Shown here: one piece after another, positions 1 to 64,000 of the stretch
Layout of the letters: each line of letters starts with the position of its first letter
Numbering within the stretch: the stretch's first letter is position 1
From: Paracoccaceae bacterium
Lineage (GTDB): Bacteria; Pseudomonadota; Alphaproteobacteria; Rhodobacterales; Rhodobacteraceae
Assembly: GCA_033344815.1 (NCBI GenBank)
Contig: JAWPMR010000001.1
Coordinates: 2,776,136-2,840,135 of the forward strand
Reading direction: 5' to 3'
Length of the DNA: 64,000 nt
Translations under genes and position numbers: made by a program
Notes under the pieces: model-generated
What the model was told of the DNA's origin: nothing
Seen by the model: the letters and a program-made list of their open reading frames with translations, nothing else
Databases searched by the model: none

Positions 1-105
1 GCGGATCACGCCCAGATCCAGCAGGCTGATGACAGGGATTTCGGGATCAGGCACCGTATCGAGCCAATTCCAGATCGTTTGCAGATCAGGTTTTTCGATC
101 ACCAT
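1..105 (-). CDS. paaD: Phenylacetyl-CoA epoxidase accessory protein PaaD, N-terminal part
   Basis: Only the first 35 codons lie in the window; the gene runs off the left edge. The translation starts MVIEKPDLQTIWNWLDTV and continues through PDPEIPVISLLDLGVIR, the DPE(I/L)P...DLG(V/I) signature of the DUF59/MIP18 family to which PaaD belongs. PaaD proteins are needed for activity of the PaaABCE ring-epoxidising complex and are thought to act in iron-sulfur or cofactor maturation. The ATG overlaps the end of paaC by 7 nt (ATGGTGA), so translation is probably coupled. The position straight after paaC is the standard paaABCD order, which supports the call despite the short fragment. Confidence 0.85.
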   Translation of the reverse strand, partial: MVIEKPDLQTIWNWLDTVPDPEIPVISLLDLGVIR

Positions 106-854
106 GTCGCGTCCGGATAGGCGTGCTGCAACCATTGCATCTGCGTCAATATATGCCCGAGATGCTCGGAATGGCGTTGTCCCGATTTACCACCCTTATG
201 CGTAAACTCCCCATCCGGCTTTGACAGCGTCGCTTCAGTGAGAACTGCATTGAGAACCATATCAAAAGTGGGACGCACAGAAATGGGGTCGGGCGCGATA
301 CCGACCGCAACCATTGCGTCATCCACGGGATCTTTGACGAAAAATTCACCTACGTAAGGATAGAGCCTATTCAGGGCTTTTTGCATATATTGGTGGCTTT
401 CTTCTGTGCCGTCTCCCAGACCGATGACCGTGTCTGTGGTGCGTTCCAGATGATAAGTCACCTCTTTGAGTGACTTTTCTGCAATCGCTGCAACTTGATC
501 ATGACTGCTGTTCATCAGCGCGCCCAAACAAGCCTTGTGCCAGGTATCAAACAGAAACTGGCGCATCATCGTTTGGCCAAAATCGCCGTTGGGTTGCTCC
601 ACCAGCAGTACGTTTCGGAAATCCCAAACATCGCGGCGAAAGGCGAGCGCGTCGGCGTCCCGACCCTTGCCCTCGATTTCACCTGCAAGGTTGAGCCAAA
701 GCGTCGTCTGCCCGATAAGATCAAGCGCGGTGTTGGCCAGCGCGATGTCCTCTTCCAGCACAGGCGCTATACCGCACCATTCTGACACGCGGTGGCCAAG
801 CACCAGAGTATTGTCACCCATGCGGCAAAGAAATTCGAACAGCGGATCGGTCAC
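99..854 (-). CDS. paaC: 1,2-phenylacetyl-CoA epoxidase subunit PaaC
   Basis: A 251-residue protein of normal family length. PaaC is the structural partner of the catalytic PaaA subunit in the cytoplasmic multicomponent oxygenase that turns phenylacetyl-CoA into its ring 1,2-epoxide. It has the ferritin-like helical fold; sequence such as LGHRVSEWCGIAPVLEEDIA near the N-terminus and the HLERTTDTVIGLGDGTEES stretch near residue 135 are typical of PaaC. As known for the family, it has lost most di-iron ligands and serves to hold PaaA. Its start overlaps the paaB stop by 4 nt (ATGA) and its stop lies inside paaD. It is read from the same minus-strand operon as pcaF and paaAB. Confidence 0.95.
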   Translation of the reverse strand: MTDPLFEFLCRMGDNTLVLGHRVSEWCGIAPVLEEDIALANTALDLIGQTTLWLNLAGEIEGKGRDADALAFRRDVWDFRNVLLVEQPNGDFGQTMMRQFLFDTWHKACLGALMNSSHDQVAAIAEKSLKEVTYHLERTTDTVIGLGDGTEESHQYMQKALNRLYPYVGEFFVKDPVDDAMVAVGIAPDPISVRPTFDMVLNAVLTEATLSKPDGEFTHKGGKSGQRHSEHLGHILTQMQWLQHAYPDATW

Positions 855-1165
855 ATCGCCCCCACATCGTCAGGGATTTTGAAAAACGTCGGATGGCGGT
901 AGACTTTGTCATTCGAAGGCTCATACAGAGGGCCTTTTTCTTCGGGTGAAGATGCCGCGATGGCGCTGGCCTCGACCACCCAGATGCTGACACCTTCGTT
1001 GCGACGGGTGTAAACATCACGGGCGTTTTTGATCGCGCCTTCCGCGTCTGCAGCGTGCAGGGATCCAACATGTCTGTGGCTCAATCCGTGTTGCCCGCGG
1101 ATGAAAACCTCCCACAATGGCCATTCGTTTGTCTGCGTTGTTTCTTGGGGTTCTGAGGTCGCCAT
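851..1165 (-). CDS. paaB: 1,2-phenylacetyl-CoA epoxidase subunit PaaB
   Basis: A 104-residue protein matching PaaB, the small subunit of the phenylacetyl-CoA epoxidase. The core WPLWEVFIRGQHGLSHRHVG, from about residue 16, and a segment with YTRRNEGVSIWVVEAS are characteristic. PaaB is thought to bridge PaaAC heterodimers and help electron transfer from the PaaE reductase. It begins 3 nt after the paaA stop and ends in an ATGA overlap with paaC. No PaaE reductase gene is visible in the window; it would be expected beyond the left edge after paaD. Confidence 0.95.
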   Translation of the reverse strand: MATSEPQETTQTNEWPLWEVFIRGQHGLSHRHVGSLHAADAEGAIKNARDVYTRRNEGVSIWVVEASAIAASSPEEKGPLYEPSNDKVYRHPTFFKIPDDVGAM

Positions 1166-1168
1166 TTC

Positions 1169-2161
1169 TTACTCCGCCGCCACTTTGCGAGCACGTTTCT
1201 TATCCGCATGCGCCAGCAGCCCTTGGCGCACCCACGCACCATCATCCCAGGCTTTGTTGCGCGCTTCCATCCGATCTGCTGAACAAGGCCCGTTTCCTTG
1301 CAGCACATCGAAGAACTCGTCCCAATCTGGCTCGGAAAAATCGTAATGGCCACGCTCCTCATTCCATTTCAGATGTTCATCCGGGACGGTCAGGCCGAGG
1401 TATGACGCTTGCGGGGCCGTCTGATCGACAAACTTCTGGCGCAACTCATCGTTCGAGTTCATCTTGATTTTCCAGGCCATGTTTTGCGCGGAGTGCACCG
1501 AATTTTCGTCTGAGGGCCCGAACATCATCAAAGACGGGTACCAGAAACGGTTCAGCGCATCCTGCGCCATCTTGCGCTGCGCGTCGGTCCCGTTCGCCAT
1601 TTTCATCATGATGTCGAAACCCTGACGCTGGTGAAAAGATTCTTCCTTGCAGATGCGGACCATCGCACGAGCATAAGGACCGTAGGATGTGCGTTGCAGC
1701 GGCACCTGGTTCATGATTGCGGCACCATCAACCAGCCAGCCGACCGCCCCCATGTCCGCCCATGTTAAGGTCGGATAATTGAAAATCGAGGAATACTTCA
1801 TCTTGCCTGACAGCAAGTCCCGGGTCAGTTGGTCCCGGCTGACCCCCAGCGTTTCGGCTGCACAGTAAAGATAAAGCCCATGTCCCGCCTCATCCTGAAC
1901 CTTGGCCAAAAGGATTGCCTTGCGCTCCAGGGTCGGGGCGCGGGTGATCCAGTTGCCTTCCGGCAGTTGGCCGACGATCTCGGAATGGGCGTGTTGCGCG
2001 ATCTGGCGGATCAGGGTCTTGCGATATCCTTCCGGCATCCAGTCCTTGGGCTCGATTTTGCCGCCTGCGTTGATACGCTCCTGAAACGCGCGCTCGTCCG
2101 GTTCCATTTCATCAAGGGTTTTGACCCCCTTGCCTGTGGATTTGATCATCTGTGCATACAT
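1169..2161 (-). CDS. paaA: 1,2-phenylacetyl-CoA epoxidase catalytic subunit PaaA
   Basis: A 330-residue di-iron monooxygenase subunit that epoxidises the aromatic ring of phenylacetyl-CoA, the committed step of aerobic phenylacetate breakdown. The ferritin-like di-iron ligands are visible: VQDEAGH at about residues 88-94 and CKEESFH at 171-177, the second being the EExxH motif. The C-terminus is rich in basic residues (KKRARK). Length and ligand spacing match the family. It follows the thiolase gene after a 30-nt gap in the same direction and precedes paaB by 3 nt. Confidence 0.97.
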
Positions 2162-2191
2162 GGTTCAGATCCTTTCAGATTTGCGCGGATA

Positions 2192-3397
2192 TCAATCCAC
2201 GCGTTCCAGAATAAGCGCGACGCCTTGCCCCACACCCACGCACATCGTGCAAAGCGCATAGCGCCCGCCAGTACGTTTGAGCTGATAGGTTGCCGTCATC
2301 ACCAGTCGAGCGCCGGACATCCCAAGCGGATGGCCAATTGCGATCGCGCCGCCATTGGGGTTCACATGCGGCGCATCATCAGCAACGCCAAGGGCTCGCA
2401 ATGTGGCCAGGCCCTGCGCCGCAAAGGCTTCGTTCAATTCGATTACATCCATCTGTTCAATGGTGAGATTGGCTCTTGCCAGGACCTTTTGACAAGCGGG
2501 CACCGGACCGATGCCCATCACGCGCGGAGCCACGCCCGCCGATGACATCGCTACAATGCGTGCTATCGGTCTTAGTCCATGATCCTCTGCGGCTTGTTCG
2601 GATGCAATCAACAAGGCTGCGGCACCGTCGTTCACACCGGATGCATTTCCAGCCGTTACCGAAAGATCGGGTTCGTTGATGCCACGCAGTTTTGCAAGTT
2701 TTTCAATCGTGGTGCCCGGCCTTGGATGTTCATCCTTGTCAATCGTTACAGGATCTCCGCGTCGCTGCGGGATCGAGATCGGCGTGATTTCATCGCCAAA
2801 AACTCCGGCGGCATCGGCTGCAGCCCATCTCGCTTGACTGCGGGCTGCAAACGCATCCTGATCTTTGCGACTGATGCCATAATCTTCTGCTACATTGTCC
2901 GCAGTTTGGGGCATCGAGTCAGTACCATAGGTTTCGTGCATCTTCGGGTTCACAAATCGCCAGCCGATTGTGGTATCAAACACCTGATTGGCGCGCGAAA
3001 ACGCAGCATCAGCCTTGGGCATCACGAAGGGCGCGCGGCTCATGCTTTCCACCCCACCTGCGATTGCCAGATCTTGATCCCCAGCACGGATAGCGCGCGC
3101 CACAGCGCCAATCGCATCCATCCCAGACGCGCACAATCGATTGATTGTTACACCCGGTACCTCAACCGGCAGCCCGGCCAGCAAGCCAGCCATGCGCGCT
3201 ACGTTTCGATTGTCCTCCCCGGCTTGATTGGCGCACCCCAAAACGACGTCATCCGTACGCGACCAATCAACAGAAGGGTTCCGAGCGATCAAGGCCGCGA
3301 TCGGTGCTGCGGCAAGATCATCCGTGCGTATGCTGGACAAGCTGCCGCCGTAGCGACCTATAGGCGTGCGCTGCGCGTCACAAATGAATGCCTGCAT
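2192..3397 (-). CDS. pcaF: 3-oxoadipyl-CoA / 3-oxo-5,6-dehydrosuberyl-CoA thiolase
   Basis: A 401-residue thiolase of the PcaF/PaaJ type. The nucleophilic cysteine sits in [12 protein letters not shown] (Cys about 89), and the C-terminal catalytic pair is in [16 protein letters not shown] and [10 protein letters not shown]. These enzymes cleave 3-oxoadipyl-CoA to succinyl-CoA and acetyl-CoA, the last step of both the phenylacetate and the beta-ketoadipate pathways. Being the first gene of this paa operon argues for the PaaJ role; sequence alone cannot separate the two names. A GGAGAGG ribosome-binding site lies 4 nt before the ATG. Transcription presumably starts in the region to its right. 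Confidence 0.92.
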
Positions 3398-3884
3398 TAA
3401 CCTCTCCGAATTGCCCTCAGCTTAAGCCCGTAAGGGATTCGGTTCAATCTTTATGTTACAAAAATACCAAAGTCATAAAAATCCGTAACGTTTATCCAAA
3501 GCGACGAGGCTATTCTACGCGCCTTGAAGGAGAGAAATCGCGGCTTCAGAAGTGGCAGGGCGCTACTCCCGTCATCCGACGCCTTTGGAATCAACACTGC
3601 AATCCTTCTAAGTTTTGGAGTGGCAATGGCGTGGATGCGGGTTGAGAAATCCTCTGCGCCGAAGCCTTTTTTGGATTGGGCCGTGCCTATGCTGTCTTGG
3701 GTGACGGAAACGACCCCTCCTCCAAAGCGCGAGCGATTTGACAACGCCGTCGATGGCAAAGGCACGGCAAATCGACCGAGGGCGCTCGACAGCACTGTGG
3801 GCAAGATCTTAAACCCGTTCTTGCAGCTAAACGAGCCCAGACTTCCGGTCCATCAAGGCATACGGCCTCAGTCAGTATTTTGTT
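3398..3884. other. Intergenic region between pcaF and the Gfo/Idh gene
   Basis: About 490 nt without a gene I can support. The right part (about 3440-3500) is AT-rich and should hold the promoter of the pcaF-paa operon, read leftward. Open frames exist on both strands (for example 3451-3804 minus), but they have no recognisable motif, signal sequence or convincing ribosome-binding site. I see no strong terminator for the polyol operon that ends at 3885. Confidence 0.5.
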
Positions 3885-5024
3885 TCAGTCCGGTAAAGTC
3901 ACCCATGCTGCGTTTCGCTCAGATGAACGAACACAGGCATCTACAAATTGCATACCGCGCAGACCATCCTGAAGCGTTGGATACACCACATTTGCCGCGA
4001 CAGGCGTACCCGAACGATGTGCTACAATGGCTTCTGCGGCTTCGCTGTAGATATTGGCAAACCCTTCAAGATACCCTTCGGGATGACCCGGCGGGATACG
4101 GCTCATGCGCGCGGCGGCTTCTCCTGCGCCCGACCCGTTGCGGGTTATCATTTGTTTTGGAGCGCCAAAGGGAGAAAACCACAGCCTGTTGGGATTTTCC
4201 TGTTCCCATTCCAACCCGCCTTTCTCGCCGTAAATCCGCAAGCGCAGAGCGTTTTCATTGCCCGGTGCGACCTGACTGGACCACAGCATCCCGCGTGCGC
4301 CGCCCTGAAAACGCAATAGAACATGGGCGTTGTCATCCAATTGCCGCCCGGACACAAATGCCTGTAAATCTGCGGCAAGGCTTTCAACCGTGAGGCCGCT
4401 GACGAAACACGCAAGGTTATGCGCATGCGTGCCGATATCACCGGTTGAGCCACCCGCACCTGATCTCGCCGGATCCGTGCGCCACGCAGCTTGTTTGAAA
4501 TCCTCGTGTTTGGTCAACCAGTCCTGCGGGTATTCCACCTGAACCACGCGGATGGCGCCCAGATCCCCGTTTGCCACCATCTCGCGGGCCTGACGGACCA
4601 TCGGGTAGCCGGTATAGTTGTGCGTCAGGATGAACAGGGCGTCAGAATTCTCAACCGCCTTTGCCATTTTGCGCGCGTCCCCCATAGTGGAGGTCAGAGG
4701 CTTGTCGCAAATGACATGAATTCCACGTTTCAAGAACTCGCGCGCTGCTGCAAAATGCATGTGATTTGGGGTCACAATGGAAACCGCCTCAATGCCGTTT
4801 TTCAACCGGGCTTCGCGTATCGCCATTTGTCTGAAATCATCATATATGCGGTCCTCAGGCAGGCCAAGCGCTACCCCCGATGCACGGGCTTTTTCCGGCG
4901 TTGATGACAGCGCTCCTGCAACCAATTCATAGCGATCATCCAACCGCGCCGCGATGCGGTGTACGCCGCCGATAAAGGCGTCATTGCCGCCCCCGACCAT
5001 GCCCAAGCGAATACGATCCGCCAT
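3885..5024 (-). CDS. Gfo/Idh/MocA family oxidoreductase
   Basis: A 379-residue NAD(P)-dependent dehydrogenase of the Gfo/Idh/MocA family. The N-terminal Rossmann fold starts RLGMVGGGNDAFIGGVHR, and the dinucleotide/active-site motif is present as HVICDKPLT (about residues 122-130), a CDKP variant of the usual EKP. The C-terminal domain carries GSTGDIGTHAHNLACF with the family's GxDxxxH-like catalytic region. Relatives oxidise sugars, inositols or glycosides, often at C3. It is the last gene of the ten-gene operon: its ATG shares one base with the upstream stop (TAATG). Pairing with a TIM-barrel isomerase suggests the two act in sequence on the imported carbohydrate; the substrate cannot be read from sequence. 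Confidence 0.88.
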   Translation of the reverse strand: MADRIRLGMVGGGNDAFIGGVHRIAARLDDRYELVAGALSSTPEKARASGVALGLPEDRIYDDFRQMAIREARLKNGIEAVSIVTPNHMHFAAAREFLKRGIHVICDKPLTSTMGDARKMAKAVENSDALFILTHNYTGYPMVRQAREMVANGDLGAIRVVQVEYPQDWLTKHEDFKQAAWRTDPARSGAGGSTGDIGTHAHNLACFVSGLTVESLAADLQAFVSGRQLDDNAHVLLRFQGGARGMLWSSQVAPGNENALRLRIYGEKGGLEWEQENPNRLWFSPFGAPKQMITRNGSGAGEAAARMSRIPPGHPEGYLEGFANIYSEAAEAIVAHRSGTPVAANVVYPTLQDGLRGMQFVDACVRSSERNAAWVTLPD

Positions 5025-6079
5025 TATGAAATCCCCAGCATACTGCGATTTGCCGCTTCATCTGTGCCACCATCTGCGAAATCATCAAAGGCGCGTTCTG
5101 TAACGCGAATAATATGATCCTTGACGAATTCAGCGCCTTCTCGCGCGCCGTCCTCTGGGTGCTTAAGACAACATTCCCATTCAACCACAGCCCATCCGTC
5201 AAAATCATTGGCGGCCATTTTGGAAAAGATCGCCGCAAAATCGACCTGACCGTCCCCCAAGGAGCGGAACCGTCCCGCGCGATCCACCCAAGGCTGATAC
5301 CCGGAATAGACGCCTTGGCGTCCGGTCGGATTGAATTCTGCGTCCTTGACGTGAAACATTTTGATCCGGTCTTTGTAAATGTCGATGTGGTCCAGATAGT
5401 CGAGACATTGCAGCACGAAATGCGACGGATCATAGAGCATGTTGCAGCGGGCGTGATTGTCCACACGCTCCAGGAACATTTCAAAGGTCACACCGTCATG
5501 CAGGTCCTCGCCGGGGTGGATTTCGTAGCATATGTTGACGTCATTTTCATCCGCATGATCAAGAATGGGCCGCCAGCGCGCCGCCAGTTCATCAAACGCG
5601 GTCTCGATCAATCCCGCAGGTCGTTGTGGCCAGGGATAGATGTAGGGCCAAGCCAGAGCACCGGAAAAGGACGCGTGGTTTTTGATGCCCATATTGGCGG
5701 AGGCGCTGATGGCCTTCATGACCTGATCCACGGCCCATTCCTGTCGGGCCTTGGGATTGCCATGCACGGAGGGATCGGCAAACCCGTCAAACGCGCTGTC
5801 ATAAGCTGGATGCACCGCCACCAACTGACCCTGCAAATGCGTCGATAATTCCGTGACCTCGACACCATTTGCGGCGGCTTGTCCTTTGAACTCGTCACAG
5901 TAGGTTTTGCTACTGGCCGCCTTTTCCAGATCAAACAAGCGCGCATCCCAACTGGGGACTTGCACGCCTTTGTAACCGCAATCAGCGGCCCATTTTGTGA
6001 TCGCGTTCCATGAATTAAAGGGCGCGTCGTCCCCTGCGAATTGCGCCAGAAACAGAGCTGGTCCTTTGATGGTTTTCAT
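5024..6079 (-). CDS. Sugar phosphate isomerase/epimerase family protein (TIM barrel)
   Basis: A 351-residue protein of the xylose-isomerase-like TIM-barrel family. The usual four metal ligands are visible in order: Glu in CYEIHPGED, Asp in LYDPSHF, His in KMFHVKDAE and Glu in VVEWECC. Members isomerise or epimerise sugars, keto-sugars or related acids in the cytoplasm. The start lies 1 nt after the LacI-family gene stop (TGATATG), so it is translationally coupled to the regulator, and its stop overlaps the Gfo/Idh start by one base. The isomerase plus Gfo/Idh pair recurs in catabolic clusters for inositol-like and oxidised sugars, but the exact substrate here is unknown. Confidence 0.88.
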   Translation of the reverse strand: MKTIKGPALFLAQFAGDDAPFNSWNAITKWAADCGYKGVQVPSWDARLFDLEKAASSKTYCDEFKGQAAANGVEVTELSTHLQGQLVAVHPAYDSAFDGFADPSVHGNPKARQEWAVDQVMKAISASANMGIKNHASFSGALAWPYIYPWPQRPAGLIETAFDELAARWRPILDHADENDVNICYEIHPGEDLHDGVTFEMFLERVDNHARCNMLYDPSHFVLQCLDYLDHIDIYKDRIKMFHVKDAEFNPTGRQGVYSGYQPWVDRAGRFRSLGDGQVDFAAIFSKMAANDFDGWAVVEWECCLKHPEDGAREGAEFVKDHIIRVTERAFDDFADGGTDEAANRSMLGIS

Positions 6080-6080
6080 A

Positions 6081-7157
6081 TCATCCTCCCTTGGTGCCTC
6101 CGGGGTCCGGCGGCAGGTTTTCTTTCAAATAGATGTCAATGCGGATCCGTTCCTGTGCCAGGTTGATCGGCGCGCGGTCGCTGTGCGCGCGCAAAATCCT
6201 TACCGCGCTGCGCACCAAGTGGCCCGCGTCCTGGCTGATGACCGCATCAAACATGCCTGACCCAAGTGCACTGCGTGAAAGAGCGGTCAGCTCATGCGCG
6301 ATCACAACGGGTTGTACACTGCCTGATTGGCTTTCAAAATGCCGTATCAGACCAGCATTGCCAGCAGCGGAAGAATATATGCCGAGGACGTCTCTCGTTC
6401 CGACCAGTGCTTGGGGGAGCAACCGTTCGATCAGGTCAGGATCATCGCGACCTTCGAGCGAAGCAAGCACAGTCAAGTTGGGAAAGTCCCTTGCGATAAC
6501 CTCGTCAAATCCCAAACGTCTTTCCAGATGATCACGGGCAAGCATAGAGCCGGTCACGACAAGTATATTGCCCCGAACAGGCCCAAGGAAACGTCCCATC
6601 AATTGTGCTGCAGTGCGTCCGGCTGCAATATTGTCGATGCCCACATAGCTGTTGCGCTCGGAACTTGGGATATCTGCCACCAGCGACACGACGAACACAC
6701 CATTTGTACGCAGATGGGAAATGCTATCGCGGACAGAAGGTGTTTCCGGCCCAAAGATCGCAACGCCATCAACTTGCGTCGGGTCCAATGCGTTGATCGC
6801 CTCAGCCAACGCCATTGGGTCAAAGGCAGGTACACGCAGACACGTGATTTGAGTGCGTTCACGCCTCAAGCCAGCCGACAGATCCGCGATCTGCTGCGCG
6901 ATCAGGTCGACAAATTCATTGTTGGTGGCAGGCAGGATAAAAAGAAAGCGATATGCGCGCCCGCGTGCCAGATTGGCTGCGGCCGTGTCGCGGACATAAC
7001 CCAGATCCGCGATGGCGCGATTGACCCTGTCGACAGTAATTTTGCGCACGCCCGGACGTTCATTCAGCACACGATCAACTGTCGCAAGACTAACTTTGGC
7101 GACACGCGCAATGTCGTTTACGGTCGGATTTGAATGGGTGTCGCGGCTGGTCTTCAT
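6081..7157 (-). CDS. LacI-family transcriptional regulator
   Basis: A 358-residue regulator. The N-terminal helix-turn-helix and hinge read PTVNDIARVAKVSLATVDRV followed by LNERPGVRKITVDRV, the classic LacI DNA-binding domain (residues about 11-60). The rest is a periplasmic-binding-protein-like sensor domain for a sugar or sugar-phosphate effector. It is encoded inside the operon it probably controls, between the kinase and isomerase genes, 11 nt after the kinase stop. Two palindromes of LacI type with a central CG lie at the operon promoter (14459-14508) and are its likely operators. Whether it represses or activates is not shown; operator placement over the predicted start point suggests repression. 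Confidence 0.92.
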   Translation of the reverse strand: MKTSRDTHSNPTVNDIARVAKVSLATVDRVLNERPGVRKITVDRVNRAIADLGYVRDTAAANLARGRAYRFLFILPATNNEFVDLIAQQIADLSAGLRRERTQITCLRVPAFDPMALAEAINALDPTQVDGVAIFGPETPSVRDSISHLRTNGVFVVSLVADIPSSERNSYVGIDNIAAGRTAAQLMGRFLGPVRGNILVVTGSMLARDHLERRLGFDEVIARDFPNLTVLASLEGRDDPDLIERLLPQALVGTRDVLGIYSSAAGNAGLIRHFESQSGSVQPVVIAHELTALSRSALGSGMFDAVISQDAGHLVRSAVRILRAHSDRAPINLAQERIRIDIYLKENLPPDPGGTKGG

Positions 7158-7168
7158 TCTGTTTCTGG

Positions 7169-8800
7169 TTACTCTTTCAACGCAACCGCCAGTCCTTCAA
7201 ACAGGCGGGCGACAGCCTCGGCACCTGGATCATTATGACCGATCAAATTCTCCTCAGGTACATATGAGGCCCGCCCGGCGTTGGCTCTGCCCATCGCGGC
7301 AGTTCCATTCGCACCCGTACGTGCTGCAACTGCGGCGGCGCCAAATCCTTGTGTCAATGCATCGAGTGCGGGCTTCAGGGCATCAATCATCGTGCGATCG
7401 CCCTGATGTGCGCCACCTACCTGACTGATCCGTTCCAAAGCAATCAAAAGGGCTTCTGACGTAGGGTGTCCACTTGCGCACGCGTCACCGGCTGCACCAA
7501 AAAAGATGGCAAGTATGACGCCGGATGATCCGCCCATCGTCTGGCTCAATTCATTACCGATTGCCCGGAAAAGCTGCGTCAGATCAGCCAAGGGCATCCG
7601 GTCCAACGATCCCTTCAAAGCGCGCGCTGCAGTGGATAGCGTGCTCCCTGTGTCACCATCGCCTGATTTGGCATCCAGCGTATTCAGGTCTGTTTCAGCG
7701 TCGATCAGCAGATCACAACAGGTCTCTATGAGGCGCCGGGTTTTGGGGTTTTCAGACGGGATCGGCTGGATTGGACTGAGCCCGTCGGGCAAAGGTTTGA
7801 CGGCAACAGGCGCCAACATCGTCATCCCTGGCCAGTCGCGCGAGGCGACACGTCGATGAAGGGCAGCGCGTCGATCAGGCGAAAGAGGCAGAACAGATAC
7901 GGAAAACCCATGCATATCCAAAGATGTCATCATTGGCGCTGGACCAATGACAGCCGTGATCCACTTCGCCTTTGACGAGGTTGCCAATGCATGTGACAAA
8001 ACCGCCATTTCCAATGGTGTGGTGGAGCCGAGATTGTTCAACAACGCGACACATTCCTGACCCGCGGCATGCGGCGCCAGTTTATCCAACACCATGTCCA
8101 TTGCTGAAATCGCGCCCTCGAAAGCGACCTGCTGAACACCGGCCTCACCATGGATCCCAAGGCCAAGTTCTGCCATTCCAACGGCAATACGATCCTCTTT
8201 TGAGGATCCCGGTACGGTGCAGGTGTCGAGCGATTTACCGATTGAAGCCATATCGTCTATCGCTTCTTGAGCCGCTGCGGTTACGGCATCCAGATTGCTA
8301 CCGTCTTCTGCAAGACTACCGGCAATCTTGTGGACAAAGAGAGTGCCTGCCACGCCACGCGCCTGGGGCAGGTCAGGCAGTGCGATGTCGTCATCAACGA
8401 TCACCATCGATACCTTGAGACCATACGCACGCGCACGTTCGGCTGCGAGGCCAAAATTCAATCGATCGCCAGTGTAATTTTTGACGATTAGCAAGCAGCC
8501 CGCTTCGCCGGTAACAGCCAGAATGCCGGCAAGCACAGCCTCCACTGATGGTGAGGCAAAGACTTCCCCGCAGACCGCTGCAGTGAGCATACCCTCTCCG
8601 ACAAATCCTGCATGTGCCGGTTCGTGACCCGATCCGCCACCTGAGATCAGGGCAACGCGAGATTTGTCCCAGTCACCCCGGCAGACCACCTTGATGTGTG
8701 GGTAGCCATCCAACCGGTAAAGGCTGCCGCCGGAGGTCGCCAACAGGCCATCAATGGCGTCGGTGACCAATGTTTCCTTGCCGTTGATGAATTGTGCCAT
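7169..8800 (-). CDS. Fused dihydroxyacetone kinase (DhaK-DhaL type)
   Basis: A 543-residue ATP-dependent kinase of the DhaK family. The DhaK domain fills residues 1-330, with GSGHEP (56-61) and GLGIHGEAG (214-222), whose His217 corresponds to the histidine that forms a hemiaminal with the keto substrate. The DhaL ATP-binding domain follows a short linker, with SGDGDTGS (379-386) as the magnesium-binding loop and GGSSGVILAIFFGA. The single-chain form uses ATP directly, unlike PTS-linked DhaKLM. The substrate may be dihydroxyacetone, or another short ketose such as erythrulose, since kinases of this family in polyol operons vary. It lies 12 nt downstream of the ABC ATPase gene and 11 nt upstream of the LacI gene. 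Confidence 0.9.
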   Translation of the reverse strand: MAQFINGKETLVTDAIDGLLATSGGSLYRLDGYPHIKVVCRGDWDKSRVALISGGGSGHEPAHAGFVGEGMLTAAVCGEVFASPSVEAVLAGILAVTGEAGCLLIVKNYTGDRLNFGLAAERARAYGLKVSMVIVDDDIALPDLPQARGVAGTLFVHKIAGSLAEDGSNLDAVTAAAQEAIDDMASIGKSLDTCTVPGSSKEDRIAVGMAELGLGIHGEAGVQQVAFEGAISAMDMVLDKLAPHAAGQECVALLNNLGSTTPLEMAVLSHALATSSKAKWITAVIGPAPMMTSLDMHGFSVSVLPLSPDRRAALHRRVASRDWPGMTMLAPVAVKPLPDGLSPIQPIPSENPKTRRLIETCCDLLIDAETDLNTLDAKSGDGDTGSTLSTAARALKGSLDRMPLADLTQLFRAIGNELSQTMGGSSGVILAIFFGAAGDACASGHPTSEALLIALERISQVGGAHQGDRTMIDALKPALDALTQGFGAAAVAARTGANGTAAMGRANAGRASYVPEENLIGHNDPGAEAVARLFEGLAVALKE

Positions 8801-8812
8801 GTCTTTCCCCCT

Positions 8813-9808
8813 CTAATAAATCCTGTCGCCTGCGGCATCAAAGCAAAGCGGATCGCGCGGCGTTATCTTTATTTCACCGCCAGGCGTATAGGCCGCATGC
8901 GGATCTGCCAGCGTTGTGATGTCATGCCCGTCAAGGCGCAGATGCAGCCGGGTGTGATCCCCCAATCGCTCCACGCGACCGATTTCTGCAACCCGACCTT
9001 CGCCCTGCGTGACGTGTTCTGGACGCAGCCCGATTCGATGTGCGCCCTTGGGAGCTGTTCCGAATAAATCGGCAGGCAAAATATTGATGCGCGGTTGCCC
9101 AAGACGGGAGGCTACATAAACCGAGTTCGGGTTTTCATAAATCTCGCGGGGGGTGCCGAATTGCACCAATTGGCCTTCGTCAAGGACACCGACATGTGTG
9201 GCCATGGTCATGGCTTCAATCTGGTCGTGGGTCACATAAAGGATCGTTGCGCCGAGGCTGGCTTGAATGCGTTTAAGTTCGATCCGCAAATCGGTTCGCA
9301 ACTTGGCATCCAGCGAGCTGAGCGGTTCATCCATCAGGTATACTTGGGGCTCCCGCACCAATGCGCGACCAATGGAAACGCGCTGCATTTCGCCCCCCGA
9401 AAGCGCCGTAGCTTTGTTGTCGAGCTTATGGGAGATCTGCAGAACGGACGCGACCTCATCAACCTTTCGTTTGATTTCTTCCGCCGAGGTTTTGAGGATG
9501 GGTGATTTCAACGGGAACTCGAGGTTTTCACGCACAGTCAAATGCGGATAGAGCGAGTATTGTTGAAATACCATCGCAACATCCCGCTGTGCCGGGGTTT
9601 CGGTGTTTACGATGCGCCCGCCAATGCTGATGTCGCCCCCATCCAGCTTTTCAAGGCCGGAGATCAATCGCAAAGTCGTGGTCTTTCCAGCCCCTGTCGG
9701 GCCCAGCAAAACCACAAAAGCACCGTCCGGAATGGTCATATCAATGCCTGCCACGCCAATCGTTTTGCCAAAGGATTTGGAAACGCCTTTGAGGATCACT
9801 TCAGCCAT
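8813..9808 (-). CDS. Carbohydrate ABC importer ATPase (GlpT/UgpC-like)
   Basis: A 331-residue ATPase of the MalK/UgpC group. Walker A GPTGAGKT is at 36-43, the signature is ALSGGEMQRVSIGRA, and Walker B is VYLMDEPLSSLD; a C-terminal TOBE-type regulatory domain follows. Its ATG overlaps the upstream ATPase stop by 8 nt. Two different ATPases in one importer operon are unusual for sugar ABC systems but are the rule in the rhizobial glycerol importer GlpSTPQUV, so the two probably form a heterodimer with the MalF/MalG-like permeases encoded upstream. Confidence 0.9.
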   Translation of the reverse strand: MAEVILKGVSKSFGKTIGVAGIDMTIPDGAFVVLLGPTGAGKTTTLRLISGLEKLDGGDISIGGRIVNTETPAQRDVAMVFQQYSLYPHLTVRENLEFPLKSPILKTSAEEIKRKVDEVASVLQISHKLDNKATALSGGEMQRVSIGRALVREPQVYLMDEPLSSLDAKLRTDLRIELKRIQASLGATILYVTHDQIEAMTMATHVGVLDEGQLVQFGTPREIYENPNSVYVASRLGQPRINILPADLFGTAPKGAHRIGLRPEHVTQGEGRVAEIGRVERLGDHTRLHLRLDGHDITTLADPHAAYTPGGEIKITPRDPLCFDAAGDRIY

Positions 9809-10898
9809 GGGACAACACCTGATTGTTCAACTCAGAGCGTAAGGCATTGCCAGTAATGTTGTCGAAAAGCGTCACAGTTTCGGGTTTGAAACCGAGACCG
9901 ATTTTTTCACCGACAGTGGCAATTTGCCCGGAAGGAACGCGCGCCTTGAGATCACCGTTGGCCGTATCAAGCGTAATGATTTGTGTCGTTCCAAGGTATT
10001 CGGTGGCCAGCACTTCCCCGCGATACCCTCCACTGTCGCTGAGCATGACATGTTCCGGACGTATGCCAAAAACCAGTTTCCCACTGGACCCTTCCATCTG
10101 GTGAGGGACCGCTAAGGTTTGACCATTCATCTCGACGCTTTGCGCTCCCGGTGTCACGGACCCTTCAAAATGCAGAAAATTCATTGAGGGTGAGCCAATG
10201 AAATCAGCAACGAACATTGTAGCCGGCTTGTCATAGATCTCTTGTGGAGTTCCAAATTGCTCGACTACTGCATTGTTCATGACAACGATCTTGTCGCCCA
10301 TCTGCATGGCCTCTAACTGGTCGTGGGTTACATAAACTGTCGTGGCTCCCATGCGGTCGTGAAGGCTGCGCAATTCTTCCGACATATGTTCGCGGAATTC
10401 TGCATCCAGCGCACCCAATGGTTCGTCCATCATGAAGGCTTTGGGATCCCGTACAATAGCGCGGCCAAGGGCGACGCGTTGACGATCCCCCCCTGACAGG
10501 CCGCCAACCGGTTTGTTGAGAATGTCTCGGATGCCGAGAATACCGGCAACTTCCTCGACTTTGGCTTTCACATCCCGCCGCGCCATGCCTTGAGACACGA
10601 GCGGATAGCTGAGGTTCTTACGCACATTCATATGCGGATAGAGCGCGAACATCTGGAACACAAAAGCAATGTCGCGCTGGCTGGGAGGTTTTTGGCTGAT
10701 CTCTTCTCCATCAAGGTAGATCTCGCCAGACGTCGGGAGTTCCAGCCCGGCAATCATACGCAGTGTGGTGGTTTTACCGCAGCCGGAGGGGCCAAGCAGC
10801 ATGAAAAACTCGCCATCCTCAATGGTAAAACTGGATTCCTTTACGGCCGTGAAGTCGCCAAATTCCTTGCGGACGTTTTTTATGATGATCTGTGCCAC
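9801..10898 (-). CDS. Carbohydrate ABC importer ATPase (GlpS/UgpC-like)
   Basis: A 365-residue MalK/UgpC-type ATPase. Walker A GPSGCGKT is at 36-43, the signature reads GGLSGGDRQRVALGRA (Gln-to-Asp-type variation at the last position of LSGGQ), and Walker B is AFMMDEPLGALD. A TOBE domain fills the C-terminal third. It starts 6 nt after the small membrane protein gene. It differs clearly from the next ATPase in sequence, so this is a pair of distinct subunits rather than a recent duplication. Confidence 0.9.
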   Translation of the reverse strand: MAQIIIKNVRKEFGDFTAVKESSFTIEDGEFFMLLGPSGCGKTTTLRMIAGLELPTSGEIYLDGEEISQKPPSQRDIAFVFQMFALYPHMNVRKNLSYPLVSQGMARRDVKAKVEEVAGILGIRDILNKPVGGLSGGDRQRVALGRAIVRDPKAFMMDEPLGALDAEFREHMSEELRSLHDRMGATTVYVTHDQLEAMQMGDKIVVMNNAVVEQFGTPQEIYDKPATMFVADFIGSPSMNFLHFEGSVTPGAQSVEMNGQTLAVPHQMEGSSGKLVFGIRPEHVMLSDSGGYRGEVLATEYLGTTQIITLDTANGDLKARVPSGQIATVGEKIGLGFKPETVTLFDNITGNALRSELNNQVLSHG

Positions 10899-10904
10899 GC
10901 GGGA

Positions 10905-11093
10905 TTACTCCGGAAAATGGCTGACGATGATGAACATCACCGTGCCAATGAGGGTGGTGATGAAGGAGTAGGTATAGGCCCACATCACAAAGGGTTGCAT
11001 CAGCATGAAGACGCCAAGCGCGATGAGGATGGTTGCAACCATTTCCCATGGGCCGCGTTTGAATTGGATCAGGCCAGTGATGAAATTGCTCAT
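10905..11093 (-). CDS. Small membrane protein of polyol ABC importer (DUF2160/GlpU-like)
   Basis: A 62-residue protein starting MSNFITGLIQFKRGPWEM. The start at 11093 is chosen because it makes an ATGA overlap with the upstream permease stop; an extension to 11204 would run deep into that gene. Two hydrophobic segments are visible (about residues 17-35 and 40-57), ending SHFPE. Position between MalG-like permease and ATPase genes and its size match the small DUF2160 protein (GlpU) of the glycerol importer described in Rhizobium. Its role there is not well defined; it may stabilise the permease complex. Confidence 0.85.
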   Translation of the reverse strand: MSNFITGLIQFKRGPWEMVATILIALGVFMLMQPFVMWAYTYSFITTLIGTVMFIIVSHFPE

Positions 11094-12028
11094 TTGCGAA
11101 CCGCTCCGAATGTGATCCCACGCAACAGGTGTTTGCGCAGAGCGACAGTGAAGATCATCACTGGCAGCAGGAAGATCGTGGCTCCTGCGGCGACAGCAGG
11201 CCAATCAAGACCACCGACACCGATAATGGTCGGAATGAAAGGGGGGGCCGTTTGCGCCGTTCCGGAGGTCAGAAGGACGGCAAAGGCGTATTCGTTCCAA
11301 GCGAAGATCAGGCAGAAAATGGCGGTGGAGGCGATGCCTGTTGCGGCTTGAGGCAGCACGACTTTGTAGAAGGCTTGGAACCTTGTGTACCCGTCGATCA
11401 GTGCTGCCTCCTCATACTCACGCGGGATTTCGTCGATGAAGCCTTTGAGGAGCCAGACCGCGAGAGAAATATTCACCGCTGTATAAAGCAAAATCATACC
11501 CAGATGCGTATCTGACAGCCCAAGTTGGCGATACATCAGGAAGATCGGAATCGCGACCGCGATGGGTGGCATCATCCGCGTACTGAGAATGAAGAACAGC
11601 AGATCATCCGCGAGTGGTATTTTGAACCGACTGAAGGCATAGGCGGCCAGCGTTCCCAGGAAAATACTGAGGAAAGTCGACCCAAAGCCGATGATCACAG
11701 AATTCAGGAAACGTTCGCCAAATTTTGACGGGCCCGCGATCACCATATCATATTGGCGCACGATCTCTTCGTACCAGTTTTCCGGCGGGTTTGCGGCGAG
11801 GAATTCATCTGTTTGCCGGGTGCGGGTGGTGAAAAGGTTCACGTAGCCCTCAAGCGTCGGTTCAAAGAAAACCTTTGGGGGGTAGCTAATTGCGTCGCTG
11901 GGTGACTTGAACCCGGTGAGCATGATCCAAGCCAGAGGGATCATTGTGATCAGCGCGTAGGTGATGACCAGAGTACCGGCAAACCACTTGGACCGTTTGG
12001 TGGGTTCTGTGACTGAAAAACTGCTCAT
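11090..12028 (-). CDS. Carbohydrate ABC importer permease, MalG type
   Basis: A 312-residue inner-membrane permease. The N-terminus has a long membrane anchor (LVITYALITMIPLAWIMLTG). The EAA loop contacting the ATPase reads EYEEAALIDGYTRFQAFYKV, a good match to the EAA---G consensus. About six membrane segments are expected. It overlaps both neighbours by 4 nt (ATGA at each end). Together with the MalF-type permease it forms the channel of the polyol/ketose importer. Confidence 0.92.
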   Translation of the reverse strand: MSSFSVTEPTKRSKWFAGTLVITYALITMIPLAWIMLTGFKSPSDAISYPPKVFFEPTLEGYVNLFTTRTRQTDEFLAANPPENWYEEIVRQYDMVIAGPSKFGERFLNSVIIGFGSTFLSIFLGTLAAYAFSRFKIPLADDLLFFILSTRMMPPIAVAIPIFLMYRQLGLSDTHLGMILLYTAVNISLAVWLLKGFIDEIPREYEEAALIDGYTRFQAFYKVVLPQAATGIASTAIFCLIFAWNEYAFAVLLTSGTAQTAPPFIPTIIGVGGLDWPAVAAGATIFLLPVMIFTVALRKHLLRGITFGAVRK

Positions 12029-12972
12029 CTTTCTTTCACCTTATTCAGGGCTTTGACGTAGATGCTGGCCAGTCCAAAAACGGTAACGAACAGAATGATC
12101 GCATAAGCTGACGCGTATCCGGTGCGCCATTTCTCAAAGGCCTCGCGTTTTAGGTTGATCGACGTCAGTTCCGTGGTGGAGCCCGGTCCGCCCCCGGTAA
12201 GTTGAACCACCAGATCGAACATTTTGAAGTTCTCAATCCCGCGGAACAGGATGGCCAGCATCAGGAAGGGCAGGATCATAGGAATGGTGATCGTGAAGAA
12301 TTGGCGGAGCTTTGACGCGCGATCCACCTCAGCAGCCTCGTAGATGTAGTCCGGAATGGATCGTAGCCCCGCCAGACAAATCAGCATCACAAAGGGCGTC
12401 CACATCCAAGTGTCGACAATAACGATCGACCATGGTGCCAAATCGACCGAGCCTAGCATTTCGAAGCTCGAAGGCTCTTTGCCGGTGAAAAAAGTGATAA
12501 TGTAGTTGAAAAGTCCGATTTGCGGTTGATATAGAAATTTCCAGAAATTCCCGACAACCGCAGGCGATAGCATCATGGGGAGCACGATAATCGTGGTCCA
12601 CAGGTCATTGCCTTTGAACTTCTTGTTGATCAGGTAGGCCAGTGTAAAGCCAATCACGACCTGAAAAAAGATGGTCCAGAACAGAAAATGTGCGGTGGCC
12701 TGCATGTTCAGCCAGATGTCGCTGTCCGTCAGAATGCGCTCGTAGTTGCGAAACCCGACATATTCAACTTCACGGTTCAGGCGATTGGCACGGAAATTTG
12801 TGAAGCTGAGATTGATTGTCCAAATCAAAGGGAAAATGTTGACCGCAAGCAATAGGAATATCGTTGGTCCGACGAAAATCCAAGCAATAGCGCGGTCGCT
12901 CAGACCTTTGATCTTGCGAGCCACATTTGCAGGTGTGGCGTTGGCAGCGCGCGAAATGGGAGTGTCGGACAT
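12025..12972 (-). CDS. Carbohydrate ABC importer permease, MalF type
   Basis: A 315-residue inner-membrane permease with a cytoplasmic N-terminal tail and about six membrane segments (IAWIFVGPTIFLLLAVNIF near residue 30). The EAA loop reads YIYEAAEVDRASKLRQFFTI. It is the second gene of the operon, separated from the binding-protein gene by 98 nt that contain a long hairpin. The start has a GGAAAG ribosome-binding site. The hairpin upstream may lower expression of this and later genes relative to the binding protein. Confidence 0.92.
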   Translation of the reverse strand: MSDTPISRAANATPANVARKIKGLSDRAIAWIFVGPTIFLLLAVNIFPLIWTINLSFTNFRANRLNREVEYVGFRNYERILTDSDIWLNMQATAHFLFWTIFFQVVIGFTLAYLINKKFKGNDLWTTIIVLPMMLSPAVVGNFWKFLYQPQIGLFNYIITFFTGKEPSSFEMLGSVDLAPWSIVIVDTWMWTPFVMLICLAGLRSIPDYIYEAAEVDRASKLRQFFTITIPMILPFLMLAILFRGIENFKMFDLVVQLTGGGPGSTTELTSINLKREAFEKWRTGYASAYAIILFVTVFGLASIYVKALNKVKER

Positions 12973-12992
12973 TGGTCACAGCTTTCCAGTAA

Positions 12993-13059
12993 TAAGGTGG
13001 CCTGAAAGCCCACCTTACCGGTTGCGAGGAGTTGTAAGGTAGGCTTTCAGGCCACCTTA
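12993..13059 (-). promoter_or_regulatory. 26-bp intercistronic hairpin after the binding-protein gene
   Basis: Arms at 12993-13018 and 13034-13059 pair over 26 positions around a 15-nt loop. Arms begin TAAGGTGGCCTGAAAGCC. The only non-Watson-Crick position becomes a G-U pair in the minus-strand transcript but a C-A mismatch in the opposite RNA, which favours a role in the operon mRNA. It starts 11 nt after the binding-protein stop and has no U-run. Such hairpins behind binding-protein genes typically block 3' exonucleases or attenuate, giving excess binding protein. Confidence 0.75.
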
Positions 13060-13070
13060 CTTTGGGACTT

Positions 13071-14390
13071 TTAGAGCTTACCTTCGTCTTCGAAAGTTTC
13101 TGTCCAGTCCTCGATCAGTTTGTCCAATGCTTCCTGCGCGGTACCCTGATCGGCAACGACATAGTCATGAATGCGCTTTTGCATCGCTAAAAGCAGTTCA
13201 GCGTATGCTGGTTCTTGCCAGAAGTCCTGAACGGCTCCCATGGCTTCGAGAAAGTCGCCTGCAAAAGGTGCACTGTCGACAAAGTCAGGGTTTTCAAGAA
13301 CGGCTTTATGCGCAGAATACCCCCCCAGATCCCACCATTTCTGTTGAACCTCGGGATTTGCGAACCACTTGATGTATTCAAGTGCCGCGGCTTGTTTGTC
13401 TGAATAGGCTACCACCGAAATACCCTGACCACCCAGCGTCGAACCTGCCTGGTTTTGTGGGGGATTGACGAAAAAATCGATCTTGTCGCCACCGGTATTC
13501 GGATCGGCATAGAGACCCGGGAAGAAGGCAAACCAGTTCATTGCCATGGCAACCTGACCAGATTTAAAGGCGTCCAAGCTTTCTCCCATATAGGAATTCG
13601 TATAGCCGGGGGGAGTAGCAGTTTTGTAAAACTCTTTGTAGAATTCCAACGCTTCCACAGCTTCAGCGGAATTTACAGCGCCTTCCATGTCGTATTGGCC
13701 AGGCGTGTTTTCATATTTGAAACCCCATGGATACAATGCGGATGTCACACCCATTGTGATCCCCTCTGATCCACGCTCGGTAAAGATCGCGGCACCATAG
13801 ACGGTCTGCCCGTCAATTTCCCGGCCTTGGAAGAATTGAGCAATTTCGAGCATTTCTTTTTGTGTTTTTGGTTCAGCCAATTCGCGCCCGGTTGCTTCTT
13901 GAAATGCGGCCTTAATGTCATCGCGCTCAAACCAGTCTTTGCGGTAAAACCAACCATTGGCATCGCCCATCGCAGGTAACGCGTAATAATTCTCCGAGCC
14001 CTTTGGCCATGTAGAATAAGCGTAGACCGTGGCGTCAGCAAAGTCGCCCATGGAGATATTTTCCGCGTCGAAAAAGTCGTTCAATTTGACGTAATGGCCG
14101 TTCTCTGCGCCCCCACCGATCCATTGACTGTCACCAATCAGAAGGTCACAGAGTTTGCCGCCCGAGTTCAACTCGTTGAGCATCCGGTCCGCAAAATTTG
14201 GCCACGGAATAAACTCAAAACTCATTGAGTGGCCTGACTGGGCCTCAAACTCTTTGCTGAGCTCTACCAGCGCATTCGCGGGGTCCCATGCTGCCCAGCA
14301 TAACGTTAGATCTTCGGCTTGTGCTGATGCACCCAGGCTTGCGACGACGAGGCTGAGCGCGCTGGCTGAAGCCAGCTGTGAATGTTTCAT
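13071..14390 (-). CDS. ABC importer periplasmic substrate-binding protein (family 1, polyol/ketose type)
   Basis: A 439-residue periplasmic binding protein. The start at 14390 is chosen because it gives a clean Sec signal (MKHSQLASASALSLVVASLG ending ASAQA|ED) and is preceded by GGGAGGAAACAC, a strong ribosome-binding site; an in-frame extension to 14507 would run across the operators. The mature protein begins EDLTLCWAAWDPAN and is rich in aromatic residues, as in sugar and glycerol binders of extracellular solute-binding family 1. It is the first gene of the operon and so the best placed for high expression. Context of a GlpU-like protein and two ATPases makes glycerol-like polyols or short ketoses the likely ligands. 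Confidence 0.92.
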   Translation of the reverse strand: MKHSQLASASALSLVVASLGASAQAEDLTLCWAAWDPANALVELSKEFEAQSGHSMSFEFIPWPNFADRMLNELNSGGKLCDLLIGDSQWIGGGAENGHYVKLNDFFDAENISMGDFADATVYAYSTWPKGSENYYALPAMGDANGWFYRKDWFERDDIKAAFQEATGRELAEPKTQKEMLEIAQFFQGREIDGQTVYGAAIFTERGSEGITMGVTSALYPWGFKYENTPGQYDMEGAVNSAEAVEALEFYKEFYKTATPPGYTNSYMGESLDAFKSGQVAMAMNWFAFFPGLYADPNTGGDKIDFFVNPPQNQAGSTLGGQGISVVAYSDKQAAALEYIKWFANPEVQQKWWDLGGYSAHKAVLENPDFVDSAPFAGDFLEAMGAVQDFWQEPAYAELLLAMQKRIHDYVVADQGTAQEALDKLIEDWTETFEDEGKL

Positions 14391-14458
14391 GTGTTTCCTC
14401 CCTATAGTCCTTCCCCACCAATCAATACTGATTCGGCGTTTGAACTTGTTCAGGCTAA

Positions 14459-14476
14459 ATGAGGGGCGTACCTCAT
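14459..14476. promoter_or_regulatory. Probable LacI-family operator, copy 1
   Basis: Perfect inverted repeat ATGAGG-N6-CCTCAT with GGCGTA between the arms and a central CG, the usual LacI-family operator design. It lies in the leader between predicted start point and the binding-protein ATG, 31 bp centre-to-centre from the second copy, so about three helical turns. Confidence 0.7.
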
Positions 14477-14488
14477 GTCGATACACTT

Positions 14489-14508
14489 TTTGAGGGACGT
14501 ACCTCAAA
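14489..14508. promoter_or_regulatory. Probable LacI-family operator, copy 2
   Basis: Perfect inverted repeat TTTGAGG-N6-CCTCAAA with GACGTA in the middle. It shares the GAGG-GxCGTA-CCTC core with copy 1. It covers the predicted transcription start, which fits repression by the operon's own LacI-family protein. Confidence 0.72.
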
Positions 14509-14537
14509 AATAATTAAGTAACTGACAAGAATGTAAA
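14509..14537 (-). promoter_or_regulatory. Candidate promoter of the polyol operon
   Basis: On the minus strand TTTACA (14537-14532) and ATTATT (14514-14509) are spaced by 17 nt. The -10 match is poor, but the site sits directly upstream of the two operators and in an AT-rich stretch. Predicted start about 14502. Confidence 0.35.
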
Positions 14538-15093
14538 AAAAATATGAAAAACTGGTTTGGATTGTCGTACATCAGTATGCACAAGCCCGGCGCGGAGTGA
14601 CAACCTACTCTGAGCTCTGTCTTCCAAAATCGACCAAGTCGCTTCCTATGGTAGTCGAGCATAGGAAGGGAAATTAGACAGCAACTGGTGATTGACCCGT
14701 GAAATTGGCATCAGCGCGACACGTGTTTCTGCATGGCAAAAAGCTTCAATGGCCCAATTGAGGAAAGTACACCCAAAGTATCGCCTGATTAGAGCATGTA
14801 CTCGAAGTACCTTATGTAGATACAAAACTTTTTCATGAAAATTGCCGTGTCTAAAGATCAGGCAAAATTGCGCTTGGCACAAGTCCGACTAACAAAAGAG
14901 CAGAATGCATAAGACTGAAGAGTGTACTGAAACTCTGCCTATGAGGGTCAAGGAGCCTCGTCATGCAAACTGCGATAGCAGTTCGATTGTCGTGGCTAAC
15001 CTGTGCCTCAAACCCTGATGTTCTGAGTTTTCTATCGGTAACTGCAAGTAAAGATTTTTTGCCGGAAGATCATAAGCTGGCGCTTGGACCTCC
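14538..15093. other. Intergenic region upstream of the polyol operon
   Basis: About 550 nt with no supported gene. It holds a 13-bp palindrome GTACT-CGA-AGTAC (14798-14810) and a small hairpin AACTGC-GATA-GCAGTT near 14967-14982. A 78-codon minus-strand frame (14646-14882) and a plus-strand frame from 14963 have no recognisable features; the latter runs antisense into arfB. Confidence 0.45.
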
Positions 15094-15516
15094 TTATGTA
15101 TCAGGGTCCACGCGACCACGCAGGGCTTTGACATCGCCGCGCGTTTTCTTGGCCTTCAGACGTCGCTTTTTGGAGCCGAGCGTGGGTTTGGTGGCGATGC
15201 GCCGTTTCGGCGCGACCAGCGCTTTGCGGATCAGATCACCGAGGCGCGCGCGCGCCAGATCGCGGTTGCGGGCCTGACTGCGGGTTTCGTCACATTGGAT
15301 GATCAGCGCACCGTCATTGGTCCAGCGCCGCCCGGCGAGCCGCTTGAGCCGCGTCTTCACCGGACCGGGCAGGTTGGGCGAGCGTGCAGCTTCAAAGCGC
15401 AATTCCACGGCGGTGGCGACCTTGTTGACGTTCTGCCCGCCGGGACCGGAGGCGCGCACGAAATTCTCGGTCAGTTCCCAGTCCTGAATTGTGATGTCCT
15501 TGCTGATCTCAAGCAC
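15094..15516 (-). CDS. arfB: Alternative ribosome-rescue factor ArfB (peptidyl-tRNA hydrolase)
   Basis: A 140-residue release-factor-like protein that rescues stalled ribosomes by hydrolysing peptidyl-tRNA in the cytoplasm. The catalytic GGQ motif is in ASGPGGQNVNK (about residues 22-32). The basic C-terminal tail that occupies the empty mRNA channel is present (KKRRLKAKKTRGDVKAL). The start is taken as GTG at 15516: it gives the normal ArfB length, is preceded by AAAGGTGAG at good spacing, and lies just after the stop of the VOC gene. A longer ATG frame to 15597 would overlap that gene. Confidence 0.9.
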   Translation of the reverse strand: MLEISKDITIQDWELTENFVRASGPGGQNVNKVATAVELRFEAARSPNLPGPVKTRLKRLAGRRWTNDGALIIQCDETRSQARNRDLARARLGDLIRKALVAPKRRIATKPTLGSKKRRLKAKKTRGDVKALRGRVDPDT

Positions 15517-15526
15517 GTTCTCACCT

Positions 15527-15886
15527 TTAGCCCTTGGCCAGACGTCCCGACACGCTGACGGAATTGCCGGACGGGTCCTTGGCGTTGGCAAAAACATACC
15601 CCTGCGCGCGGTGCAAGGTGCCGAAGCTCAAACCCTGCTCTGCCGCCTGTGCGCAAAAACCCGGCACATCCACCACGGTGAAAACCAGCTTCACCGACGC
15701 CTGCCCTTGCCGCGCGCCCTTTGCCGCCGCATGCAATAACAAGGTAATGCCATCAGATGAGGGACGTAACTCGACGATCCGGTCGCCCGGTTGGTCGTGT
15801 CGTATGTAGCCGAAATGCGCGGTATAAAACGCTGCCATCTCCTCCATTTTGCGGGTGTAGAGAATAAGGCTGTCGAGGACGGGCAT
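15527..15886 (-). CDS. VOC-family (glyoxalase/bleomycin-resistance fold) protein
   Basis: A 119-residue single-domain protein of the vicinal oxygen chelate fold. MPVLDSLILYTRKMEEMAAF leads into FYTAHFGY, the typical first beta-alpha unit, and the C-terminal half ends with QGYVFANAKDPSGNSVSVSG. Metal-ligand positions cannot be assigned with confidence. The start at 15886 has a GGAG 9-10 nt upstream; a start at 15907 would add seven residues and lacks one. It is followed after 10 nt by arfB in the same direction. Substrate unknown. Confidence 0.8.
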   Translation of the reverse strand: MPVLDSLILYTRKMEEMAAFYTAHFGYIRHDQPGDRIVELRPSSDGITLLLHAAAKGARQGQASVKLVFTVVDVPGFCAQAAEQGLSFGTLHRAQGYVFANAKDPSGNSVSVSGRLAKG

Positions 15887-15910
15887 GGAGGTCTCCGGGT
15901 TGATCAACGT

Positions 15911-15939
15911 AAAAGGGCCACACCGATGAAGTGTGGCCC
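15911..15939 (-). terminator. Rho-independent terminator of the small transcript
   Basis: On the minus strand a perfect 9-bp stem GGGCCACAC / GTGTGGCCC encloses a 7-nt loop and is followed by TTTT (15914-15911). It points away from yhhQ and towards the VOC gene, closing a short transcript that begins above 16083. Confidence 0.75.
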
Positions 15940-16011
15940 GATCGAATGGTTTCAGGAGGGGGATCGGTTAGACCGATGTCCACTCAAGTGGTCTGCCCGT
16001 CAAGGGCTGCC

Positions 16012-16068
16012 TCAGCAGGCGACCTCCAAAGCTGTTCCGACACCTCGCTCCAATACCTTTCTTGACAC
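16012..16068 (-). CDS. 18-codon small ORF of unknown function
   Basis: GTG start, 18 codons, TGA stop; predicted peptide MSRKVLERGVGTALEVAC. It is slightly basic at the N-terminus and ends in cysteine. The start codon sits at ideal distance behind a 14-nt perfect Shine-Dalgarno sequence, which is the main reason to list it. It could be a small protein, or a regulatory leader read before the hairpins that follow. No match to a known leader peptide is evident: there is no run of one amino acid, only a single terminal Cys codon. Confidence 0.45.
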   Translation of the reverse strand: MSRKVLERGVGTALEVAC

Positions 16069-16069
16069 T

Positions 16070-16083
16070 GGATCACCTCCTTT
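16070..16083 (-). promoter_or_regulatory. Complete Shine-Dalgarno sequence
   Basis: AAAGGAGGTGATCC on the minus strand is complementary to the entire 14-nt 3' tail of 16S rRNA, far longer than the 4-6 nt usual here. It is placed 1 nt before the GTG of the 18-codon ORF, with GGAGG 7 nt away. Confidence 0.65.
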
Positions 16084-16157
16084 ACCTATCTGTTGACGTT
16101 GGTAGAATCGTCGCACAGGTTTTGAGAATTACCAAGTCTTTTTTTGTTAACGAAACC

Positions 16158-16778
16158 CTAATGGGCGGGGCTAAGCCGGGCGGTAATCAACCGGAATGGT
16201 ATGAGAGCAAAAAGCGCCAGCGCCAACTTCACCGACCAATCTGCAATCGCCAGTGACACCCATAAAGGCATTGCGGGGCCGAAACCCAGTATCGGCAGGA
16301 CTTCCGCCGCCCAACTGACATCATTTGTGGGCTCAAGAAAGATCAGTGAGGCGGAAAACGCGATGGTGAAGAACAAAGCCGTATCGACAGTACTTCCCAG
16401 CAGCGTTGACGCAAGAGGTGCCCGCCACCAACGACCTTCGCGCAATGCCGAGAAGATGGCGACGTCCAACAGTTGAGCTGTCAGGAAGGCAATGCCGGAT
16501 CCCAGCGCAATGCGTAGCGTGACAAGAGGTCCGAACTCGCCAACGACCTGGGTGCCAATCAACGAACAGATCAATCCAACGCCGAACCCCACCAGCACGA
16601 CGCGACGCGCGGCCTGCGCGCCGTAGACGCGGTTCATGATGTCAGTCACCAGAAAGGCGAGGGGGTAGGTGAATGCCCCCCACGTCAGCCACTGGCCGAA
16701 AAGAAACTGAACGAGGATATTGGAGGCAACCACAATGGCGGCCATGGCAAATATGCCGGGAAGATGAGCGCGTGTCAT
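16158..16778 (-). CDS. yhhQ: Queuosine-precursor transporter (YhhQ/VUT family)
   Basis: A 206-residue integral membrane protein with about six hydrophobic segments, matching the vitamin-uptake-transporter family whose E. coli member YhhQ imports queuine precursors preQ0/preQ1. Typical family features are WLTWGAFTYPLAFLVTDIMN with the conserved acidic residue in the second segment, YGAQAARRVVLVGFG, and SGIAFLTAQLLDVAIFSAL. The precursors feed tRNA queuosine modification. It follows the phytase-like gene by 87 nt in the same direction. Confidence 0.88.
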   Translation of the reverse strand: MTRAHLPGIFAMAAIVVASNILVQFLFGQWLTWGAFTYPLAFLVTDIMNRVYGAQAARRVVLVGFGVGLICSLIGTQVVGEFGPLVTLRIALGSGIAFLTAQLLDVAIFSALREGRWWRAPLASTLLGSTVDTALFFTIAFSASLIFLEPTNDVSWAAEVLPILGFGPAMPLWVSLAIADWSVKLALALFALIPFRLITARLSPAH

Positions 16779-16865
16779 TTGATAGTCCGTTTTGGCAAGG
16801 GTGCGGCACTTGGTCTGACGCGGCCAGACGGGCGCTGTTTAGGTCCATTTCGGGATCAGCGCAAG

Positions 16866-17783
16866 TCACTCATTGACGATATACTCAATGATATCCGTAG
16901 GCAGTATCGGAAGAAAGTTATCGTCGCTGATCATTGTCAGCCGGATCTTGCCGCCTCCGTCTTTCCAAACGGCCAGCCCTTCGATGTTGCCGTGTTGCCG
17001 CACCGGCGTCTGAAGAATTGTTTCAGTGTTTTCAAAACCGTTGGCCGTTACATCCATCCGACGGACCTGACTTTGAAAACCATAGGGCGTGAAGTGACGC
17101 TCCAAGACATATAACTTTTCATCGGGCCCAAAATCTCCACCGACAGGCACAAATCCACCTTCCAGGGCTAACGTAAAAGGTTGGTCCCATTTTTCGTCGG
17201 GAAGTCGCCTGTAAACCAAGGCCTCGTGAATGTCCGGTTCAACACCTTCAGATATCGAGAAAATGGTTCCATCTGCCTGTACAGCAACCGTTTCCAGCCC
17301 TGTGTTTGCTACCAGCGCGCGCCATTCCGGCGTGTAAGAAGGCCAAATTGCCGGGCTGTCCCACGTGTCATATCTAAGGATGCGGTGGGCATGTTCAAAC
17401 GAAACGAATAGTCGGCCTTGTTGATCACGTGCAAGGCCTTCCGCGTCTGTATGAGGGAAGTTGCGTTTTTGCCCCTCCATGTCGACAAGCGGTTGGCGCT
17501 CCATCATTTCGACGCCGGTGATGGCGTCACCTTCGCGGATCAATTCTCCGCGCACTATGCTGCCACGATCGGTTATCGTGAAAAACGCATTTCCATCCTC
17601 TGTGATCTCGAAACCGGAAAAACCGCCGAACCAGTCACCTTCTTGATGCCAGTTGAAAGTAGAGAGATGTTGTGCAGGTTGATCGCGAGGTGCCGTAGCT
17701 GGCGGTGGTGGCATGAGGCTAAAGGCAACCACGGGAGCCACAACCATCATGCAAACACCCGCTATTGCAAGACTGCGGCGCAT
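16866..17783 (-). CDS. Esterase-like activity of phytase family protein, secreted
   Basis: A 305-residue protein with an N-terminal hydrophobic segment (LAIAGVCMMVVAPVVAFSL), probably an export signal or anchor, then a phytase-like beta-propeller domain. Repeated motifs include GFSGFEITEDGNAFFTITDR, HTDAEGLARDQQGRLFVSFE and GGDFGPDEKLYVLERHF, typical of this family. The name comes from fold similarity; true phytase activity has not been shown for most members. Its first 22 nt overlap the end of mepA, so the two are likely cotranscribed and translationally coupled, which suggests a periplasmic or cell-envelope role. Confidence 0.8.
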   Translation of the reverse strand: MRRSLAIAGVCMMVVAPVVAFSLMPPPPATAPRDQPAQHLSTFNWHQEGDWFGGFSGFEITEDGNAFFTITDRGSIVRGELIREGDAITGVEMMERQPLVDMEGQKRNFPHTDAEGLARDQQGRLFVSFEHAHRILRYDTWDSPAIWPSYTPEWRALVANTGLETVAVQADGTIFSISEGVEPDIHEALVYRRLPDEKWDQPFTLALEGGFVPVGGDFGPDEKLYVLERHFTPYGFQSQVRRMDVTANGFENTETILQTPVRQHGNIEGLAVWKDGGGKIRLTMISDDNFLPILPTDIIEYIVNE

Positions 17784-18691
17784 TGAGCAGGCAGATCAGC
17801 GAGCAAAATCTCGCGCTTGGGTTTGCGCTTTGGCGCATTTGGATTGGGCGGCGGGGGATTTAGAATGTTGTTGACCCATGCCTGCGCATCTGCACAACCG
17901 TCGCCCGACGGCGGTGGGGCCTGATCGACGCACCCGCGCGTACCACTTGGACAGGCAAGTCGAACGTGAAAGTGATAGTGATGACCATACCAGGGTCTGA
18001 TCTTTCGCAGCCAACTGCGGTCTCCCGTGGCGTCCTTGCACATTTGCACCTTGGCACCGGGGAAAATGAAAATACGGGCAACACGTGGATCTGATGCAGC
18101 GGCTTTTAAGATTTCGTGATGCGCAGGGGTCCAGTTGCTGTTGACGAATGCGCCTCTGTCACGTCGCATCGAAATCGAAGAGATGTTTTCACGCGTGCTT
18201 GCAGACAAATTCATATTGTCTGCGGGTCGTAACCATATGTCGGCGTCCAGACCGATCTGATGGCTTGCATGACCGGACAACATCGGACCTCCGCGTGGCT
18301 GGCTGAGATCGCCAACGTAAAGTCCGTTCCAGCCGGGTTGTTGTGCTGCTTTTTTGCTGAGTTGTTGCACATAGTTTACGGTTTCGGGGTGCGCCCAATT
18401 GCGATTTCTCGACAGGCGCATCGCCTGCCACGTCGGTCCAGTCTCGGCCAGTCTGGCGGACCCCGCCAAACAGCCCTTGGCATAACTTCCAAAGGCTGCC
18501 GGGGTTGCCGGTGATCCGACCTTTTCCGCCCCAAACAGTTGCTTCGCAGGTTGACTTGCCTGTGAATGTCCTGAGGTGCCAATGGTCGGCAAAATAACGG
18601 AAGCGGTCTGTTGCGATTGCGGTGTTCCATCCGAACAGGCCGAAACAAATACGCTGAAAACGGTAAGAGTTGCGAAAGTGCGCAGGTTCAT
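17762..18691 (-). CDS. mepA: Penicillin-insensitive murein endopeptidase MepA
   Basis: A 309-residue peptidase of family M74 that cuts D-alanyl-meso-diaminopimelyl cross-links in peptidoglycan in the periplasm. The zinc-binding motifs are visible: SGHASHQIGLDADIWL (His and Asp ligands) and WYGHHYHFHVRLACP (GHxxHxH). The N-terminus is a lipoprotein-type signal with Cys19 in VFVSAC, so it may be membrane-anchored; a spacer rich in Gln and Ser follows. The start makes an ATGA overlap with the upstream transporter gene. Confidence 0.93.
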   Translation of the reverse strand: MNLRTFATLTVFSVFVSACSDGTPQSQQTASVILPTIGTSGHSQASQPAKQLFGAEKVGSPATPAAFGSYAKGCLAGSARLAETGPTWQAMRLSRNRNWAHPETVNYVQQLSKKAAQQPGWNGLYVGDLSQPRGGPMLSGHASHQIGLDADIWLRPADNMNLSASTRENISSISMRRDRGAFVNSNWTPAHHEILKAAASDPRVARIFIFPGAKVQMCKDATGDRSWLRKIRPWYGHHYHFHVRLACPSGTRGCVDQAPPPSGDGCADAQAWVNNILNPPPPNPNAPKRKPKREILLADLPAQCAAVLQ

Positions 18692-20055
18692 GTCTCAAAA
18701 TCCCCTTTTGGCTTGACCCATGCTAACAGAATGAGGCCCAGAATGAACAGCCCTGCAATGGGAGTTACCCCCAAACGTTGGCTGCCGCTAAGATCGCTGG
18801 CCAGCGCGATAAGCGCGGGTGCGATGAAGGACGTGGCTTTACCGGAAAGTGCATAGAGACCAAAGGCTTCGGTCATGCGCTCGGGATTTGCCTGATGTGT
18901 GAGCATGTTGCGGGAAGAGGCCTGCAAAACCCCGCCGGCCGCGCCGATCAAGGCTCCAGCGATGTAAAACATGACATTTGGTAAGGAGGATCCCTCATTC
19001 AGCCTGATGCCCAGAACAGAATTGGGTGTGAGCGATATGATCAATGCCGATGTCAAGATCAGGATGATGCAACAGGCAACGATGATGGGCTTGGGGCCAA
19101 TCCCGCGATCCAGACGCCCACCAACCCAGCAAAAAACCGCTCCGCTGATCGCAGCAAGGATGCCGAAGACGCCAATTTCGGTAATGGACCAATTCAGCAC
19201 ACCCAGTGCGTAAATCCCGCCAAACGTATAGAGCCCGTTGAGGGCGTCGCGGTAAAACATGGACGATCCAAGATAGGCAAGCAGGGAGGGATGCTGTGGG
19301 AGTTCCTTCAAAGTGCGCCCCAAATCGCTCAACCCACTTCCCAACCTGAATGACGGTGCATTGGTCGTTACTCGATCACGCGTGTACATAAAGAAGGGGA
19401 TCATGAAAAATACAAACCACAATGCAGTCAACGGCCCCACGATGCGCGTGCTTGCGCCTGTTTCGGGATCAAGACCAAAAATGGGTTTCAGTCCAGCGAT
19501 GGTCCGTCCCGTATCGCCTGCTTGGAAAAGTGCGAGCATCAGGATCAATGCAATGACACCGCCCAGATAGCCGAATGCCCAACCTGATCCAGAAATACGA
19601 CCACGTTCCCCGGTGTCCTCATGCAGTTCAGGCAGATAGGAGTTTGTGAAGATCGTTGCGAATTCCATGCCAATCAGGCCGAGCCCAAAGAAAAACAATG
19701 CCCAAATGACCGAAAAATCAGCCGGTGCTGTCCACCAGAGCGCACCTGAGCCAACCACGTAAAGCGCCGAAAAAAACCATATCCATGGCAGCCGCTTGCC
19801 GGAACTGTCCGCAATAGCGCCAAGAATCGGGGCAAGAACGGCGATGCAGATGCCTGCAAAAGTCAAACCATATCCCCAATAGGCCTGCGCCTGTGCCCTG
19901 GCTGCACCGGCCTCCATGCCTCCTGCAACAAGCGATGCCGTCGCTGTTTGTGCAAAATAGGGCCCGAAAATGAAGGTCAGCAAAAGGGTGTTATAGGGCT
20001 GGCTGGCCCAGTCAAAGAAATACCACCCCCAGATGCGTTTGCGCGCGCTGATCAT
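18688..20055 (-). CDS. MFS transporter, UMF1 (Atg22-like) family
   Basis: A 455-residue inner-membrane protein with about 12 hydrophobic segments. The N-terminus KRIWGWYFFDWASQPYNTLL is the hallmark of the UMF1 family (WxxYDWAxxxY/F). The start at 20055 removes a 19-residue non-hydrophobic extension present if the frame is opened at 20112. Substrates of bacterial members are mostly unknown; yeast Atg22 exports amino acids from the vacuole. It is the first gene of a minus-strand unit with mepA and the phytase-like gene. Confidence 0.87.
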   Translation of the reverse strand: MISARKRIWGWYFFDWASQPYNTLLLTFIFGPYFAQTATASLVAGGMEAGAARAQAQAYWGYGLTFAGICIAVLAPILGAIADSSGKRLPWIWFFSALYVVGSGALWWTAPADFSVIWALFFFGLGLIGMEFATIFTNSYLPELHEDTGERGRISGSGWAFGYLGGVIALILMLALFQAGDTGRTIAGLKPIFGLDPETGASTRIVGPLTALWFVFFMIPFFMYTRDRVTTNAPSFRLGSGLSDLGRTLKELPQHPSLLAYLGSSMFYRDALNGLYTFGGIYALGVLNWSITEIGVFGILAAISGAVFCWVGGRLDRGIGPKPIIVACCIILILTSALIISLTPNSVLGIRLNEGSSLPNVMFYIAGALIGAAGGVLQASSRNMLTHQANPERMTEAFGLYALSGKATSFIAPALIALASDLSGSQRLGVTPIAGLFILGLILLAWVKPKGDFET

Positions 20056-20154
20056 CAATATGCCTGCGTTGTTGTCACGCCAAGATAGAGCAGGCCTGCC
20101 AGGTTCAGGCAAGCAAAGGTTTGGGCTCTGTAAACCATGACGCGTTGGGTGCTC

Positions 20155-20183
20155 TTGCTTATTTACAAAGCCTTCCCTATTTG
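20155..20183 (+). promoter_or_regulatory. Candidate promoter of yggT
   Basis: TTGCTT (20155-20160) and TATTTG (20178-20183) are separated by 17 nt, 27 nt before the yggT start. AGAGAGG lies 7-13 nt before that ATG. Confidence 0.35.
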
Positions 20184-20209
20184 AAACGCACGCAAAGAGA
20201 GGTCTGCCG

Positions 20210-20497
20210 ATGCAATCCCTGTTTCAAATCCTGATGCTGCTCTTGGATGTGGTGTGGTTCTTTATCATCGCCCATGTGATTATGAGCTGGTTGATCAACT
20301 TTCAGGTGCTGAACACGCAGCAACAACTGGTTGCGCAGATCTGGTACATGTTGAACCGCATTCTGGAACCAATCTATGGCCCCGTACGTCGCATTCTACC
20401 CAACATGGGGGGCATTGATCTGGCACCGCTGGCCGTTTTGATCGGTGTGATGATCCTGCGCATCGTGCTGACCAACAATGCGGCGCTGTTTTTCTAA
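20210..20497 (+). CDS. yggT: YggT family membrane protein
   Basis: A 95-residue membrane protein with two hydrophobic segments (FQILMLLLDVVWFFIIAHV and LAPLAVLIGVMILRIVL) separated by a loop with the family motif ILEPIYGPVRRILPNMGGID. YggT proteins are widespread; in bacteria they have been linked to envelope or cell-shape functions and osmotic tolerance, but the molecular role is not settled. It stands alone, divergent from the MFS gene. Confidence 0.9.
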   Translation: MQSLFQILMLLLDVVWFFIIAHVIMSWLINFQVLNTQQQLVAQIWYMLNRILEPIYGPVRRILPNMGGIDLAPLAVLIGVMILRIVLTNNAALFF

Positions 20498-20608
20498 ATT
20501 TCAGCTGTAGATCATGTAATTTTTGGTACCTGAGAAGCGCTAGGGCTTGTCCGTGAATCCCGAGTGTGGGAGTCTGCCCAAAAGAGCAGATAACGATAGG
20601 GTTCCCAC

Positions 20609-22648
20609 ATGACAGGCGCTTCCGGGCTGTTAAAGGACGTGTTTGGTTTTGATGATTTCCGCCCAGGTCAGGGAGAGATCGTTGATGCAGTTACAGCGGG
20701 CGACAACGTCCTCGCGATTATGCCAACGGGTGGTGGTAAATCGTTATGTTTTCAGCTCCCGGCGTTGATGCGCGATGGTGTCACAGTCGTGATCTCACCG
20801 CTGATCGCTCTGATGCGGGATCAGGTGCGCGCGTTGCAGGAGGCAGGTGTTTGCGCCGGGGCGCTCACGTCCGGAAACACTCCCGAAGAAACAGATGCCG
20901 TATTTGAAGCATTGGAAAAGGGTCGCCTCAAACTCCTCTACATGGCGCCGGAACGATTGTCGGCGGGATCGGCACTTGGGTTGTTGCGCCGTGTGGGTGT
21001 GTCGCTGATCGCGGTGGATGAGGCGCATTGTGTTAGCCAATGGGGTCATGATTTTCGGCCTGATTACCTGCGCATCGGGGAGTTGCGTCGCGATTTGAAT
21101 GTTCCGCTCGCCGCATTTACAGCGACCGCGGACGCCGAGACGCAGGCGGAAATTGTACAAAAGTTGTTTGATGGTCATCAACCCCGCGCTTTTCTGCGTG
21201 GTTTTGACCGTCCCAACATTCATCTCGCCTTTGCATCAAAGGACAGCCCACGCCGCCAGATTCTTGACTTTGCTGCGGCCCGGAAGGGACAGTCGGGTAT
21301 CGTCTACTGCGGCACCCGTGCGAAGACCGAAGGATTGGCAAGCGCCCTGCGGGATGCTGGCCACATGGCCTTGCATTACCACGGCGGAATGGAAGCTGAA
21401 GATCGCCGGATGGCAGAAACCCGTTTCCAACAAGAGGATGGTCTGATCGTTGTGGCGACTGTTGCTTTTGGCATGGGTGTCGACAAACCTGATATTCGCT
21501 GGGTGGCACATGCGGATCTGCCCAAGTCCATCGAGGCATATTATCAGGAAATCGGCCGGGCTGGCCGGGACGGCGCGCCTGCCGAAACGCTGACTCTTTT
21601 TGGTCCCGAAGACATTCGTTTGCGCCGGTCGCAGATTGATGAAGGTCTTGGATCACCTGAACGCCGTGCTGCAGACCACGGACGCCTGAATGCTCTGCTG
21701 GGTTTAGCCGAAGCATTGACATGTCGGCGAAAAAACCTGTTGGAGTATTTCGGTGAAACAGAGGTGACCTGCGATAATTGTGACCTGTGTGATCAGCCCG
21801 CAGATGTTTTTGATGGCACAACCGCTGTTCGCAAAGCGCTTTCTGCGATTTTAAGGACCGAAGAATGGTTTGGCGCAGGGCATTTGATCGACATCCTGAT
21901 CGGGAATGAAACCGACAAAGTTCGCCAGCGGGGGCATCAGAGCTTGCCCACCTATGGCGTAGGCACGGAATATGACCGGCGGCAATGGCAGGCGATTTTC
22001 CGGCAAATGATGGGTCACGATCTTGTGCGGCCGGATCCAGAGCGACATGGAGCGTTGCGGATGACGGATGCTGCTCTGCCAATTCTGCGTGATCTGGCCA
22101 GGATTGAGCTGCGCCGAGACAGCATACGTGCTGCGGCGTCCAGCAGACGTCCGGCTGTCAAGGCCATGGTGTCCGACGAAGACGCACCGCTCTTATCCGC
22201 ACTCAAAGCGAAACGCCGATCATTTGCCGAAGCCGCGAAAGCCCCCGCTTACGTTATTTTCAATGACCGCACGCTTGTTGAAATGGCCGAAACGCGTCCG
22301 CAGTCACTGGATGAAATGGCGCGGATTGGTGGTGTGGGTGCCAAGAAACTGGAACGCTATGGCGCGGCTTTTCTAAAAGTCATCATTGGAGAAACACAGC
22401 AGATGCATCCTTTGCGACGTAAACTGGCCGGGCGTGAGGCAGGTTCGGTATATGATCGGCTGCTCGCGGTGCAGGCAGACTTGGCACGCGGTGTTGAGGG
22501 CGTGGACAAGCCACTGAGTTGTTCTGCCTCGTTGCTTGCGAAGGTTGCGCAAATGCGTGACGCGGATCATGCCACATTGGAACGGGTACTTGGGGGGCGA
22601 CGCGCCGAAAGGTTTGGCCCTGCTTTTCTGGATGTCCTTCGGGAATAA
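20609..22648 (+). CDS. recQ: ATP-dependent DNA helicase RecQ
   Basis: A 679-residue 3'-5' helicase for recombination and fork repair. Motif I TGGGKS is at 40-45, motif II DEAH at 137-140, followed by CVSQWGHDFRPDY (aromatic-rich loop), and the arginine-finger region reads YYQEIGRAGRDG. The RQC zinc site is visible as CRRKNLLEYFGE and CDNCDLC. A single HRDC domain lies near residues 528-600 (LLSALKAKRRSFAEAAKAPA). After it comes a C-terminal extension of about 80 residues with a second, weaker helical segment. The gene is preceded by no other gene in the same direction closer than yggT (110 nt). Confidence 0.96.
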   Translation: MTGASGLLKDVFGFDDFRPGQGEIVDAVTAGDNVLAIMPTGGGKSLCFQLPALMRDGVTVVISPLIALMRDQVRALQEAGVCAGALTSGNTPEETDAVFEALEKGRLKLLYMAPERLSAGSALGLLRRVGVSLIAVDEAHCVSQWGHDFRPDYLRIGELRRDLNVPLAAFTATADAETQAEIVQKLFDGHQPRAFLRGFDRPNIHLAFASKDSPRRQILDFAAARKGQSGIVYCGTRAKTEGLASALRDAGHMALHYHGGMEAEDRRMAETRFQQEDGLIVVATVAFGMGVDKPDIRWVAHADLPKSIEAYYQEIGRAGRDGAPAETLTLFGPEDIRLRRSQIDEGLGSPERRAADHGRLNALLGLAEALTCRRKNLLEYFGETEVTCDNCDLCDQPADVFDGTTAVRKALSAILRTEEWFGAGHLIDILIGNETDKVRQRGHQSLPTYGVGTEYDRRQWQAIFRQMMGHDLVRPDPERHGALRMTDAALPILRDLARIELRRDSIRAAASSRRPAVKAMVSDEDAPLLSALKAKRRSFAEAAKAPAYVIFNDRTLVEMAETRPQSLDEMARIGGVGAKKLERYGAAFLKVIIGETQQMHPLRRKLAGREAGSVYDRLLAVQADLARGVEGVDKPLSCSASLLAKVAQMRDADHATLERVLGGRRAERFGPAFLDVLRE

Positions 22649-22799
22649 AGATCTCGAACATCACGGAACCGCGTGAGCAATCCAACTCGAACTGATATCG
22701 GTCGAACGCGCAATTCCAAGCCCAAGCATGGCGGTGTAGATCCACCGAACTATATCTCACTTGCAACAAGATCTGCCGACAAGGAAGCGAACGCCCGAT

Positions 22800-23567
22800 A
22801 TGCTCATTCTACTTTCACCTGCCAAGAACCTGAACGAAACGCGTGCGGCGGGGCATGCCGAAACTGCGCCCCGATTTCTTGATGAGGCGGAAGAATTAAT
22901 CCGCATCATGCGTGACTGGTCAGAGGCTGAAATCGCGGATCTGATGCAAGTGTCAACCAAGATTGCACGTCTGAACGTTGGACGCGTATCAACTTGGTCG
23001 CGCCAGTCAGGTGCAGCTCAGGCTGCGGCGGACATGTTCGATGGTGACGTCTACAAGACGCTCGAAATGGCGACATTGGAAAATGGGGTACGACACGAAG
23101 CGGCAGCGCGGCTCAGAATCCTCTCCGGGCTCTATGGTATTTTGCGTCCAACTGATGATGTATGCGCTTACAGGCTGGAAATGGGTCGAAAACTGCCCGG
23201 ACATCAAGCGGGAACGCTTTACAAGTTTTGGGGTAGGAAAATCGCGGATGCTTTGGTCGCGGACGCCCGAGAAATCCGGACAGAAACGGTTCTGAACCTC
23301 GCGTCGGAGGAATACGCAAAATCAGTTGATCGGACGGCTCTGAAAGAATTGAATTTCATTTCGCCACGTTTTGAAGAAGATCGGAACGGACTCCGAAAGA
23401 TGATCTCTTTTTCGGCCAAGCGGGCGAGAGGTGCCATGGCGCGATGGGTCCTGGAAAAGGGTTACACAGATCCGCATCAATTGGTTCATTTTGATGTTGG
23501 CGGATATGCATTTGACCGGGAAGCGTCAACGGATGCACGTCCTGTCTTCGTTAGGGTGGCAAGTTGA
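22800..23567 (+). CDS. yaaA: Peroxide stress protein YaaA (DUF328)
   Basis: A 255-residue cytoplasmic protein. The N-terminal MLILLSPAKNLNE and later motifs ASEEYAKSVDR and ISFSAKRARGAMARW define the YaaA family. E. coli YaaA lowers free iron during peroxide stress and binds DNA. The start at 22800 is chosen because the family begins with M-L-(I/V)-L-L-S-P-A; an in-frame start at 22761 would add 13 atypical residues. About 150 nt separate it from recQ. Confidence 0.92.
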   Translation: MLILLSPAKNLNETRAAGHAETAPRFLDEAEELIRIMRDWSEAEIADLMQVSTKIARLNVGRVSTWSRQSGAAQAAADMFDGDVYKTLEMATLENGVRHEAAARLRILSGLYGILRPTDDVCAYRLEMGRKLPGHQAGTLYKFWGRKIADALVADAREIRTETVLNLASEEYAKSVDRTALKELNFISPRFEEDRNGLRKMISFSAKRARGAMARWVLEKGYTDPHQLVHFDVGGYAFDREASTDARPVFVRVAS

Positions 23568-23570
23568 TTG

Positions 23571-23590
23571 CCTGATGTATCAGGGCTTTT
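23571..23590 (+). terminator. Weak terminator-like hairpin after yaaA
   Basis: CCTGA-TGTA-TCAGG followed by GCTTTT, starting 3 nt after the yaaA stop. The stem is only 5 bp. Confidence 0.35.
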
Positions 23591-23813
23591 GATTGAACAC
23601 CCCTAGTTACTGAAATATCGGGCGACGCAAAGACCGATATATCGGACCCAGGGTTCATCTGTGTGATCCTTTGCCGAGGAAAACACAGGTATCTGTGAAT
23701 GACCTAGTGATTCATTCGCAAGAAAAATGGTTGCATACCCAATGCATGACGCAGAGTGTCAGGATCCGTTTCTATAAACATGCGGCGGGCTGCTGCGAAG
23801 AATTTGGTCTTTC

Positions 23814-26090
23814 TTAACCGTTCGCCTGATCGGGAAGATCCGGTTTCGGATTGATGGCATCCGACGGGCAATACTCCAAAATGCGCGCATGCATCTCGGT
23901 TTTACGGACTGGTTTGGACATGTAGTGATCAAGGCCTGCCGCCAGAATGTCGGCACTGTCACCTTCCATCGCATGGGCTGTTAGTGCGATAATCGGGATG
24001 TGGCGTTTAGTGCCTTCTTCCTCTTTCCGAATGGTTTGGGTCGCTTCTTTACCGTCCATACGCGGCATAGAAATATCCATGAAAATAAGATCCGGGTCGA
24101 ACGTCTTGTATGCTTCAACGGCTTCGAGACCATCGTTCGCAAACTTCAGATCGACATCAAAATCCTTAAGCATTTTGCGGAACACCAATTGATTGGTTTT
24201 ATTGTCTTCAGCTGCCAGCACGCGCATGCGGCGCTCTATCTGGCGCGTGTTTTCAGTATCGAGTGTATCAGGGCTTTCCGCCGCTGCCTCGCATGCGCCT
24301 GTTCCTCCTTTTGTCAGTGCGGAAGACGCAGCCTCGGAGCCTGGTTTGTCAGTATTTTCAGGTGGTCGGTCCTTTACATGAGAGAGCCAGTTCAGCAATT
24401 CACGGCGTGGAAACGGCCGCGGGACAATCGACGTCACTTCGATTTTCCCCGCGTCTGCCTGTGCATGGCCCACATTGGAACTGATTAGAATGATCGGCAT
24501 TCCGTGACCAGCCATGCGTGCGGTTTGCGAGAACTCAAGACCGTTCATTTCGGGCATGATGTGATCGACCAGTACGATATCAACGCTCCGGTCCAAAAGT
24601 CCCAACGCACTTGCGCCGTCCCTGCAAGTGGTCGCTTTTAAGCCAAGCGCTTCAATTTGATTGCTCAGGATCTGTAGGTTTGGTTCGAAATCGTCAATGA
24701 CCATCACGTGACGCAGTGAGTTCGCCAACGCCGGTGATGCTTTGTTCTCCTCCTGTTCCGCTTCGAAAGTCAGTTGGAAACCGAAGCAAGACCCAATGCC
24801 TTCCTCAGATGTCAGCCAAATCTTGCCGCCCATCATTTTTATCAAATGCTTTGTGATGGTCAGCCCAAGCCCGGTGCCATCAAATTGACGATTCCGTTCG
24901 TTTTCGACCTGGGTGAATTCGCCGAAGACATGGTCAATCATATCTTCCGGAATCCCAATGCCGGTGTCCTCAACAGTAACGCTGAGTATAAATTTCTTGC
25001 CACTATTGTCTGGTTCGCCACGCACTTTGACGAGAACATGACCATTTTGGGTAAACTTGACGGCGTTGCCCATCAGGTTGGTCAAAACCTGTCTCAATCT
25101 CCCTGGATCGCCAATGAAATGAGACGGCAAAAGCATCCCGTAGTCCAGAGCAAGAACCAAGCCCTTATCCTGTGCAGAAGACTGGAGCAACATAATGACT
25201 TCGAGTATGGACTGTTCAAGGTCGAAAGGTTCGGGATGCAATTGAAGCCGTTCGGCTTCGATTTTTGAGTAGTCCAAAACATCATTGATAATCACGAGCA
25301 GCGCTTCGCCCGAGTTTTTGATCGTGTCGACGTAAAGTCGCTGCTCTTCCGTGAGGGGCGTATCGACCAACACGTCGGCCATGCCAACAACCCCATTCAT
25401 AGGAGTTCTGATTTCATGGCTCATGTTCGCAAGAAACGCGGATTTTGCGCGGTTCGCTGACTCCGCACTCTGGCGGGCGGCCTTGAGGTTCTTCTCGTAT
25501 TTTACCGTCTCGGTGATGTTGAGACCAAGGGAAATAATGTCGCCGTCAGGACCACGTTGATCGATCATTTTGATGTATTCACCATTCCATAGGCGAATGA
25601 CGACGGATTCCGGCTCAGGGTTTTGCACCCTCTCGATCATTTTTTGACGCCAGGCGGCCGGGGCTAAATCGCCTGTGTTGACAATCCCTTCATCGGTGAG
25701 AACCTGCAAAATGGTGACATAGCTGACGCCGGGCGCAATGTCCTCAAGCTTATCAAAAACGGCAAGATAAGACCGATTTGCCATGATCATCTGCAGGTCA
25801 GGTGTGAAAAAAGCAAACCCGTCGTTGATGGTTTCAATCGAATGCCACAGACGGCGCTCCACCAATTCGATTTTTTCATGCGCCGCCGACAAGTCCGATT
25901 TTACGCGCTGGTTTTCATTCCGGACGGTGGCAACTTCCGCGCGCGTTTCCACGATTTCATGGGAGAGTGCTTTTGCGTGTTCGCCAAGCTTTCTATTGGC
26001 GGCAAAAAGCTCCGCCTGCTTGAGTTCAAGCAGGCGTTCTGCGGCCAATCTGCCGCGGCGTTCCTCCGCCAATTTGTTGGCAAGACTCAT
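23814..26090 (-). CDS. Hybrid sensor histidine kinase with PAS and two receiver domains
   Basis: A 758-residue soluble kinase without membrane segments. In order: a coiled coil (about 5-80), a PAS domain (about 82-200, with NGEYIKMIDQRGPDGDIISL), HisKA with phospho-acceptor His225 in NMSHEIRTPMNG, an HATPase domain (N box GNAVKF, G boxes DTGIGI and GTGLGL), receiver 1 (about 462-575, Asp509 in LVDHIMPEMNG) and receiver 2 (about 622-740, Asp672 in IFMDISMPRMDG). Receiver 2 has the conserved Lys (YMSKPV), but receiver 1 shows PRPF where KP is expected. It has no adjacent response regulator, so output probably goes to a phosphotransfer protein elsewhere. Signal unknown. Confidence 0.93.
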   Translation of the reverse strand: MSLANKLAEERRGRLAAERLLELKQAELFAANRKLGEHAKALSHEIVETRAEVATVRNENQRVKSDLSAAHEKIELVERRLWHSIETINDGFAFFTPDLQMIMANRSYLAVFDKLEDIAPGVSYVTILQVLTDEGIVNTGDLAPAAWRQKMIERVQNPEPESVVIRLWNGEYIKMIDQRGPDGDIISLGLNITETVKYEKNLKAARQSAESANRAKSAFLANMSHEIRTPMNGVVGMADVLVDTPLTEEQRLYVDTIKNSGEALLVIINDVLDYSKIEAERLQLHPEPFDLEQSILEVIMLLQSSAQDKGLVLALDYGMLLPSHFIGDPGRLRQVLTNLMGNAVKFTQNGHVLVKVRGEPDNSGKKFILSVTVEDTGIGIPEDMIDHVFGEFTQVENERNRQFDGTGLGLTITKHLIKMMGGKIWLTSEEGIGSCFGFQLTFEAEQEENKASPALANSLRHVMVIDDFEPNLQILSNQIEALGLKATTCRDGASALGLLDRSVDIVLVDHIMPEMNGLEFSQTARMAGHGMPIILISSNVGHAQADAGKIEVTSIVPRPFPRRELLNWLSHVKDRPPENTDKPGSEAASSALTKGGTGACEAAAESPDTLDTENTRQIERRMRVLAAEDNKTNQLVFRKMLKDFDVDLKFANDGLEAVEAYKTFDPDLIFMDISMPRMDGKEATQTIRKEEEGTKRHIPIIALTAHAMEGDSADILAAGLDHYMSKPVRKTEMHARILEYCPSDAINPKPDLPDQANG

Positions 26091-26206
26091 CCAAACACCG
26101 GGTTTCGATTCCTTTTTCGAAGATTGCCGCGATCAAGGTGAATATCTGTTTAATTGAGGTGCTCCGAGGACGCGATATGCTGGTCTCGCCAAACTTGCTG
26201 GAAGCT

Positions 26207-28249
26207 TCAACGGCGTCCTTCTCTCAGCCAGGCGGCTGTGATCAAGCCCGCGGACAGAAGAAGTACAAGCCAACCGGGCAACAAGTTCGTCTGACGAATA
26301 TCCCGGGTTTCAAAAGCTGCACGCGGTGTCAGACCAATCCATCCTCTTCCCGCAGCGGGCCGCCCACTGCGGATGTTTCTAAGTCTCGGCAGACCTTCTT
26401 CGAGGGCAATAACGCCGCCGCGCAGGCTGGCAATGACAGGTGTCATGACATCGGCAGTTGCAATAGTTTTCTCAAATTCGCGGGGTGCTGCGGGCCCCAA
26501 CCCTATCACGGCTGTTTCGTCATCGTTGTCCAGTCGATAAAGACCGATTTCCGGTCCTTCGATACTTCCCTCGAAAACGCCTGGACTGGATTCAGACAGC
26601 GACAACTCGGATGTATTGCCAGAGGGGTCGGTGATGGTAAGCGGTGGGACCGTATCAGAAAGAGTGCGTCGTTTTATGCGCATTGTCTGACCTGTAGCTT
26701 CGGCGGTCAGGGCTTCTTCTTCGAGTTCCGGTTCCTTCATCATCCAATGTGCCAGTCTGCGCAGCAATTCCAGCTGCGGACCGCCGCCTTCATAACCACG
26801 GTTCCATAGCCATGCATGATCTGATGCAAGTAACGCCACGCGCCCTTCGCCAACCCGGTCCAATAACAATAGCGGTCTGTCATCGACACCTGACATGACG
26901 ACATTGCCTGCCGTTTCAGACACATCAATCTGTCGCAGCCATCTGCCCCATTCGCCGACGCCGGGCAATTGGGTCGTTACAGGATGGCGCTCCCCCAGAT
27001 CGGTCACTATCGGACGATAAGGCTCATCCAGAACTCGCGCGGTCGGCGCGGCAGGCAAAACAGCCCCCAAGGGCGAGCGGTAAATACTGTCAGCGCCAGC
27101 AAAATCCGCGCCGGCAGCCACCAGAACCGCACCGCCCTCGCGAATGTAATTGGCGACGTTGTCGAGATAGAGGGCGGGCAAGATGCCACGCCGTTTGTAG
27201 CGGTCAAAGATGATCAGGTCGAAATCGTCAATCTTTTCCAAAAACAACTCGCGCGTTGGAAACGCGATGAGGGACAATTCACTGACGGGCACACCGTCTT
27301 GTTTTTCCGGTGGGCGTAGAATTGTGAAATGGACCAGATCGACAGAGCTGTCGGATTTCAGAAGATTGCGCCAGGTGCGTCCGCCGGGATGCGGTTCGCC
27401 ACTGACCAGCAAGACGCGCAAACGATCCCGTACGCCATTCATCTGAATGAGGGCTGTGTTATTGCGGTCTGTCAGCTCACCTTCAGCCATCGGAACGGTA
27501 AATTGGATCACGTTGCGCCCGCCGTGTGGCAGCGTCACGGGCAATTCGATGTCCTCCCCCAGAGGCACCTGAAAGGTTTGTGGTGTTGCGCCGTCCACTG
27601 AGATTTCCAAGGGCGCCACGCCAGAACCGCTGGGGGCGGCACCCATGTCTTCAATTCGCAACGTCAGTGTCACAGGTTCGCCAATGATGGCAAACGCGGG
27701 TGCGTTGCGGATGCTCAGGCGCCGGTCCCAATCCGTGGATTTTCCTGTCAGTAGAACATGCATTGGGGCGGGCAGCACAACAGGTAAATCTGCATCATGT
27801 ACGCGCCCATCGCTCAGGGCGATGATGCCTGCGATCCGGGCGCGGGGCTCTTCGGCCAGTGCGTTTGACAGGGTCGTCATCAGCTCGGTACCTGCGTCGC
27901 CATCACCGTCAGGGACGGTGATGCGCCGCACTTCCGTGTTTGGCCGTGCACCGATCTGTGCTGCGAGACTGTCGGCAGCGCTGGCCATTTGGGTCGGTCT
28001 GTCAGAAAGGTTCTGGCTGGCGCTCTTGTCCTCCAGAAGCATTACGATATCGGTCAGTGGAGCGCGATCTTCCTGTTGATAAGAGGGGCCCGTCAATGCA
28101 GCAAGCACCACGGCTGCGGCCAGTGCGCGCAGCGCCCACCCGTTCAACCCACGCACAACCGCGAGCATCACGCCGATCAGTGCGATCACCACAACCATAA
28201 AAAGAAGCGTCCACGGGATCAGCGGGTCAAAAATGATGCTTCCGGTCAT
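26207..28249 (-). CDS. Membrane-anchored glutamine amidotransferase-like / VWA-type protein
   Basis: A 680-residue protein with two N-terminal membrane segments (about 10-32 and 36-52), a von Willebrand-like segment starting DIVMLLEDKSASQNLSDR, a class I glutamine-amidotransferase-like region (about 290-480, with FDLIIFDRYKRRGILP and EGGAVLVAAGADF) and one C-terminal membrane segment. I see no obvious catalytic Cys in the amidotransferase-like part, so it is probably non-enzymatic. It is the last gene of the moxR operon and overlaps the preceding gene by 4 nt. Such proteins accompany BatA-like proteins in alphaproteobacteria; their function is not established. Confidence 0.8.
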   Translation of the reverse strand: MTGSIIFDPLIPWTLLFMVVVIALIGVMLAVVRGLNGWALRALAAAVVLAALTGPSYQQEDRAPLTDIVMLLEDKSASQNLSDRPTQMASAADSLAAQIGARPNTEVRRITVPDGDGDAGTELMTTLSNALAEEPRARIAGIIALSDGRVHDADLPVVLPAPMHVLLTGKSTDWDRRLSIRNAPAFAIIGEPVTLTLRIEDMGAAPSGSGVAPLEISVDGATPQTFQVPLGEDIELPVTLPHGGRNVIQFTVPMAEGELTDRNNTALIQMNGVRDRLRVLLVSGEPHPGGRTWRNLLKSDSSVDLVHFTILRPPEKQDGVPVSELSLIAFPTRELFLEKIDDFDLIIFDRYKRRGILPALYLDNVANYIREGGAVLVAAGADFAGADSIYRSPLGAVLPAAPTARVLDEPYRPIVTDLGERHPVTTQLPGVGEWGRWLRQIDVSETAGNVVMSGVDDRPLLLLDRVGEGRVALLASDHAWLWNRGYEGGGPQLELLRRLAHWMMKEPELEEEALTAEATGQTMRIKRRTLSDTVPPLTITDPSGNTSELSLSESSPGVFEGSIEGPEIGLYRLDNDDETAVIGLGPAAPREFEKTIATADVMTPVIASLRGGVIALEEGLPRLRNIRSGRPAAGRGWIGLTPRAAFETRDIRQTNLLPGWLVLLLSAGLITAAWLREGRR

Positions 28250-31023
28250 TGGCCCAACCGATCCAGCAGAGCAGGTACATGCACCTGATCTGATTTATAA
28301 TTGCCGGTCAGTACATGCATCACGAGATTGACGCCAAACCGGAACGCGAGTTCTCTTTGCCGCTCACCGGTGAATCCCCTGCCAATCGGTACCATCGGCG
28401 CTCCGGACGCACCGACGGCCCAGGCCGATGCCCAGTCGTTGCCGCCGATGACCACGGGCGTGACGCCGTCATTCAGGTTTCGAAAGGGCATCCCTTCAAC
28501 CTGCTCGGCGTCCGGTGGCGCAGCTTCGACCCAGACGTCGCGGCTGGTATGACGGCCCGGGAAATCCTGTAGCAGGTAAAATGTGCGGGTCAGAACGTGA
28601 TCTGAGGGCAGCGGCTCAAGCGGTGGAATATCTAGGGGAGCCGCCAGATCCTGAAGTTTTCGCCCGTTCGGGCTGGCCGCACCAAACCTTGCGATATCTG
28701 CATCTCGCGTATCAAAAAGGATCAGCCCACCAGAGCGCAAATAGGCGTTCAGCTTCGCATAGGCTTCTGACGAGGGCCGGGGTTGATCCGTTGTTATCGG
28801 CCAATACAAAACCGGAAAAAAGGCCAGTTCATCCATTTCCAGATCCACGCCGACAGGATCAGCGGGCTCAACGGAAGTCCGAAAGAACAGCGTGTTCGAG
28901 AGCCCTCGAAGCCCCGCATCGGACAATTCATCCACTCGGGTGTTGCTGGTGCGTACATAAGCCAACGCCAGCTCAGTCGTGGCGTTCAACGCGAAAGCAT
29001 CTTCCTGTGTGACCTGTGCGTCGACCTGTTGAGCGTATATAGCGGGCCAAATCGCCATCACCGCGACGGCAGTAGCCCGGTTGATATTGCCCAAAAGACG
29101 CCCAGACAGGGAAAGCGACGCCACAACATCGGCCAGTAACAGTAAAATGGAGAGACTCAACAGCCAGCCTGCTACAGGTTGTTCAGGTGGCACCGCGAAG
29201 CCTTTTACCGGGATGCGTGCGGGCCAGCTCACCGGCGTCAATACCGTGTCTGCGGTCAAGACATTTCGGGCCAGACGGCGGTCACCCGAAGCGTAAATGC
29301 CGGGTTGCATATCTGGTCCGGAGGGCGCGTTCAGCAGATCGGGTCCTGGTACGCCGGGCAAAGTACCCGCATCGCTCAATGTGGCGAAGCCATCCATAAC
29401 CAGTTCAGGTGTCCAAGTGGTTCCATCGAGTTGTGTCGCATCTGGCTGTGCGGCAGAGGTCGAAATCGCCAAACGTTCCATCATTTGCACAAAAAGGCCC
29501 GAAAGCGGTAGTGTCGACCAATCTGCTGTGGCCGTCACATGGAATAAAACGATCTGACCCTGTTCGCGCGCCTTGCGGGTGACCAGCGGGGTGCCATCGG
29601 TCAATTCTGCAATCACCCGTTCTGCAAGTGTGGGATCAGGCTGTGCCATCACCTGCGAGGTGATTTGTACATCGTCGGGAATTGACAGGCCAAAGAAAGG
29701 TGAAGTTTCACGAAAGGGTGCCAGGGATTTTGGCGCGCCCCAACTCATCGCCCCGCCAACCGTGCGCCCGCCCGTGCGCAGGCGCACCGGCATCATCGGG
29801 TCTTCGTCAATGCGGCTGACATCGCTGGCGGCCACACGGGGTCCGGCAAACCGGACCAGCATTCCGCCCTGGTCAACCCATGCGCCGATGCCTTCCAATT
29901 CTGATGCCGACAGAGTGGCAATATCGGCCAGAACGATAACATCCGGGTTTGCCGGCAGGACATCGCTGATCGCACCACGGATCAGATCTGCATTGGGTGC
30001 GAGTGCTTGCTCAATATAGTGCAAAGGCGACAGCAACTGCAGTCCCTCGCGGTTTTCCCGACCGGCGATCAGCGCAATTTCGCGGCGTCGCAGCCCGTCA
30101 TCCGCCAGTGTGGTTGCACCGGCCGAACGTTGTCCCTGCAGATCAAAACGCGTGATCCTTGCGCGCAATTCTGACGGTAAAGCCAAGGCCGCTTCGGCAC
30201 TGGTTTCTCCATCCGCAAAGATCGCGTTGGCGGTGGCAAGGATGCTTGGGTTGCCGGCAGGGTCCCGGCCCTGCGCCTGTATGACAACTTCGCGTTCTGG
30301 CCCGGGTGCTGCGCGCACGGCGGACAGTTGCACGGCACCGTCCTCAAACCCTGCGGGTTGCAACGCGACAACATTGGCTGCAGTTTGATACACTTCTACT
30401 GCACCCTTGGCTTCGAATGCCGCCAATACGTCTGATCGACCCGGAAACTCAAGGCCATCACTGAACCAAAGGGTGTCGAACCCTGCGGCAGCGTTGGCGA
30501 AAGAAACCGCCTGTGCGGAACGCGCGGCGTCTGCTTGCCAGGGTGCTGGTCTGAAGCCGGGTAACCTTGACCGCCAGGCGTCAGCGGATTGGAAGACGGG
30601 CGGCTGTGGCCGTGCAAGATCAAGGAAGGCGACGGTGCGCTCGGCACGGCTTGCTCGGGTCAGTTGCGCTGCGATGGCCTCTTCCTGTTCCGCCCATCTC
30701 GTCGCACCTGCCCAACTGCCATCCAAAACAATCAACAGCGGCCCGGTGCCCTGTGCCTGATCCTCGTTGGGGTTCAAAACCGGACCGGCCAACCCCAAAA
30801 TAATCGCGGCTATGGCCAGCATGCGCAGCAACAAGAGCCACCAAGGCGTGCGATCAGAAACCGTTTCATCGTCTTTGAGCCCCAAAAGCAGGGCCACACC
30901 GGGAAACCGGCGGCGCATGGGCGCGGGTGGGACCGCGCGCAGGATCAACCAGAGTATGGGGAGCGCAAGCAGCGCCATGAGCAACCACGGCGCGGTGAAA
31001 CCTATGCCTCCTAAGACGGTCAT
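28246..31023 (-). CDS. BatA N-terminal / DUF4159 membrane protein
   Basis: A 925-residue protein. The N-terminus (GGIGFTAPWLLMALLALPIL, then LRAVPPAPMRRRFPG) is the aerotolerance-regulator (BatA) N-terminal domain with two membrane segments. The middle resembles a degenerate VWA region (LLIVLDGSWAGATRWAEQEE). Two more hydrophobic stretches (about residues 640-690) precede a C-terminal DUF4159 domain containing LAYVRTSNTRVDELSDAGLR and FFPVLYWPIT. ATGA overlaps at both ends tie it to the DUF58 and amidotransferase-like genes. In MoxR systems these proteins are thought to assemble or mature envelope complexes; the target here is unknown. Confidence 0.85.
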   Translation of the reverse strand: MTVLGGIGFTAPWLLMALLALPILWLILRAVPPAPMRRRFPGVALLLGLKDDETVSDRTPWWLLLLRMLAIAAIILGLAGPVLNPNEDQAQGTGPLLIVLDGSWAGATRWAEQEEAIAAQLTRASRAERTVAFLDLARPQPPVFQSADAWRSRLPGFRPAPWQADAARSAQAVSFANAAAGFDTLWFSDGLEFPGRSDVLAAFEAKGAVEVYQTAANVVALQPAGFEDGAVQLSAVRAAPGPEREVVIQAQGRDPAGNPSILATANAIFADGETSAEAALALPSELRARITRFDLQGQRSAGATTLADDGLRRREIALIAGRENREGLQLLSPLHYIEQALAPNADLIRGAISDVLPANPDVIVLADIATLSASELEGIGAWVDQGGMLVRFAGPRVAASDVSRIDEDPMMPVRLRTGGRTVGGAMSWGAPKSLAPFRETSPFFGLSIPDDVQITSQVMAQPDPTLAERVIAELTDGTPLVTRKAREQGQIVLFHVTATADWSTLPLSGLFVQMMERLAISTSAAQPDATQLDGTTWTPELVMDGFATLSDAGTLPGVPGPDLLNAPSGPDMQPGIYASGDRRLARNVLTADTVLTPVSWPARIPVKGFAVPPEQPVAGWLLSLSILLLLADVVASLSLSGRLLGNINRATAVAVMAIWPAIYAQQVDAQVTQEDAFALNATTELALAYVRTSNTRVDELSDAGLRGLSNTLFFRTSVEPADPVGVDLEMDELAFFPVLYWPITTDQPRPSSEAYAKLNAYLRSGGLILFDTRDADIARFGAASPNGRKLQDLAAPLDIPPLEPLPSDHVLTRTFYLLQDFPGRHTSRDVWVEAAPPDAEQVEGMPFRNLNDGVTPVVIGGNDWASAWAVGASGAPMVPIGRGFTGERQRELAFRFGVNLVMHVLTGNYKSDQVHVPALLDRLGQ

Positions 31024-31922
31024 CTGATGCCCCCAGTATCCAACGCTCGATAGAGCCAGAGCAATGCAGACTGCGCCGAGGCATCGGTATGATGCAACCC
31101 ATATTGCCAGCCTGTCACTGCACAGAGTTTTTGCAACTCGGCCTTGCGCTCGGCCAAACGTTCCAGATAGCGGTCCTTGAGGTCGTTCGCTTTCAGCGTT
31201 TCATGCCTCAGGCTGCCACCAACGCTTTCAAATATCGTGCGACCACGGAAGGGAAACGCTTCTTCGCTCGGATCAAGCGTGTGCAGCAGGACGCCACGGA
31301 CGCCTCGATCGGCTGCTTTGGTAAGCGCCAGTTTGACCTCGGCGATATCCCCCATGAAGTCGGATATGAAAACTGCGCGGGCAGACGGGATCATCGCGCG
31401 GTGTTCCGGCGGGGCATAGTCGTCCGCAGCATCTGTCGTAAACGCTTCGGCCAGTCGAAGCACCTGAGCGTTACCACGGCGGGGCGGCAGGGTTGTTCCG
31501 GTCAGCCCCACACGTTCACCGCCGCGTACAAGCAGGATGGCTATGGCCAGTCCCAGAAGACGCGCGCGGTCCGCTTTGAGCGGCAGCTCGCCATCGCTGG
31601 TGAACCGCATGGACGCGCCCTGATCGACCCATAACATCACTGACTGGGCGATTTGCCATTCGCGTTCACGCACAAATTCCTGATCGCCGCGCGCGGAACG
31701 GCGGTGATCGATCAGGCGACGGCTGTCCCCGATTTGCGCGGGTCTGTATTGCCAGAAATCATCACCCATTCCTGCACGGCGGCGTCCGTGATCTCCCAAC
31801 AGTACCGCACCGGCCAAATGCTTCGCCCGCGCCAGAAGTGCCGGGAGGGACGCGGCCTGTTCCTCAGCACCTGTCCGAAGCGCAGTGGGCTGGGACGACA
31901 TCTGAATGGGTGATGCGCTCAC
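31020..31922 (-). CDS. DUF58 domain-containing protein
   Basis: A 300-residue protein of the DUF58 family, regular partner of MoxR ATPases. The signature DDFWQYRPAQIGDSRRLIDH followed by RRSARGDQEFVREREWQ lies near residues 54-90. The C-terminal half has a VWA-like fold (ARAVFISDFMGD). The start is a GTG that overlaps the moxR stop (GTGA); an ATG seven codons later lacks a ribosome-binding site. It has no membrane segment. Confidence 0.9.
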   Translation of the reverse strand: MSASPIQMSSQPTALRTGAEEQAASLPALLARAKHLAGAVLLGDHGRRRAGMGDDFWQYRPAQIGDSRRLIDHRRSARGDQEFVREREWQIAQSVMLWVDQGASMRFTSDGELPLKADRARLLGLAIAILLVRGGERVGLTGTTLPPRRGNAQVLRLAEAFTTDAADDYAPPEHRAMIPSARAVFISDFMGDIAEVKLALTKAADRGVRGVLLHTLDPSEEAFPFRGRTIFESVGGSLRHETLKANDLKDRYLERLAERKAELQKLCAVTGWQYGLHHTDASAQSALLWLYRALDTGGIR

Positions 31923-32926
31923 GCGGCGGCCTTCGTGCCGGCGAGCTCCATGGCTGTGGTGTCAATCAAACCGGCCAAGCTGTCGCCTCGTGCCCGTGCC
32001 GCAAAATTGAGGGCCATACGGTGACTGAGAACGGGTCGCGCCATATCAAGAACGTCCTCTGCAGAAGGTGCAAGGCGCCCTTGCAGCAATGCCCGCGCCC
32101 TTACGGTCAGCATCAAGGCCTGCGCGGCGCGTGGTCCCGGACCCCATGCAACGGTTTCCCGCACTTGTTGGGAAACGCCCTCTTCATCAGGACGAAAGGC
32201 GCGGACCAGATCGAGTATCATTTCGACAACGCTTTCGCCGACCGGCATCCGACGCAATAGCTGCTGCGCCTTCAATAGTTCGCTGGCGGTGAATATCTCT
32301 GTAGATGCAGCTTCTGTATCTCCGGTCGTCGCCAACAAGATGTCGCGTTCGGTATCTCGATTGGGGTATTCCACATCAATTTGCACCAGAAACCTGTCGA
32401 GTTGCGCCTCGGGAAGAGGATAAGTCCCTTCCTGCTCAATCGGGTTCTGGGTCGCAAGCACATGGAAGGGCACACCGAGTACGCGGTTTTCGCCCGCTAC
32501 AGTGACAGTTTTTTCTTGCATCGCCTGCAAAAGCGCGGATTGGGTCCGGGGGCTGGCGCGGTTGATCTCATCCGCCATCAGCAACTGGCAGAAGATCGGG
32601 CCCTCAATAAAGCGAAAAGCGCGGCTGCCGTCCGGTGCGGTGTCCAGGACTTCAGAACCCAGAATATCGGCAGGCATCAGATCGGGTGTAAACTGCACCC
32701 TGTTGCCATGCAGCCCCATGACAGTTGAGAGCGTTTCCACCAAACGCGTTTTGCCCAGACCTGGCAATCCGATCAACAAGCCATGCCCACCACAAAGCAG
32801 CGCGGTCAAAGTCAGTTCGACGACACGTTCCTGACCGATGAACCTTTGCGTGATCGATTGTTTGGCCGCCATCAGCTTTTCGCCGAGCGCTTCGATATCT
32901 GCGACCATGTCTTCTGCTTCACTCAT
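31919..32926 (-). CDS. moxR: MoxR-family AAA+ ATPase
   Basis: A 335-residue AAA+ ATPase. Walker A is GLPGLGKT, Walker B is LLMADEINRASPRTQSALLQ, and sensor 1 lies in VLATQNPIEQEGTYPLPEAQ. The MoxR group acts as chaperone-like ATPases on VWA-domain proteins in envelope or metal-enzyme maturation. The start at 32926 (MSEAEDMVADIEALGEK) was chosen because the longer open frame to 33160 crosses the divergent DUF1285 gene. It heads a four-gene operon joined by 4-nt overlaps throughout. Confidence 0.93.
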   Translation of the reverse strand: MSEAEDMVADIEALGEKLMAAKQSITQRFIGQERVVELTLTALLCGGHGLLIGLPGLGKTRLVETLSTVMGLHGNRVQFTPDLMPADILGSEVLDTAPDGSRAFRFIEGPIFCQLLMADEINRASPRTQSALLQAMQEKTVTVAGENRVLGVPFHVLATQNPIEQEGTYPLPEAQLDRFLVQIDVEYPNRDTERDILLATTGDTEAASTEIFTASELLKAQQLLRRMPVGESVVEMILDLVRAFRPDEEGVSQQVRETVAWGPGPRAAQALMLTVRARALLQGRLAPSAEDVLDMARPVLSHRMALNFAARARGDSLAGLIDTTAMELAGTKAAA

Positions 32927-32994
32927 GACAACGTGCTCCAAAGGATTATATGCTTGATGTAACTCTATCGTGCTCAAGGGAAATGGCAAAAGCA

Positions 32995-33570
32995 ATGAGT
33001 GGACAAAAAACCGTGACTCCCTCGGCGGAAGGCCTTGCAGCTTCATTAACTGCTGTAAAAACACGCGGTTTGCCGCCCGTGCACCTGTGGAACCCGCCTT
33101 TTTGCGGTGATCTTGACATGCGCATCGCGCGGGATGGCACCTGGTTTTATCAAGGAACACCGATTGGACGGCCCGGATTGGTCAAGTTATTTTCATCGAT
33201 TCTTAAACGAGAGGATGAAAAATACTTCTTGGTAACGCCGGTTGAAAAAGTCGGAATCACGGTGGATGACGCGCCATTTGTGGCGGTGGACTTTGAAGCA
33301 ACGGGCGATGGCGAGGATCAGGTTCTGACCTTTAGTACCCATGTTGGCGATGAAGTCGTCGCGGGCAGGGAGCTGCCGATTCGCGTCGTGAAGGATGCTG
33401 AAACGGGTGAACCGTCGCCTTATGTGCTGGTGCGTGCCAACCTCGAAGCTTTGATTGATCGAAAGAGTTTCTATCGATTGGTCGACCTTGGAGAGCATCA
33501 TGAAGGGTGGTTCGGGGTTTGGTCCGGTGGCACGTTTTTTCAGATTATCCCAAGTGCGGAATTGCCCTGA
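32995..33570 (+). CDS. DUF1285 domain-containing protein
   Basis: A 191-residue protein matching DUF1285: LWNPPFCGDLDMRIARDGTW, then FYQGTPIGRPGLVKLFSSIL and YFLVTPVEKVGITVDDAPF. The family is common in proteobacteria and of unknown function; it has no membrane segment or signal. The start is uncertain between ATGs at 32950, 32983 and 32995; the last is preferred because AAGGGA lies upstream at usable distance and the family consensus begins later. It is divergent from moxR with a short shared promoter region. Confidence 0.85.
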   Translation: MSGQKTVTPSAEGLAASLTAVKTRGLPPVHLWNPPFCGDLDMRIARDGTWFYQGTPIGRPGLVKLFSSILKREDEKYFLVTPVEKVGITVDDAPFVAVDFEATGDGEDQVLTFSTHVGDEVVAGRELPIRVVKDAETGEPSPYVLVRANLEALIDRKSFYRLVDLGEHHEGWFGVWSGGTFFQIIPSAELP

Positions 33571-33746
33571 TAACTGGAGGCCACTTAGGGGCATCGCTAT
33601 TTGTAACCTCTGAGGCGTGACGCTGCGAGTGACCTATCTGCAACGGATTATGCCGCTTTTTCTCACCTTAGAACGAAATCATGGCACACTCTTGGGTCTG
33701 AGCGACCTCAACCTTAAGGTTTGAGGAGCAGTATCGTTGAGGTCGT

Positions 33747-34511
33747 ATGTTCAAAATCGCCGCCAACCTGAGCCACTTATGGCCCGAAATCCCCTATCTC
33801 GACCGTTTTGATGCCGCTGCGGAGGCCGGATTTGAAGGTGTGGAGGTTCTGTTTCCATATGACATGCCGGCCAAAGACACTCAGCGCGCCTTGCTCAAAT
33901 CTGGCCTGCCGATGGTTTTGATCAACGCACCCCCACCCAATTATACCGGTGGTGCGCGTGGTTTTGCGGCCGTACCGGAACTGGACGACCGTTTCCGTTT
34001 CGATTTGCGCCGCGCACTTCGGTATTGTGAGGCTTTGCGCGTGCCCATGTTGCACGTCATGACCGGTGCGGCGGAGGGTACGGAGGCACGGGAAACTCTG
34101 ATCGCAAACCTGCGCTGGGCATCGGAACAAGTCCCTGAGAATATGACGCTCTTGCTGGAACCGCTCAATACCGTAAGCATGCCGGGTTATTATCTGAATG
34201 ACTATGAATTAGCCGCGGATATTCTGAACGAACTCGGGATTTCGAACATTGCTTTGCAGTTTGACACCTTTCACGCGCAAACCATCCACGGCGACGCGCT
34301 CGAAGTTTACGAAAAACACAAATTGCTGGTGCGACACATCCAAATCGGTGACGCACCGGATCGTACAACACCAGGACAGGGCGACGTCAATTTCAATGCA
34401 TTTTTCGACCGCTTGAAGGCGGATGGTTATGCGGGCTGGGTCAGCGCAGAATATACTCCGGGGCCGCAGACCGAAGACAGCCTGTCATGGCTGCATGCGC
34501 TGCGACCCTGA
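33747..34511 (+). CDS. hyi: Hydroxypyruvate isomerase
   Basis: A 254-residue TIM-barrel enzyme that interconverts hydroxypyruvate and tartronate semialdehyde in glyoxylate/serine-related metabolism. The start MFKIAANLSHLWPEIPYLDR is typical of Hyi. Metal ligands are visible in LLLEPLNT (Glu), LQFDTFHAQ (Asp), VRHIQIGDAPDRTTPGQGD (His) and SAEYTP (Glu). The family also includes 2-oxo-tetronate isomerases (OtnI), which cannot be fully excluded, but no otn genes lie nearby. It is a single-gene unit. Confidence 0.88.
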   Translation: MFKIAANLSHLWPEIPYLDRFDAAAEAGFEGVEVLFPYDMPAKDTQRALLKSGLPMVLINAPPPNYTGGARGFAAVPELDDRFRFDLRRALRYCEALRVPMLHVMTGAAEGTEARETLIANLRWASEQVPENMTLLLEPLNTVSMPGYYLNDYELAADILNELGISNIALQFDTFHAQTIHGDALEVYEKHKLLVRHIQIGDAPDRTTPGQGDVNFNAFFDRLKADGYAGWVSAEYTPGPQTEDSLSWLHALRP

Positions 34512-34608
34512 TGCCGTTCGCCTAAGCTGCGGGTGATATGTGCGTTAACGCGCATGTAATCCCCTTTCTGGCATCTTATGTTTGCGCCGATGCCAAAGGA
34601 GGCTTGCG

Positions 34609-34839
34609 ATGATTCCCGCTCGATACCAACATTTTGTCTATGGTTTCATCCTGTCGGGTTTGATGTCTTTCATGGTGTCTGGGATCGCGACCTATCGAAG
34701 TCTCGGCCTGATTGATGATTTTTTCATGGTTTGGATTTCCAACTGGTTGCCCAGCTGGTCCGTCGCCTATCCAACTTTGTTATGCGTGTCGCCAATTGCC
34801 CGCCGGATCGTATCCAAACTGGTGCGGCAAGAAGCGTAG
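34609..34839 (+). CDS. DUF2798 small membrane protein
   Basis: A 76-residue protein with two membrane segments (FVYGFILSGLMSFMVSGIAT and WLPSWSVAYPTLLCVSPIA) and a basic C-terminus, matching DUF2798. AAAGGAGG lies 6 nt before the ATG, which fixes the start; an upstream in-frame start at 34582 is less likely. Function unknown. It converges with polA, with only 12 nt between the two stops. Confidence 0.82.
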   Translation: MIPARYQHFVYGFILSGLMSFMVSGIATYRSLGLIDDFFMVWISNWLPSWSVAYPTLLCVSPIARRIVSKLVRQEA

Positions 34840-34851
34840 ATACCCACCTTA

Positions 34852-37653
34852 CTAATGCGCGACAGCCCAGTTTGGCCCTTGTCCTGCGTCAACACTGAGT
34901 GTGACATCTAATTTGACAACCGGGTCGGCAGCACCTTCCATGACCGTGCGCGCAGCGGTGATCAGATCGTTCTGGGCCCCATTCTCCACCTCAAAAAGCA
35001 GCTCGTCATGCACCTGTAACAGCATCTTGGCGGGCAAGTCAGCGATGGCCGCAGGCATCCGGATCATGGCGCGGCGAATAACATCAGCTGCCGTCCCCTG
35101 AATGGGCGCATTAATCGCCGCGCGGGCTGCAAAACCGGCGTGCGGCCCTTTGGCCCCGATGTTGGGCGTATGAATGCGACGCCCAAAAAGCGTTTGAACA
35201 TATCCATGTTCTTTGGCAAAGGCTTTGGTGTCGTCCATATAAGTCCGGATGCCGGGGAAACGTTCAAAATACCGGTCGATGAAACCCTGCGCCTCACTGC
35301 GCGGAATCCGTAGATTGCGCGCCAGCCCAAAACCGGAAATGCCATAGATCACCCCAAAATTGATCGCCTTCGCGCGGCGCCGGATGTCGGGGGTCATTTG
35401 GTCCATCGGCACATCAAACATTTCGGAAGCGGTCATTGCATGAATGTCCTGACCGTCTCTGAAGGCCTGCTTTAGAGCCTCAATATCTGCAATATGAGCC
35501 AGAATACGCAGCTCGATCTGGCTGTAATCCAGCGCGACCAGCGTCTTGCCCTCCTCGGCCACAAAGGCTTCGCGAATGCGGCGTCCTTCCTCGGTTCGGA
35601 TCGGGATATTTTGCAGATTTGGATCGGTGGAGGCGAGCCGCCCCGTAGATGCACCGGCAATGGAATAGGACGTATGTACGCGCCCGGTATCGGGGTTGAT
35701 ATGGTCCTGCAACGCGTCCGTGTAGGTGGATTTCAGCTTGGACAGCTGCCGCCAGTCAAGCACGCGAGCTGGCAATTTATGTTCTGTAGCAAGGTCTTCC
35801 AGAACATCAGCACCGGTCGCATAGGCCCCGGTTTTGCCCTTTTTACCGCCCTCCAGACTCATTTCGTCAAACAGGATTTCGCCCAGCTGCTTGGGAGAAC
35901 CTACATTGAATTTGCGTCCGGCAAGTGTGTAGATCTCGTCTTCCAGACCGGCCATTTTCTGACTGAACGCATTGGACATGCGCGACAGCGTATCGCGATC
36001 GACCTTGATGCCAGTTTGTTCCATCTGCGCCAACACCGGCACCAAAGGACGCTCCAGCGTTTCATAGACCCGCGTAACCTGCGCCCGGTGCAGCATTGGT
36101 TTGAACCTTTGCCACAGGCGCAGGGTAATATCCGCGTCTTCTGCCGCATAGGGCACAGCGTCCTCCAGTGGCACCTTGTCGAAGGTGATCGCGGACTTAC
36201 CAGAGCCTAACAGGGGTTTTATTGGGATCGGCGTATGCCCGAGATATCGGTCCGACAGCGCATCCATGCCGTGATTGTGTAGCCCGCCGTGCATCGCGTA
36301 AGACATCAGCATGGTGTCGTCGATGGGCGCAACATTGATCCCGATTTGGGCGAAAATCTTGGCGTCATACTTCATGTTTTGCCCGATCTTCAGGATCGAT
36401 TGATCCTCCAGCACAGGTTTGAGCATGTCTATGGCGTCAGACAGGGCCATCTGATCCTCGGCCAGATCATCTGACCCAAATAGATCATCGCCGCGATGCA
36501 CCTTGTGGATCAGTGGGATGTAACACGCCTGTCCCGCCTCCACACAGAGCGACACACCCACCAGATCGGCAGTCATTTCATTCAGGCCCGTGGTTTCTGT
36601 ATCCACAGCCACACAACCGCGTTCATATATGCGGTCGATCCAATCCTGAAGTTCCGCACCCGAACTCACTTTGGAATACCCGCTTTTGTCGAATGGAATA
36701 TCCGCCACTTCGGGCGCTTCCGGCGCATGTTTGGGCGTGTCATCAATAGCCGGGGGTTCGACGCCCAGTTGATCCGCGATCCGCTTTGTCAGAGTGCGGA
36801 ACTCCATCTCCGCAAGGAATGGCATCAGCAGATCCGCATCCGGTTCCCGCACTTCGAGATCATCCAACGTAAAATCGAGCGGAGTGTTTTCATCCAGCAG
36901 CACAAGGCGGCGTGACAGCCGGATTTGTTCCGCATGATTGATCAGAGTCTCGCGGCGTTTGGGCTGTTTGATTTCTTCTGCGCGCTCCAATAGCGCATCC
37001 AGATCACCGTATTCATTGATCAACAAAGCCGCTGTCTTGATCCCGATCCCTGGCGCGCCTGGGACGTTGTCAACACTGTCACCGGCGAGCGCCTGCACAT
37101 CCACAACCCGCTCAGGATAAACGCCGAATTTCTCGAACACGCCATCCCGGTCAATGCGCTTGTTTTTCATCGCGTCCAGCATTTCGACGCCGTCGCCGAC
37201 CAATTGCATCAAGTCTTTATCTGAGCTGATAATCGTACACCGCCCGCCTGCCGCGCGGGCCTGAACCGCCAAAGTTGCAATGATGTCGTCAGCCTCAAAG
37301 CCCTCTTTTTCCTCGCAGGCAATGTTGAAGGCAATTGTTGCTTGGCGGGTCAAAGGGATCTGTGGGCGCAAGTCTTCAGGCATGGCCTCGCGGTTGGCTT
37401 TGTATTGATCGTACATGTCATTGCGAAAAGTATGGCTGCCCTTGTCAAAAATCACGGCTACATGTGTCGGCGCATCTGGACCGGTGTTGGTCTCGACATA
37501 GCGTTGCAGCATATTGCAGAATCCCGAAACCGCACCAATCGGCAACCCGTCTGACTTACGCGTCAGGGGGGGCAAGGCGTGATAGGCGCGAAAGATGAAC
37601 GCGGAGCCGTCGATCAGATGAAGGTGATGGCCTTTCCCGAATGTCGTGTTCAT
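34852..37653 (-). CDS. polA: DNA polymerase I
   Basis: A 933-residue polymerase for Okazaki-fragment maturation and repair. The N-terminal 5'-3' flap nuclease (HLIDGSAFIFRAYHALPPL, FRNDMYDQYKANREAMPEDL) fills about 1-300. The 3'-5' exonuclease is intact, with the first two acidic ligands in VAVDTETTGLNEM. The family A polymerase motifs are VALDYSQIELRILAHIA, RRRAKAINFGVIYGISG and LLQVHDELLFEVE. Length is normal. It is a single-gene unit. Confidence 0.97.
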   Translation of the reverse strand: MNTTFGKGHHLHLIDGSAFIFRAYHALPPLTRKSDGLPIGAVSGFCNMLQRYVETNTGPDAPTHVAVIFDKGSHTFRNDMYDQYKANREAMPEDLRPQIPLTRQATIAFNIACEEKEGFEADDIIATLAVQARAAGGRCTIISSDKDLMQLVGDGVEMLDAMKNKRIDRDGVFEKFGVYPERVVDVQALAGDSVDNVPGAPGIGIKTAALLINEYGDLDALLERAEEIKQPKRRETLINHAEQIRLSRRLVLLDENTPLDFTLDDLEVREPDADLLMPFLAEMEFRTLTKRIADQLGVEPPAIDDTPKHAPEAPEVADIPFDKSGYSKVSSGAELQDWIDRIYERGCVAVDTETTGLNEMTADLVGVSLCVEAGQACYIPLIHKVHRGDDLFGSDDLAEDQMALSDAIDMLKPVLEDQSILKIGQNMKYDAKIFAQIGINVAPIDDTMLMSYAMHGGLHNHGMDALSDRYLGHTPIPIKPLLGSGKSAITFDKVPLEDAVPYAAEDADITLRLWQRFKPMLHRAQVTRVYETLERPLVPVLAQMEQTGIKVDRDTLSRMSNAFSQKMAGLEDEIYTLAGRKFNVGSPKQLGEILFDEMSLEGGKKGKTGAYATGADVLEDLATEHKLPARVLDWRQLSKLKSTYTDALQDHINPDTGRVHTSYSIAGASTGRLASTDPNLQNIPIRTEEGRRIREAFVAEEGKTLVALDYSQIELRILAHIADIEALKQAFRDGQDIHAMTASEMFDVPMDQMTPDIRRRAKAINFGVIYGISGFGLARNLRIPRSEAQGFIDRYFERFPGIRTYMDDTKAFAKEHGYVQTLFGRRIHTPNIGAKGPHAGFAARAAINAPIQGTAADVIRRAMIRMPAAIADLPAKMLLQVHDELLFEVENGAQNDLITAARTVMEGAADPVVKLDVTLSVDAGQGPNWAVAH

Positions 37654-37692
37654 ATTAGGATACCCTCATCATCGGTTTATGGAACGTCACAG

Positions 37693-38184
37693 ATGTTATC
37701 CCGTATCGCGGCAGGCGCTGCAATCACCCTTTGTGCCACAAGTGTTTTTGCTTAAGTTCCAACCGGATTTGGTTGCCAGACTGATGTGGATGTTTCCGAG
37801 ATTTGCGTGCGTTTGTTGGGTGCGTCGGTGAACAGGTCTGTTTTTTCACTGGGCGCGCTTCGGGGGCGGACCGAAGGAACGCTGAGTGTTCGAACAAATG
37901 CTGGCAATTTGTGTTCCGGGCGCCCGGTCCTTCGAAACTTTTTGGCTGTCGGTCAGTCGAATTTTTCTTGTGGCGATTGCCGCAAGGGGATCGCCTATTT
38001 CACCTATAGGGATCCCAAACCAGGCGCAACCACGAGCAGCGGTCTCTTGACAGGCGGATCAAAGCCGGAGGCAAGGACGGGCAACAAGATCAAACAGTCT
38101 CTGGCGATTGATCCGGAAAAGCCAGACGGAAACCTGACCTGCGCAAATTCAGTGCTAGCGATAACTCAGACTTTGTCCGCATAA
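37693..38184 (+). pseudogene. Secreted cysteine-rich protein gene interrupted by an in-frame stop
   Basis: An open frame starting at 37693 gives MLSRIAAGAAITLCATSVFA, a textbook Sec signal, then TAA at 37753-37755, then in the same frame 142 more codons (beginning VPTGFGCQTDVDVSEICVRL) up to a TAA at 38182. The stop falls just after the signal-peptidase site; a CAA codon there would restore a typical A|Q junction. The downstream part has six cysteines and no other stop, so it looks like a recently broken gene for a periplasmic or exported protein of about 163 residues. I do not recognise its family. A sequencing error is possible. Confidence 0.6.
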
Positions 38185-38423
38185 TCCTTGTGGACGTATT
38201 TGCAATCGCAATAGCCACATTCTACCCACCCGGTGTCTTTCGGGATTTGCAGCCAAACGCGCGGATGACCGAGCGCGCCCTCGCCGCCGTCACAGGCAAT
38301 GCGGAAACTGTCGACAATTCTGGTCTCTGGCGGTTGCTGCATGATGGGCGAGTCCTATGGCTTTGCGCTGCCCGTTATGACCAAAGCGCAAGGTTGGAGC
38401 AAGCCCATCCGGCAGCGATCTTA

Positions 38424-38891
38424 TCAATCTCTTTCAATACGGGCCTGGTAACAGTTGTTTCGCGCCGATCGAACATGGATGAAAGCAACATCAGGATTCT
38501 TGAAAACCTCGGCGACTTTGTCTTGTATTGCCTTGGTCGCGACGACCTCGCCTGTTCCATATACAATGCGTTCGTCCGTGGAGTATCCTTTGAGCAGATA
38601 ATCCGGCGAAGTCGTCAAGATTTCAGGCAAATCGTCTGAGCCGCCCCCCCGTGTACAAGGTTTGGCGCAGAGGAAAATAGGGCCTGTCTCGGCATAGGCG
38701 TGCACGCCCTCAAACGGGCGGTGCGCGAGAATCAGCATCGCTTCGCCCTCTGGCACGTCTTTCAGGCAATGACGACAGGGTGTGCCGGGCCCGGTTGAGA
38801 TCTTGCGCTCTGGCTTTTGGCCGTGAATATCGGTGCCACCGTTTTGCCAATGGCGGACCATTTCAGTCTCTAATGCAATGAAAAGTGACAT
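38424..38891 (-). CDS. DUF1203 domain-containing protein
   Basis: A 155-residue cytoplasmic protein of the DUF1203 family. Features are the motif TPCRHCLKDVPEGEAMLILA (CxxC), then FEGVHAYAETGPIFLCAKPC, and GYSTDERIVYGTGEV. The paired cysteines suggest metal binding, but no function is established. A GAGAG lies upstream of the ATG. It is divergent from dnaE2 with 131 nt between the starts. Confidence 0.85.
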   Translation of the reverse strand: MSLFIALETEMVRHWQNGGTDIHGQKPERKISTGPGTPCRHCLKDVPEGEAMLILAHRPFEGVHAYAETGPIFLCAKPCTRGGGSDDLPEILTTSPDYLLKGYSTDERIVYGTGEVVATKAIQDKVAEVFKNPDVAFIHVRSARNNCYQARIERD

Positions 38892-38991
38892 TTTTCTCTC
38901 CTATAGGTTCAGGTTTTTCATGGGGAGAGTGACCTTTTTTGCGGCGATGAATCGACCCGAATGATGCGCTTTCGAAAAGGACTCCAAATTA

Positions 38992-39006
38992 GAACAAAAG
39001 GTGAAT
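38992..39006. promoter_or_regulatory. SOS (LexA) box-like site before dnaE2
   Basis: GAAC-N7-GAAT, one mismatch from the alphaproteobacterial LexA consensus GAAC-N7-GAAC (equally GTTC-N7-GTTC). It lies 17 nt upstream of the dnaE2 ATG, as expected for an SOS-induced gene. Confidence 0.6.
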
Positions 39007-39022
39007 ATGGTATGTGCTTATC

Positions 39023-41914
39023 ATGTTTACCGAGATCAATATCACCTCGAACTTCTCTTTCCTGAAAGGGGCTTCGCATCCAGAGGAATACATGTCCCGC
39101 GCGGCGGCCTTGGGCATGCAGGCCATTGCGATTGCGGATGAGAATTCTGTTGCGGGAATCGTGCGGGCACATGCACGGGCGCGGGAAATTTGCAGGCAGG
39201 TAGGAGAGCGTCAGGCCTGGGAGGCGAAAAACGGAATGATCGGCCCGCCGATCCCCAAAGGATTCAGTGCCTCTGAAAGCCTGCTTTATGTCCGGCCCCG
39301 ATTGATCCCTGCTGCCCGGCTTGTTTTTTCAGACGCCTGTCCGGTTACCGCCTTACCTGAAACACGTGCAGGATGGGGCGCGTTGTGCCGCTTGCTTTCC
39401 AAAGGACGGTTGCGGGCTAAGAAAGGCAGCTGTGATTTGCAACTTGACGACCTTCTGGAGGAGGGCGAGGCGTTGCAATTGGTGCTCTGGCCACAGACGC
39501 AAACATCACCGCGCGGCGCAGGTGGATGGGTCCAAACAGCGCAAGCGTTGGCGCGCCGCTTTGCTGGCAAAGTACACATCGGTTTGGTGCCGCATTATGA
39601 TGGCCGCGATTCTGAACGTTTTATGGCGCTAAGTGATCAGGCGACCCGGCTTAATCTGCCGACCCTGGCAAGTGCGGCACCTCTGATGCACCACGGTGCG
39701 CGGCGCAAACTGGCGGATGTTGTTGCGGCCATCCGATTGGGCCGTCGCATCGATGATCTTGGCCGAAACGCGCTACCCAACAGCGAGGCACGCCTGCGCT
39801 CAGAGACAGAGATGCGAAGATTCTTCAAAGGCTTCGAAGAGGCTGTGGATCGTACGGTTGCTCTCTCCCAAAACCTGACGTTTTCGCTGGACGAGCTACG
39901 CTATGAATATCCTTCCGAAGGCACCCGGACAGAGACCCCTGCTGAACGTTTGCGCCGCCTGGCCTATGAAGGTCTGAAATGGCGCTATCCGAATGGTGCC
40001 TCCGAAAAGGTGCACAAACTCCTCGAACACGAGCTGAACCTCATCGGTAAACTCAAATACGAACCCTATTTCCTGACGGTGCGCGATATCGTGGCCTTTG
40101 CGCGCTCCCGCGATATCCTGTGTCAGGGACGCGGGTCCGCGGCGAACTCGGTGGTGTGTTATTGCATGGGCGTCACCTCCGTCAGCCCTGAAATAGGCAC
40201 GATGGTGTTCGAGCGTTTCGTCTCGGAGGCCCGCGACGAGCCTCCCGACATCGACGTGGATTTTGAACACGAGCGCCGTGAAGAGGTAATTCAGCACATC
40301 TATGAACGTTACGGGCGTCACCGCGCCGGGCTGTGCGCCACTGTCGTGCATTATCGTGGCAAACGCGCAATCCGCGAGGTCGGTCGTGCCATGGGGCTCA
40401 CGGAGGACACCATTTCAGCGCTGTCTTCCCAGTTGTGGGGTTTCTTTTCCACCAAGGGGATCGAGGCTGAACGCATGGCCGAGATCGGGTTGGATGCAAG
40501 CGATAAACGTCTGCAACAGACACTGGCGTTGGTCTATGAAATCAACGGTTTCCCTCGGCATCTCTCCCAACATGTCGGGGGGTTCGTCATCACCGAAGGG
40601 CGCCTAGATGAGTTGGTGCCAATCGAAAACGCCACGATGGAGGATCGCACAGTCATCTGTTGGGACAAGGATGATATCGAGGCTCTGGGCATTTTAAAGG
40701 TTGATGTGCTCAGCCTTGGTATGTTGACCTGTATCCGCAAGGCCTTTGACTTGCTGAAAACGCACCACAACGCCAGCCATACCCTTGCAAGCCTGCCACC
40801 TGAGGATCCGGTCGTTTACGATATGCTCTGCGCCGCAGACAGCATCGGTGTGTTTCAGGTCGAATCGCGCGCGCAGATGAATTTTCTGCCCCGCATGCGC
40901 CCACGGTGTTTCTATGATCTGGTGATCGAGGTTGCGATTATCCGGCCCGGCCCCATTCAGGGCGACATGGTGCATCCGTTCATCCGTCGTCGGAACGGAG
41001 AGGAGGAGGTGTCCTTCCCTTCGGACGAATTGGGCGCGGTGCTGGGCAAGACACTGGGTGTGCCGCTGTTTCAGGAACAGGCGATGCAGATCGCGATTGT
41101 CGGGGCAGGCTTTACCCCGGATCAGGCCGACCGCCTGCGCCGTTCGCTTGCGACCTTTAAAAAACATGGGAACGTCAGCGAATTCCGCACACTTTTTCTT
41201 CGGGGTATGGCGCGCAAAGGCTATGACGCTGATTTCTCGGAACGTTGCTTTTCCCAGATCGAAGGGTTTGGATCCTACGGGTTTCCCGAAAGCCATGCGG
41301 CGAGTTTTGCATTATTGGTATATGCGTCCAGCTGGATCAAATGCCATCATCCGGGCATCTTTGCCTGCGCTCTGCTAAACTCCCAGCCCATGGGCTTTTA
41401 CGCCCCAGCGCAGATTGTACGGGACGCCCGTGAACACGGCGTCGAGGTGCGCCCCATCTGCATTAACGCCAGTTTTTGGGACAATACGATGGAACCGGAT
41501 GGGCAGGGTGGTTTGGTGCTGCGGCTGGGCTTCCGTCAGATCAAAGGCATCAGCGAGGAGGATTCCACATGGCTGACTGCTGCGCGTGGCAACGGGTACC
41601 GCAGCGTGCGGGATGTCTGGCGTCGGTCCGGTGTTGCGCCAGGCATTGTGGTGCGTCTGGCGGAGGCGGATGTTTTTGCAGGGATCGAGCTTAACCGTCG
41701 CGACGCCCTGTGGGAGTCCAAGGCGCTGGTGCCCGGTGTGCCTTTGCCGCTTTTTTCCAATGACATTGACGGGGAAGCGATTGATGAACCCGCAGCCCTG
41801 CTGCCCGAAATGACATTGGGTGAAGAAGTGGTGGAGGATTATGTCGCAATGCGCCTGACGCTCAAGGCCCATCCGTTGGCGCTTTTACGGCCGCTGCTAA
41901 CAACTGCCCCTTAG
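39023..41914 (+). CDS. dnaE2: Error-prone DNA polymerase DnaE2 (ImuC), shortened at the C-terminus
   Basis: A 963-residue C-family polymerase used for damage-induced mutagenesis. The PHP domain begins MFTEINITSNFSFLKGASHP; the catalytic palm has DEPPDIDVDFEHERREEV and the finger/thumb region is intact (RHLSQHVGGFVITEG, SYGFPESHAASFALLVYASS). The ATG at 39023 is preferred over an in-frame GTG nine nt upstream. The protein ends at LKAHPLALLRPLLTTAP; typical DnaE2 proteins continue for roughly 110-120 residues through an OB-fold. No reading frame in the 107 nt before gpmI encodes that domain, so the gene is cut short. Its usual partner imuB lies 22 kb away at 63845. Confidence 0.92.
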   Translation: MFTEINITSNFSFLKGASHPEEYMSRAAALGMQAIAIADENSVAGIVRAHARAREICRQVGERQAWEAKNGMIGPPIPKGFSASESLLYVRPRLIPAARLVFSDACPVTALPETRAGWGALCRLLSKGRLRAKKGSCDLQLDDLLEEGEALQLVLWPQTQTSPRGAGGWVQTAQALARRFAGKVHIGLVPHYDGRDSERFMALSDQATRLNLPTLASAAPLMHHGARRKLADVVAAIRLGRRIDDLGRNALPNSEARLRSETEMRRFFKGFEEAVDRTVALSQNLTFSLDELRYEYPSEGTRTETPAERLRRLAYEGLKWRYPNGASEKVHKLLEHELNLIGKLKYEPYFLTVRDIVAFARSRDILCQGRGSAANSVVCYCMGVTSVSPEIGTMVFERFVSEARDEPPDIDVDFEHERREEVIQHIYERYGRHRAGLCATVVHYRGKRAIREVGRAMGLTEDTISALSSQLWGFFSTKGIEAERMAEIGLDASDKRLQQTLALVYEINGFPRHLSQHVGGFVITEGRLDELVPIENATMEDRTVICWDKDDIEALGILKVDVLSLGMLTCIRKAFDLLKTHHNASHTLASLPPEDPVVYDMLCAADSIGVFQVESRAQMNFLPRMRPRCFYDLVIEVAIIRPGPIQGDMVHPFIRRRNGEEEVSFPSDELGAVLGKTLGVPLFQEQAMQIAIVGAGFTPDQADRLRRSLATFKKHGNVSEFRTLFLRGMARKGYDADFSERCFSQIEGFGSYGFPESHAASFALLVYASSWIKCHHPGIFACALLNSQPMGFYAPAQIVRDAREHGVEVRPICINASFWDNTMEPDGQGGLVLRLGFRQIKGISEEDSTWLTAARGNGYRSVRDVWRRSGVAPGIVVRLAEADVFAGIELNRRDALWESKALVPGVPLPLFSNDIDGEAIDEPAALLPEMTLGEEVVEDYVAMRLTLKAHPLALLRPLLTTAP

Positions 41915-42021
41915 GAGGGGGCCACGTTTGTAGATCAAAAACTGGGACGTGCTGTAAAAGAGGTTCACCCTTTAGGCGCAAACGGCTAAAAGATCGCAAA
42001 CCCGTCAGAGGAGAAGAGCAG

Positions 42022-43539
42022 ATGAGAACGCGTAGACCTGTGGTGTTATGCATTCTGGATGGGTGGGGTATCGGCAAAAGCAGTGCGGGAAATGCGCCTT
42101 TCCTTGCTAATACACCAACCATGGACCGGCTCATGGATAGCTGTCCCCACGCGACGCTCACAACTTTTGGTCCTGACGTAGGTCTGCCGAAAGGGCAGAT
42201 GGGCAATTCCGAAGTGGGCCACACAAATATCGGTGCAGGTCGTGTTGTGGCCATGGACTTGGGACAAATTGACCTGGCGATCGAAGAAGGCAGCTTTACA
42301 CAAAACGAGCGTTTGCGTGCCTTTATCGAAACATTGCGGGAAACCGGCGGTACAGCGCATTTGATGGGTGTCGTCTCTGATGGGGGTGTGCATGGGCATC
42401 TTACTCACATGATCGCGGCCGCCAAGGCGCTGGATGAAGCTGATGTACCTGTACTCATTCATGCGCTTACGGATGGTCGCGATGTGAACCCTAAATCGTC
42501 GCTCAACTATCTTGAAACGCTTGAGGCGGAATTACCAAACACCGTGCGCATCGTTTCAGTGACGGGTCGTTATTATGCGATGGATCGCGACAACCGCTGG
42601 GACCGCGTTAGCAAGGCGTATGGAGCAATTGTAAGGGCCGAGGGAAATCACGAAGGCACCGCGCGGGAGGCAGTTCAGGCCGCCTATGATCGTGGTGAAA
42701 CCGATGAGTTCATCGCACCAACTGTTCTGGAGGGATTTGAGGGCGCGCAGGATGGCGATGGGTTGTTTTGCCTGAATTTTCGGGCGGACCGTGCGCGCGA
42801 AATCATGGCAGCCATCGGGGATCCGGCGTTCGACGCCTTCGATACCGGTGCACGACCCACCTGGGCGGCTTTGATGGGAATGGCGCAATATTCTGAAGAA
42901 CACTCGAAATACATGTCTGTCGTTTATCCAAAACCCGAGATCGTCAACACATTGGGCGATTGGGTTGCACAGAAGGGTTTGCGCCAGTTCAGGTTGGCAG
43001 AGACGGAAAAATACCCCCATGTGACGTTCTTTTTGAACGGCGGTGAAGAAGTGTCCTTTGCTGGTGAAGATCGCAAGATGCCCAAATCACCCAATGTTGC
43101 CACCTATGATCTGCAACCGGAAATGTCTGCAGATCAGGTCACCGAGGCGTTGGTTTCTGCGATCAAAGCGCAGTACGACCTGATCGTGGTGAATTTCGCC
43201 AACCCGGATATGGTAGGTCACACAGGCGATCTAGCAGCAGCCAAGAAGGCTTGTGAGGCAGTGGATCAAGGGCTTGGTCAGGCATTGCGCGCGCTGGATG
43301 CTGTGGGCGGGGCCATGATCGTGACGGCAGATCATGGCAATTGCGACATGATGATTGATCCTGAAACGGGCGGCCCTCATACAGCTCATACCTTGAACCC
43401 GGTTCCGGTCGTGGTGATCGGCGGCCCAAAAGGCGCAAAGGTTTCCGACGGAAGGTTAGCCGATTTGGCCCCGACCGTTCTGTTCCTGATGGGGCTTGAT
43501 GTGCCGACGGAAATGACTGGAAAATGCCTGCTGTCATGA
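42022..43539 (+). CDS. gpmI: 2,3-bisphosphoglycerate-independent phosphoglycerate mutase
   Basis: A 505-residue manganese enzyme that interconverts 3- and 2-phosphoglycerate in glycolysis and gluconeogenesis. The catalytic serine lies in GNSEVGHTNIGAGR (about residue 60). Metal-binding motifs are VVLCILDGWGIG, MVGHTGD, TADHGNCDMM and HTAHTLNPVPVVV. Ribosome-binding sequence GAGGAGAAG precedes the ATG. It heads a three-gene unit with an EnvC-like gene and ctpA, a common arrangement in Rhodobacterales. Confidence 0.97.
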   Translation: MRTRRPVVLCILDGWGIGKSSAGNAPFLANTPTMDRLMDSCPHATLTTFGPDVGLPKGQMGNSEVGHTNIGAGRVVAMDLGQIDLAIEEGSFTQNERLRAFIETLRETGGTAHLMGVVSDGGVHGHLTHMIAAAKALDEADVPVLIHALTDGRDVNPKSSLNYLETLEAELPNTVRIVSVTGRYYAMDRDNRWDRVSKAYGAIVRAEGNHEGTAREAVQAAYDRGETDEFIAPTVLEGFEGAQDGDGLFCLNFRADRAREIMAAIGDPAFDAFDTGARPTWAALMGMAQYSEEHSKYMSVVYPKPEIVNTLGDWVAQKGLRQFRLAETEKYPHVTFFLNGGEEVSFAGEDRKMPKSPNVATYDLQPEMSADQVTEALVSAIKAQYDLIVVNFANPDMVGHTGDLAAAKKACEAVDQGLGQALRALDAVGGAMIVTADHGNCDMMIDPETGGPHTAHTLNPVPVVVIGGPKGAKVSDGRLADLAPTVLFLMGLDVPTEMTGKCLLS

Positions 43540-44666
43540 AGTGGCTTATTCTCATTGCCGCGTTTTTTGTTCCTTCTGCAATTTCGGCGCAGCAGGACAA
43601 TGCTGAACGCGCCCGTGCCGCGCTGGAGATGTTGGAAACGGCTTCCACGCAATTGGACGAGGCTGGGTCAGCGCGTGACCGCATTCGTGCGCTGACCAGC
43701 ACGATTCAGGCTTTTGAAGAAGGGTTGAGTGCTTTGCGCAGTGGTTTGCGTCATGCAGCGGTGCGCGAACAGCAACTCAGTGCGAAATTACATTCCCGGG
43801 ACGCCGAAATAGCGGACTTGCTTGTTGTGCTGCTACAGATGGGGGCACGGCCATCTCCCGTCGCCTTGCTCCATCCTGGCGGTCCGACAGGAACTGCAAG
43901 GGCTGGAATGCTGTTGGCAGAGATCACACCGGCACTGAATGCGCAGGCCGCTGATCTGCGACGGGACCTGAATGACTTGAAGACTTTGCGTGCGATCCAA
44001 ACTGATGCTGAGGACCGTCTTCTTGCAGGCCTGAGCGAGGTTCAGCAAGCGCGCACGGCGCTCAATCAGGCCATTGCCGAACGCACCGAACTGCCGAAAC
44101 GCTTCACAAATGACCCTGTGCGAGAGGCGATCCTGATCGCATCAGCTGAAACTCTCGAAAACTTTGCCGAGGGGCTGGACCAGATTGTGCTGGACGGAGA
44201 GACCATTGCGCCCGCGTCGATGGAGAGCAACAAAGGGGAACTCCCGCTTCCCGTGCATGGCATTTTGTTGCGCGCGGCGGGTGAGGTCGATGCCGCCGGA
44301 ATTGCGCGTCCGGGGATTATAATGGCGACTTTGCCTCGTGCCATTGTCACAACACCAGTAAGCGCAACAATTCGCTACACCGGGCCGCTGCTGGATCTGG
44401 ATCAGGTGGTGATTCTTGAACCTCAGGCAGGTGTGCTTTTTGTGCTCGCAGGGCTAGATACCGTTTACGTTGTGGCAGGAGAGGTCATTGACGCGGGCGC
44501 GCCATTGGGGCTTATGGGCGACTCTGCGGCAAAAAACCGGCCAGAACTTTCAACAGATGGTGATGACACTGGCGTCGAGCGTTCAGAAACGCTCTATATA
44601 GAGGTAAGACAGGACAACTCACCCGAGGACCCGAGCCTCTGGTTCCGAACCGATAAGGATGGATAG
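43536..44666 (+). CDS. EnvC-like murein hydrolase activator (degenerate M23)
   Basis: A 376-residue exported protein. The start at 43536 makes an ATGA overlap with gpmI and yields a Sec signal MKWLILIAAFFVPSAISAQQ. A long coiled coil follows (about 20-190), then a LytM/M23-type domain (about 220-370, DLDQVVILEPQAG, VYVVAGEVIDAGAPLGLMG). The zinc ligands of active M23 peptidases (HxxxD and HxH) are not visible, as in EnvC, which activates amidases instead of cutting peptidoglycan. It probably works in septum splitting. Confidence 0.85.
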   Translation: MKWLILIAAFFVPSAISAQQDNAERARAALEMLETASTQLDEAGSARDRIRALTSTIQAFEEGLSALRSGLRHAAVREQQLSAKLHSRDAEIADLLVVLLQMGARPSPVALLHPGGPTGTARAGMLLAEITPALNAQAADLRRDLNDLKTLRAIQTDAEDRLLAGLSEVQQARTALNQAIAERTELPKRFTNDPVREAILIASAETLENFAEGLDQIVLDGETIAPASMESNKGELPLPVHGILLRAAGEVDAAGIARPGIIMATLPRAIVTTPVSATIRYTGPLLDLDQVVILEPQAGVLFVLAGLDTVYVVAGEVIDAGAPLGLMGDSAAKNRPELSTDGDDTGVERSETLYIEVRQDNSPEDPSLWFRTDKDG

Positions 44667-44672
44667 AGAGAA

Positions 44673-46010
44673 ATGAAAAAATTTGCCATGGCGGCAGCAG
44701 GCGGCATTGTCGCGGGTGTCATCGCCACAACACAGATCGCAGGCCCGTTGCTTGCGCAGGAATCGGCAAAGTCGAGTAGTGTCTATGAACAGCTGGATCT
44801 GTTCGGTGATATATTTGAGCGTATCCGTGCGCAATACGTCGAAGAGGTCGAAGCTGGCGAGCTGATCGAAGCGGCCATTGATGGCATGCTGACATCGCTT
44901 GATCCCCACTCCAGCTACCTTTCTCCGGATGACGCGGCCCAGATGCGCGTGCAGACACGTGGCGAGTTCGGTGGTTTGGGCATTGAGGTGACGCAAGAAG
45001 AAGGCTTTGTGAAAGTTGTCTCGCCAATTGACGGCACACCCGCGGATGAGGCGGGCGTCGAAGCGGGTGATTTCATCACTCATGTCGACGGCGATTCCGT
45101 CTTGGGTCTGACTTTGGACGAAGCCGTGGATATGATGCGCGGACCGGTGGGGTCAGAAATTTTGATCACAATTGTGCGTGAGGGTGAAACAGAGCCCTTT
45201 GACGTATCGATCATCCGCGACACTATTAAACTGACGGCGGTACGAACAAGAACCCAAGGCGAGACGGTTGTTTTGCGAGTAACGACTTTCAACGACCAGA
45301 CGTATACCAATCTGCAATCGGGTCTCAAAGAACAGTTCGAAACTGCAGGCGGGATCGACAATATCAATGGGATCGTGGTGGATTTACGCAATAATCCCGG
45401 CGGTTTGTTGACCCAGGCGATCCGGGTCTCCGATGCTTTCCTCGAAGAGGGCGAAATTGTCAGCACACGGGGTCGCAACATCCAGGACGGAGAGCGGTTC
45501 AACGCGACTGCAGGTGATCTGGCCGAAGGCAAACCGATTGTGGTGCTGATCAACGGGGGTTCTGCCTCCGCATCGGAAATTGTCGCGGGTGCTTTGCAGG
45601 ATCATCGCCGCGCAATTGTCGTTGGTACGAAAAGCTTTGGTAAGGGGTCGGTCCAAACGGTCATGCCACTGCGCGGAGATGGTGCCATGCGCCTGACGAC
45701 CGCGCGGTACTACACGCCTTCCGGCCGTTCCATCCAGTCACTTGGTGTGTCCCCTGACATTGTGGTGGAGCAACCGCGCCGCGCGCCAGACACTGAAGAA
45801 GAGGAAGAGAATTCACCGCGTTCCTTGCGTTCGGAGGCGGATTTGCGCGGCAGCTTGAACAACGACAGCCTGACGGAAGACGAGATCAAGCAAATCGAGG
45901 CAGATCGTGCCAAAGCAGAGGCGGCAGCCGCTTTGCGCGAAGAGGATTACCAACTGGCCTACGCCATTGATATCCTTAAGGGTCTCAACGCTTTGGTGCC
46001 GGTCGACTAA
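44673..46010 (+). CDS. ctpA: Carboxyl-terminal processing protease (S41 family)
   Basis: A 445-residue periplasmic protease. An N-terminal signal or anchor (MAAAGGIVAGVIATTQIAG) is followed by a PDZ domain (GGLGIEVTQEEGFVKVVSPI) and the S41 catalytic domain. The nucleophilic Ser is in NGGSASASEIVAGAL and the general-base Lys in KSFGKGSVQT. The C-terminal tail after about 375 is acidic and low in complexity. It follows the EnvC-like gene by 6 nt; CtpA proteases commonly control cell-wall hydrolases, matching that neighbour. A terminator lies 28 nt after the stop. Confidence 0.95.
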   Translation: MKKFAMAAAGGIVAGVIATTQIAGPLLAQESAKSSSVYEQLDLFGDIFERIRAQYVEEVEAGELIEAAIDGMLTSLDPHSSYLSPDDAAQMRVQTRGEFGGLGIEVTQEEGFVKVVSPIDGTPADEAGVEAGDFITHVDGDSVLGLTLDEAVDMMRGPVGSEILITIVREGETEPFDVSIIRDTIKLTAVRTRTQGETVVLRVTTFNDQTYTNLQSGLKEQFETAGGIDNINGIVVDLRNNPGGLLTQAIRVSDAFLEEGEIVSTRGRNIQDGERFNATAGDLAEGKPIVVLINGGSASASEIVAGALQDHRRAIVVGTKSFGKGSVQTVMPLRGDGAMRLTTARYYTPSGRSIQSLGVSPDIVVEQPRRAPDTEEEEENSPRSLRSEADLRGSLNNDSLTEDEIKQIEADRAKAEAAAALREEDYQLAYAIDILKGLNALVPVD

Positions 46011-46038
46011 GAGCAACGTTCATATGCGCTATCAGGGA

Positions 46039-46069
46039 GCCCTGCCAGTTTTCTGGCGGGGCTTTTTTT
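46039..46069 (+). terminator. Rho-independent terminator after ctpA
   Basis: GCCCTGCCAG-TTTT-CTGGCGGGGC pairs over 10 bp (one U-G) and runs into TTTTTTT. It closes the gpmI-envC-ctpA transcript. Confidence 0.9.
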
Positions 46070-46577
46070 GGCCCTGGACAGACATATGCTTCAATGTTGA
46101 TATAATTTTCACGCATAGATTTATCGTAAAGATCAAATGCTTTGACGAGAAATATGCCTTCTGCTTGCTGCGTCGTTGTGCGTGGTTCTGAACGGCTGGA
46201 AGGAGTCTGGCTGACTGACCAGCCACGGCTCATGTTTTAATCTTGACCCGTCGGACTATTCTCTTTGCTCTCACGTTGGTTTGGAACGACGGCAGGTAGG
46301 CCCATTGCTAAAAGCAGTCGCTCAACGTGGACTCCCTGCGAGTTTTTCGTTGATGACAAAAAACAAAACAGGATTGTGCCGACCACCGTCAGTCCAAAAT
46401 TCAAACACGCGTGATGGGTTTCAAACCGCGAGGACCCTGCGAAGTGACGGGAGACAAGCAGGACTGAGATGTACGATTATTCACGGCAAATCGATAAATC
46501 GACGCCGGTTTTAAAATAACACGCAAGGTCGCTTTGGCGCCCGGCACTTCACTCAAGAAGCGCAGAGCGTCAGCCTT
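46070..46577. other. Intergenic region between ctpA terminator and ilvD
   Basis: About 500 nt between convergent units. Short open frames on both strands (for example 46281-46514 plus) have no recognisable motif or ribosome-binding site. I see no tRNA, repeat or clear terminator for ilvD. Confidence 0.45.
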
Positions 46578-48341
46578 TTAGAGGTCCATATACTCATGGC
46601 CTTCTTCCTTGGCGCCGGGGTGCGTGACCGCGCCCATATAGGTTGGACCAACCAGCTTTGCATATTTCCAGAGTGCGCCGGCACCATATATGGTTGGACG
46701 TGGTCCTTCCCATTCGGCTTTGCGTGCGGCCATGTCTTCATCAGAAACGGCAACCGAAATCGAGCCTTCGATGGCATTCAGTGTGATCATGTCACCGTCT
46801 TTCAACAGGGCGATGGGCCCGCCATGCGCGGCCTCCGGCCCCACGTGTCCCACGCAGAATCCGCGTGTCGCACCGGAAAAACGCCCATCCGTAATCAGCG
46901 CAACCTTTTTGCCCATACCCTGACCAGAGAGGGCCGCCGTGGTGGCAAGCATTTCCCGCATGCCTGGTCCGCCTGCCGGGCCTTCGTTGCGGATGACAAA
47001 AACGTCACCTTCCTCGTAAGAACGATTCTGGACGGCATCAAACGCATCCTGTTCACATTCAAAAACGCGCGCGGGACCGGTGAACAACTGATGCTGCGGT
47101 TCCATACCTGCGATTTTCACAATGGCGCCTTCGGGGGCGAGATTCCCCTTGAGGCCCACCACGCCGCCGGTTTTCGATAGCGGGGTCTCAACGGAGTAAA
47201 TGACGCGGCCATCTGCTTCGAGCGAGACTTTGTCGATCTCTTCGCCAATAGAATATCCGGTGGCCGTGATGCAGTCTTCATGGATCAGACCAGCCTTGCG
47301 CAATTCTTTCATCACAACCGGCACACCACCCGCTTCATAGAGGTCTTTGGCGACATAAGTGCCGCCCGGTTTCAGGTCTACGAAATAGGGGGTGTCACGG
47401 AAGATCTCGCAAACGTCTTCCAGGAAGAAATCAATACCCGCCTCATGCGCCATCGCGGGCAGGTGCAGACCTGCGTTGGTAGACCCCCCAGTGCACGCAA
47501 CGATACGTGCGGCATTCTCCAGCGATTGGCGGGTTACAATATCGCGCGCGCGAATGTTCTTTTCAATCAGGTTCATCACTGCGGCACCGGAGGCTTCCGC
47601 ATAGGCATCGCGGCTCTCATAAGGCGCGGGCGCACCAGCAGAATTGGGCAATGCCAGGCCAATTGCCTCGGATACACAGGCCATAGTGTTGGCCGTAAAT
47701 TGTCCACCACAGGCACCGGCCGACGGACAGGCCACACGCTCCAGTATTTCCAATTCGGCCTCGGTCAGAGATCCGCTTTGCTGGCGTCCCACGGCCTCGA
47801 ACATATCCTGTACCGTGAGATCGCGGTTGGCGAATTCCGCTGGAACGGCGGCCCCGGTGGGCGCGCGACCTGGTAGGATTGACCCGCCATAAAGGAACAC
47901 CGACGGCACATTGAGGCGGATCATTGCCATCATCATGCCCGGAAGGGATTTGTCGCAGCCTGCCAAGCCCACAATCGCGTCATAGCAATGTCCACGCATG
48001 GTCAGTTCAACCGTATCCGCAATGGCCTCGCGCGAGGCCAGTGATGACCGCATGCCCTCGTGACCCATCGCGATGCCGTCGGTTACGGTGATGGTGGTAA
48101 ATTCGCGTGGCGTGCCGCTTTCACGTTTCACACCCATTTTAACGGCCTGTGCCTGGCGGTTGAGTGCGATGTTGCAGGGCGCGGCTTCGTTCCAGCATGT
48201 CGCGACACCTACCAGCGGCTGGTGAATTTCCGCGTCCGTCATACCCATGGCATAGTAATAGGACCGGTGGGGCGCGCGCGCGGGCCCTTCGGTCACATGA
48301 CGACTTGGCAGGCGGGATTTATCAATGCGCTGGCTGGACAT
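46578..48341 (-). CDS. ilvD: Dihydroxy-acid dehydratase
   Basis: A 587-residue iron-sulfur dehydratase in valine, leucine and isoleucine synthesis, converting 2,3-dihydroxy-3-methylvalerate and -isovalerate to the 2-oxo acids. Cluster cysteines are visible in [13 protein letters not shown] and [17 protein letters not shown]. The C-terminal RPTIYGAG and [20 protein letters not shown] motifs are conserved. The start at 48341 ([15 protein letters not shown]) has AAGGAA 7-12 nt upstream; the frame opens 16 codons earlier without a better site. Single-gene unit, divergent from the ABC-like gene. Confidence 0.96.
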
Positions 48342-48547
48342 GGAGCATTCCTTCAAGATTTCTTGCATCCGGAATATCCAACAGCCCATGGGGCTGCAAG
48401 GCTCTAGGGTTCAGATGTGCACATCCTTTGACCATTTGCGCGCTTGTATTGGTAATTCCGCGGCCTTAAGTTGAGTGAAGCCGCACGACAGTGCGCTTTG
48501 GCGACCCGCCGTGGCTTCTATTCCAGCCCCATACCGAAAGCCGTACA

Positions 48548-51500
48548 ATGGAATCCTCTCTTTTCGCGTTTATTTGGAAGTTTTCCAAACGGGAACAACT
48601 GTTTCTGTTGTTCTTTACGCTGTTCACATTTCCATTTCTCTACGCGACGTTGGAACTGCCCAAGCGCATTATCAACGACGCCATTGGTGCGCAGGACAAC
48701 AGCATTGACATGTTGGGGTACACGCTGACCCAAACGGAATTTCTGATGGCGCTGTGTTTTCTCTATCTGGGCGCAGTTTTGTTGCACGGGTTGCTCAAAA
48801 TGCGTCTGAATACGATGAAAGGCGTGTTGGCGGAACGGCTTTTGCGGCGATTCAGGTACCGATTGATTACGCGCATGACGCGTTTTCCCCGCGCATATTT
48901 CCGAAGCACCAGTCAGGGTGAACTGGTTTCGATGGTCACATCCGAGGCGGAGCCGATGGGTGGGTTGATGGGGGACGCGGTCGCACAGCCAGTTTTCCAG
49001 GCAGGACAAATGTTGATCATCGTGGTGTTTCTTTTTGCCCAAAGCATCTGGTTTGGTCTTGCCGGTGTCGCCCTGATCCCGCTGCAGGCCTATATCATTC
49101 CGATCCTGCAGCGTCAGATCAACCAGTTGAACAAAAAACGTATCGTTGAAGTGCGGCGGTTTTCATCCGAGATTGGTGAAACGGCTGCCGGTATTGGCGA
49201 CTTGCGTACAAATGGTGGTCTGCGTTTCCGACTGGCCGGTTTTACGGATCGTCTCGGGCGTCTTTTCGAAATACGTTTTCAGATTTACCAGAAAAAGTTC
49301 TTCATGAAGTTTCTAAACAACTTCATCACACAACTCACGCCGTTCTTTTTCTACTCGGCAGGGGGGTATCTGGCAATCAAGGGCGAAATCACTGTTGGGG
49401 CGCTTGTTGCGGCGCTGGCCGCTTACAAAGATCTGAGCTCTCCCTGGAAAGAGCTATTGGCTTACTACAACCAGGTGCAAGACATGTCGCTGCGCTGGGA
49501 GATCGTAACCGAGCGTTTTGCGCCCAAAGGCATGATTGATGAAAAACTGATGGAAGGTCAGCCGGATGAGATACCCCATCTGGAAGGCGCGATTTCGATC
49601 AAGAACGTGACCGTGCGCAATTCTGACGGGAACGCCGTTATTGAGAATATCAACCTGGAAATACCGGCTGGCGCGCGCGTTGCCATTCAGGCCGGTAGTC
49701 AGATTGAACGTACCGCACTGGCCGAAGTTCTGACGCGGGAGGTCATGCCCGCACGCGGCAGTGTCACGATCGCAGGGCGTGATCTGGCGGAATTGCATCA
49801 GTCGGTGATCGCTGCACGCATCGGATATGCTCATTCCAGACCCTATCTTTTTGACGGCACGTTGGGAGACAACCTCCTGATGCCACTAAAAACGAGCCCG
49901 AAAACAGTTTTGTGGGACCCAAATAAAAAGGATAGAAAAACCATCGAGGCCGAACGGTCCGGCAACAGTCATGACAGCATGCAGGCCGACTGGATTGACC
50001 CCGGATTGGCGGGGTTGAATACTGCCGAAGAAATCCGCGGCTGGTGGTTCCAATTGGTTGAAGCCATGGGACTTGATGAGTTCATGTTTCGCCGGATGCT
50101 CACAACACGGATAGACCCGGAAATACATGGCAAGCTTGCCGCCTCTGTGGTTGCGTTGCGCGAGGAAGTCTATGAAAAGCTTGTTGGGCGCGACCTTGAC
50201 GGCTATGTGAACCGGTTCAACCCGGAGGAATTCAACCCTTCCATCCCGCTTGGCGGGAACTTGATGTTTGCCTCGCCTAAACGGGATATCTCCCAACGCG
50301 GCCTTGCGGCGGAACGCAGTTTTCTGGCGTTGATTTCCGAGCTTGGTCTTGCTGAACAAGGCATCGCTATTTCGCAAACACTGATCGAAACACTGCACCA
50401 GACTTTTGGCATGGACGGGACTAACCACCCGCTTTTCACGGCGCTTGGTATCGAAGAAGACCTTTATGAAAGGCTGGTGGATATTGCTACGCGCCGTCAT
50501 GAAAAGGGCGATCAGGCCCTGACTGAGGAAGAATTCTCGCTCTTGCTTACCGTGCCCTTTGCCTTCACCGCTGAGCAGATCGGACCGGGTTTTCCGGAAA
50601 GCTTCAAACAGGAAATCCTGGAGATACGCCGGTCAAAAAGCAAGGAAATGCGCGAAGGAATGAAAGGGTTGTTTGTGCCTGTCGCCATGGAAAACTACCT
50701 GCCGCGTCTCACCTTGATGGAAAATGCGCTTTACGGTCGGATTTCGGCGATTGCTGGCGTACAGGGTGAATTGATCGAAGACTTAGTTGCAGAAGTGCTG
50801 GCAGAACACGATCTGAAGCGTCAGGTTTCAGAAACCATCCTTGACATCAGAACAGGTCTGGGCGGCACGAATTTGGCAAGTGTATTTCAGGAACGAGCCG
50901 CGTTCAGCCGCGCGGGTATCAAACGTCCGGATGTTCTTATACTGGATACGGTTTTGGCCAGTCATGATGCGAATAACCGAAAACAAACACGAGCCAAATT
51001 GCGAGATCTGCTGCCCAAAGCCACCATGGTTTTCCTCGAAGACAAATTTGAGAACCCAACAGCTTATGATATGTTCGTCGAGATCAAAAACGGTCGAATA
51101 GATGGTGTTGAACAGCCAGAATCGCACGATAACGAAGACAGCGGATCAGATGATCTGCGCCGCAAGATCAGGGTAATTTCACGTACAGATCTGTTTGCCA
51201 ACCTGGATTCACGCAGTCAGCGACTACTGGCATTCTCGGCACAGTGGTACAAAGTCGAGAAAGACAAGCGGATCTTCAGCCGCGGAGAGCGTGCAGATGC
51301 CGCATATCTTTGTCTGTCTGGTTCCGCATTGATGGGGTATCACGATGAAGATGGCACATGGCATGACATAGGCACCGTTGAACCGGGTCGCCTGATAGGC
51401 GATTTGTCCATCATCCTTGAGGAGACCCGCCAACTCGATTTGGTCGCGCTGGAGGAAAGCAAGTTCTTGCGGATTGGAGCCGAAGAATTCAGGTCTGTTA

Positions 51501-51637
51501 TCGAGACCGACCCGGCCGTTCTCATGCACCTCTTGCGCACTGTCGCGGGACATTTGACCGGTGCGGCAGAACTCTTGAGAGATGCGCGTGTGAGTGTGCC
51601 TCTGGAGAACCAGACCGATGCAAAGTCGGACGCGTAA
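48548..51637 (+). CDS. ABC-exporter-like membrane protein with decayed ATPase and cNMP-binding domain
   Basis: A 1029-residue protein. An ABC type-1 membrane domain fills about 20-300 (EAEPMGGLMGDAVAQPVFQA, several hydrophobic segments). The nucleotide-binding domain starts near 345 but is degenerate: the Walker A position reads AIQAGSQIERTAL (no GK[ST]), the signature position LGGTNLASVFQ, and Walker B DVLILDTVLAS lacks the catalytic Glu. A segment of about 270 residues (about 445-715) is inserted after the first Q-loop-like stretch HSRPYLFDGTLGDNLL. Residues about 880-1000 form a Crp-type cyclic-nucleotide-binding fold (GEPRLIGDLSI-like: PGRLIGDLSIILEE). The protein probably does not hydrolyse ATP; it may be a cNMP-gated or sensing membrane protein. 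The ATG at 48548 is preferred; an in-frame start at 48491 also exists. Confidence 0.8.
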   Translation: MESSLFAFIWKFSKREQLFLLFFTLFTFPFLYATLELPKRIINDAIGAQDNSIDMLGYTLTQTEFLMALCFLYLGAVLLHGLLKMRLNTMKGVLAERLLRRFRYRLITRMTRFPRAYFRSTSQGELVSMVTSEAEPMGGLMGDAVAQPVFQAGQMLIIVVFLFAQSIWFGLAGVALIPLQAYIIPILQRQINQLNKKRIVEVRRFSSEIGETAAGIGDLRTNGGLRFRLAGFTDRLGRLFEIRFQIYQKKFFMKFLNNFITQLTPFFFYSAGGYLAIKGEITVGALVAALAAYKDLSSPWKELLAYYNQVQDMSLRWEIVTERFAPKGMIDEKLMEGQPDEIPHLEGAISIKNVTVRNSDGNAVIENINLEIPAGARVAIQAGSQIERTALAEVLTREVMPARGSVTIAGRDLAELHQSVIAARIGYAHSRPYLFDGTLGDNLLMPLKTSPKTVLWDPNKKDRKTIEAERSGNSHDSMQADWIDPGLAGLNTAEEIRGWWFQLVEAMGLDEFMFRRMLTTRIDPEIHGKLAASVVALREEVYEKLVGRDLDGYVNRFNPEEFNPSIPLGGNLMFASPKRDISQRGLAAERSFLALISELGLAEQGIAISQTLIETLHQTFGMDGTNHPLFTALGIEEDLYERLVDIATRRHEKGDQALTEEEFSLLLTVPFAFTAEQIGPGFPESFKQEILEIRRSKSKEMREGMKGLFVPVAMENYLPRLTLMENALYGRISAIAGVQGELIEDLVAEVLAEHDLKRQVSETILDIRTGLGGTNLASVFQERAAFSRAGIKRPDVLILDTVLASHDANNRKQTRAKLRDLLPKATMVFLEDKFENPTAYDMFVEIKNGRIDGVEQPESHDNEDSGSDDLRRKIRVISRTDLFANLDSRSQRLLAFSAQWYKVEKDKRIFSRGERADAAYLCLSGSALMGYHDEDGTWHDIGTVEPGRLIGDLSIILEETRQLDLVALEESKFLRIGAEEFRSVIETDPAVLMHLLRTVAGHLTGAAELLRDARVSVPLENQTDAKSDA

Positions 51638-51649
51638 GGGGAGCGGCCG

Positions 51650-52549
51650 ATGTTTTCGCGCGACGCATACCGCCCGCATGAGCAGTTGCTGAACCCGGTC
51701 CGGGAAACCGCGCAGGTCTGGCGATTGATCATAGGTCTGATCATCGCATCAGGGGTTTACCTGATCTGCAACCAGACGATGTTTCGCACGCTTTACACGT
51801 GGCAGGGCAACAACGCGCCGGCCTTTTCGGAGGTTTTGGTCGCGGGTTCAACGCCCCTTGCCATGTTTATTTTGCTGGCAAGTTTTGGGTTCATGATACT
51901 CGGTGTGGCGATTGCTCTGAGGGTTGCGCACAAACGCGGATTTGCGGATGTCTTTGGTGATCGGGCAACCTGTTTTGCACAAATGCGGGCGGTGCTCGCC
52001 ATTCTGCTGTTGATCAATCTCGTGGTTTGGATCCTGCCGCCCTGGGATATGGGTGCCCCGCTTGTATCCAATATGAACTTGGGCACATGGCTGATACTAT
52101 TGCCGATCTCTTTGACTGCGGTGCTCATTCAAGTCAGCGCAGAGGAAGTTCTGTTTCGGGGCTACATTCAGCAGCAATTGGCGGCGCGGTTCAGTTCCCC
52201 GCTGATCTGGATGCTGGTGCCAGCGGTTTTGTTTGGGTTTGGCCACTATATGCCGGAAGAGGCCGGCCCGAATGCCACGGCAATTGCGATTTGGGCGGTT
52301 GTATTTGGGATTTTGATGGCGGATCTAACGGCGCGCGCCGGAACGCTCGGTCCTGCAATCATTGTGCATTTTATCAACAATGTTGTCGCGATTCTGATCA
52401 TATCAATGCCTGACAATCTGTCGGGCCTCGCCCTCTATCTAAGTCCGTTTTCCATGGGTGACAGTGACGCAGTGCGCGCATGGTTACCTGTTGACTTCGG
52501 GTTCATGATCGTCAGCTGGCTCGCTGCGCGCCTGGCAATTCGGCGTTGA
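51650..52549 (+). CDS. CPBP-family intramembrane glutamic endopeptidase
   Basis: A 299-residue membrane protein with about eight hydrophobic segments. The CPBP (Abi) motifs are present: EEVLFRGYIQQQL (EExxxR), FGFGHYMP and HFINNVVAI. Relatives include the prenyl-protein protease Rce1 and bacteriocin-immunity proteins. It starts 12 nt after the ABC-like gene with GGGGAG as ribosome-binding site, so the two are likely cotranscribed and may work at the same membrane process. Confidence 0.87.
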   Translation: MFSRDAYRPHEQLLNPVRETAQVWRLIIGLIIASGVYLICNQTMFRTLYTWQGNNAPAFSEVLVAGSTPLAMFILLASFGFMILGVAIALRVAHKRGFADVFGDRATCFAQMRAVLAILLLINLVVWILPPWDMGAPLVSNMNLGTWLILLPISLTAVLIQVSAEEVLFRGYIQQQLAARFSSPLIWMLVPAVLFGFGHYMPEEAGPNATAIAIWAVVFGILMADLTARAGTLGPAIIVHFINNVVAILIISMPDNLSGLALYLSPFSMGDSDAVRAWLPVDFGFMIVSWLAARLAIRR

Positions 52550-52607
52550 TTGCACTTTGCCTGCGTCGGGACTAATTAGAGCGTAAGGGACCCCAAAGGA
52601 TAGCCAC

Positions 52608-53558
52608 ATGAATTGGATCACCAACTACGTCCGGCCAAGGATCAATTCGATCTTCTCGCGTCGCGAGACGCCAGACAACCTTTGGACCAAATGCCCCGAA
52701 TGTGGCACCATGCTGTTTCACCGCGAAGTGTCGGATAATCTTAATGTGTGCACCAATTGCAATCACCATATGCACATCACGGCGCGCGATCGCTTTATCG
52801 CGCTTTTTGATGGTGGCATTTTTACCGACGTCACAGTGGAAGCACCCAAACCCGACCCGTTGAACTTCCGGGATCAAAAGCGATATCCGGATCGATTGAA
52901 AGCGGCGCAAAAACAAACGGCCGAAGCTGAAGCGATGTTGGTCGTGACAGGCGAAATCGGACGAACGCCCATCGTTGCAGCAGCGCAGGATTTCGATTTC
53001 ATGGCCGGGTCCATGGGGATGTATGTGGGCAATGCGATCATTGCGGCGGCACAGGAAGCCGTGAAACTGAAACGCCCGCTGATCCTGTTCTCCGCGGCTG
53101 GTGGTGCGCGCATGCAGGAAGGTATTTTGAGCCTGATGCAGATGCCACGTACAACCGTGGCCATTCAGATGCTGAAAGAGGCCGGGTTGCCCTATATCGT
53201 TGTGCTGACACATCCAACGACGGGGGGCGTGACCGCAAGCTATGCGATGTTGGGGGATGTGCACATTGCTGAACCTAATGCGTTGATCTGTTTTGCCGGG
53301 CCGCGGGTGATTGAACAAACGATCCGCGAAAAGCTGCCCGAAGGCTTTCAGCGTGCGGAGTATCTTCTGGACCATGGCATGCTGGACCGCGTGACCCCGC
53401 GCGGAAAGATGCGTGACGAGCTGATTTCCATCACCCGCATGTTGTTGGGTCTGCCGCCCGCGGTGCGGGGCGATCTGCCACCTCCGGCACCTGCGGAAGT
53501 ATCGCCAGTCCCATCCAAAAGCAGCGCGCCGTCCGCCACCGACTCTGACCCAAAATGA
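52608..53558 (+). CDS. accD: Acetyl-CoA carboxylase carboxyltransferase subunit beta
   Basis: A 316-residue subunit of the carboxyltransferase that makes malonyl-CoA for fatty acid synthesis. The N-terminal zinc finger is CPECGTM followed by CTNCNHHM (C4), and the crotonase-like core has [18 protein letters not shown] and [16 protein letters not shown]. The last 30 residues are a Pro/Ser-rich tail. The stop overlaps the folC start by 4 nt, the accD-folC pairing seen in many proteobacteria. Confidence 0.97.
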
Positions 53559-54826
53559 GCGTCACGACATCGGACGTTATCTTGGAACGGATGATGGCTC
53601 TGCACCCAAAGATCATAGATCTTACTTTGGACCGTATGTGGCGTTTGCTGGATGCTCTGGGCAATCCGCAAGACGATTTGCCACCGGTGATCCATATCGC
53701 TGGAACCAATGGTAAGGGGTCGACCCAAGCCATGATCCGTGCAGGTTTGGAGACGGCAGGGCATAGTGTCCATGCTTACACCAGCCCGCATCTTGCCCGG
53801 TTTCATGAACGCATTCGGGTCGCGGGTAAATTGATCTCGGAGGCTGATCTAACGGCAGTGCTGGATGAGTGTTATGCCGCCAATGGTGGCGAGGATATTA
53901 CCTACTTTGAGATTACAACCTGCGCTGCCTTGCTGGCGTTCTCGCGCGTGCCGGCGGATTTCACGCTGCTGGAAGTGGGCCTTGGCGGGCGGCTGGATGC
54001 AACCAATGTGATCGCGCGCCCAAAGATCACGGCCATCACACCGGTTTCCATCGACCACCAACAATTTCTGGGCGACACCATCGACAAAATCGCCTTTGAA
54101 AAGGCAGGCATTATCAAGCGTGGCGTGCCGTGTGTGGTGGCGCGACAGGAGGAGGAAGGTCTTGCTGTCATTGAAGACGTTGCGGAGCGGGCATCGGCAC
54201 CTTTGGTGGCTTATGGTCAGCACTGGCATGTTGGACCGGATCGCGACCGCATGACCTATCAGGATGACACTGGCTTACTTGACCTGTCGCGCCCGAACCT
54301 GCCGGGGGAGCACCAGATGATGAATGCGGGAACAGCTATCGCCGTCCTGCGCCATTTGGGTTTTGGATCCGAAGTTTCCGAAGCGGCGGTGAGCAGGGCA
54401 GAGTGGCCCGCGCGCATGCAGCGGCTCGGAACCGGGTTCTGCACAAAAGCCGCGCCGCGGGCTGAAATCTGGCTCGATGGGGGACACAACCCTGCGGCGG
54501 GTCAGGCTCTTGCGGCGCATCTGCGTAGCCTGCCCAAACGTCCGACCTACCTGATTTGCGGGATGCTCAACACAAAGGACATAGACGGATATTTGCGACC
54601 AATGGCGGAGATATCCGATGGTCTGATCGCGATCTCCATTCCGGATGAGGTCAACACATTACCTGCCAATTTGACTGCAGAGGCCGCCCGCCGCGCGGGC
54701 TTTGACGCCCACACCGCATCGAACGTGCAAAACGCCTTATCCGACATTGCGACCCACACGCCAGAGGCGCGTATCCTGATTTGCGGATCGCTTTACCTTG
54801 CGGGGTCCGTTCTGCGCGCAGATTAG
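53555..54826 (+). CDS. folC: Bifunctional folylpolyglutamate synthase / dihydrofolate synthase
   Basis: A 423-residue Mur-ligase-like enzyme that adds glutamate to dihydropteroate and to folates. The P-loop is [14 protein letters not shown] (about 47-60), with the omega-loop region [15 protein letters not shown] and [17 protein letters not shown]. The Glu-ligase C-domain has [14 protein letters not shown]. It begins in an ATGA overlap with accD and its stop overlaps the convergent zapE stop (54823-54826). Confidence 0.95.
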
Positions 54827-55881
54827 AGGCCCCAACCTTCAGATTGCATTTCGCGCAGGCGCGAGGCTGTGCGTTCAAATTCAAAGGTACCTTCGCCCTC
54901 CAGATAGAGCATCTCCGGCTTTGCTGCCGCGGAACAGATCAGCCGCACTTTGGCTTCATAGAGGGCATCAATCAAAGTCACAAAACGTTTTGCTTCATTG
55001 AAGTTATCGCGCGAAAGCGCCGGGATACCGTCGATCATCAAGACTTTGACCGCCTCAGCCACCGCCAGAAAATCTGCGGGACCCAGCGACTTGCCACAAA
55101 GGTCGTGAAACCCTGCCCGAGCCACGCTGTTTCGAAAGGCGGGCAGTTCAACCTCGCGCCCCTTTACCTTGAGTATCAAGGGCGTGCCCGGCCCACCCGC
55201 AAGATCGTCCCATACAGTATTCATGGCCACACGGGCTTCACCATTGATGGGCGTAAAATAGACCTGCTGTCCCTTCAGCCGGTCTTGCCGGTAATCTTTC
55301 GGGCTGGCCAGTTCGACCACATTCATTTTCTCTTTGATCAGTGCGATGAACGGCAAAAACAGATCACGGTTCAGCCCGTTTTTGTAGAGTTCGTCTGGCA
55401 CACGGTTGGAGGTGGTGACCACAACGACGCCATCCGCAAACAACGCCTGGAACAGCCTGCCCACGATCATTGCGTCGGTGATGTCACTGATCTGCATTTC
55501 ATCAAAGGCCAAAAGTCGCACGGAGGCAGCGACATCGGCTGCGACCGGCGCAATCGCGTCCTCGACACCGGTTTTACGGACCTCATGCATCGCTGAGTGG
55601 ATTTCCTGCATGAAAGCGTGGAAATGCACGCGCCGGGCGGGGACGTTTCCAAGGTGCTCCACAAAAAAATCCATCAGCATGGATTTGCCACGCCCGACAC
55701 CACCCCATAGATAAAGCCCCTGAGGCGGCTCAGGCGCTTTGCGAAAAAGCCCTTTTTTGACAGGCGCATTTAGAGCTGCACGGATGCGCTCGAATTCCGG
55801 TAAAACAGTCAGTTGCGCATCATCAGCGTGCAACGTGTCTGCCTCAACAAGGCTTTGATATATGTCGCCGAGCGTTTCCAT
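54823..55881 (-). CDS. zapE: Cell division protein ZapE / AFG1-like ATPase
   Basis: A 352-residue ATPase. Walker A is GGVGRGKSMLMD, preceded by PPQGLYLWGG; Walker B is LAFDEMQISDITDAM; the sensor region is VVVTTSNRVPDELYKNGLNR. Bacterial ZapE supports FtsZ ring constriction, and the mitochondrial homologue AFG1 helps protein quality control. It has normal length and no membrane segment. It converges with folC with overlapping stop codons. Confidence 0.93.
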   Translation of the reverse strand: METLGDIYQSLVEADTLHADDAQLTVLPEFERIRAALNAPVKKGLFRKAPEPPQGLYLWGGVGRGKSMLMDFFVEHLGNVPARRVHFHAFMQEIHSAMHEVRKTGVEDAIAPVAADVAASVRLLAFDEMQISDITDAMIVGRLFQALFADGVVVVTTSNRVPDELYKNGLNRDLFLPFIALIKEKMNVVELASPKDYRQDRLKGQQVYFTPINGEARVAMNTVWDDLAGGPGTPLILKVKGREVELPAFRNSVARAGFHDLCGKSLGPADFLAVAEAVKVLMIDGIPALSRDNFNEAKRFVTLIDALYEAKVRLICSAAAKPEMLYLEGEGTFEFERTASRLREMQSEGWGL

Positions 55882-56013
55882 GACCTTTCAATAGCTTGCA
55901 GATGGGGGCGGGGAAAGCCTGTAGATCCATCGGAATTGGTGACGTCGACATCACAACTGTTGGATTGACGCGCTCTGACCCCCGGTTAGTGTTGCCAAAC
56001 CGGAGGATCGCAA

Positions 56014-57255
56014 ATGCAAACCCGAACGCCCCTTATGACACCCGTGCTCATCGTCGGCTGCGTCATCATTGTTGTCAGTTTTGCGATCCGGTCAACGTTC
56101 GGGGTCTTTCAGATCCCGATTGCCGAGGAGTTTGGTTGGCTGCGCGCTGAGTTTTCGTTGGCGATTGCCATTCAGAATCTGGCCTGGGGTGTCGGCCAGC
56201 CGTTGTTTGGTGCTCTCGCAGAGAAAATCGGGGATCGAAAATCCATCGTACTAGGTGCCATCATATACGCCTTGGGGCTTATGCTGTCGGCGCAAGCGAG
56301 TACTCCGGTGGAACACCAGCTTTACGCTTGGCTGATCGGGTTTGGCATCGCGGGCACCGGTTTTGGCGTGATTCTGGCCGTTGTGGGGCGCGCGGCTTCC
56401 GATGAAAATCGTTCCATGTCGCTGGCAATCGTTTCTGCGGCAGGCAGTGGCGGACAGATATTCGGACCGCCGACCGCGGAATGGTTGCTGGGGTTCATGA
56501 CATGGCAAAGCACATTTATGGTTTTCGCTGCTGCAATTATTCTGGTCTTGTTGACCTTGCCGATGATGCGCGCGCCGGCGATGGCAAGCAAATCGGAACT
56601 GGATGAAAGCCTCGGGCAGATTCTGGTAAAGGCGTTCCGCGACCCGTCCTATACGTTGATATACCTGGGGTTTTTCTCATGTGGGTATCAGATCGCGTTC
56701 ATCACGGCGCATTTTCCGGCCTTTGTGACCGAGCTATGCGGTCCGATCACGCCGGGTGGCACCTTGGACAATATGGGAATCAGCACAACCTCCGCCCTCG
56801 GTGCGGTGTCGATTTCGCTGATCGGAATTGCCAACATCGCGGGGACCCTGCTGGCTGGTTGGGCGGGAAAACACTATTCAAAAAAATATCTGCTGGCGGG
56901 GATCTATACAGGCCGCACCATCATTGCGGCGCTGTTTATCATCTTCCCGATCACCCCGATGAGCGTCATTCTGTTTTCTTTCTCTATGGGCGCTTTGTGG
57001 CTCGCAACGATCCCGCTCACATCCGGACTTGTGGCGCATATTTATGGGCTGCGATATATGGGGACGCTTTATGGCATTGTCTTTCTGAGCCACCAGCTCG
57101 GTAGCTTTCTTGGTGTTTGGCTTGGCGGACGGATGTATGATGTCTATGGCGACTATACGTTTGTCTGGTGGGTGGGCGTAGGTGTTGGTGCTTTCAGCGC
57201 GATCATCCACCTGCCCATTCGTGAACGCAGATTGGAAGGGTTACGAACCGCTTAA
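56014..57255 (+). CDS. MFS transporter
   Basis: A 413-residue inner-membrane transporter with about 12 membrane segments. The loop between segments 2 and 3 has the MFS motif GALAEKIGDRKSIVLGAI. The N-terminus (FAIRSTFGVFQIPIAEEFGW) resembles oxalate/formate or monocarboxylate-type carriers (OFA/MCP families). The substrate cannot be set from sequence. Single-gene unit; its stop overlaps the stop of the convergent hydrolase gene. Confidence 0.85.
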   Translation: MQTRTPLMTPVLIVGCVIIVVSFAIRSTFGVFQIPIAEEFGWLRAEFSLAIAIQNLAWGVGQPLFGALAEKIGDRKSIVLGAIIYALGLMLSAQASTPVEHQLYAWLIGFGIAGTGFGVILAVVGRAASDENRSMSLAIVSAAGSGGQIFGPPTAEWLLGFMTWQSTFMVFAAAIILVLLTLPMMRAPAMASKSELDESLGQILVKAFRDPSYTLIYLGFFSCGYQIAFITAHFPAFVTELCGPITPGGTLDNMGISTTSALGAVSISLIGIANIAGTLLAGWAGKHYSKKYLLAGIYTGRTIIAALFIIFPITPMSVILFSFSMGALWLATIPLTSGLVAHIYGLRYMGTLYGIVFLSHQLGSFLGVWLGGRMYDVYGDYTFVWWVGVGVGAFSAIIHLPIRERRLEGLRTA

Positions 57256-58175
57256 CCGTTCTGGTGCACGACACGGTCGATGTGTTCCAATACCTCGATC
57301 GTATGTGAATACGGCAGGCCGTGACCTGCACCCGCGATCACTTCGTTCTGAGCCCTTTCGTTCCATTCCTTAAGCGCGTCCGAGCACGTCAGAGGAATTA
57401 TACTATCCTCTGCGCCCCATATCGCGAGCAGGGGGACGGCTTCCGTTTTCAGGGTGATCTGATCCTTTGACAGATCCTCGGACAATACACCCTTCAGACT
57501 TGACCTGACGGCGGAGATAAACCCACGTCTGTGCAGCTCTGCTTCCTGCATTGCGCTTATACCCTCAACGCTGGACGGCCCGCCTTGTTCTGCTGCAATC
57601 CCTTTTCGCAGAATAGACGGATAACGTTGCAGCATCAGCCATGCGCCGATGACAGGTGTAAGCGCAGCATATCCGGCGATGCCCTTGCCCAGTGGTTTCA
57701 TGCCCGCCGGAGCCAGCAAAATAAGGTGGCGGATCCGGTCAGGCTGGCTGGCGGCAAATATGGCGGCAATGGCACCTCCCATCGAGTATCCGATAAGGGT
57801 GATGTTATCCTCAAGGTCCTGATCTGCGAGCAGATCTGCAAGTTGCTGCATGAAGAACGCGCGGTCCTGAACGCCGCGCACCCGATCAGAATACCCCCGC
57901 CCATAAAGGTCATAGACCAAAACGCGGTAGCCCATCAGGGCCAGACCATTGGCGAGCCCGCGCCACACAAAGCTCGGTGTAGTCAGGCCGTGTATACAAA
58001 CCGCCACGGGCCCGTCCATTGGGCCGTACCATTGATAATGTGTGACGCCCTGAGACAATTTTGCAAAGCTGCCCGGTGCATCTGCGCGCGCCTTTTGATT
58101 CATCGGTTTGCGAATGGCTTCCTGCACCAACGGTTTTGCGATGATCGCGGCAACAATCAGGTAAAACCAGATCAT
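57252..58175 (-). CDS. Alpha/beta hydrolase
   Basis: A 307-residue hydrolase with an N-terminal hydrophobic segment (MIWFYLIVAAIIAKPLV), probably a membrane anchor. The nucleophile elbow is GYSMGGAIAA, the catalytic Asp is in WGAEDSIIPL and the His in GAGHGLPYS. The oxyanion region HGLTTPSFVWRG and DLYGRGYSDR are typical of epoxide/ester hydrolases. It overlaps the ornithine-cyclodeaminase-like gene by ATGA; the start at 58175 is preferred for that reason. Substrate unknown. Confidence 0.85.
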   Translation of the reverse strand: MIWFYLIVAAIIAKPLVQEAIRKPMNQKARADAPGSFAKLSQGVTHYQWYGPMDGPVAVCIHGLTTPSFVWRGLANGLALMGYRVLVYDLYGRGYSDRVRGVQDRAFFMQQLADLLADQDLEDNITLIGYSMGGAIAAIFAASQPDRIRHLILLAPAGMKPLGKGIAGYAALTPVIGAWLMLQRYPSILRKGIAAEQGGPSSVEGISAMQEAELHRRGFISAVRSSLKGVLSEDLSKDQITLKTEAVPLLAIWGAEDSIIPLTCSDALKEWNERAQNEVIAGAGHGLPYSHTIEVLEHIDRVVHQNG

Positions 58176-59089
58176 GGCTTCGCGTTCCATTGATTCAGGA
58201 TGTAACGGCTGGTCATCAGGTCGAGATGGGCACCACCGCCATTCTTGAACAGGGTGATTTCGTCATCGCCACCACGCTTGAAATCCTCAGGCGTGTAGTA
58301 TTCTGCAACGATATCTGTCGCCTTGATCACGCCCGTTTCAATCGGGATCTTGATCTCACCGATGTGACCAACCGTCGTATCCAGACTATCCACAAAGACC
58401 CGTGCGCGCGTCATTGCGGTATTATCGACCTCGCGCATGTCAGGGCGATATGCTCCGATCAGATCAATGTGTTGCCCGGGTTGCAGCCAGTCTCCCCGGA
58501 TCAAAGGCTGGGTTGACATGGTTGCACAGATGATGATGTCCGCATCGCGCACGGCGGTTTCAAGATCATCCATTGCCCGCAAGTTCGGGACCTTCGCGGC
58601 CAATGCCTGTGCGGTCCGGCCGGTCCTGTTCCAGATTGTGAAACTGGCCTGCGGAAAGGCGGCGCTATAGGCTGAGTGTAAACCCTGCGCCTGTGTTCCG
58701 GCCCCGACAATCAGGATGTTCTTGCTATCAGGGCGCGCAAGTCTTCTGGCGGCGAGCAGGCTGTCGCCTGCGGTCTTCCATTTGGTCACAAGATGGAAAT
58801 CAATGATCGCCTGCAACGTGCCGTCATCGTCGGAAAAGAGCATGACGCCGCCGTTGATGGACGGGGTCGCAGTGCCGGTATTGCCCGGAAAAATCGTGGC
58901 GGTTTTCACCGCTGACCCCAGTCCGTTTATCCAGGCCGCGCGGTTCAACAAGGTATCTGGATCGCGGTAGAGAAACGTATCTGCAATCTCTGCCTTGGGC
59001 AGGAGATGCCCCGCCGCCAAAGCCTCTGTCAGGGCCAGCCAGTCGAGCTGGGCTTCGCCAGCCTCAAAGGGAATAACGGTGACGCTCAT
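58172..59089 (-). CDS. Ornithine cyclodeaminase / mu-crystallin family protein
   Basis: A 305-residue NAD(P)-binding protein. The Rossmann part has NILIVGAGTQAQGLHSAYSA, and the family motifs IDLIGAYRPDMREVD and GTATPSINGGVMLF are visible. The family includes ornithine cyclodeaminase, ketimine reductases and pyrroline-2-carboxylate reductases, so the substrate is open. The start at 59089 makes an ATGA overlap with the HAD gene and has GAGGAAG upstream; a longer frame would cover that gene's end. Confidence 0.87.
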   Translation of the reverse strand: MSVTVIPFEAGEAQLDWLALTEALAAGHLLPKAEIADTFLYRDPDTLLNRAAWINGLGSAVKTATIFPGNTGTATPSINGGVMLFSDDDGTLQAIIDFHLVTKWKTAGDSLLAARRLARPDSKNILIVGAGTQAQGLHSAYSAAFPQASFTIWNRTGRTAQALAAKVPNLRAMDDLETAVRDADIIICATMSTQPLIRGDWLQPGQHIDLIGAYRPDMREVDNTAMTRARVFVDSLDTTVGHIGEIKIPIETGVIKATDIVAEYYTPEDFKRGGDDEITLFKNGGGAHLDLMTSRYILNQWNAKP

Positions 59090-59706
59090 TGTGCTTCCTC
59101 GCGCAAAAGCAAGCCTGCATCGACAAGCCGGTCTGCCCAACCCTGCGGATCCGAAAAAAGATGCGTCTGCCAACCGTGCGATTTGGCCATATCGATGTTA
59201 TCTGCGCGGTCATCTGCAAAAATCAGATCGCTCCCACTGAGGCCACATGTGGCTTCGACCTGACGGTAGATTTCCGGGTTGGGTTTGATCAATTGCATGT
59301 GGCCAGATATGAAATCACGGTCAAATTCTCGCAAGAACGGATAATGTGTCGCCGCGAAATCATGGCTGTCGATCCCAAAATTGGTCAGCGAAAATACCGG
59401 CACGCCCTTGGCTTTTAGCGCTTTCATCAAACGCACGGAATGTTCGATCACCGGGGTTGCCATTTCGATCCATCGATCATGCCACATGCGGATTTCATTA
59501 CACCAATCAGGCGTTTTATCCGCCTGCGCATAAATGGTTTGCTTGAAGGGATGACCCAGATCGACCAGTTCATTCATGGCGTTCAAGTCCACCTCGCCAA
59601 ACATCGCGCGGCGACGGGTCTCGCCGATCACGGCATCATAGAACCGCTCGGGTTGCCATTCGATCAGCACGTTACCGATGTCAAAAATGACCGCTTTGGG
59701 TCTCAT
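59086..59706 (-). CDS. HAD-superfamily hydrolase (subfamily IA)
   Basis: A 206-residue phosphatase-like protein. Motif I is VIFDIGNVLIEW: the nucleophilic Asp is there but the second Asp is Gly, as in YihX-type sugar-phosphate phosphatases. Motif II Thr/Ser is in FSLTNFG, and motif IV DD in IFADDRADNIDMA. The cap domain is helical. The start at 59706 is an ATG; an in-frame TTG lies 15 nt upstream. It is the first gene of a three-gene unit with the cyclodeaminase-like and hydrolase genes. Confidence 0.87.
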   Translation of the reverse strand: MRPKAVIFDIGNVLIEWQPERFYDAVIGETRRRAMFGEVDLNAMNELVDLGHPFKQTIYAQADKTPDWCNEIRMWHDRWIEMATPVIEHSVRLMKALKAKGVPVFSLTNFGIDSHDFAATHYPFLREFDRDFISGHMQLIKPNPEIYRQVEATCGLSGSDLIFADDRADNIDMAKSHGWQTHLFSDPQGWADRLVDAGLLLREEAQ

Positions 59707-59725
59707 TATGATCTCACTCAATGCA

Positions 59726-60181
59726 TCAGGTTTTTGACTTGGCAGCGCGCAGGGACCGCTCTAATGCGTCCAGAAAACGGGAGCGGTCGGCCTTTGTAAA
59801 GCCTTTGCCGCCACCTTGTCGAAACGGATCAGCCGCGCGCAGATCGGACATCAGATCGCGCGTGGCCAGCACATTGCCGATGTTGGCCGACGTCAAAGGT
59901 TCGCCGTTGTGTTTGAGCACCTGCGCCCCAGCCTCCACGCATTTTGCGGCCAACGGAATATCCCCCGTTACCACCACATCGCCGGGTCCACAGCGCTCTG
60001 CGATCCACATGTCCGCTACATCTGGCCCATCCGGTACGATCACGGTTTCCACCAGCGGGTTTTGCGACGGGCGTAATCCTCCGTTTGAGACCACAAACAT
60101 TTTGACGCGGTGTCGTGTGGCGACTTTTTCGGCCTCGGCTTTGACCGGGCAGGCGTCGGCATCAATGTAAAGCGCGCTCAT
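59726..60181 (-). CDS. YaiI/YqxD family protein (DUF188)
   Basis: A 151-residue protein of the DUF188 family with a PIN-like fold. It begins [20 protein letters not shown], with conserved acidic residues in DADACP, and has [20 protein letters not shown] and [14 protein letters not shown]. Nuclease activity is suspected from the fold but unproven. Its start overlaps the fghA stop by ATGA, and it ends about 20 nt before the HAD gene, so all may share a transcript. Confidence 0.9.
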
Positions 60182-61008
60182 GCGTAAAGCGCATCCGCGT
60201 GAAAGGCGACGTGCTCTTCCATGAAGGTCGACACAAAGAAATAGCTGTGATCATACCCGGGTTGCAAACGCAGCGTGGCTTGTTGACGGCGCGTGGCTAT
60301 GGCCTCGGCCAGGGCTTCGGGTTTCAGCAGGTCGATGAATTGATCATTGGTCCCGGTATCAACGAGGATCGGTCCCTCAAAGCCTTTTTCCTGCATCAGG
60401 AGGGTCGCATCGTGACCGACCCATTTCGTTTCATCCGTGCCCAGATAAGCCGTCAGTTGTTTGCGACCCCAATCGCTGGCGGTGGGGTTGGAGATCGGCG
60501 CAAAAGCAGAGACCGACCGAAAGCGACCCGGCAAGGCCATGGCCATGGTGAGCGCGCCGTGCCCGCCCATGGAATGGCCCGTGATCGCCTGACGCGACAT
60601 GTCGAGCGCGAAGTTGCGTTCCAGCAATGTGGGCAGTTCGGTGGTGACATAGTCCCACATCTGAAAGTGCGGAGCCCACGGGCTTTCGGTCGCGTTGATG
60701 TAAAAACCAGCGCCTTGTCCCAGATCATAAGCCTCGTCATCCGCAACGCCTTCGCCGCGCGGGGACGTATCGGGAAAGACCAGCGCGATGCCCTGTTCCG
60801 CCGCCCAGGCCTGCGCGCCCGCTTTGGACATCGCGTTCTCGTGGGTGCAGGTCAGGCCGGAGAGATACCACAGCAGGGGAACCGGGCCGTCATTGGCCTC
60901 TTGGGGCAGGAAAAGCCCGAAGGTCATATCGCAGGCGCAGCTTGTGGAGGGATGCGTGTAGACGCCCTGAGTCCCTGCAAAACAGGCATTTTCCGAAATG
61001 GTTTTCAC
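60178..61008 (-). CDS. fghA: S-formylglutathione hydrolase
   Basis: A 276-residue serine esterase that completes glutathione-dependent formaldehyde oxidation by releasing formate. The nucleophile is in [15 protein letters not shown], the catalytic His in [12 protein letters not shown], and the N-terminus has [16 protein letters not shown], a family mark. Length is normal. GGAGACTGCC lies before the ATG. The dehydrogenase partner (adhI/frmA) is not in the window. Confidence 0.95.
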
Positions 61009-61075
61009 GGCAGTCTCCTTGTGGTTGTTCCCTGATGGCTAACCTGTGTGACCCCGTGCGGCAAGCCCTTGTGGT

Positions 61076-62005
61076 TTATGTCGGTGCGAGCAATGCGATG
61101 ATTCCACTGACTGTCAGGATGCTGACGGCTGTGGACACAAGGATTGCAGCCGAGACGCGGTGGGGGGCCACCCCGTAGTGCTGCGCCAGAATATAGACAT
61201 TGCCCGCCACGGGCAGTGCCGCAGCAGCAATGATAACGGCAGCGAAATAGGGGTCTGCCGGAAAAAGATAGAGCACCCCAATGGCGACGAAAAGCGGGTG
61301 CAACCCGAGTTTGCAAAAGGTCAGCCAGCCCGCGATATGCAGGCGTTCTGCGGATTTTGTGGCAAGCGACGCGCCAATGGCAAAGAGCGCGCCGGGGGTG
61401 GCGGCGGCCCCCAAAATCGCTAGAAATTCATTGGCCGGTGCGGGGATGGGAATGTCGAAAAAGGACCATGTGAGGCCTGCAACAATGGCCATGATCATTG
61501 GGTTTTTGATTAGGCCAAGCCCAACCGTGCGTAGGATGCCCAGTTGCAATCGCCCATCGCGCGAGCCGGTGATGAGGATGACGATGAGGCTGGAAAAGAC
61601 AATCAGATCAACGGCGAGCGCCATCATTACGGGCCCGATCGCGGCTTCGCCGAGCAGCAGGGTCAACATCGGCACACCCAGAAAACCGACATTGCCGATG
61701 GCTGCGCATTGAGCCTCAACGGCTGTGGTGGCAACATCCAGTTTGCGCAGATACCCCACCAGCGTGGCAATCAGATAGACCGCCATGGTGCCCGCCAGAT
61801 AGCCCGCCACAAGGTTCGGATCCCAGACATCTGCAAGGGACAGGTTCGCGGAGAAGCGAAACAGCATCGCCGTGAGGGCGAAGTAAAACACGAACTTGGT
61901 GAGGTAAGCGGTGGCTTCTTCCGTGAAAAACCTTGTGTACCCTGCCCAATATCCCAAACCGATCAGGGCGAAAAAGGGAACAGTCTTGAAGAAGATTTCA
62001 ATCAT
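61076..62005 (-). CDS. AEC family transporter
   Basis: A 309-residue membrane protein with about ten hydrophobic segments, matching the auxin efflux carrier family. Typical stretches are FFALIGLGYWAGYTRFFTEE at the N-terminus, GNVGFLGVPMLTLLLG near residue 105 and ALPVAGNVYILAQHYGV near the C-terminus. Bacterial members export or exchange small acids such as malate or malonate. Substrate unknown; single-gene unit. Confidence 0.88.
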   Translation of the reverse strand: MIEIFFKTVPFFALIGLGYWAGYTRFFTEEATAYLTKFVFYFALTAMLFRFSANLSLADVWDPNLVAGYLAGTMAVYLIATLVGYLRKLDVATTAVEAQCAAIGNVGFLGVPMLTLLLGEAAIGPVMMALAVDLIVFSSLIVILITGSRDGRLQLGILRTVGLGLIKNPMIMAIVAGLTWSFFDIPIPAPANEFLAILGAAATPGALFAIGASLATKSAERLHIAGWLTFCKLGLHPLFVAIGVLYLFPADPYFAAVIIAAAALPVAGNVYILAQHYGVAPHRVSAAILVSTAVSILTVSGIIALLAPT

Positions 62006-62041
62006 GCAGGGGTGTTAGAGCGAACCGCCCAGAGGCGCAAG

Positions 62042-63016
62042 TTACCCCGAACCGATCAGGACACCAGCCGCGAATACAAGAGCGCCGCCAACCACCACCT
62101 GCAACGTTGCACGCCAGAACGGCGTGTTCATGAAGCGGTTCTGGATCCATGCGATGGCCCAAAGCTCTACGAAGACGACGGCTATGGCGATGAGCGTGGC
62201 GGTCCAGAAATCAGTGATCAGATAGGGCAAAGCATGGCCAAGTCCGCCCACCGTTGTCATGATCCCAGAGGCAAAGCCGCGCTTGATCGGAGAGCCGCGC
62301 CCTGAGAGCTGCCCGTCATCCGAGGCGGCCTCCGTGAAGCCCATGGAAATGCCCGCGCCCACGGACGCGGCAAGCCCCACCAGGAACGTGGTCCATGTGT
62401 CCTGCGTGGCGAAAGCCACGGCAAAGATAGGCGCCAGTGTGGAGACCGACCCATCCATCAATCCGGCCAGCCCCGGTTGCACCCATGTCAGCAGGAATTG
62501 CCTGTGCGCGGCCTCTTCTTCGGTCTGGCGGGTGTCTGCATCAAGGTGTTCGGCCTCCAGATCGCCCGCCGTAACCTGATGCCCGGCCTCGGCTGCGGCG
62601 AGATCGCCAAGCAGTTTGCGCGTGGCGGCATCTGTGGCGTGGGCGGCAGCGTTGACATAGAAACGTTCGGCTTCCCGTTCCATGGCTTCGGCCTCAGCGC
62701 GGATGCGTTCCAGCCCAAGGTTTTCGATCAACCACACGGGGCGGCGCTGGTAATACCCTGCCACATGTTCGCGTCGGATCAAGGGAATGACATCGCCAAA
62801 ACGCGCGCGGTGCATGTCAATCAAACGCTGGCGATGCTGGTCTTCTTCCTCCGCCATACCTTCGAAAACATGCGCTGAATCTGGATATTCAGCGCGCAGG
62901 GTCTCCGCGTAACCGCGATAAATGCGGGCATCATCTTCCTCGGAAGATATTGCCAGGGCCAGAACTTCTTGCTCGCTCAAATCGCGGAACCGCTTGCGGG
63001 AAAAGGAAAATCTCAT
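62042..63016 (-). CDS. mbfA: Membrane-bound ferritin-like iron exporter MbfA
   Basis: A 324-residue fusion. Residues about 1-150 form a rubrerythrin/ferritin-like (Er) domain with ExxH-type ligands (SSEEDDARIYRGYAETL, GMAEEEDQHRQRLID, EAEAMEREAERFYV, AEAGHQ). Residues about 170-324 form a CCC1/VIT1 membrane domain (GLMDGSVSTLAPIFAVAFAT, GAGISMGFTEAASDDG). MbfA exports iron at the inner membrane and protects against iron and peroxide stress; in rhizobia it is repressed by Irr. An Irr-type control element lies upstream (63033-63047), supporting iron regulation here. Divergent from a tetR gene. Confidence 0.94.
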   Translation of the reverse strand: MRFSFSRKRFRDLSEQEVLALAISSEEDDARIYRGYAETLRAEYPDSAHVFEGMAEEEDQHRQRLIDMHRARFGDVIPLIRREHVAGYYQRRPVWLIENLGLERIRAEAEAMEREAERFYVNAAAHATDAATRKLLGDLAAAEAGHQVTAGDLEAEHLDADTRQTEEEAAHRQFLLTWVQPGLAGLMDGSVSTLAPIFAVAFATQDTWTTFLVGLAASVGAGISMGFTEAASDDGQLSGRGSPIKRGFASGIMTTVGGLGHALPYLITDFWTATLIAIAVVFVELWAIAWIQNRFMNTPFWRATLQVVVGGALVFAAGVLIGSG

Positions 63017-63032
63017 AGATCACACCAATAAC

Positions 63033-63047
63033 TTAGAATGGTTCTAA
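63033..63047. promoter_or_regulatory. Iron control element (Irr-binding ICE motif)
   Basis: TTAGAA-TGG-TTCTAA, a perfect 6-bp inverted repeat with 3-nt spacer, matching the rhizobial ICE motif. It is 17 nt upstream of the mbfA start, in its promoter region. Confidence 0.82.
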
Positions 63048-63105
63048 TACAACTCACGTGATCGGGCAACCGCGTTTGTACACGTACCCCTGACAATTCG
63101 CTTGG

Positions 63106-63122
63106 AACTGAACGGTTCAGTT
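63106..63122. promoter_or_regulatory. Probable TetR-family operator
   Basis: AACTGAAC-G-GTTCAGTT is a perfect 17-bp palindrome just before a TATAGT hexamer (63123-63128) and 32 nt upstream of the tetR start. Autoregulation is the likely role. Confidence 0.72.
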
Positions 63123-63153
63123 TATAGTGTGTTCGCGTACAGCCGGGGGCGCT

Positions 63154-63771
63154 ATGACATCCACTGCCGAAATGATCCGCAAAGGGCGCAAGTTCGATCA
63201 GGTGCTGGAAGGCGCGCGGCGGGTTTTCATGGTCGATGGGTTTGAGGGCGCCAGTGTGGATGAGATCGCCCGCGCGGCCAGCGTATCCAAAGCGACGCTT
63301 TATAGCTACTTTCCCGATAAGCGGTTGTTGTTCATGGAAGTGGCGACGACGGAATGCCAGAAGCAGTCCCGTGACGCGCTCGACAGCATTGATATGGAGG
63401 CGGAACCGCGCGTGGTTCTGGTGCAGACAGGCAAGCATTTCCTGCGCTTTATCACCTCCAAATTCGGGCAACAGATTTTCCGGATGTGTGTGGCGGAATC
63501 CGATCGTTTTCCGGAGCTGGGACAGAAGTTTTATAACTCGGGTCCGGCTGTTTTTCGCGCCGAAATGGCTGCCTACTTCGAGCGGGCGGAGGCGCGCGGG
63601 CAACTGCGCATTGAGGACCGTATTCTGGCGGCGGATCAGTTTGGCGAGCTGTGCAAAGCAGACATCTGGCCGCGTTTGATTTTTGGGATGACCAAGAACG
63701 TCACGGCGGCTGAAATCGACCGCGTGGTGGCGAGTGCGGTGGAAACCTTCATGGCGCGTTACGGGGTCTAG
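63154..63771 (+). CDS. TetR/AcrR-family transcriptional regulator
   Basis: A 205-residue regulator. The N-terminal helix-turn-helix reads FEGASVDEIARAASVSKATL followed by YSYFPDKRLLF (about residues 29-60). The C-terminal ligand domain (FFRA-type, with FITSKFGQQIFRMCVAESDR) is of the kind found in efflux repressors; its effector is unknown. The start at 63154 omits nine poor residues. A palindrome lies upstream. imuB follows after 73 nt but has its own SOS box, so common control is not implied. Confidence 0.9.
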   Translation: MTSTAEMIRKGRKFDQVLEGARRVFMVDGFEGASVDEIARAASVSKATLYSYFPDKRLLFMEVATTECQKQSRDALDSIDMEAEPRVVLVQTGKHFLRFITSKFGQQIFRMCVAESDRFPELGQKFYNSGPAVFRAEMAAYFERAEARGQLRIEDRILAADQFGELCKADIWPRLIFGMTKNVTAAEIDRVVASAVETFMARYGV

Positions 63772-63812
63772 CAACAGGACTCGACTCGCGACGATGCGCG
63801 TTCTATTTATTA

Positions 63813-63827
63813 GAACAAATAGTGAAC
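63813..63827. promoter_or_regulatory. SOS (LexA) box before imuB
   Basis: GAAC-AAATAGT-GAAC fits the alphaproteobacterial LexA consensus exactly. It ends 17 nt before the imuB ATG, the same spacing as the LexA-like site before dnaE2. Confidence 0.85.
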
Positions 63828-63844
63828 AAACCTGCCCCTGCTTT

Positions 63845-64000
63845 ATGAAAAATCGCCGTATTCTCTCGCTTTGGTTCCCGCATTTAGGGGCTGACCGGCT
63901 TTTGCGCCGGGAACCTCAGCTTGACGATGTGCCTTTAGGCGTGGTGCAGGAACAAAGTAACACGCAGGTGTTAACGTCTCTGAACCCCTGCGCGCTGGGC
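63845..64000 (+). CDS. imuB: ImuB, Y-family polymerase-like mutasome protein, N-terminal part
   Basis: The first 52 codons lie in the window and run to the edge. The translation starts MKNRRILSLWFPHLGADRLL and continues REPQLDDVPLGVVQEQ, the conserved beginning of ImuB proteins (DinB-like fold without an active site) that link DnaE2 to the beta clamp in SOS mutagenesis. No imuA gene lies between tetR and imuB. A perfect LexA box is upstream. Confidence 0.85.
   Translation, partial: MKNRRILSLWFPHLGADRLLRREPQLDDVPLGVVQEQSNTQVLTSLNPCALG

Follow-up and report, generated by a model that had tools for sequence, protein, structure and literature searches.

A conserved ABC exporter-like protein with lost ATPase motifs and a cyclic-nucleotide-binding domain in Alphaproteobacteria

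The window, a 64,000-nucleotide stretch of the genome of a Paracoccaceae bacterium, contains a gene for a pseudo-ABC exporter with a fused cyclic-nucleotide-binding (cNMP) domain (48548..51637, + strand; 1029 aa). All ATPase motifs are gone from the same chain throughout clade A, to which the window protein belongs, and its paralogous clade B. The conservation of the membrane domain and the constant presence of a cNMP domain are best read as signs of a membrane device that would be controlled by a cyclic nucleotide and would work without ATP hydrolysis. Our leading interpretation, held tentatively and with somewhat less than even confidence, is a conserved dead ABC exporter (pseudo-ATPase), probably a transporter or flippase, in which the membrane domain would be the working end and the cNMP domain would supply the control. 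A transporter or flippase is favored over a pure receptor because the membrane domain is conserved and relatives that have no nucleotide-binding domain (NBD) exist. The proteins make up a wide bacterial membrane protein family that is pump-like, does not have the ATP machinery, is accompanied by a cNMP-type domain, and probably acts in a mode unlike that of ordinary pumps.

Domain organization and loss of the ATPase motifs

The ATG at 48548 is the simplest start, although the mechanical ORF opens earlier, at an upstream GTG (48491), and the stop codon ends at 51637. The ABC type-1 (exporter) membrane domain, delimited by Pfam, conservation, and the structure model, is the best-conserved part of the protein and covers residues 1 to 330 (48548..49537, + strand), with ABC_membrane (PF00664) matching residues 64 to 290 (1.6e-18, 67.8 bits versus a cut-off of 28). 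It is followed by the first half of a degenerate NBD at residues 345 to 447 (49580..49888, + strand; Pfam and alignment to PCAT1), where ABC_tran matches residues 366 to 460 (4.6e-6) with the first half of its profile only. The missing half was found again past a gap, at about residues 768 to 851, by phmmer against the solved exporter PCAT1; this second half (residues 741 to 856; 50768..51115, + strand) holds the places of the signature, Walker B, and H-loop. The Crp-type cNMP fold that the earlier note had read at the C terminus occupies residues 865 to 1010 (51140..51577, + strand) and is confirmed by Pfam (cNMP_binding, PF00027, residues 903 to 988, 1.7e-13) and by the closest PDB chain, 5d1i, “Cyclic nucleotide-binding protein” (5.2e-14). 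Beyond these three, no Pfam family matches the 1029-aa protein at E ≤ 0.1. The full-chain model has a pLDDT of 82.5 but a pTM of only 0.67, and its structural matches are ABC exporters.

The NBD is split, as the earlier note had recognized, by an insertion that is nearer 293 than the proposed 270 residues long (about residues 448 to 740; 49889..50767, + strand). Modeled alone (residues 443 to 740), it is predicted to be mostly helical with a pLDDT of 86.5. A known domain was set aside, since no PDB fold matches the insertion at E ≤ 0.001 (the best E value is 1.0) and no further Pfam family is found at E ≤ 0.1. A new feature is that the insertion is internally duplicated: by sequence comparison, copy 1 (residues 528 to 578; 50129..50281, + strand) and copy 2 (residues 684 to 733; 50597..50746, + strand) firmly match each other (HHalign probability 98.6%, E 5.8e-16), and both units end in a “(Y/F)NP..xLxENLLFG”-like motif. 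The repeats weakly resemble the “..PYLFDGTLGDNLLMPL” stretch that follows the Q-loop (the first NBD segment reaches HHalign probabilities of only 76% and 59% against the two copies), and as a guess, the Q-loop segment might be the ancestor of the repeats.

In the alignment, the Walker A place, “ARVAIQAGSQIERTAL” (49673..49720, + strand; alignment and motif census), reads AGSQIERTA instead of GxxGxGK[ST], and the Q-loop place reads AHS. The signature place is LASVF, not LSGGQ, Walker B is VLILDT with the catalytic Glu replaced by Thr, and the H-loop place is LEDK, with Asp instead of His. GK[ST], SGG, and a hydrophobic run followed by DE occur nowhere in the protein, so the idea that motifs had simply been overlooked was set aside. 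Pfam, the PCAT1 alignment, and the motif scan thus agree with the initial description of an ABC membrane domain followed by an NBD that has no Walker A GK[ST], Walker B Glu, or normal signature.

For the motif census, 148 distinct full-length members were aligned: 82 of clade A, 32 of clade B, and 34 distant members, of which L186 and L187 are family-like only in the NBD plus insertion. Clades A and B were separated by identity to the window protein (A, ≥53%; B, 44 to 53%), and residue 952 splits the members in the same way. The Walker A Lys, the Walker B Glu, and the H-loop His are each kept in 0/82 clade A and 0/32 clade B members, and the signature Ser is kept in 1 of the 82 clade A members. 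The losses are therefore shared among homologs and do not represent strain-level decay. Homologs with intact Walker A/B, which the earlier note had named as a finding that would speak against it, do not occur in the two clades (0/114) and are met only in part among the distant members, which keep the Lys in 15/34, the Glu in 12/34, and the His in 6/34; the complete catalytic set is found in 0 of the 148. At the position after the Walker A Lys, 24/34 distant members have Glu or Asp instead of Ser/Thr. The nearest to intact are 3/34 with the Lys, signature Ser, Glu, and His and one further member with the Lys, Ser/Thr, signature Ser, and Glu, and ATP binding or splitting may still be possible in these. 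The Walker A Lys shows at least five changes on the membrane-domain tree (read as unrooted, as the outgroup did not form one side of a branch), which indicates that its loss is recurrent.

That the motifs degrade in several lineages, with these five or more changes, might also be expected of former exporters on the way to ordinary loss. Such decay is extremely improbable, however, given that 82 + 32 distinct members have open frames of full length, that synteny is conserved, and that dN/dS is about 0.04. The latter value (0.037 to 0.043 versus the three congeners L009, L010, and L013) is rough, with dS at 1.7 to 2.6, and a fourth congener, L012, was saturated and gave no value; it nevertheless places the whole gene under purifying selection. 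Together with the conserved motif loss, this selection speaks against a pseudogene or strain-level decay and upholds the view that the gene is maintained.

In ABC proteins, each ATP site combines the Walker A/B motifs of one NBD with the signature of its partner NBD. Since one and the same chain has lost both the Walker motifs and the signature, no homodimer or heterodimer that includes the window protein has a consensus ATP site. This bears on whether the protein could pair with paralog B or another ABC protein as the degenerate subunit of an ATP-driven heterodimeric exporter. Exporter heterodimers with one weak site are common (TM287/288, TmrAB), and a canonical ABC importer operon lies near the gene in four rhizobial loci and in Azospirillum. 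Among 292 genomes of the order, 62 have A, 70 have B, and 53 have both, which would allow such pairing; yet 17 have only B and 9 have only A (counts read by hand from the match table, with at most two candidates scored per genome; G002, one of the nine, has two A copies, so that B was not scored there). Paralog B is equally dead (0/32), neither composite site would be consensus, and there is no exporter subunit among the annotated neighbors, many neighbor clusters lying outside the annotation. We consider a heterodimer half quite unlikely, and an obligate heterodimer with paralog B was set aside because genomes with just one paralog exist.

Conservation of the membrane domain and pairing with the cNMP domain

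Conservation along the protein is inverted, which is a new observation. The mean identities between sampled pairs are 77% for the membrane domain, 59% for the NBD core, and 53% for the insertion in clade A; 79%, 59%, and 53% in clade B; and 48%, 34%, and 36% among the distant members. The membrane domain exceeds the NBD in 800/800 clade A pairs, 496/496 clade B pairs, and 497/561 distant pairs; in the other 64 of the 561, the NBD equals or surpasses it. A canonical exporter from the same genome, used as the control with 31 orthologs, has a mean of 78% for the NBD versus 74% for the membrane domain, and its NBD equals or exceeds the membrane domain in 419/465 pairs. The membrane domain of the family is therefore slower than the NBD, the reverse of an ordinary exporter, and together with the dead motifs, this argues that a membrane function is retained. 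The earlier note had suggested a sensor or scaffold that lost transport; the conserved membrane domain is no less in keeping with a retained membrane function.

Also new are membrane-domain-only relatives, which exist at 17 loci. One well-supported group (six rows) sits among the full-length members, a placement that is itself weakly supported (81). The more divergent membrane-only group may not descend from the pseudo-ABC family, considering its long branches and the misbehaving outgroup.

Members of clades A and B carry the cNMP domain as a fusion. At the 42 distant full-length loci (36 from one-per-species genomes and 6 named plasmids, H70 included), it is fused in frame in 8 and encoded by a separate gene directly downstream in 34, where separate means on the same strand, with the cNMP match no more than 317 nt past the end of the exporter match and at least one stop between them. 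It is absent from none (0/42), and this constant pairing, fused or as the next gene, in 42/42 loci has not been part of the earlier description. The same order of pseudo-ABC and cNMP genes is annotated on five rhizobial plasmids, from Rhizobium leguminosarum, Sinorhizobium sp., Mesorhizobium sp., S. meliloti, and R. johnstonii 3841, all of which are among the 34, and the cNMP match of Azospirillum ramasamyi is located within the same gene as the exporter. The fused or separate state has changed at least twice on the tree. No cNMP gene lies beside the divergent NBD-plus-insertion relatives L186 to L188 (0/3 loci), and no cNMP domain is present at the membrane-domain-only loci (0/17).

The phosphate-binding cassette, G951-D952 ... 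R961 (51398..51430, + strand), is delimited by its conservation in clades A and B. G951 and R961 are invariant in 114/114 members (82 A and 32 B), and residue 952 is Asp in 82/82 clade A members and Glu in 32/32 clade B members. The cassette Glu/Asp and Arg, which we take to be the phosphate-binding residues of the cNMP domain, are thus predicted ligand contacts kept in 114/114, a further new finding. Many Crp-type domains do not bind cyclic nucleotides, and with Asp in place of Glu in every clade A member, the domain might serve solely as a structural dimerization part of a constitutive ATP-independent transporter or a structural envelope protein. The invariant Arg and Glu/Asp argue against this improbable alternative, as does the full textbook GELALL...RTAT cassette carried by several distant fused members. 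Three class III nucleotide cyclase homologs are encoded in the window genome.

In the cNMP-controlled transporter or flippase that we favor, the pseudo-NBD and the helical insertion would form a coupling element between the membrane domain and the cNMP domain. Binding of cAMP or cGMP would cause a conformational shift by which the membrane part opens, closes, or assembles, and its cargo, moved without ATP hydrolysis, would be a lipid or glycan of the envelope or another solute. Only the glycosyltransferase neighbors of distant members point to an envelope glycan. A bolder and rather doubtful extension is that these are Alphaproteobacteria-wide ABC-fold transporters with a second messenger in place of ATP, in which the dead engine, having gained a new helical fold by duplication of its Q-loop segment, would let a cAMP- or cGMP-binding domain gate the membrane domain.

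Comparison with known membrane systems

The window protein has the membrane domain and NBD fold of type IV ABC exporters (MsbA, PCAT1, TmrAB, and the cyclic beta-glucan transporter CGT), as found by phmmer and Foldseek. Foldseek target TM-scores are about 0.58 to 0.61 for PCAT1 (0.60), TmrAB, and CGT, and the top rows by E value are P-glycoproteins with TM-scores near 0.2. Compared with these exporters, the window protein has no Walker A, Walker B Glu, signature, Q-loop, or H-loop residues, its NBD is split by a domain of about 293 residues, a cNMP domain is added at the C terminus, and the conservation is inverted. NHLM bacteriocin exporters have intact catalytic motifs, and some of them have a cNMP domain; the corresponding export ABC family, TIGR03796, is the second-best NCBIfam match, at 121.7 bits and thus below its cut-off of 853.3.

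The SbmA/BacA peptide transporters have an exporter-like membrane domain without an NBD and offer a precedent for ATP-independent transport. Their Pfam family does not match the window protein at E ≤ 0.1, and unlike them, the window protein keeps a pseudo-NBD and adds a cNMP domain. CFTR and SUR are ABC exporters turned into a channel and a channel regulator, respectively, with NBDs that still respond to nucleotides, whereas the nucleotide input of the window protein would come through a separate cyclic-nucleotide domain. SLC9C1 and cyclic-nucleotide-gated channels have membrane folds unrelated to that of an ABC exporter. They combine a membrane transport domain with a gating cNMP domain (PMC6052114 for SLC9C1), the arrangement proposed here for the window protein.

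What sets the family apart is the combination of an ABC exporter fold, a dead engine, a second-messenger domain, and a new insertion fold. If the proposed reading is true, ABC exporters, the textbook ATP machines, have become messenger-controlled, ATP-independent devices, and the conversion concerns a large class of bacteria, among them marine Roseobacter and the rhizobia. Such proteins would be natural material for parting the mechanical role of the NBD from the role of ATP, and they may provide a direct path from cyclic-nucleotide signaling to the envelope that does not pass through transcription.

Distribution and genomic neighborhood

The window genome (5.08 Mb, one contig) has the clade A gene and one full-length paralog with 50% identity, and named relatives are found in Roseobacter, Ruegeria, Sulfitobacter, Tateyamaria, and similar genera, which makes Rhodobacterales the order in question. 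The class and phylum scans, like that of the order, scored at most two candidates per genome. In the class, 178/385 genomes have a match at E ≤ 1e-15, a threshold that ordinary exporters also pass, and 129/385 match at E ≤ 2e-72 (hand count, a few of the matches being membrane-only or partial), with the next best near 1e-24. A phylum search of 398 genomes with a distant relative as the query gave 32 matches at E ≤ 1e-40; 31 are inside the class, and the one outside is a membrane-only match. The curated families of Pfam and NCBIfam match only parts of the window protein, and in the plasmid records examined, the products of family genes are labeled as ATP-binding or membrane-domain proteins of ABC transporters. 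None of the open-access literature matches listed describes a pseudo-ABC/cNMP family, subscription papers being outside the search.

Gene calls at the loci are greedy ORFs from the first start codon, and some N termini are overlong. An Rce1-like CPBP glutamic intramembrane protease is encoded at 51650..52549 (+ strand), 12 nt past the pseudo-ABC stop as first noted, and EExxxR, FxxxH, and HxxxN, presumably the CPBP protease motifs, are readable in its translation. The recurrent clade A order is ilvD < pseudo-ABC > CPBP > accD, with a CPBP match 2 to 135 nt past the stop in 68/80 loci and accD within 1.5 kb in 72/80. The CPBP neighbor is one argument for a membrane receptor or scaffold that would have lost transport and would respond to both a membrane ligand and a cyclic nucleotide in controlling partner proteins, much as a channel is regulated by SUR; in clade A, the partner would perhaps be CPBP. 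The wholly dead ATPase motifs and an insertion whose new fold would suit contacts with other proteins point the same way. However, CPBP is missing from 12/80 clade A, 30/30 paralog B, and 34/34 distant loci and so is no family-wide partner, and the most conserved part of the protein is the membrane domain. We regard a receptor or scaffold as possible but less likely than the leading interpretation, and the working partnership with CPBP that had been proposed reduces to operon synteny limited to clade A.

Around the distant members, 14/30 loci have nearby relatives of two or more members of a set of three rhizobial glycosyltransferases (GT28-like, GT4-like), a cassette that is near none of the A/B members (0/85 loci). 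The clade A neighbor survey set (85) has some duplicate entries of a single sequence, and one entry of the membrane-only set (18) is a fragment of a broken B copy, L153. A nucleotide cyclase gene is nearby in the Mesorhizobium and S. meliloti loci, which is weak as a signal because rhizobia possess many cyclases. SMb20813 is reported to be the S. meliloti msbA homolog (PMC10945364), and pRL110056 is reported to be an O-antigen gene important in root colonization (PMC11103875); neither tag was matched to a pseudo-ABC locus, as the pSymB records are featureless there and the pRL11 record has new tags only. Several loci of the six-row membrane-only group carry CusF-type or multicopper oxidase genes. 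In the window genome, the relatives of the glycosyltransferase cassette sit in a separate glycosyltransferase region.

Paralogue B in the window genome

The genome from which the window derives carries a second member of the degenerate ABC exporter family, paralogue B (G000:C1:661102-664131; loci L002 and L038), which shares 50% identity with the window protein. In the motif alignment, paralogue B is as degenerate as the window protein, and its cNMP-binding domain is likewise fused; no CPBP intramembrane protease gene is found beside it at this locus. A PUCC-family gene lies ~3.5 kb from paralogue B, which suggests that the source organism is an aerobic anoxygenic phototroph.

Relatives sharing part of the architecture

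Two relatives, L186:6456-9296 and L187:6701-9298, resemble the family only in the degenerate nucleotide-binding domain (NBD) and its insertion; Pfam finds no membrane domain in them, and no adjoining cNMP gene was found at these loci. Other relatives share only the membrane domain. In a first set (L043-L047, L190, and L191), identity across this domain is about 40 to 46%, and several of the loci contain multicopper oxidase, CusF-type, cytochrome c, or outer membrane efflux genes. The second set (L048-L050, L193, L195-L197, and L199) consists of more divergent exporter membrane domains of 305 to 400 aa, in which the NBD is absent; their gene contexts are scattered.

Members in MAGs and in Sinorhizobium meliloti

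Members at 54 to 57% identity occur on metagenome-assembled genome (MAG) contigs (L117, L121, L125, and L131) labeled Granulosicoccus or Gammaproteobacteria; the contigs may be mis-binned, or the genes may have been transferred. In one MAG, a B-type copy (L153:6052-9006) is broken into two frames of 521 and 462 aa, which were kept as separate pieces. The aligned stretch of the Sinorhizobium meliloti 1021 copy (NC_003078.1, 841723-844435) is one base longer than that of the 2011 copy (NC_020560.1, 841727-844438), a difference that may be either a sequencing error or real.

Additional loci

About 2 kb 3' of a family member, L039:11346-13787 encodes an FAD/NAD oxidoreductase-cNMP-4Fe-4S domain protein, which was clustered together with the separate cNMP genes. 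In the window genome, a glycosyltransferase-rich region (G000:C1:3468000-3481500; L244) contains GT28-like, GT4-like, GT2, and polysaccharide flippase genes, along with a gene for a divergent MscS-type channel about 840 aa long.
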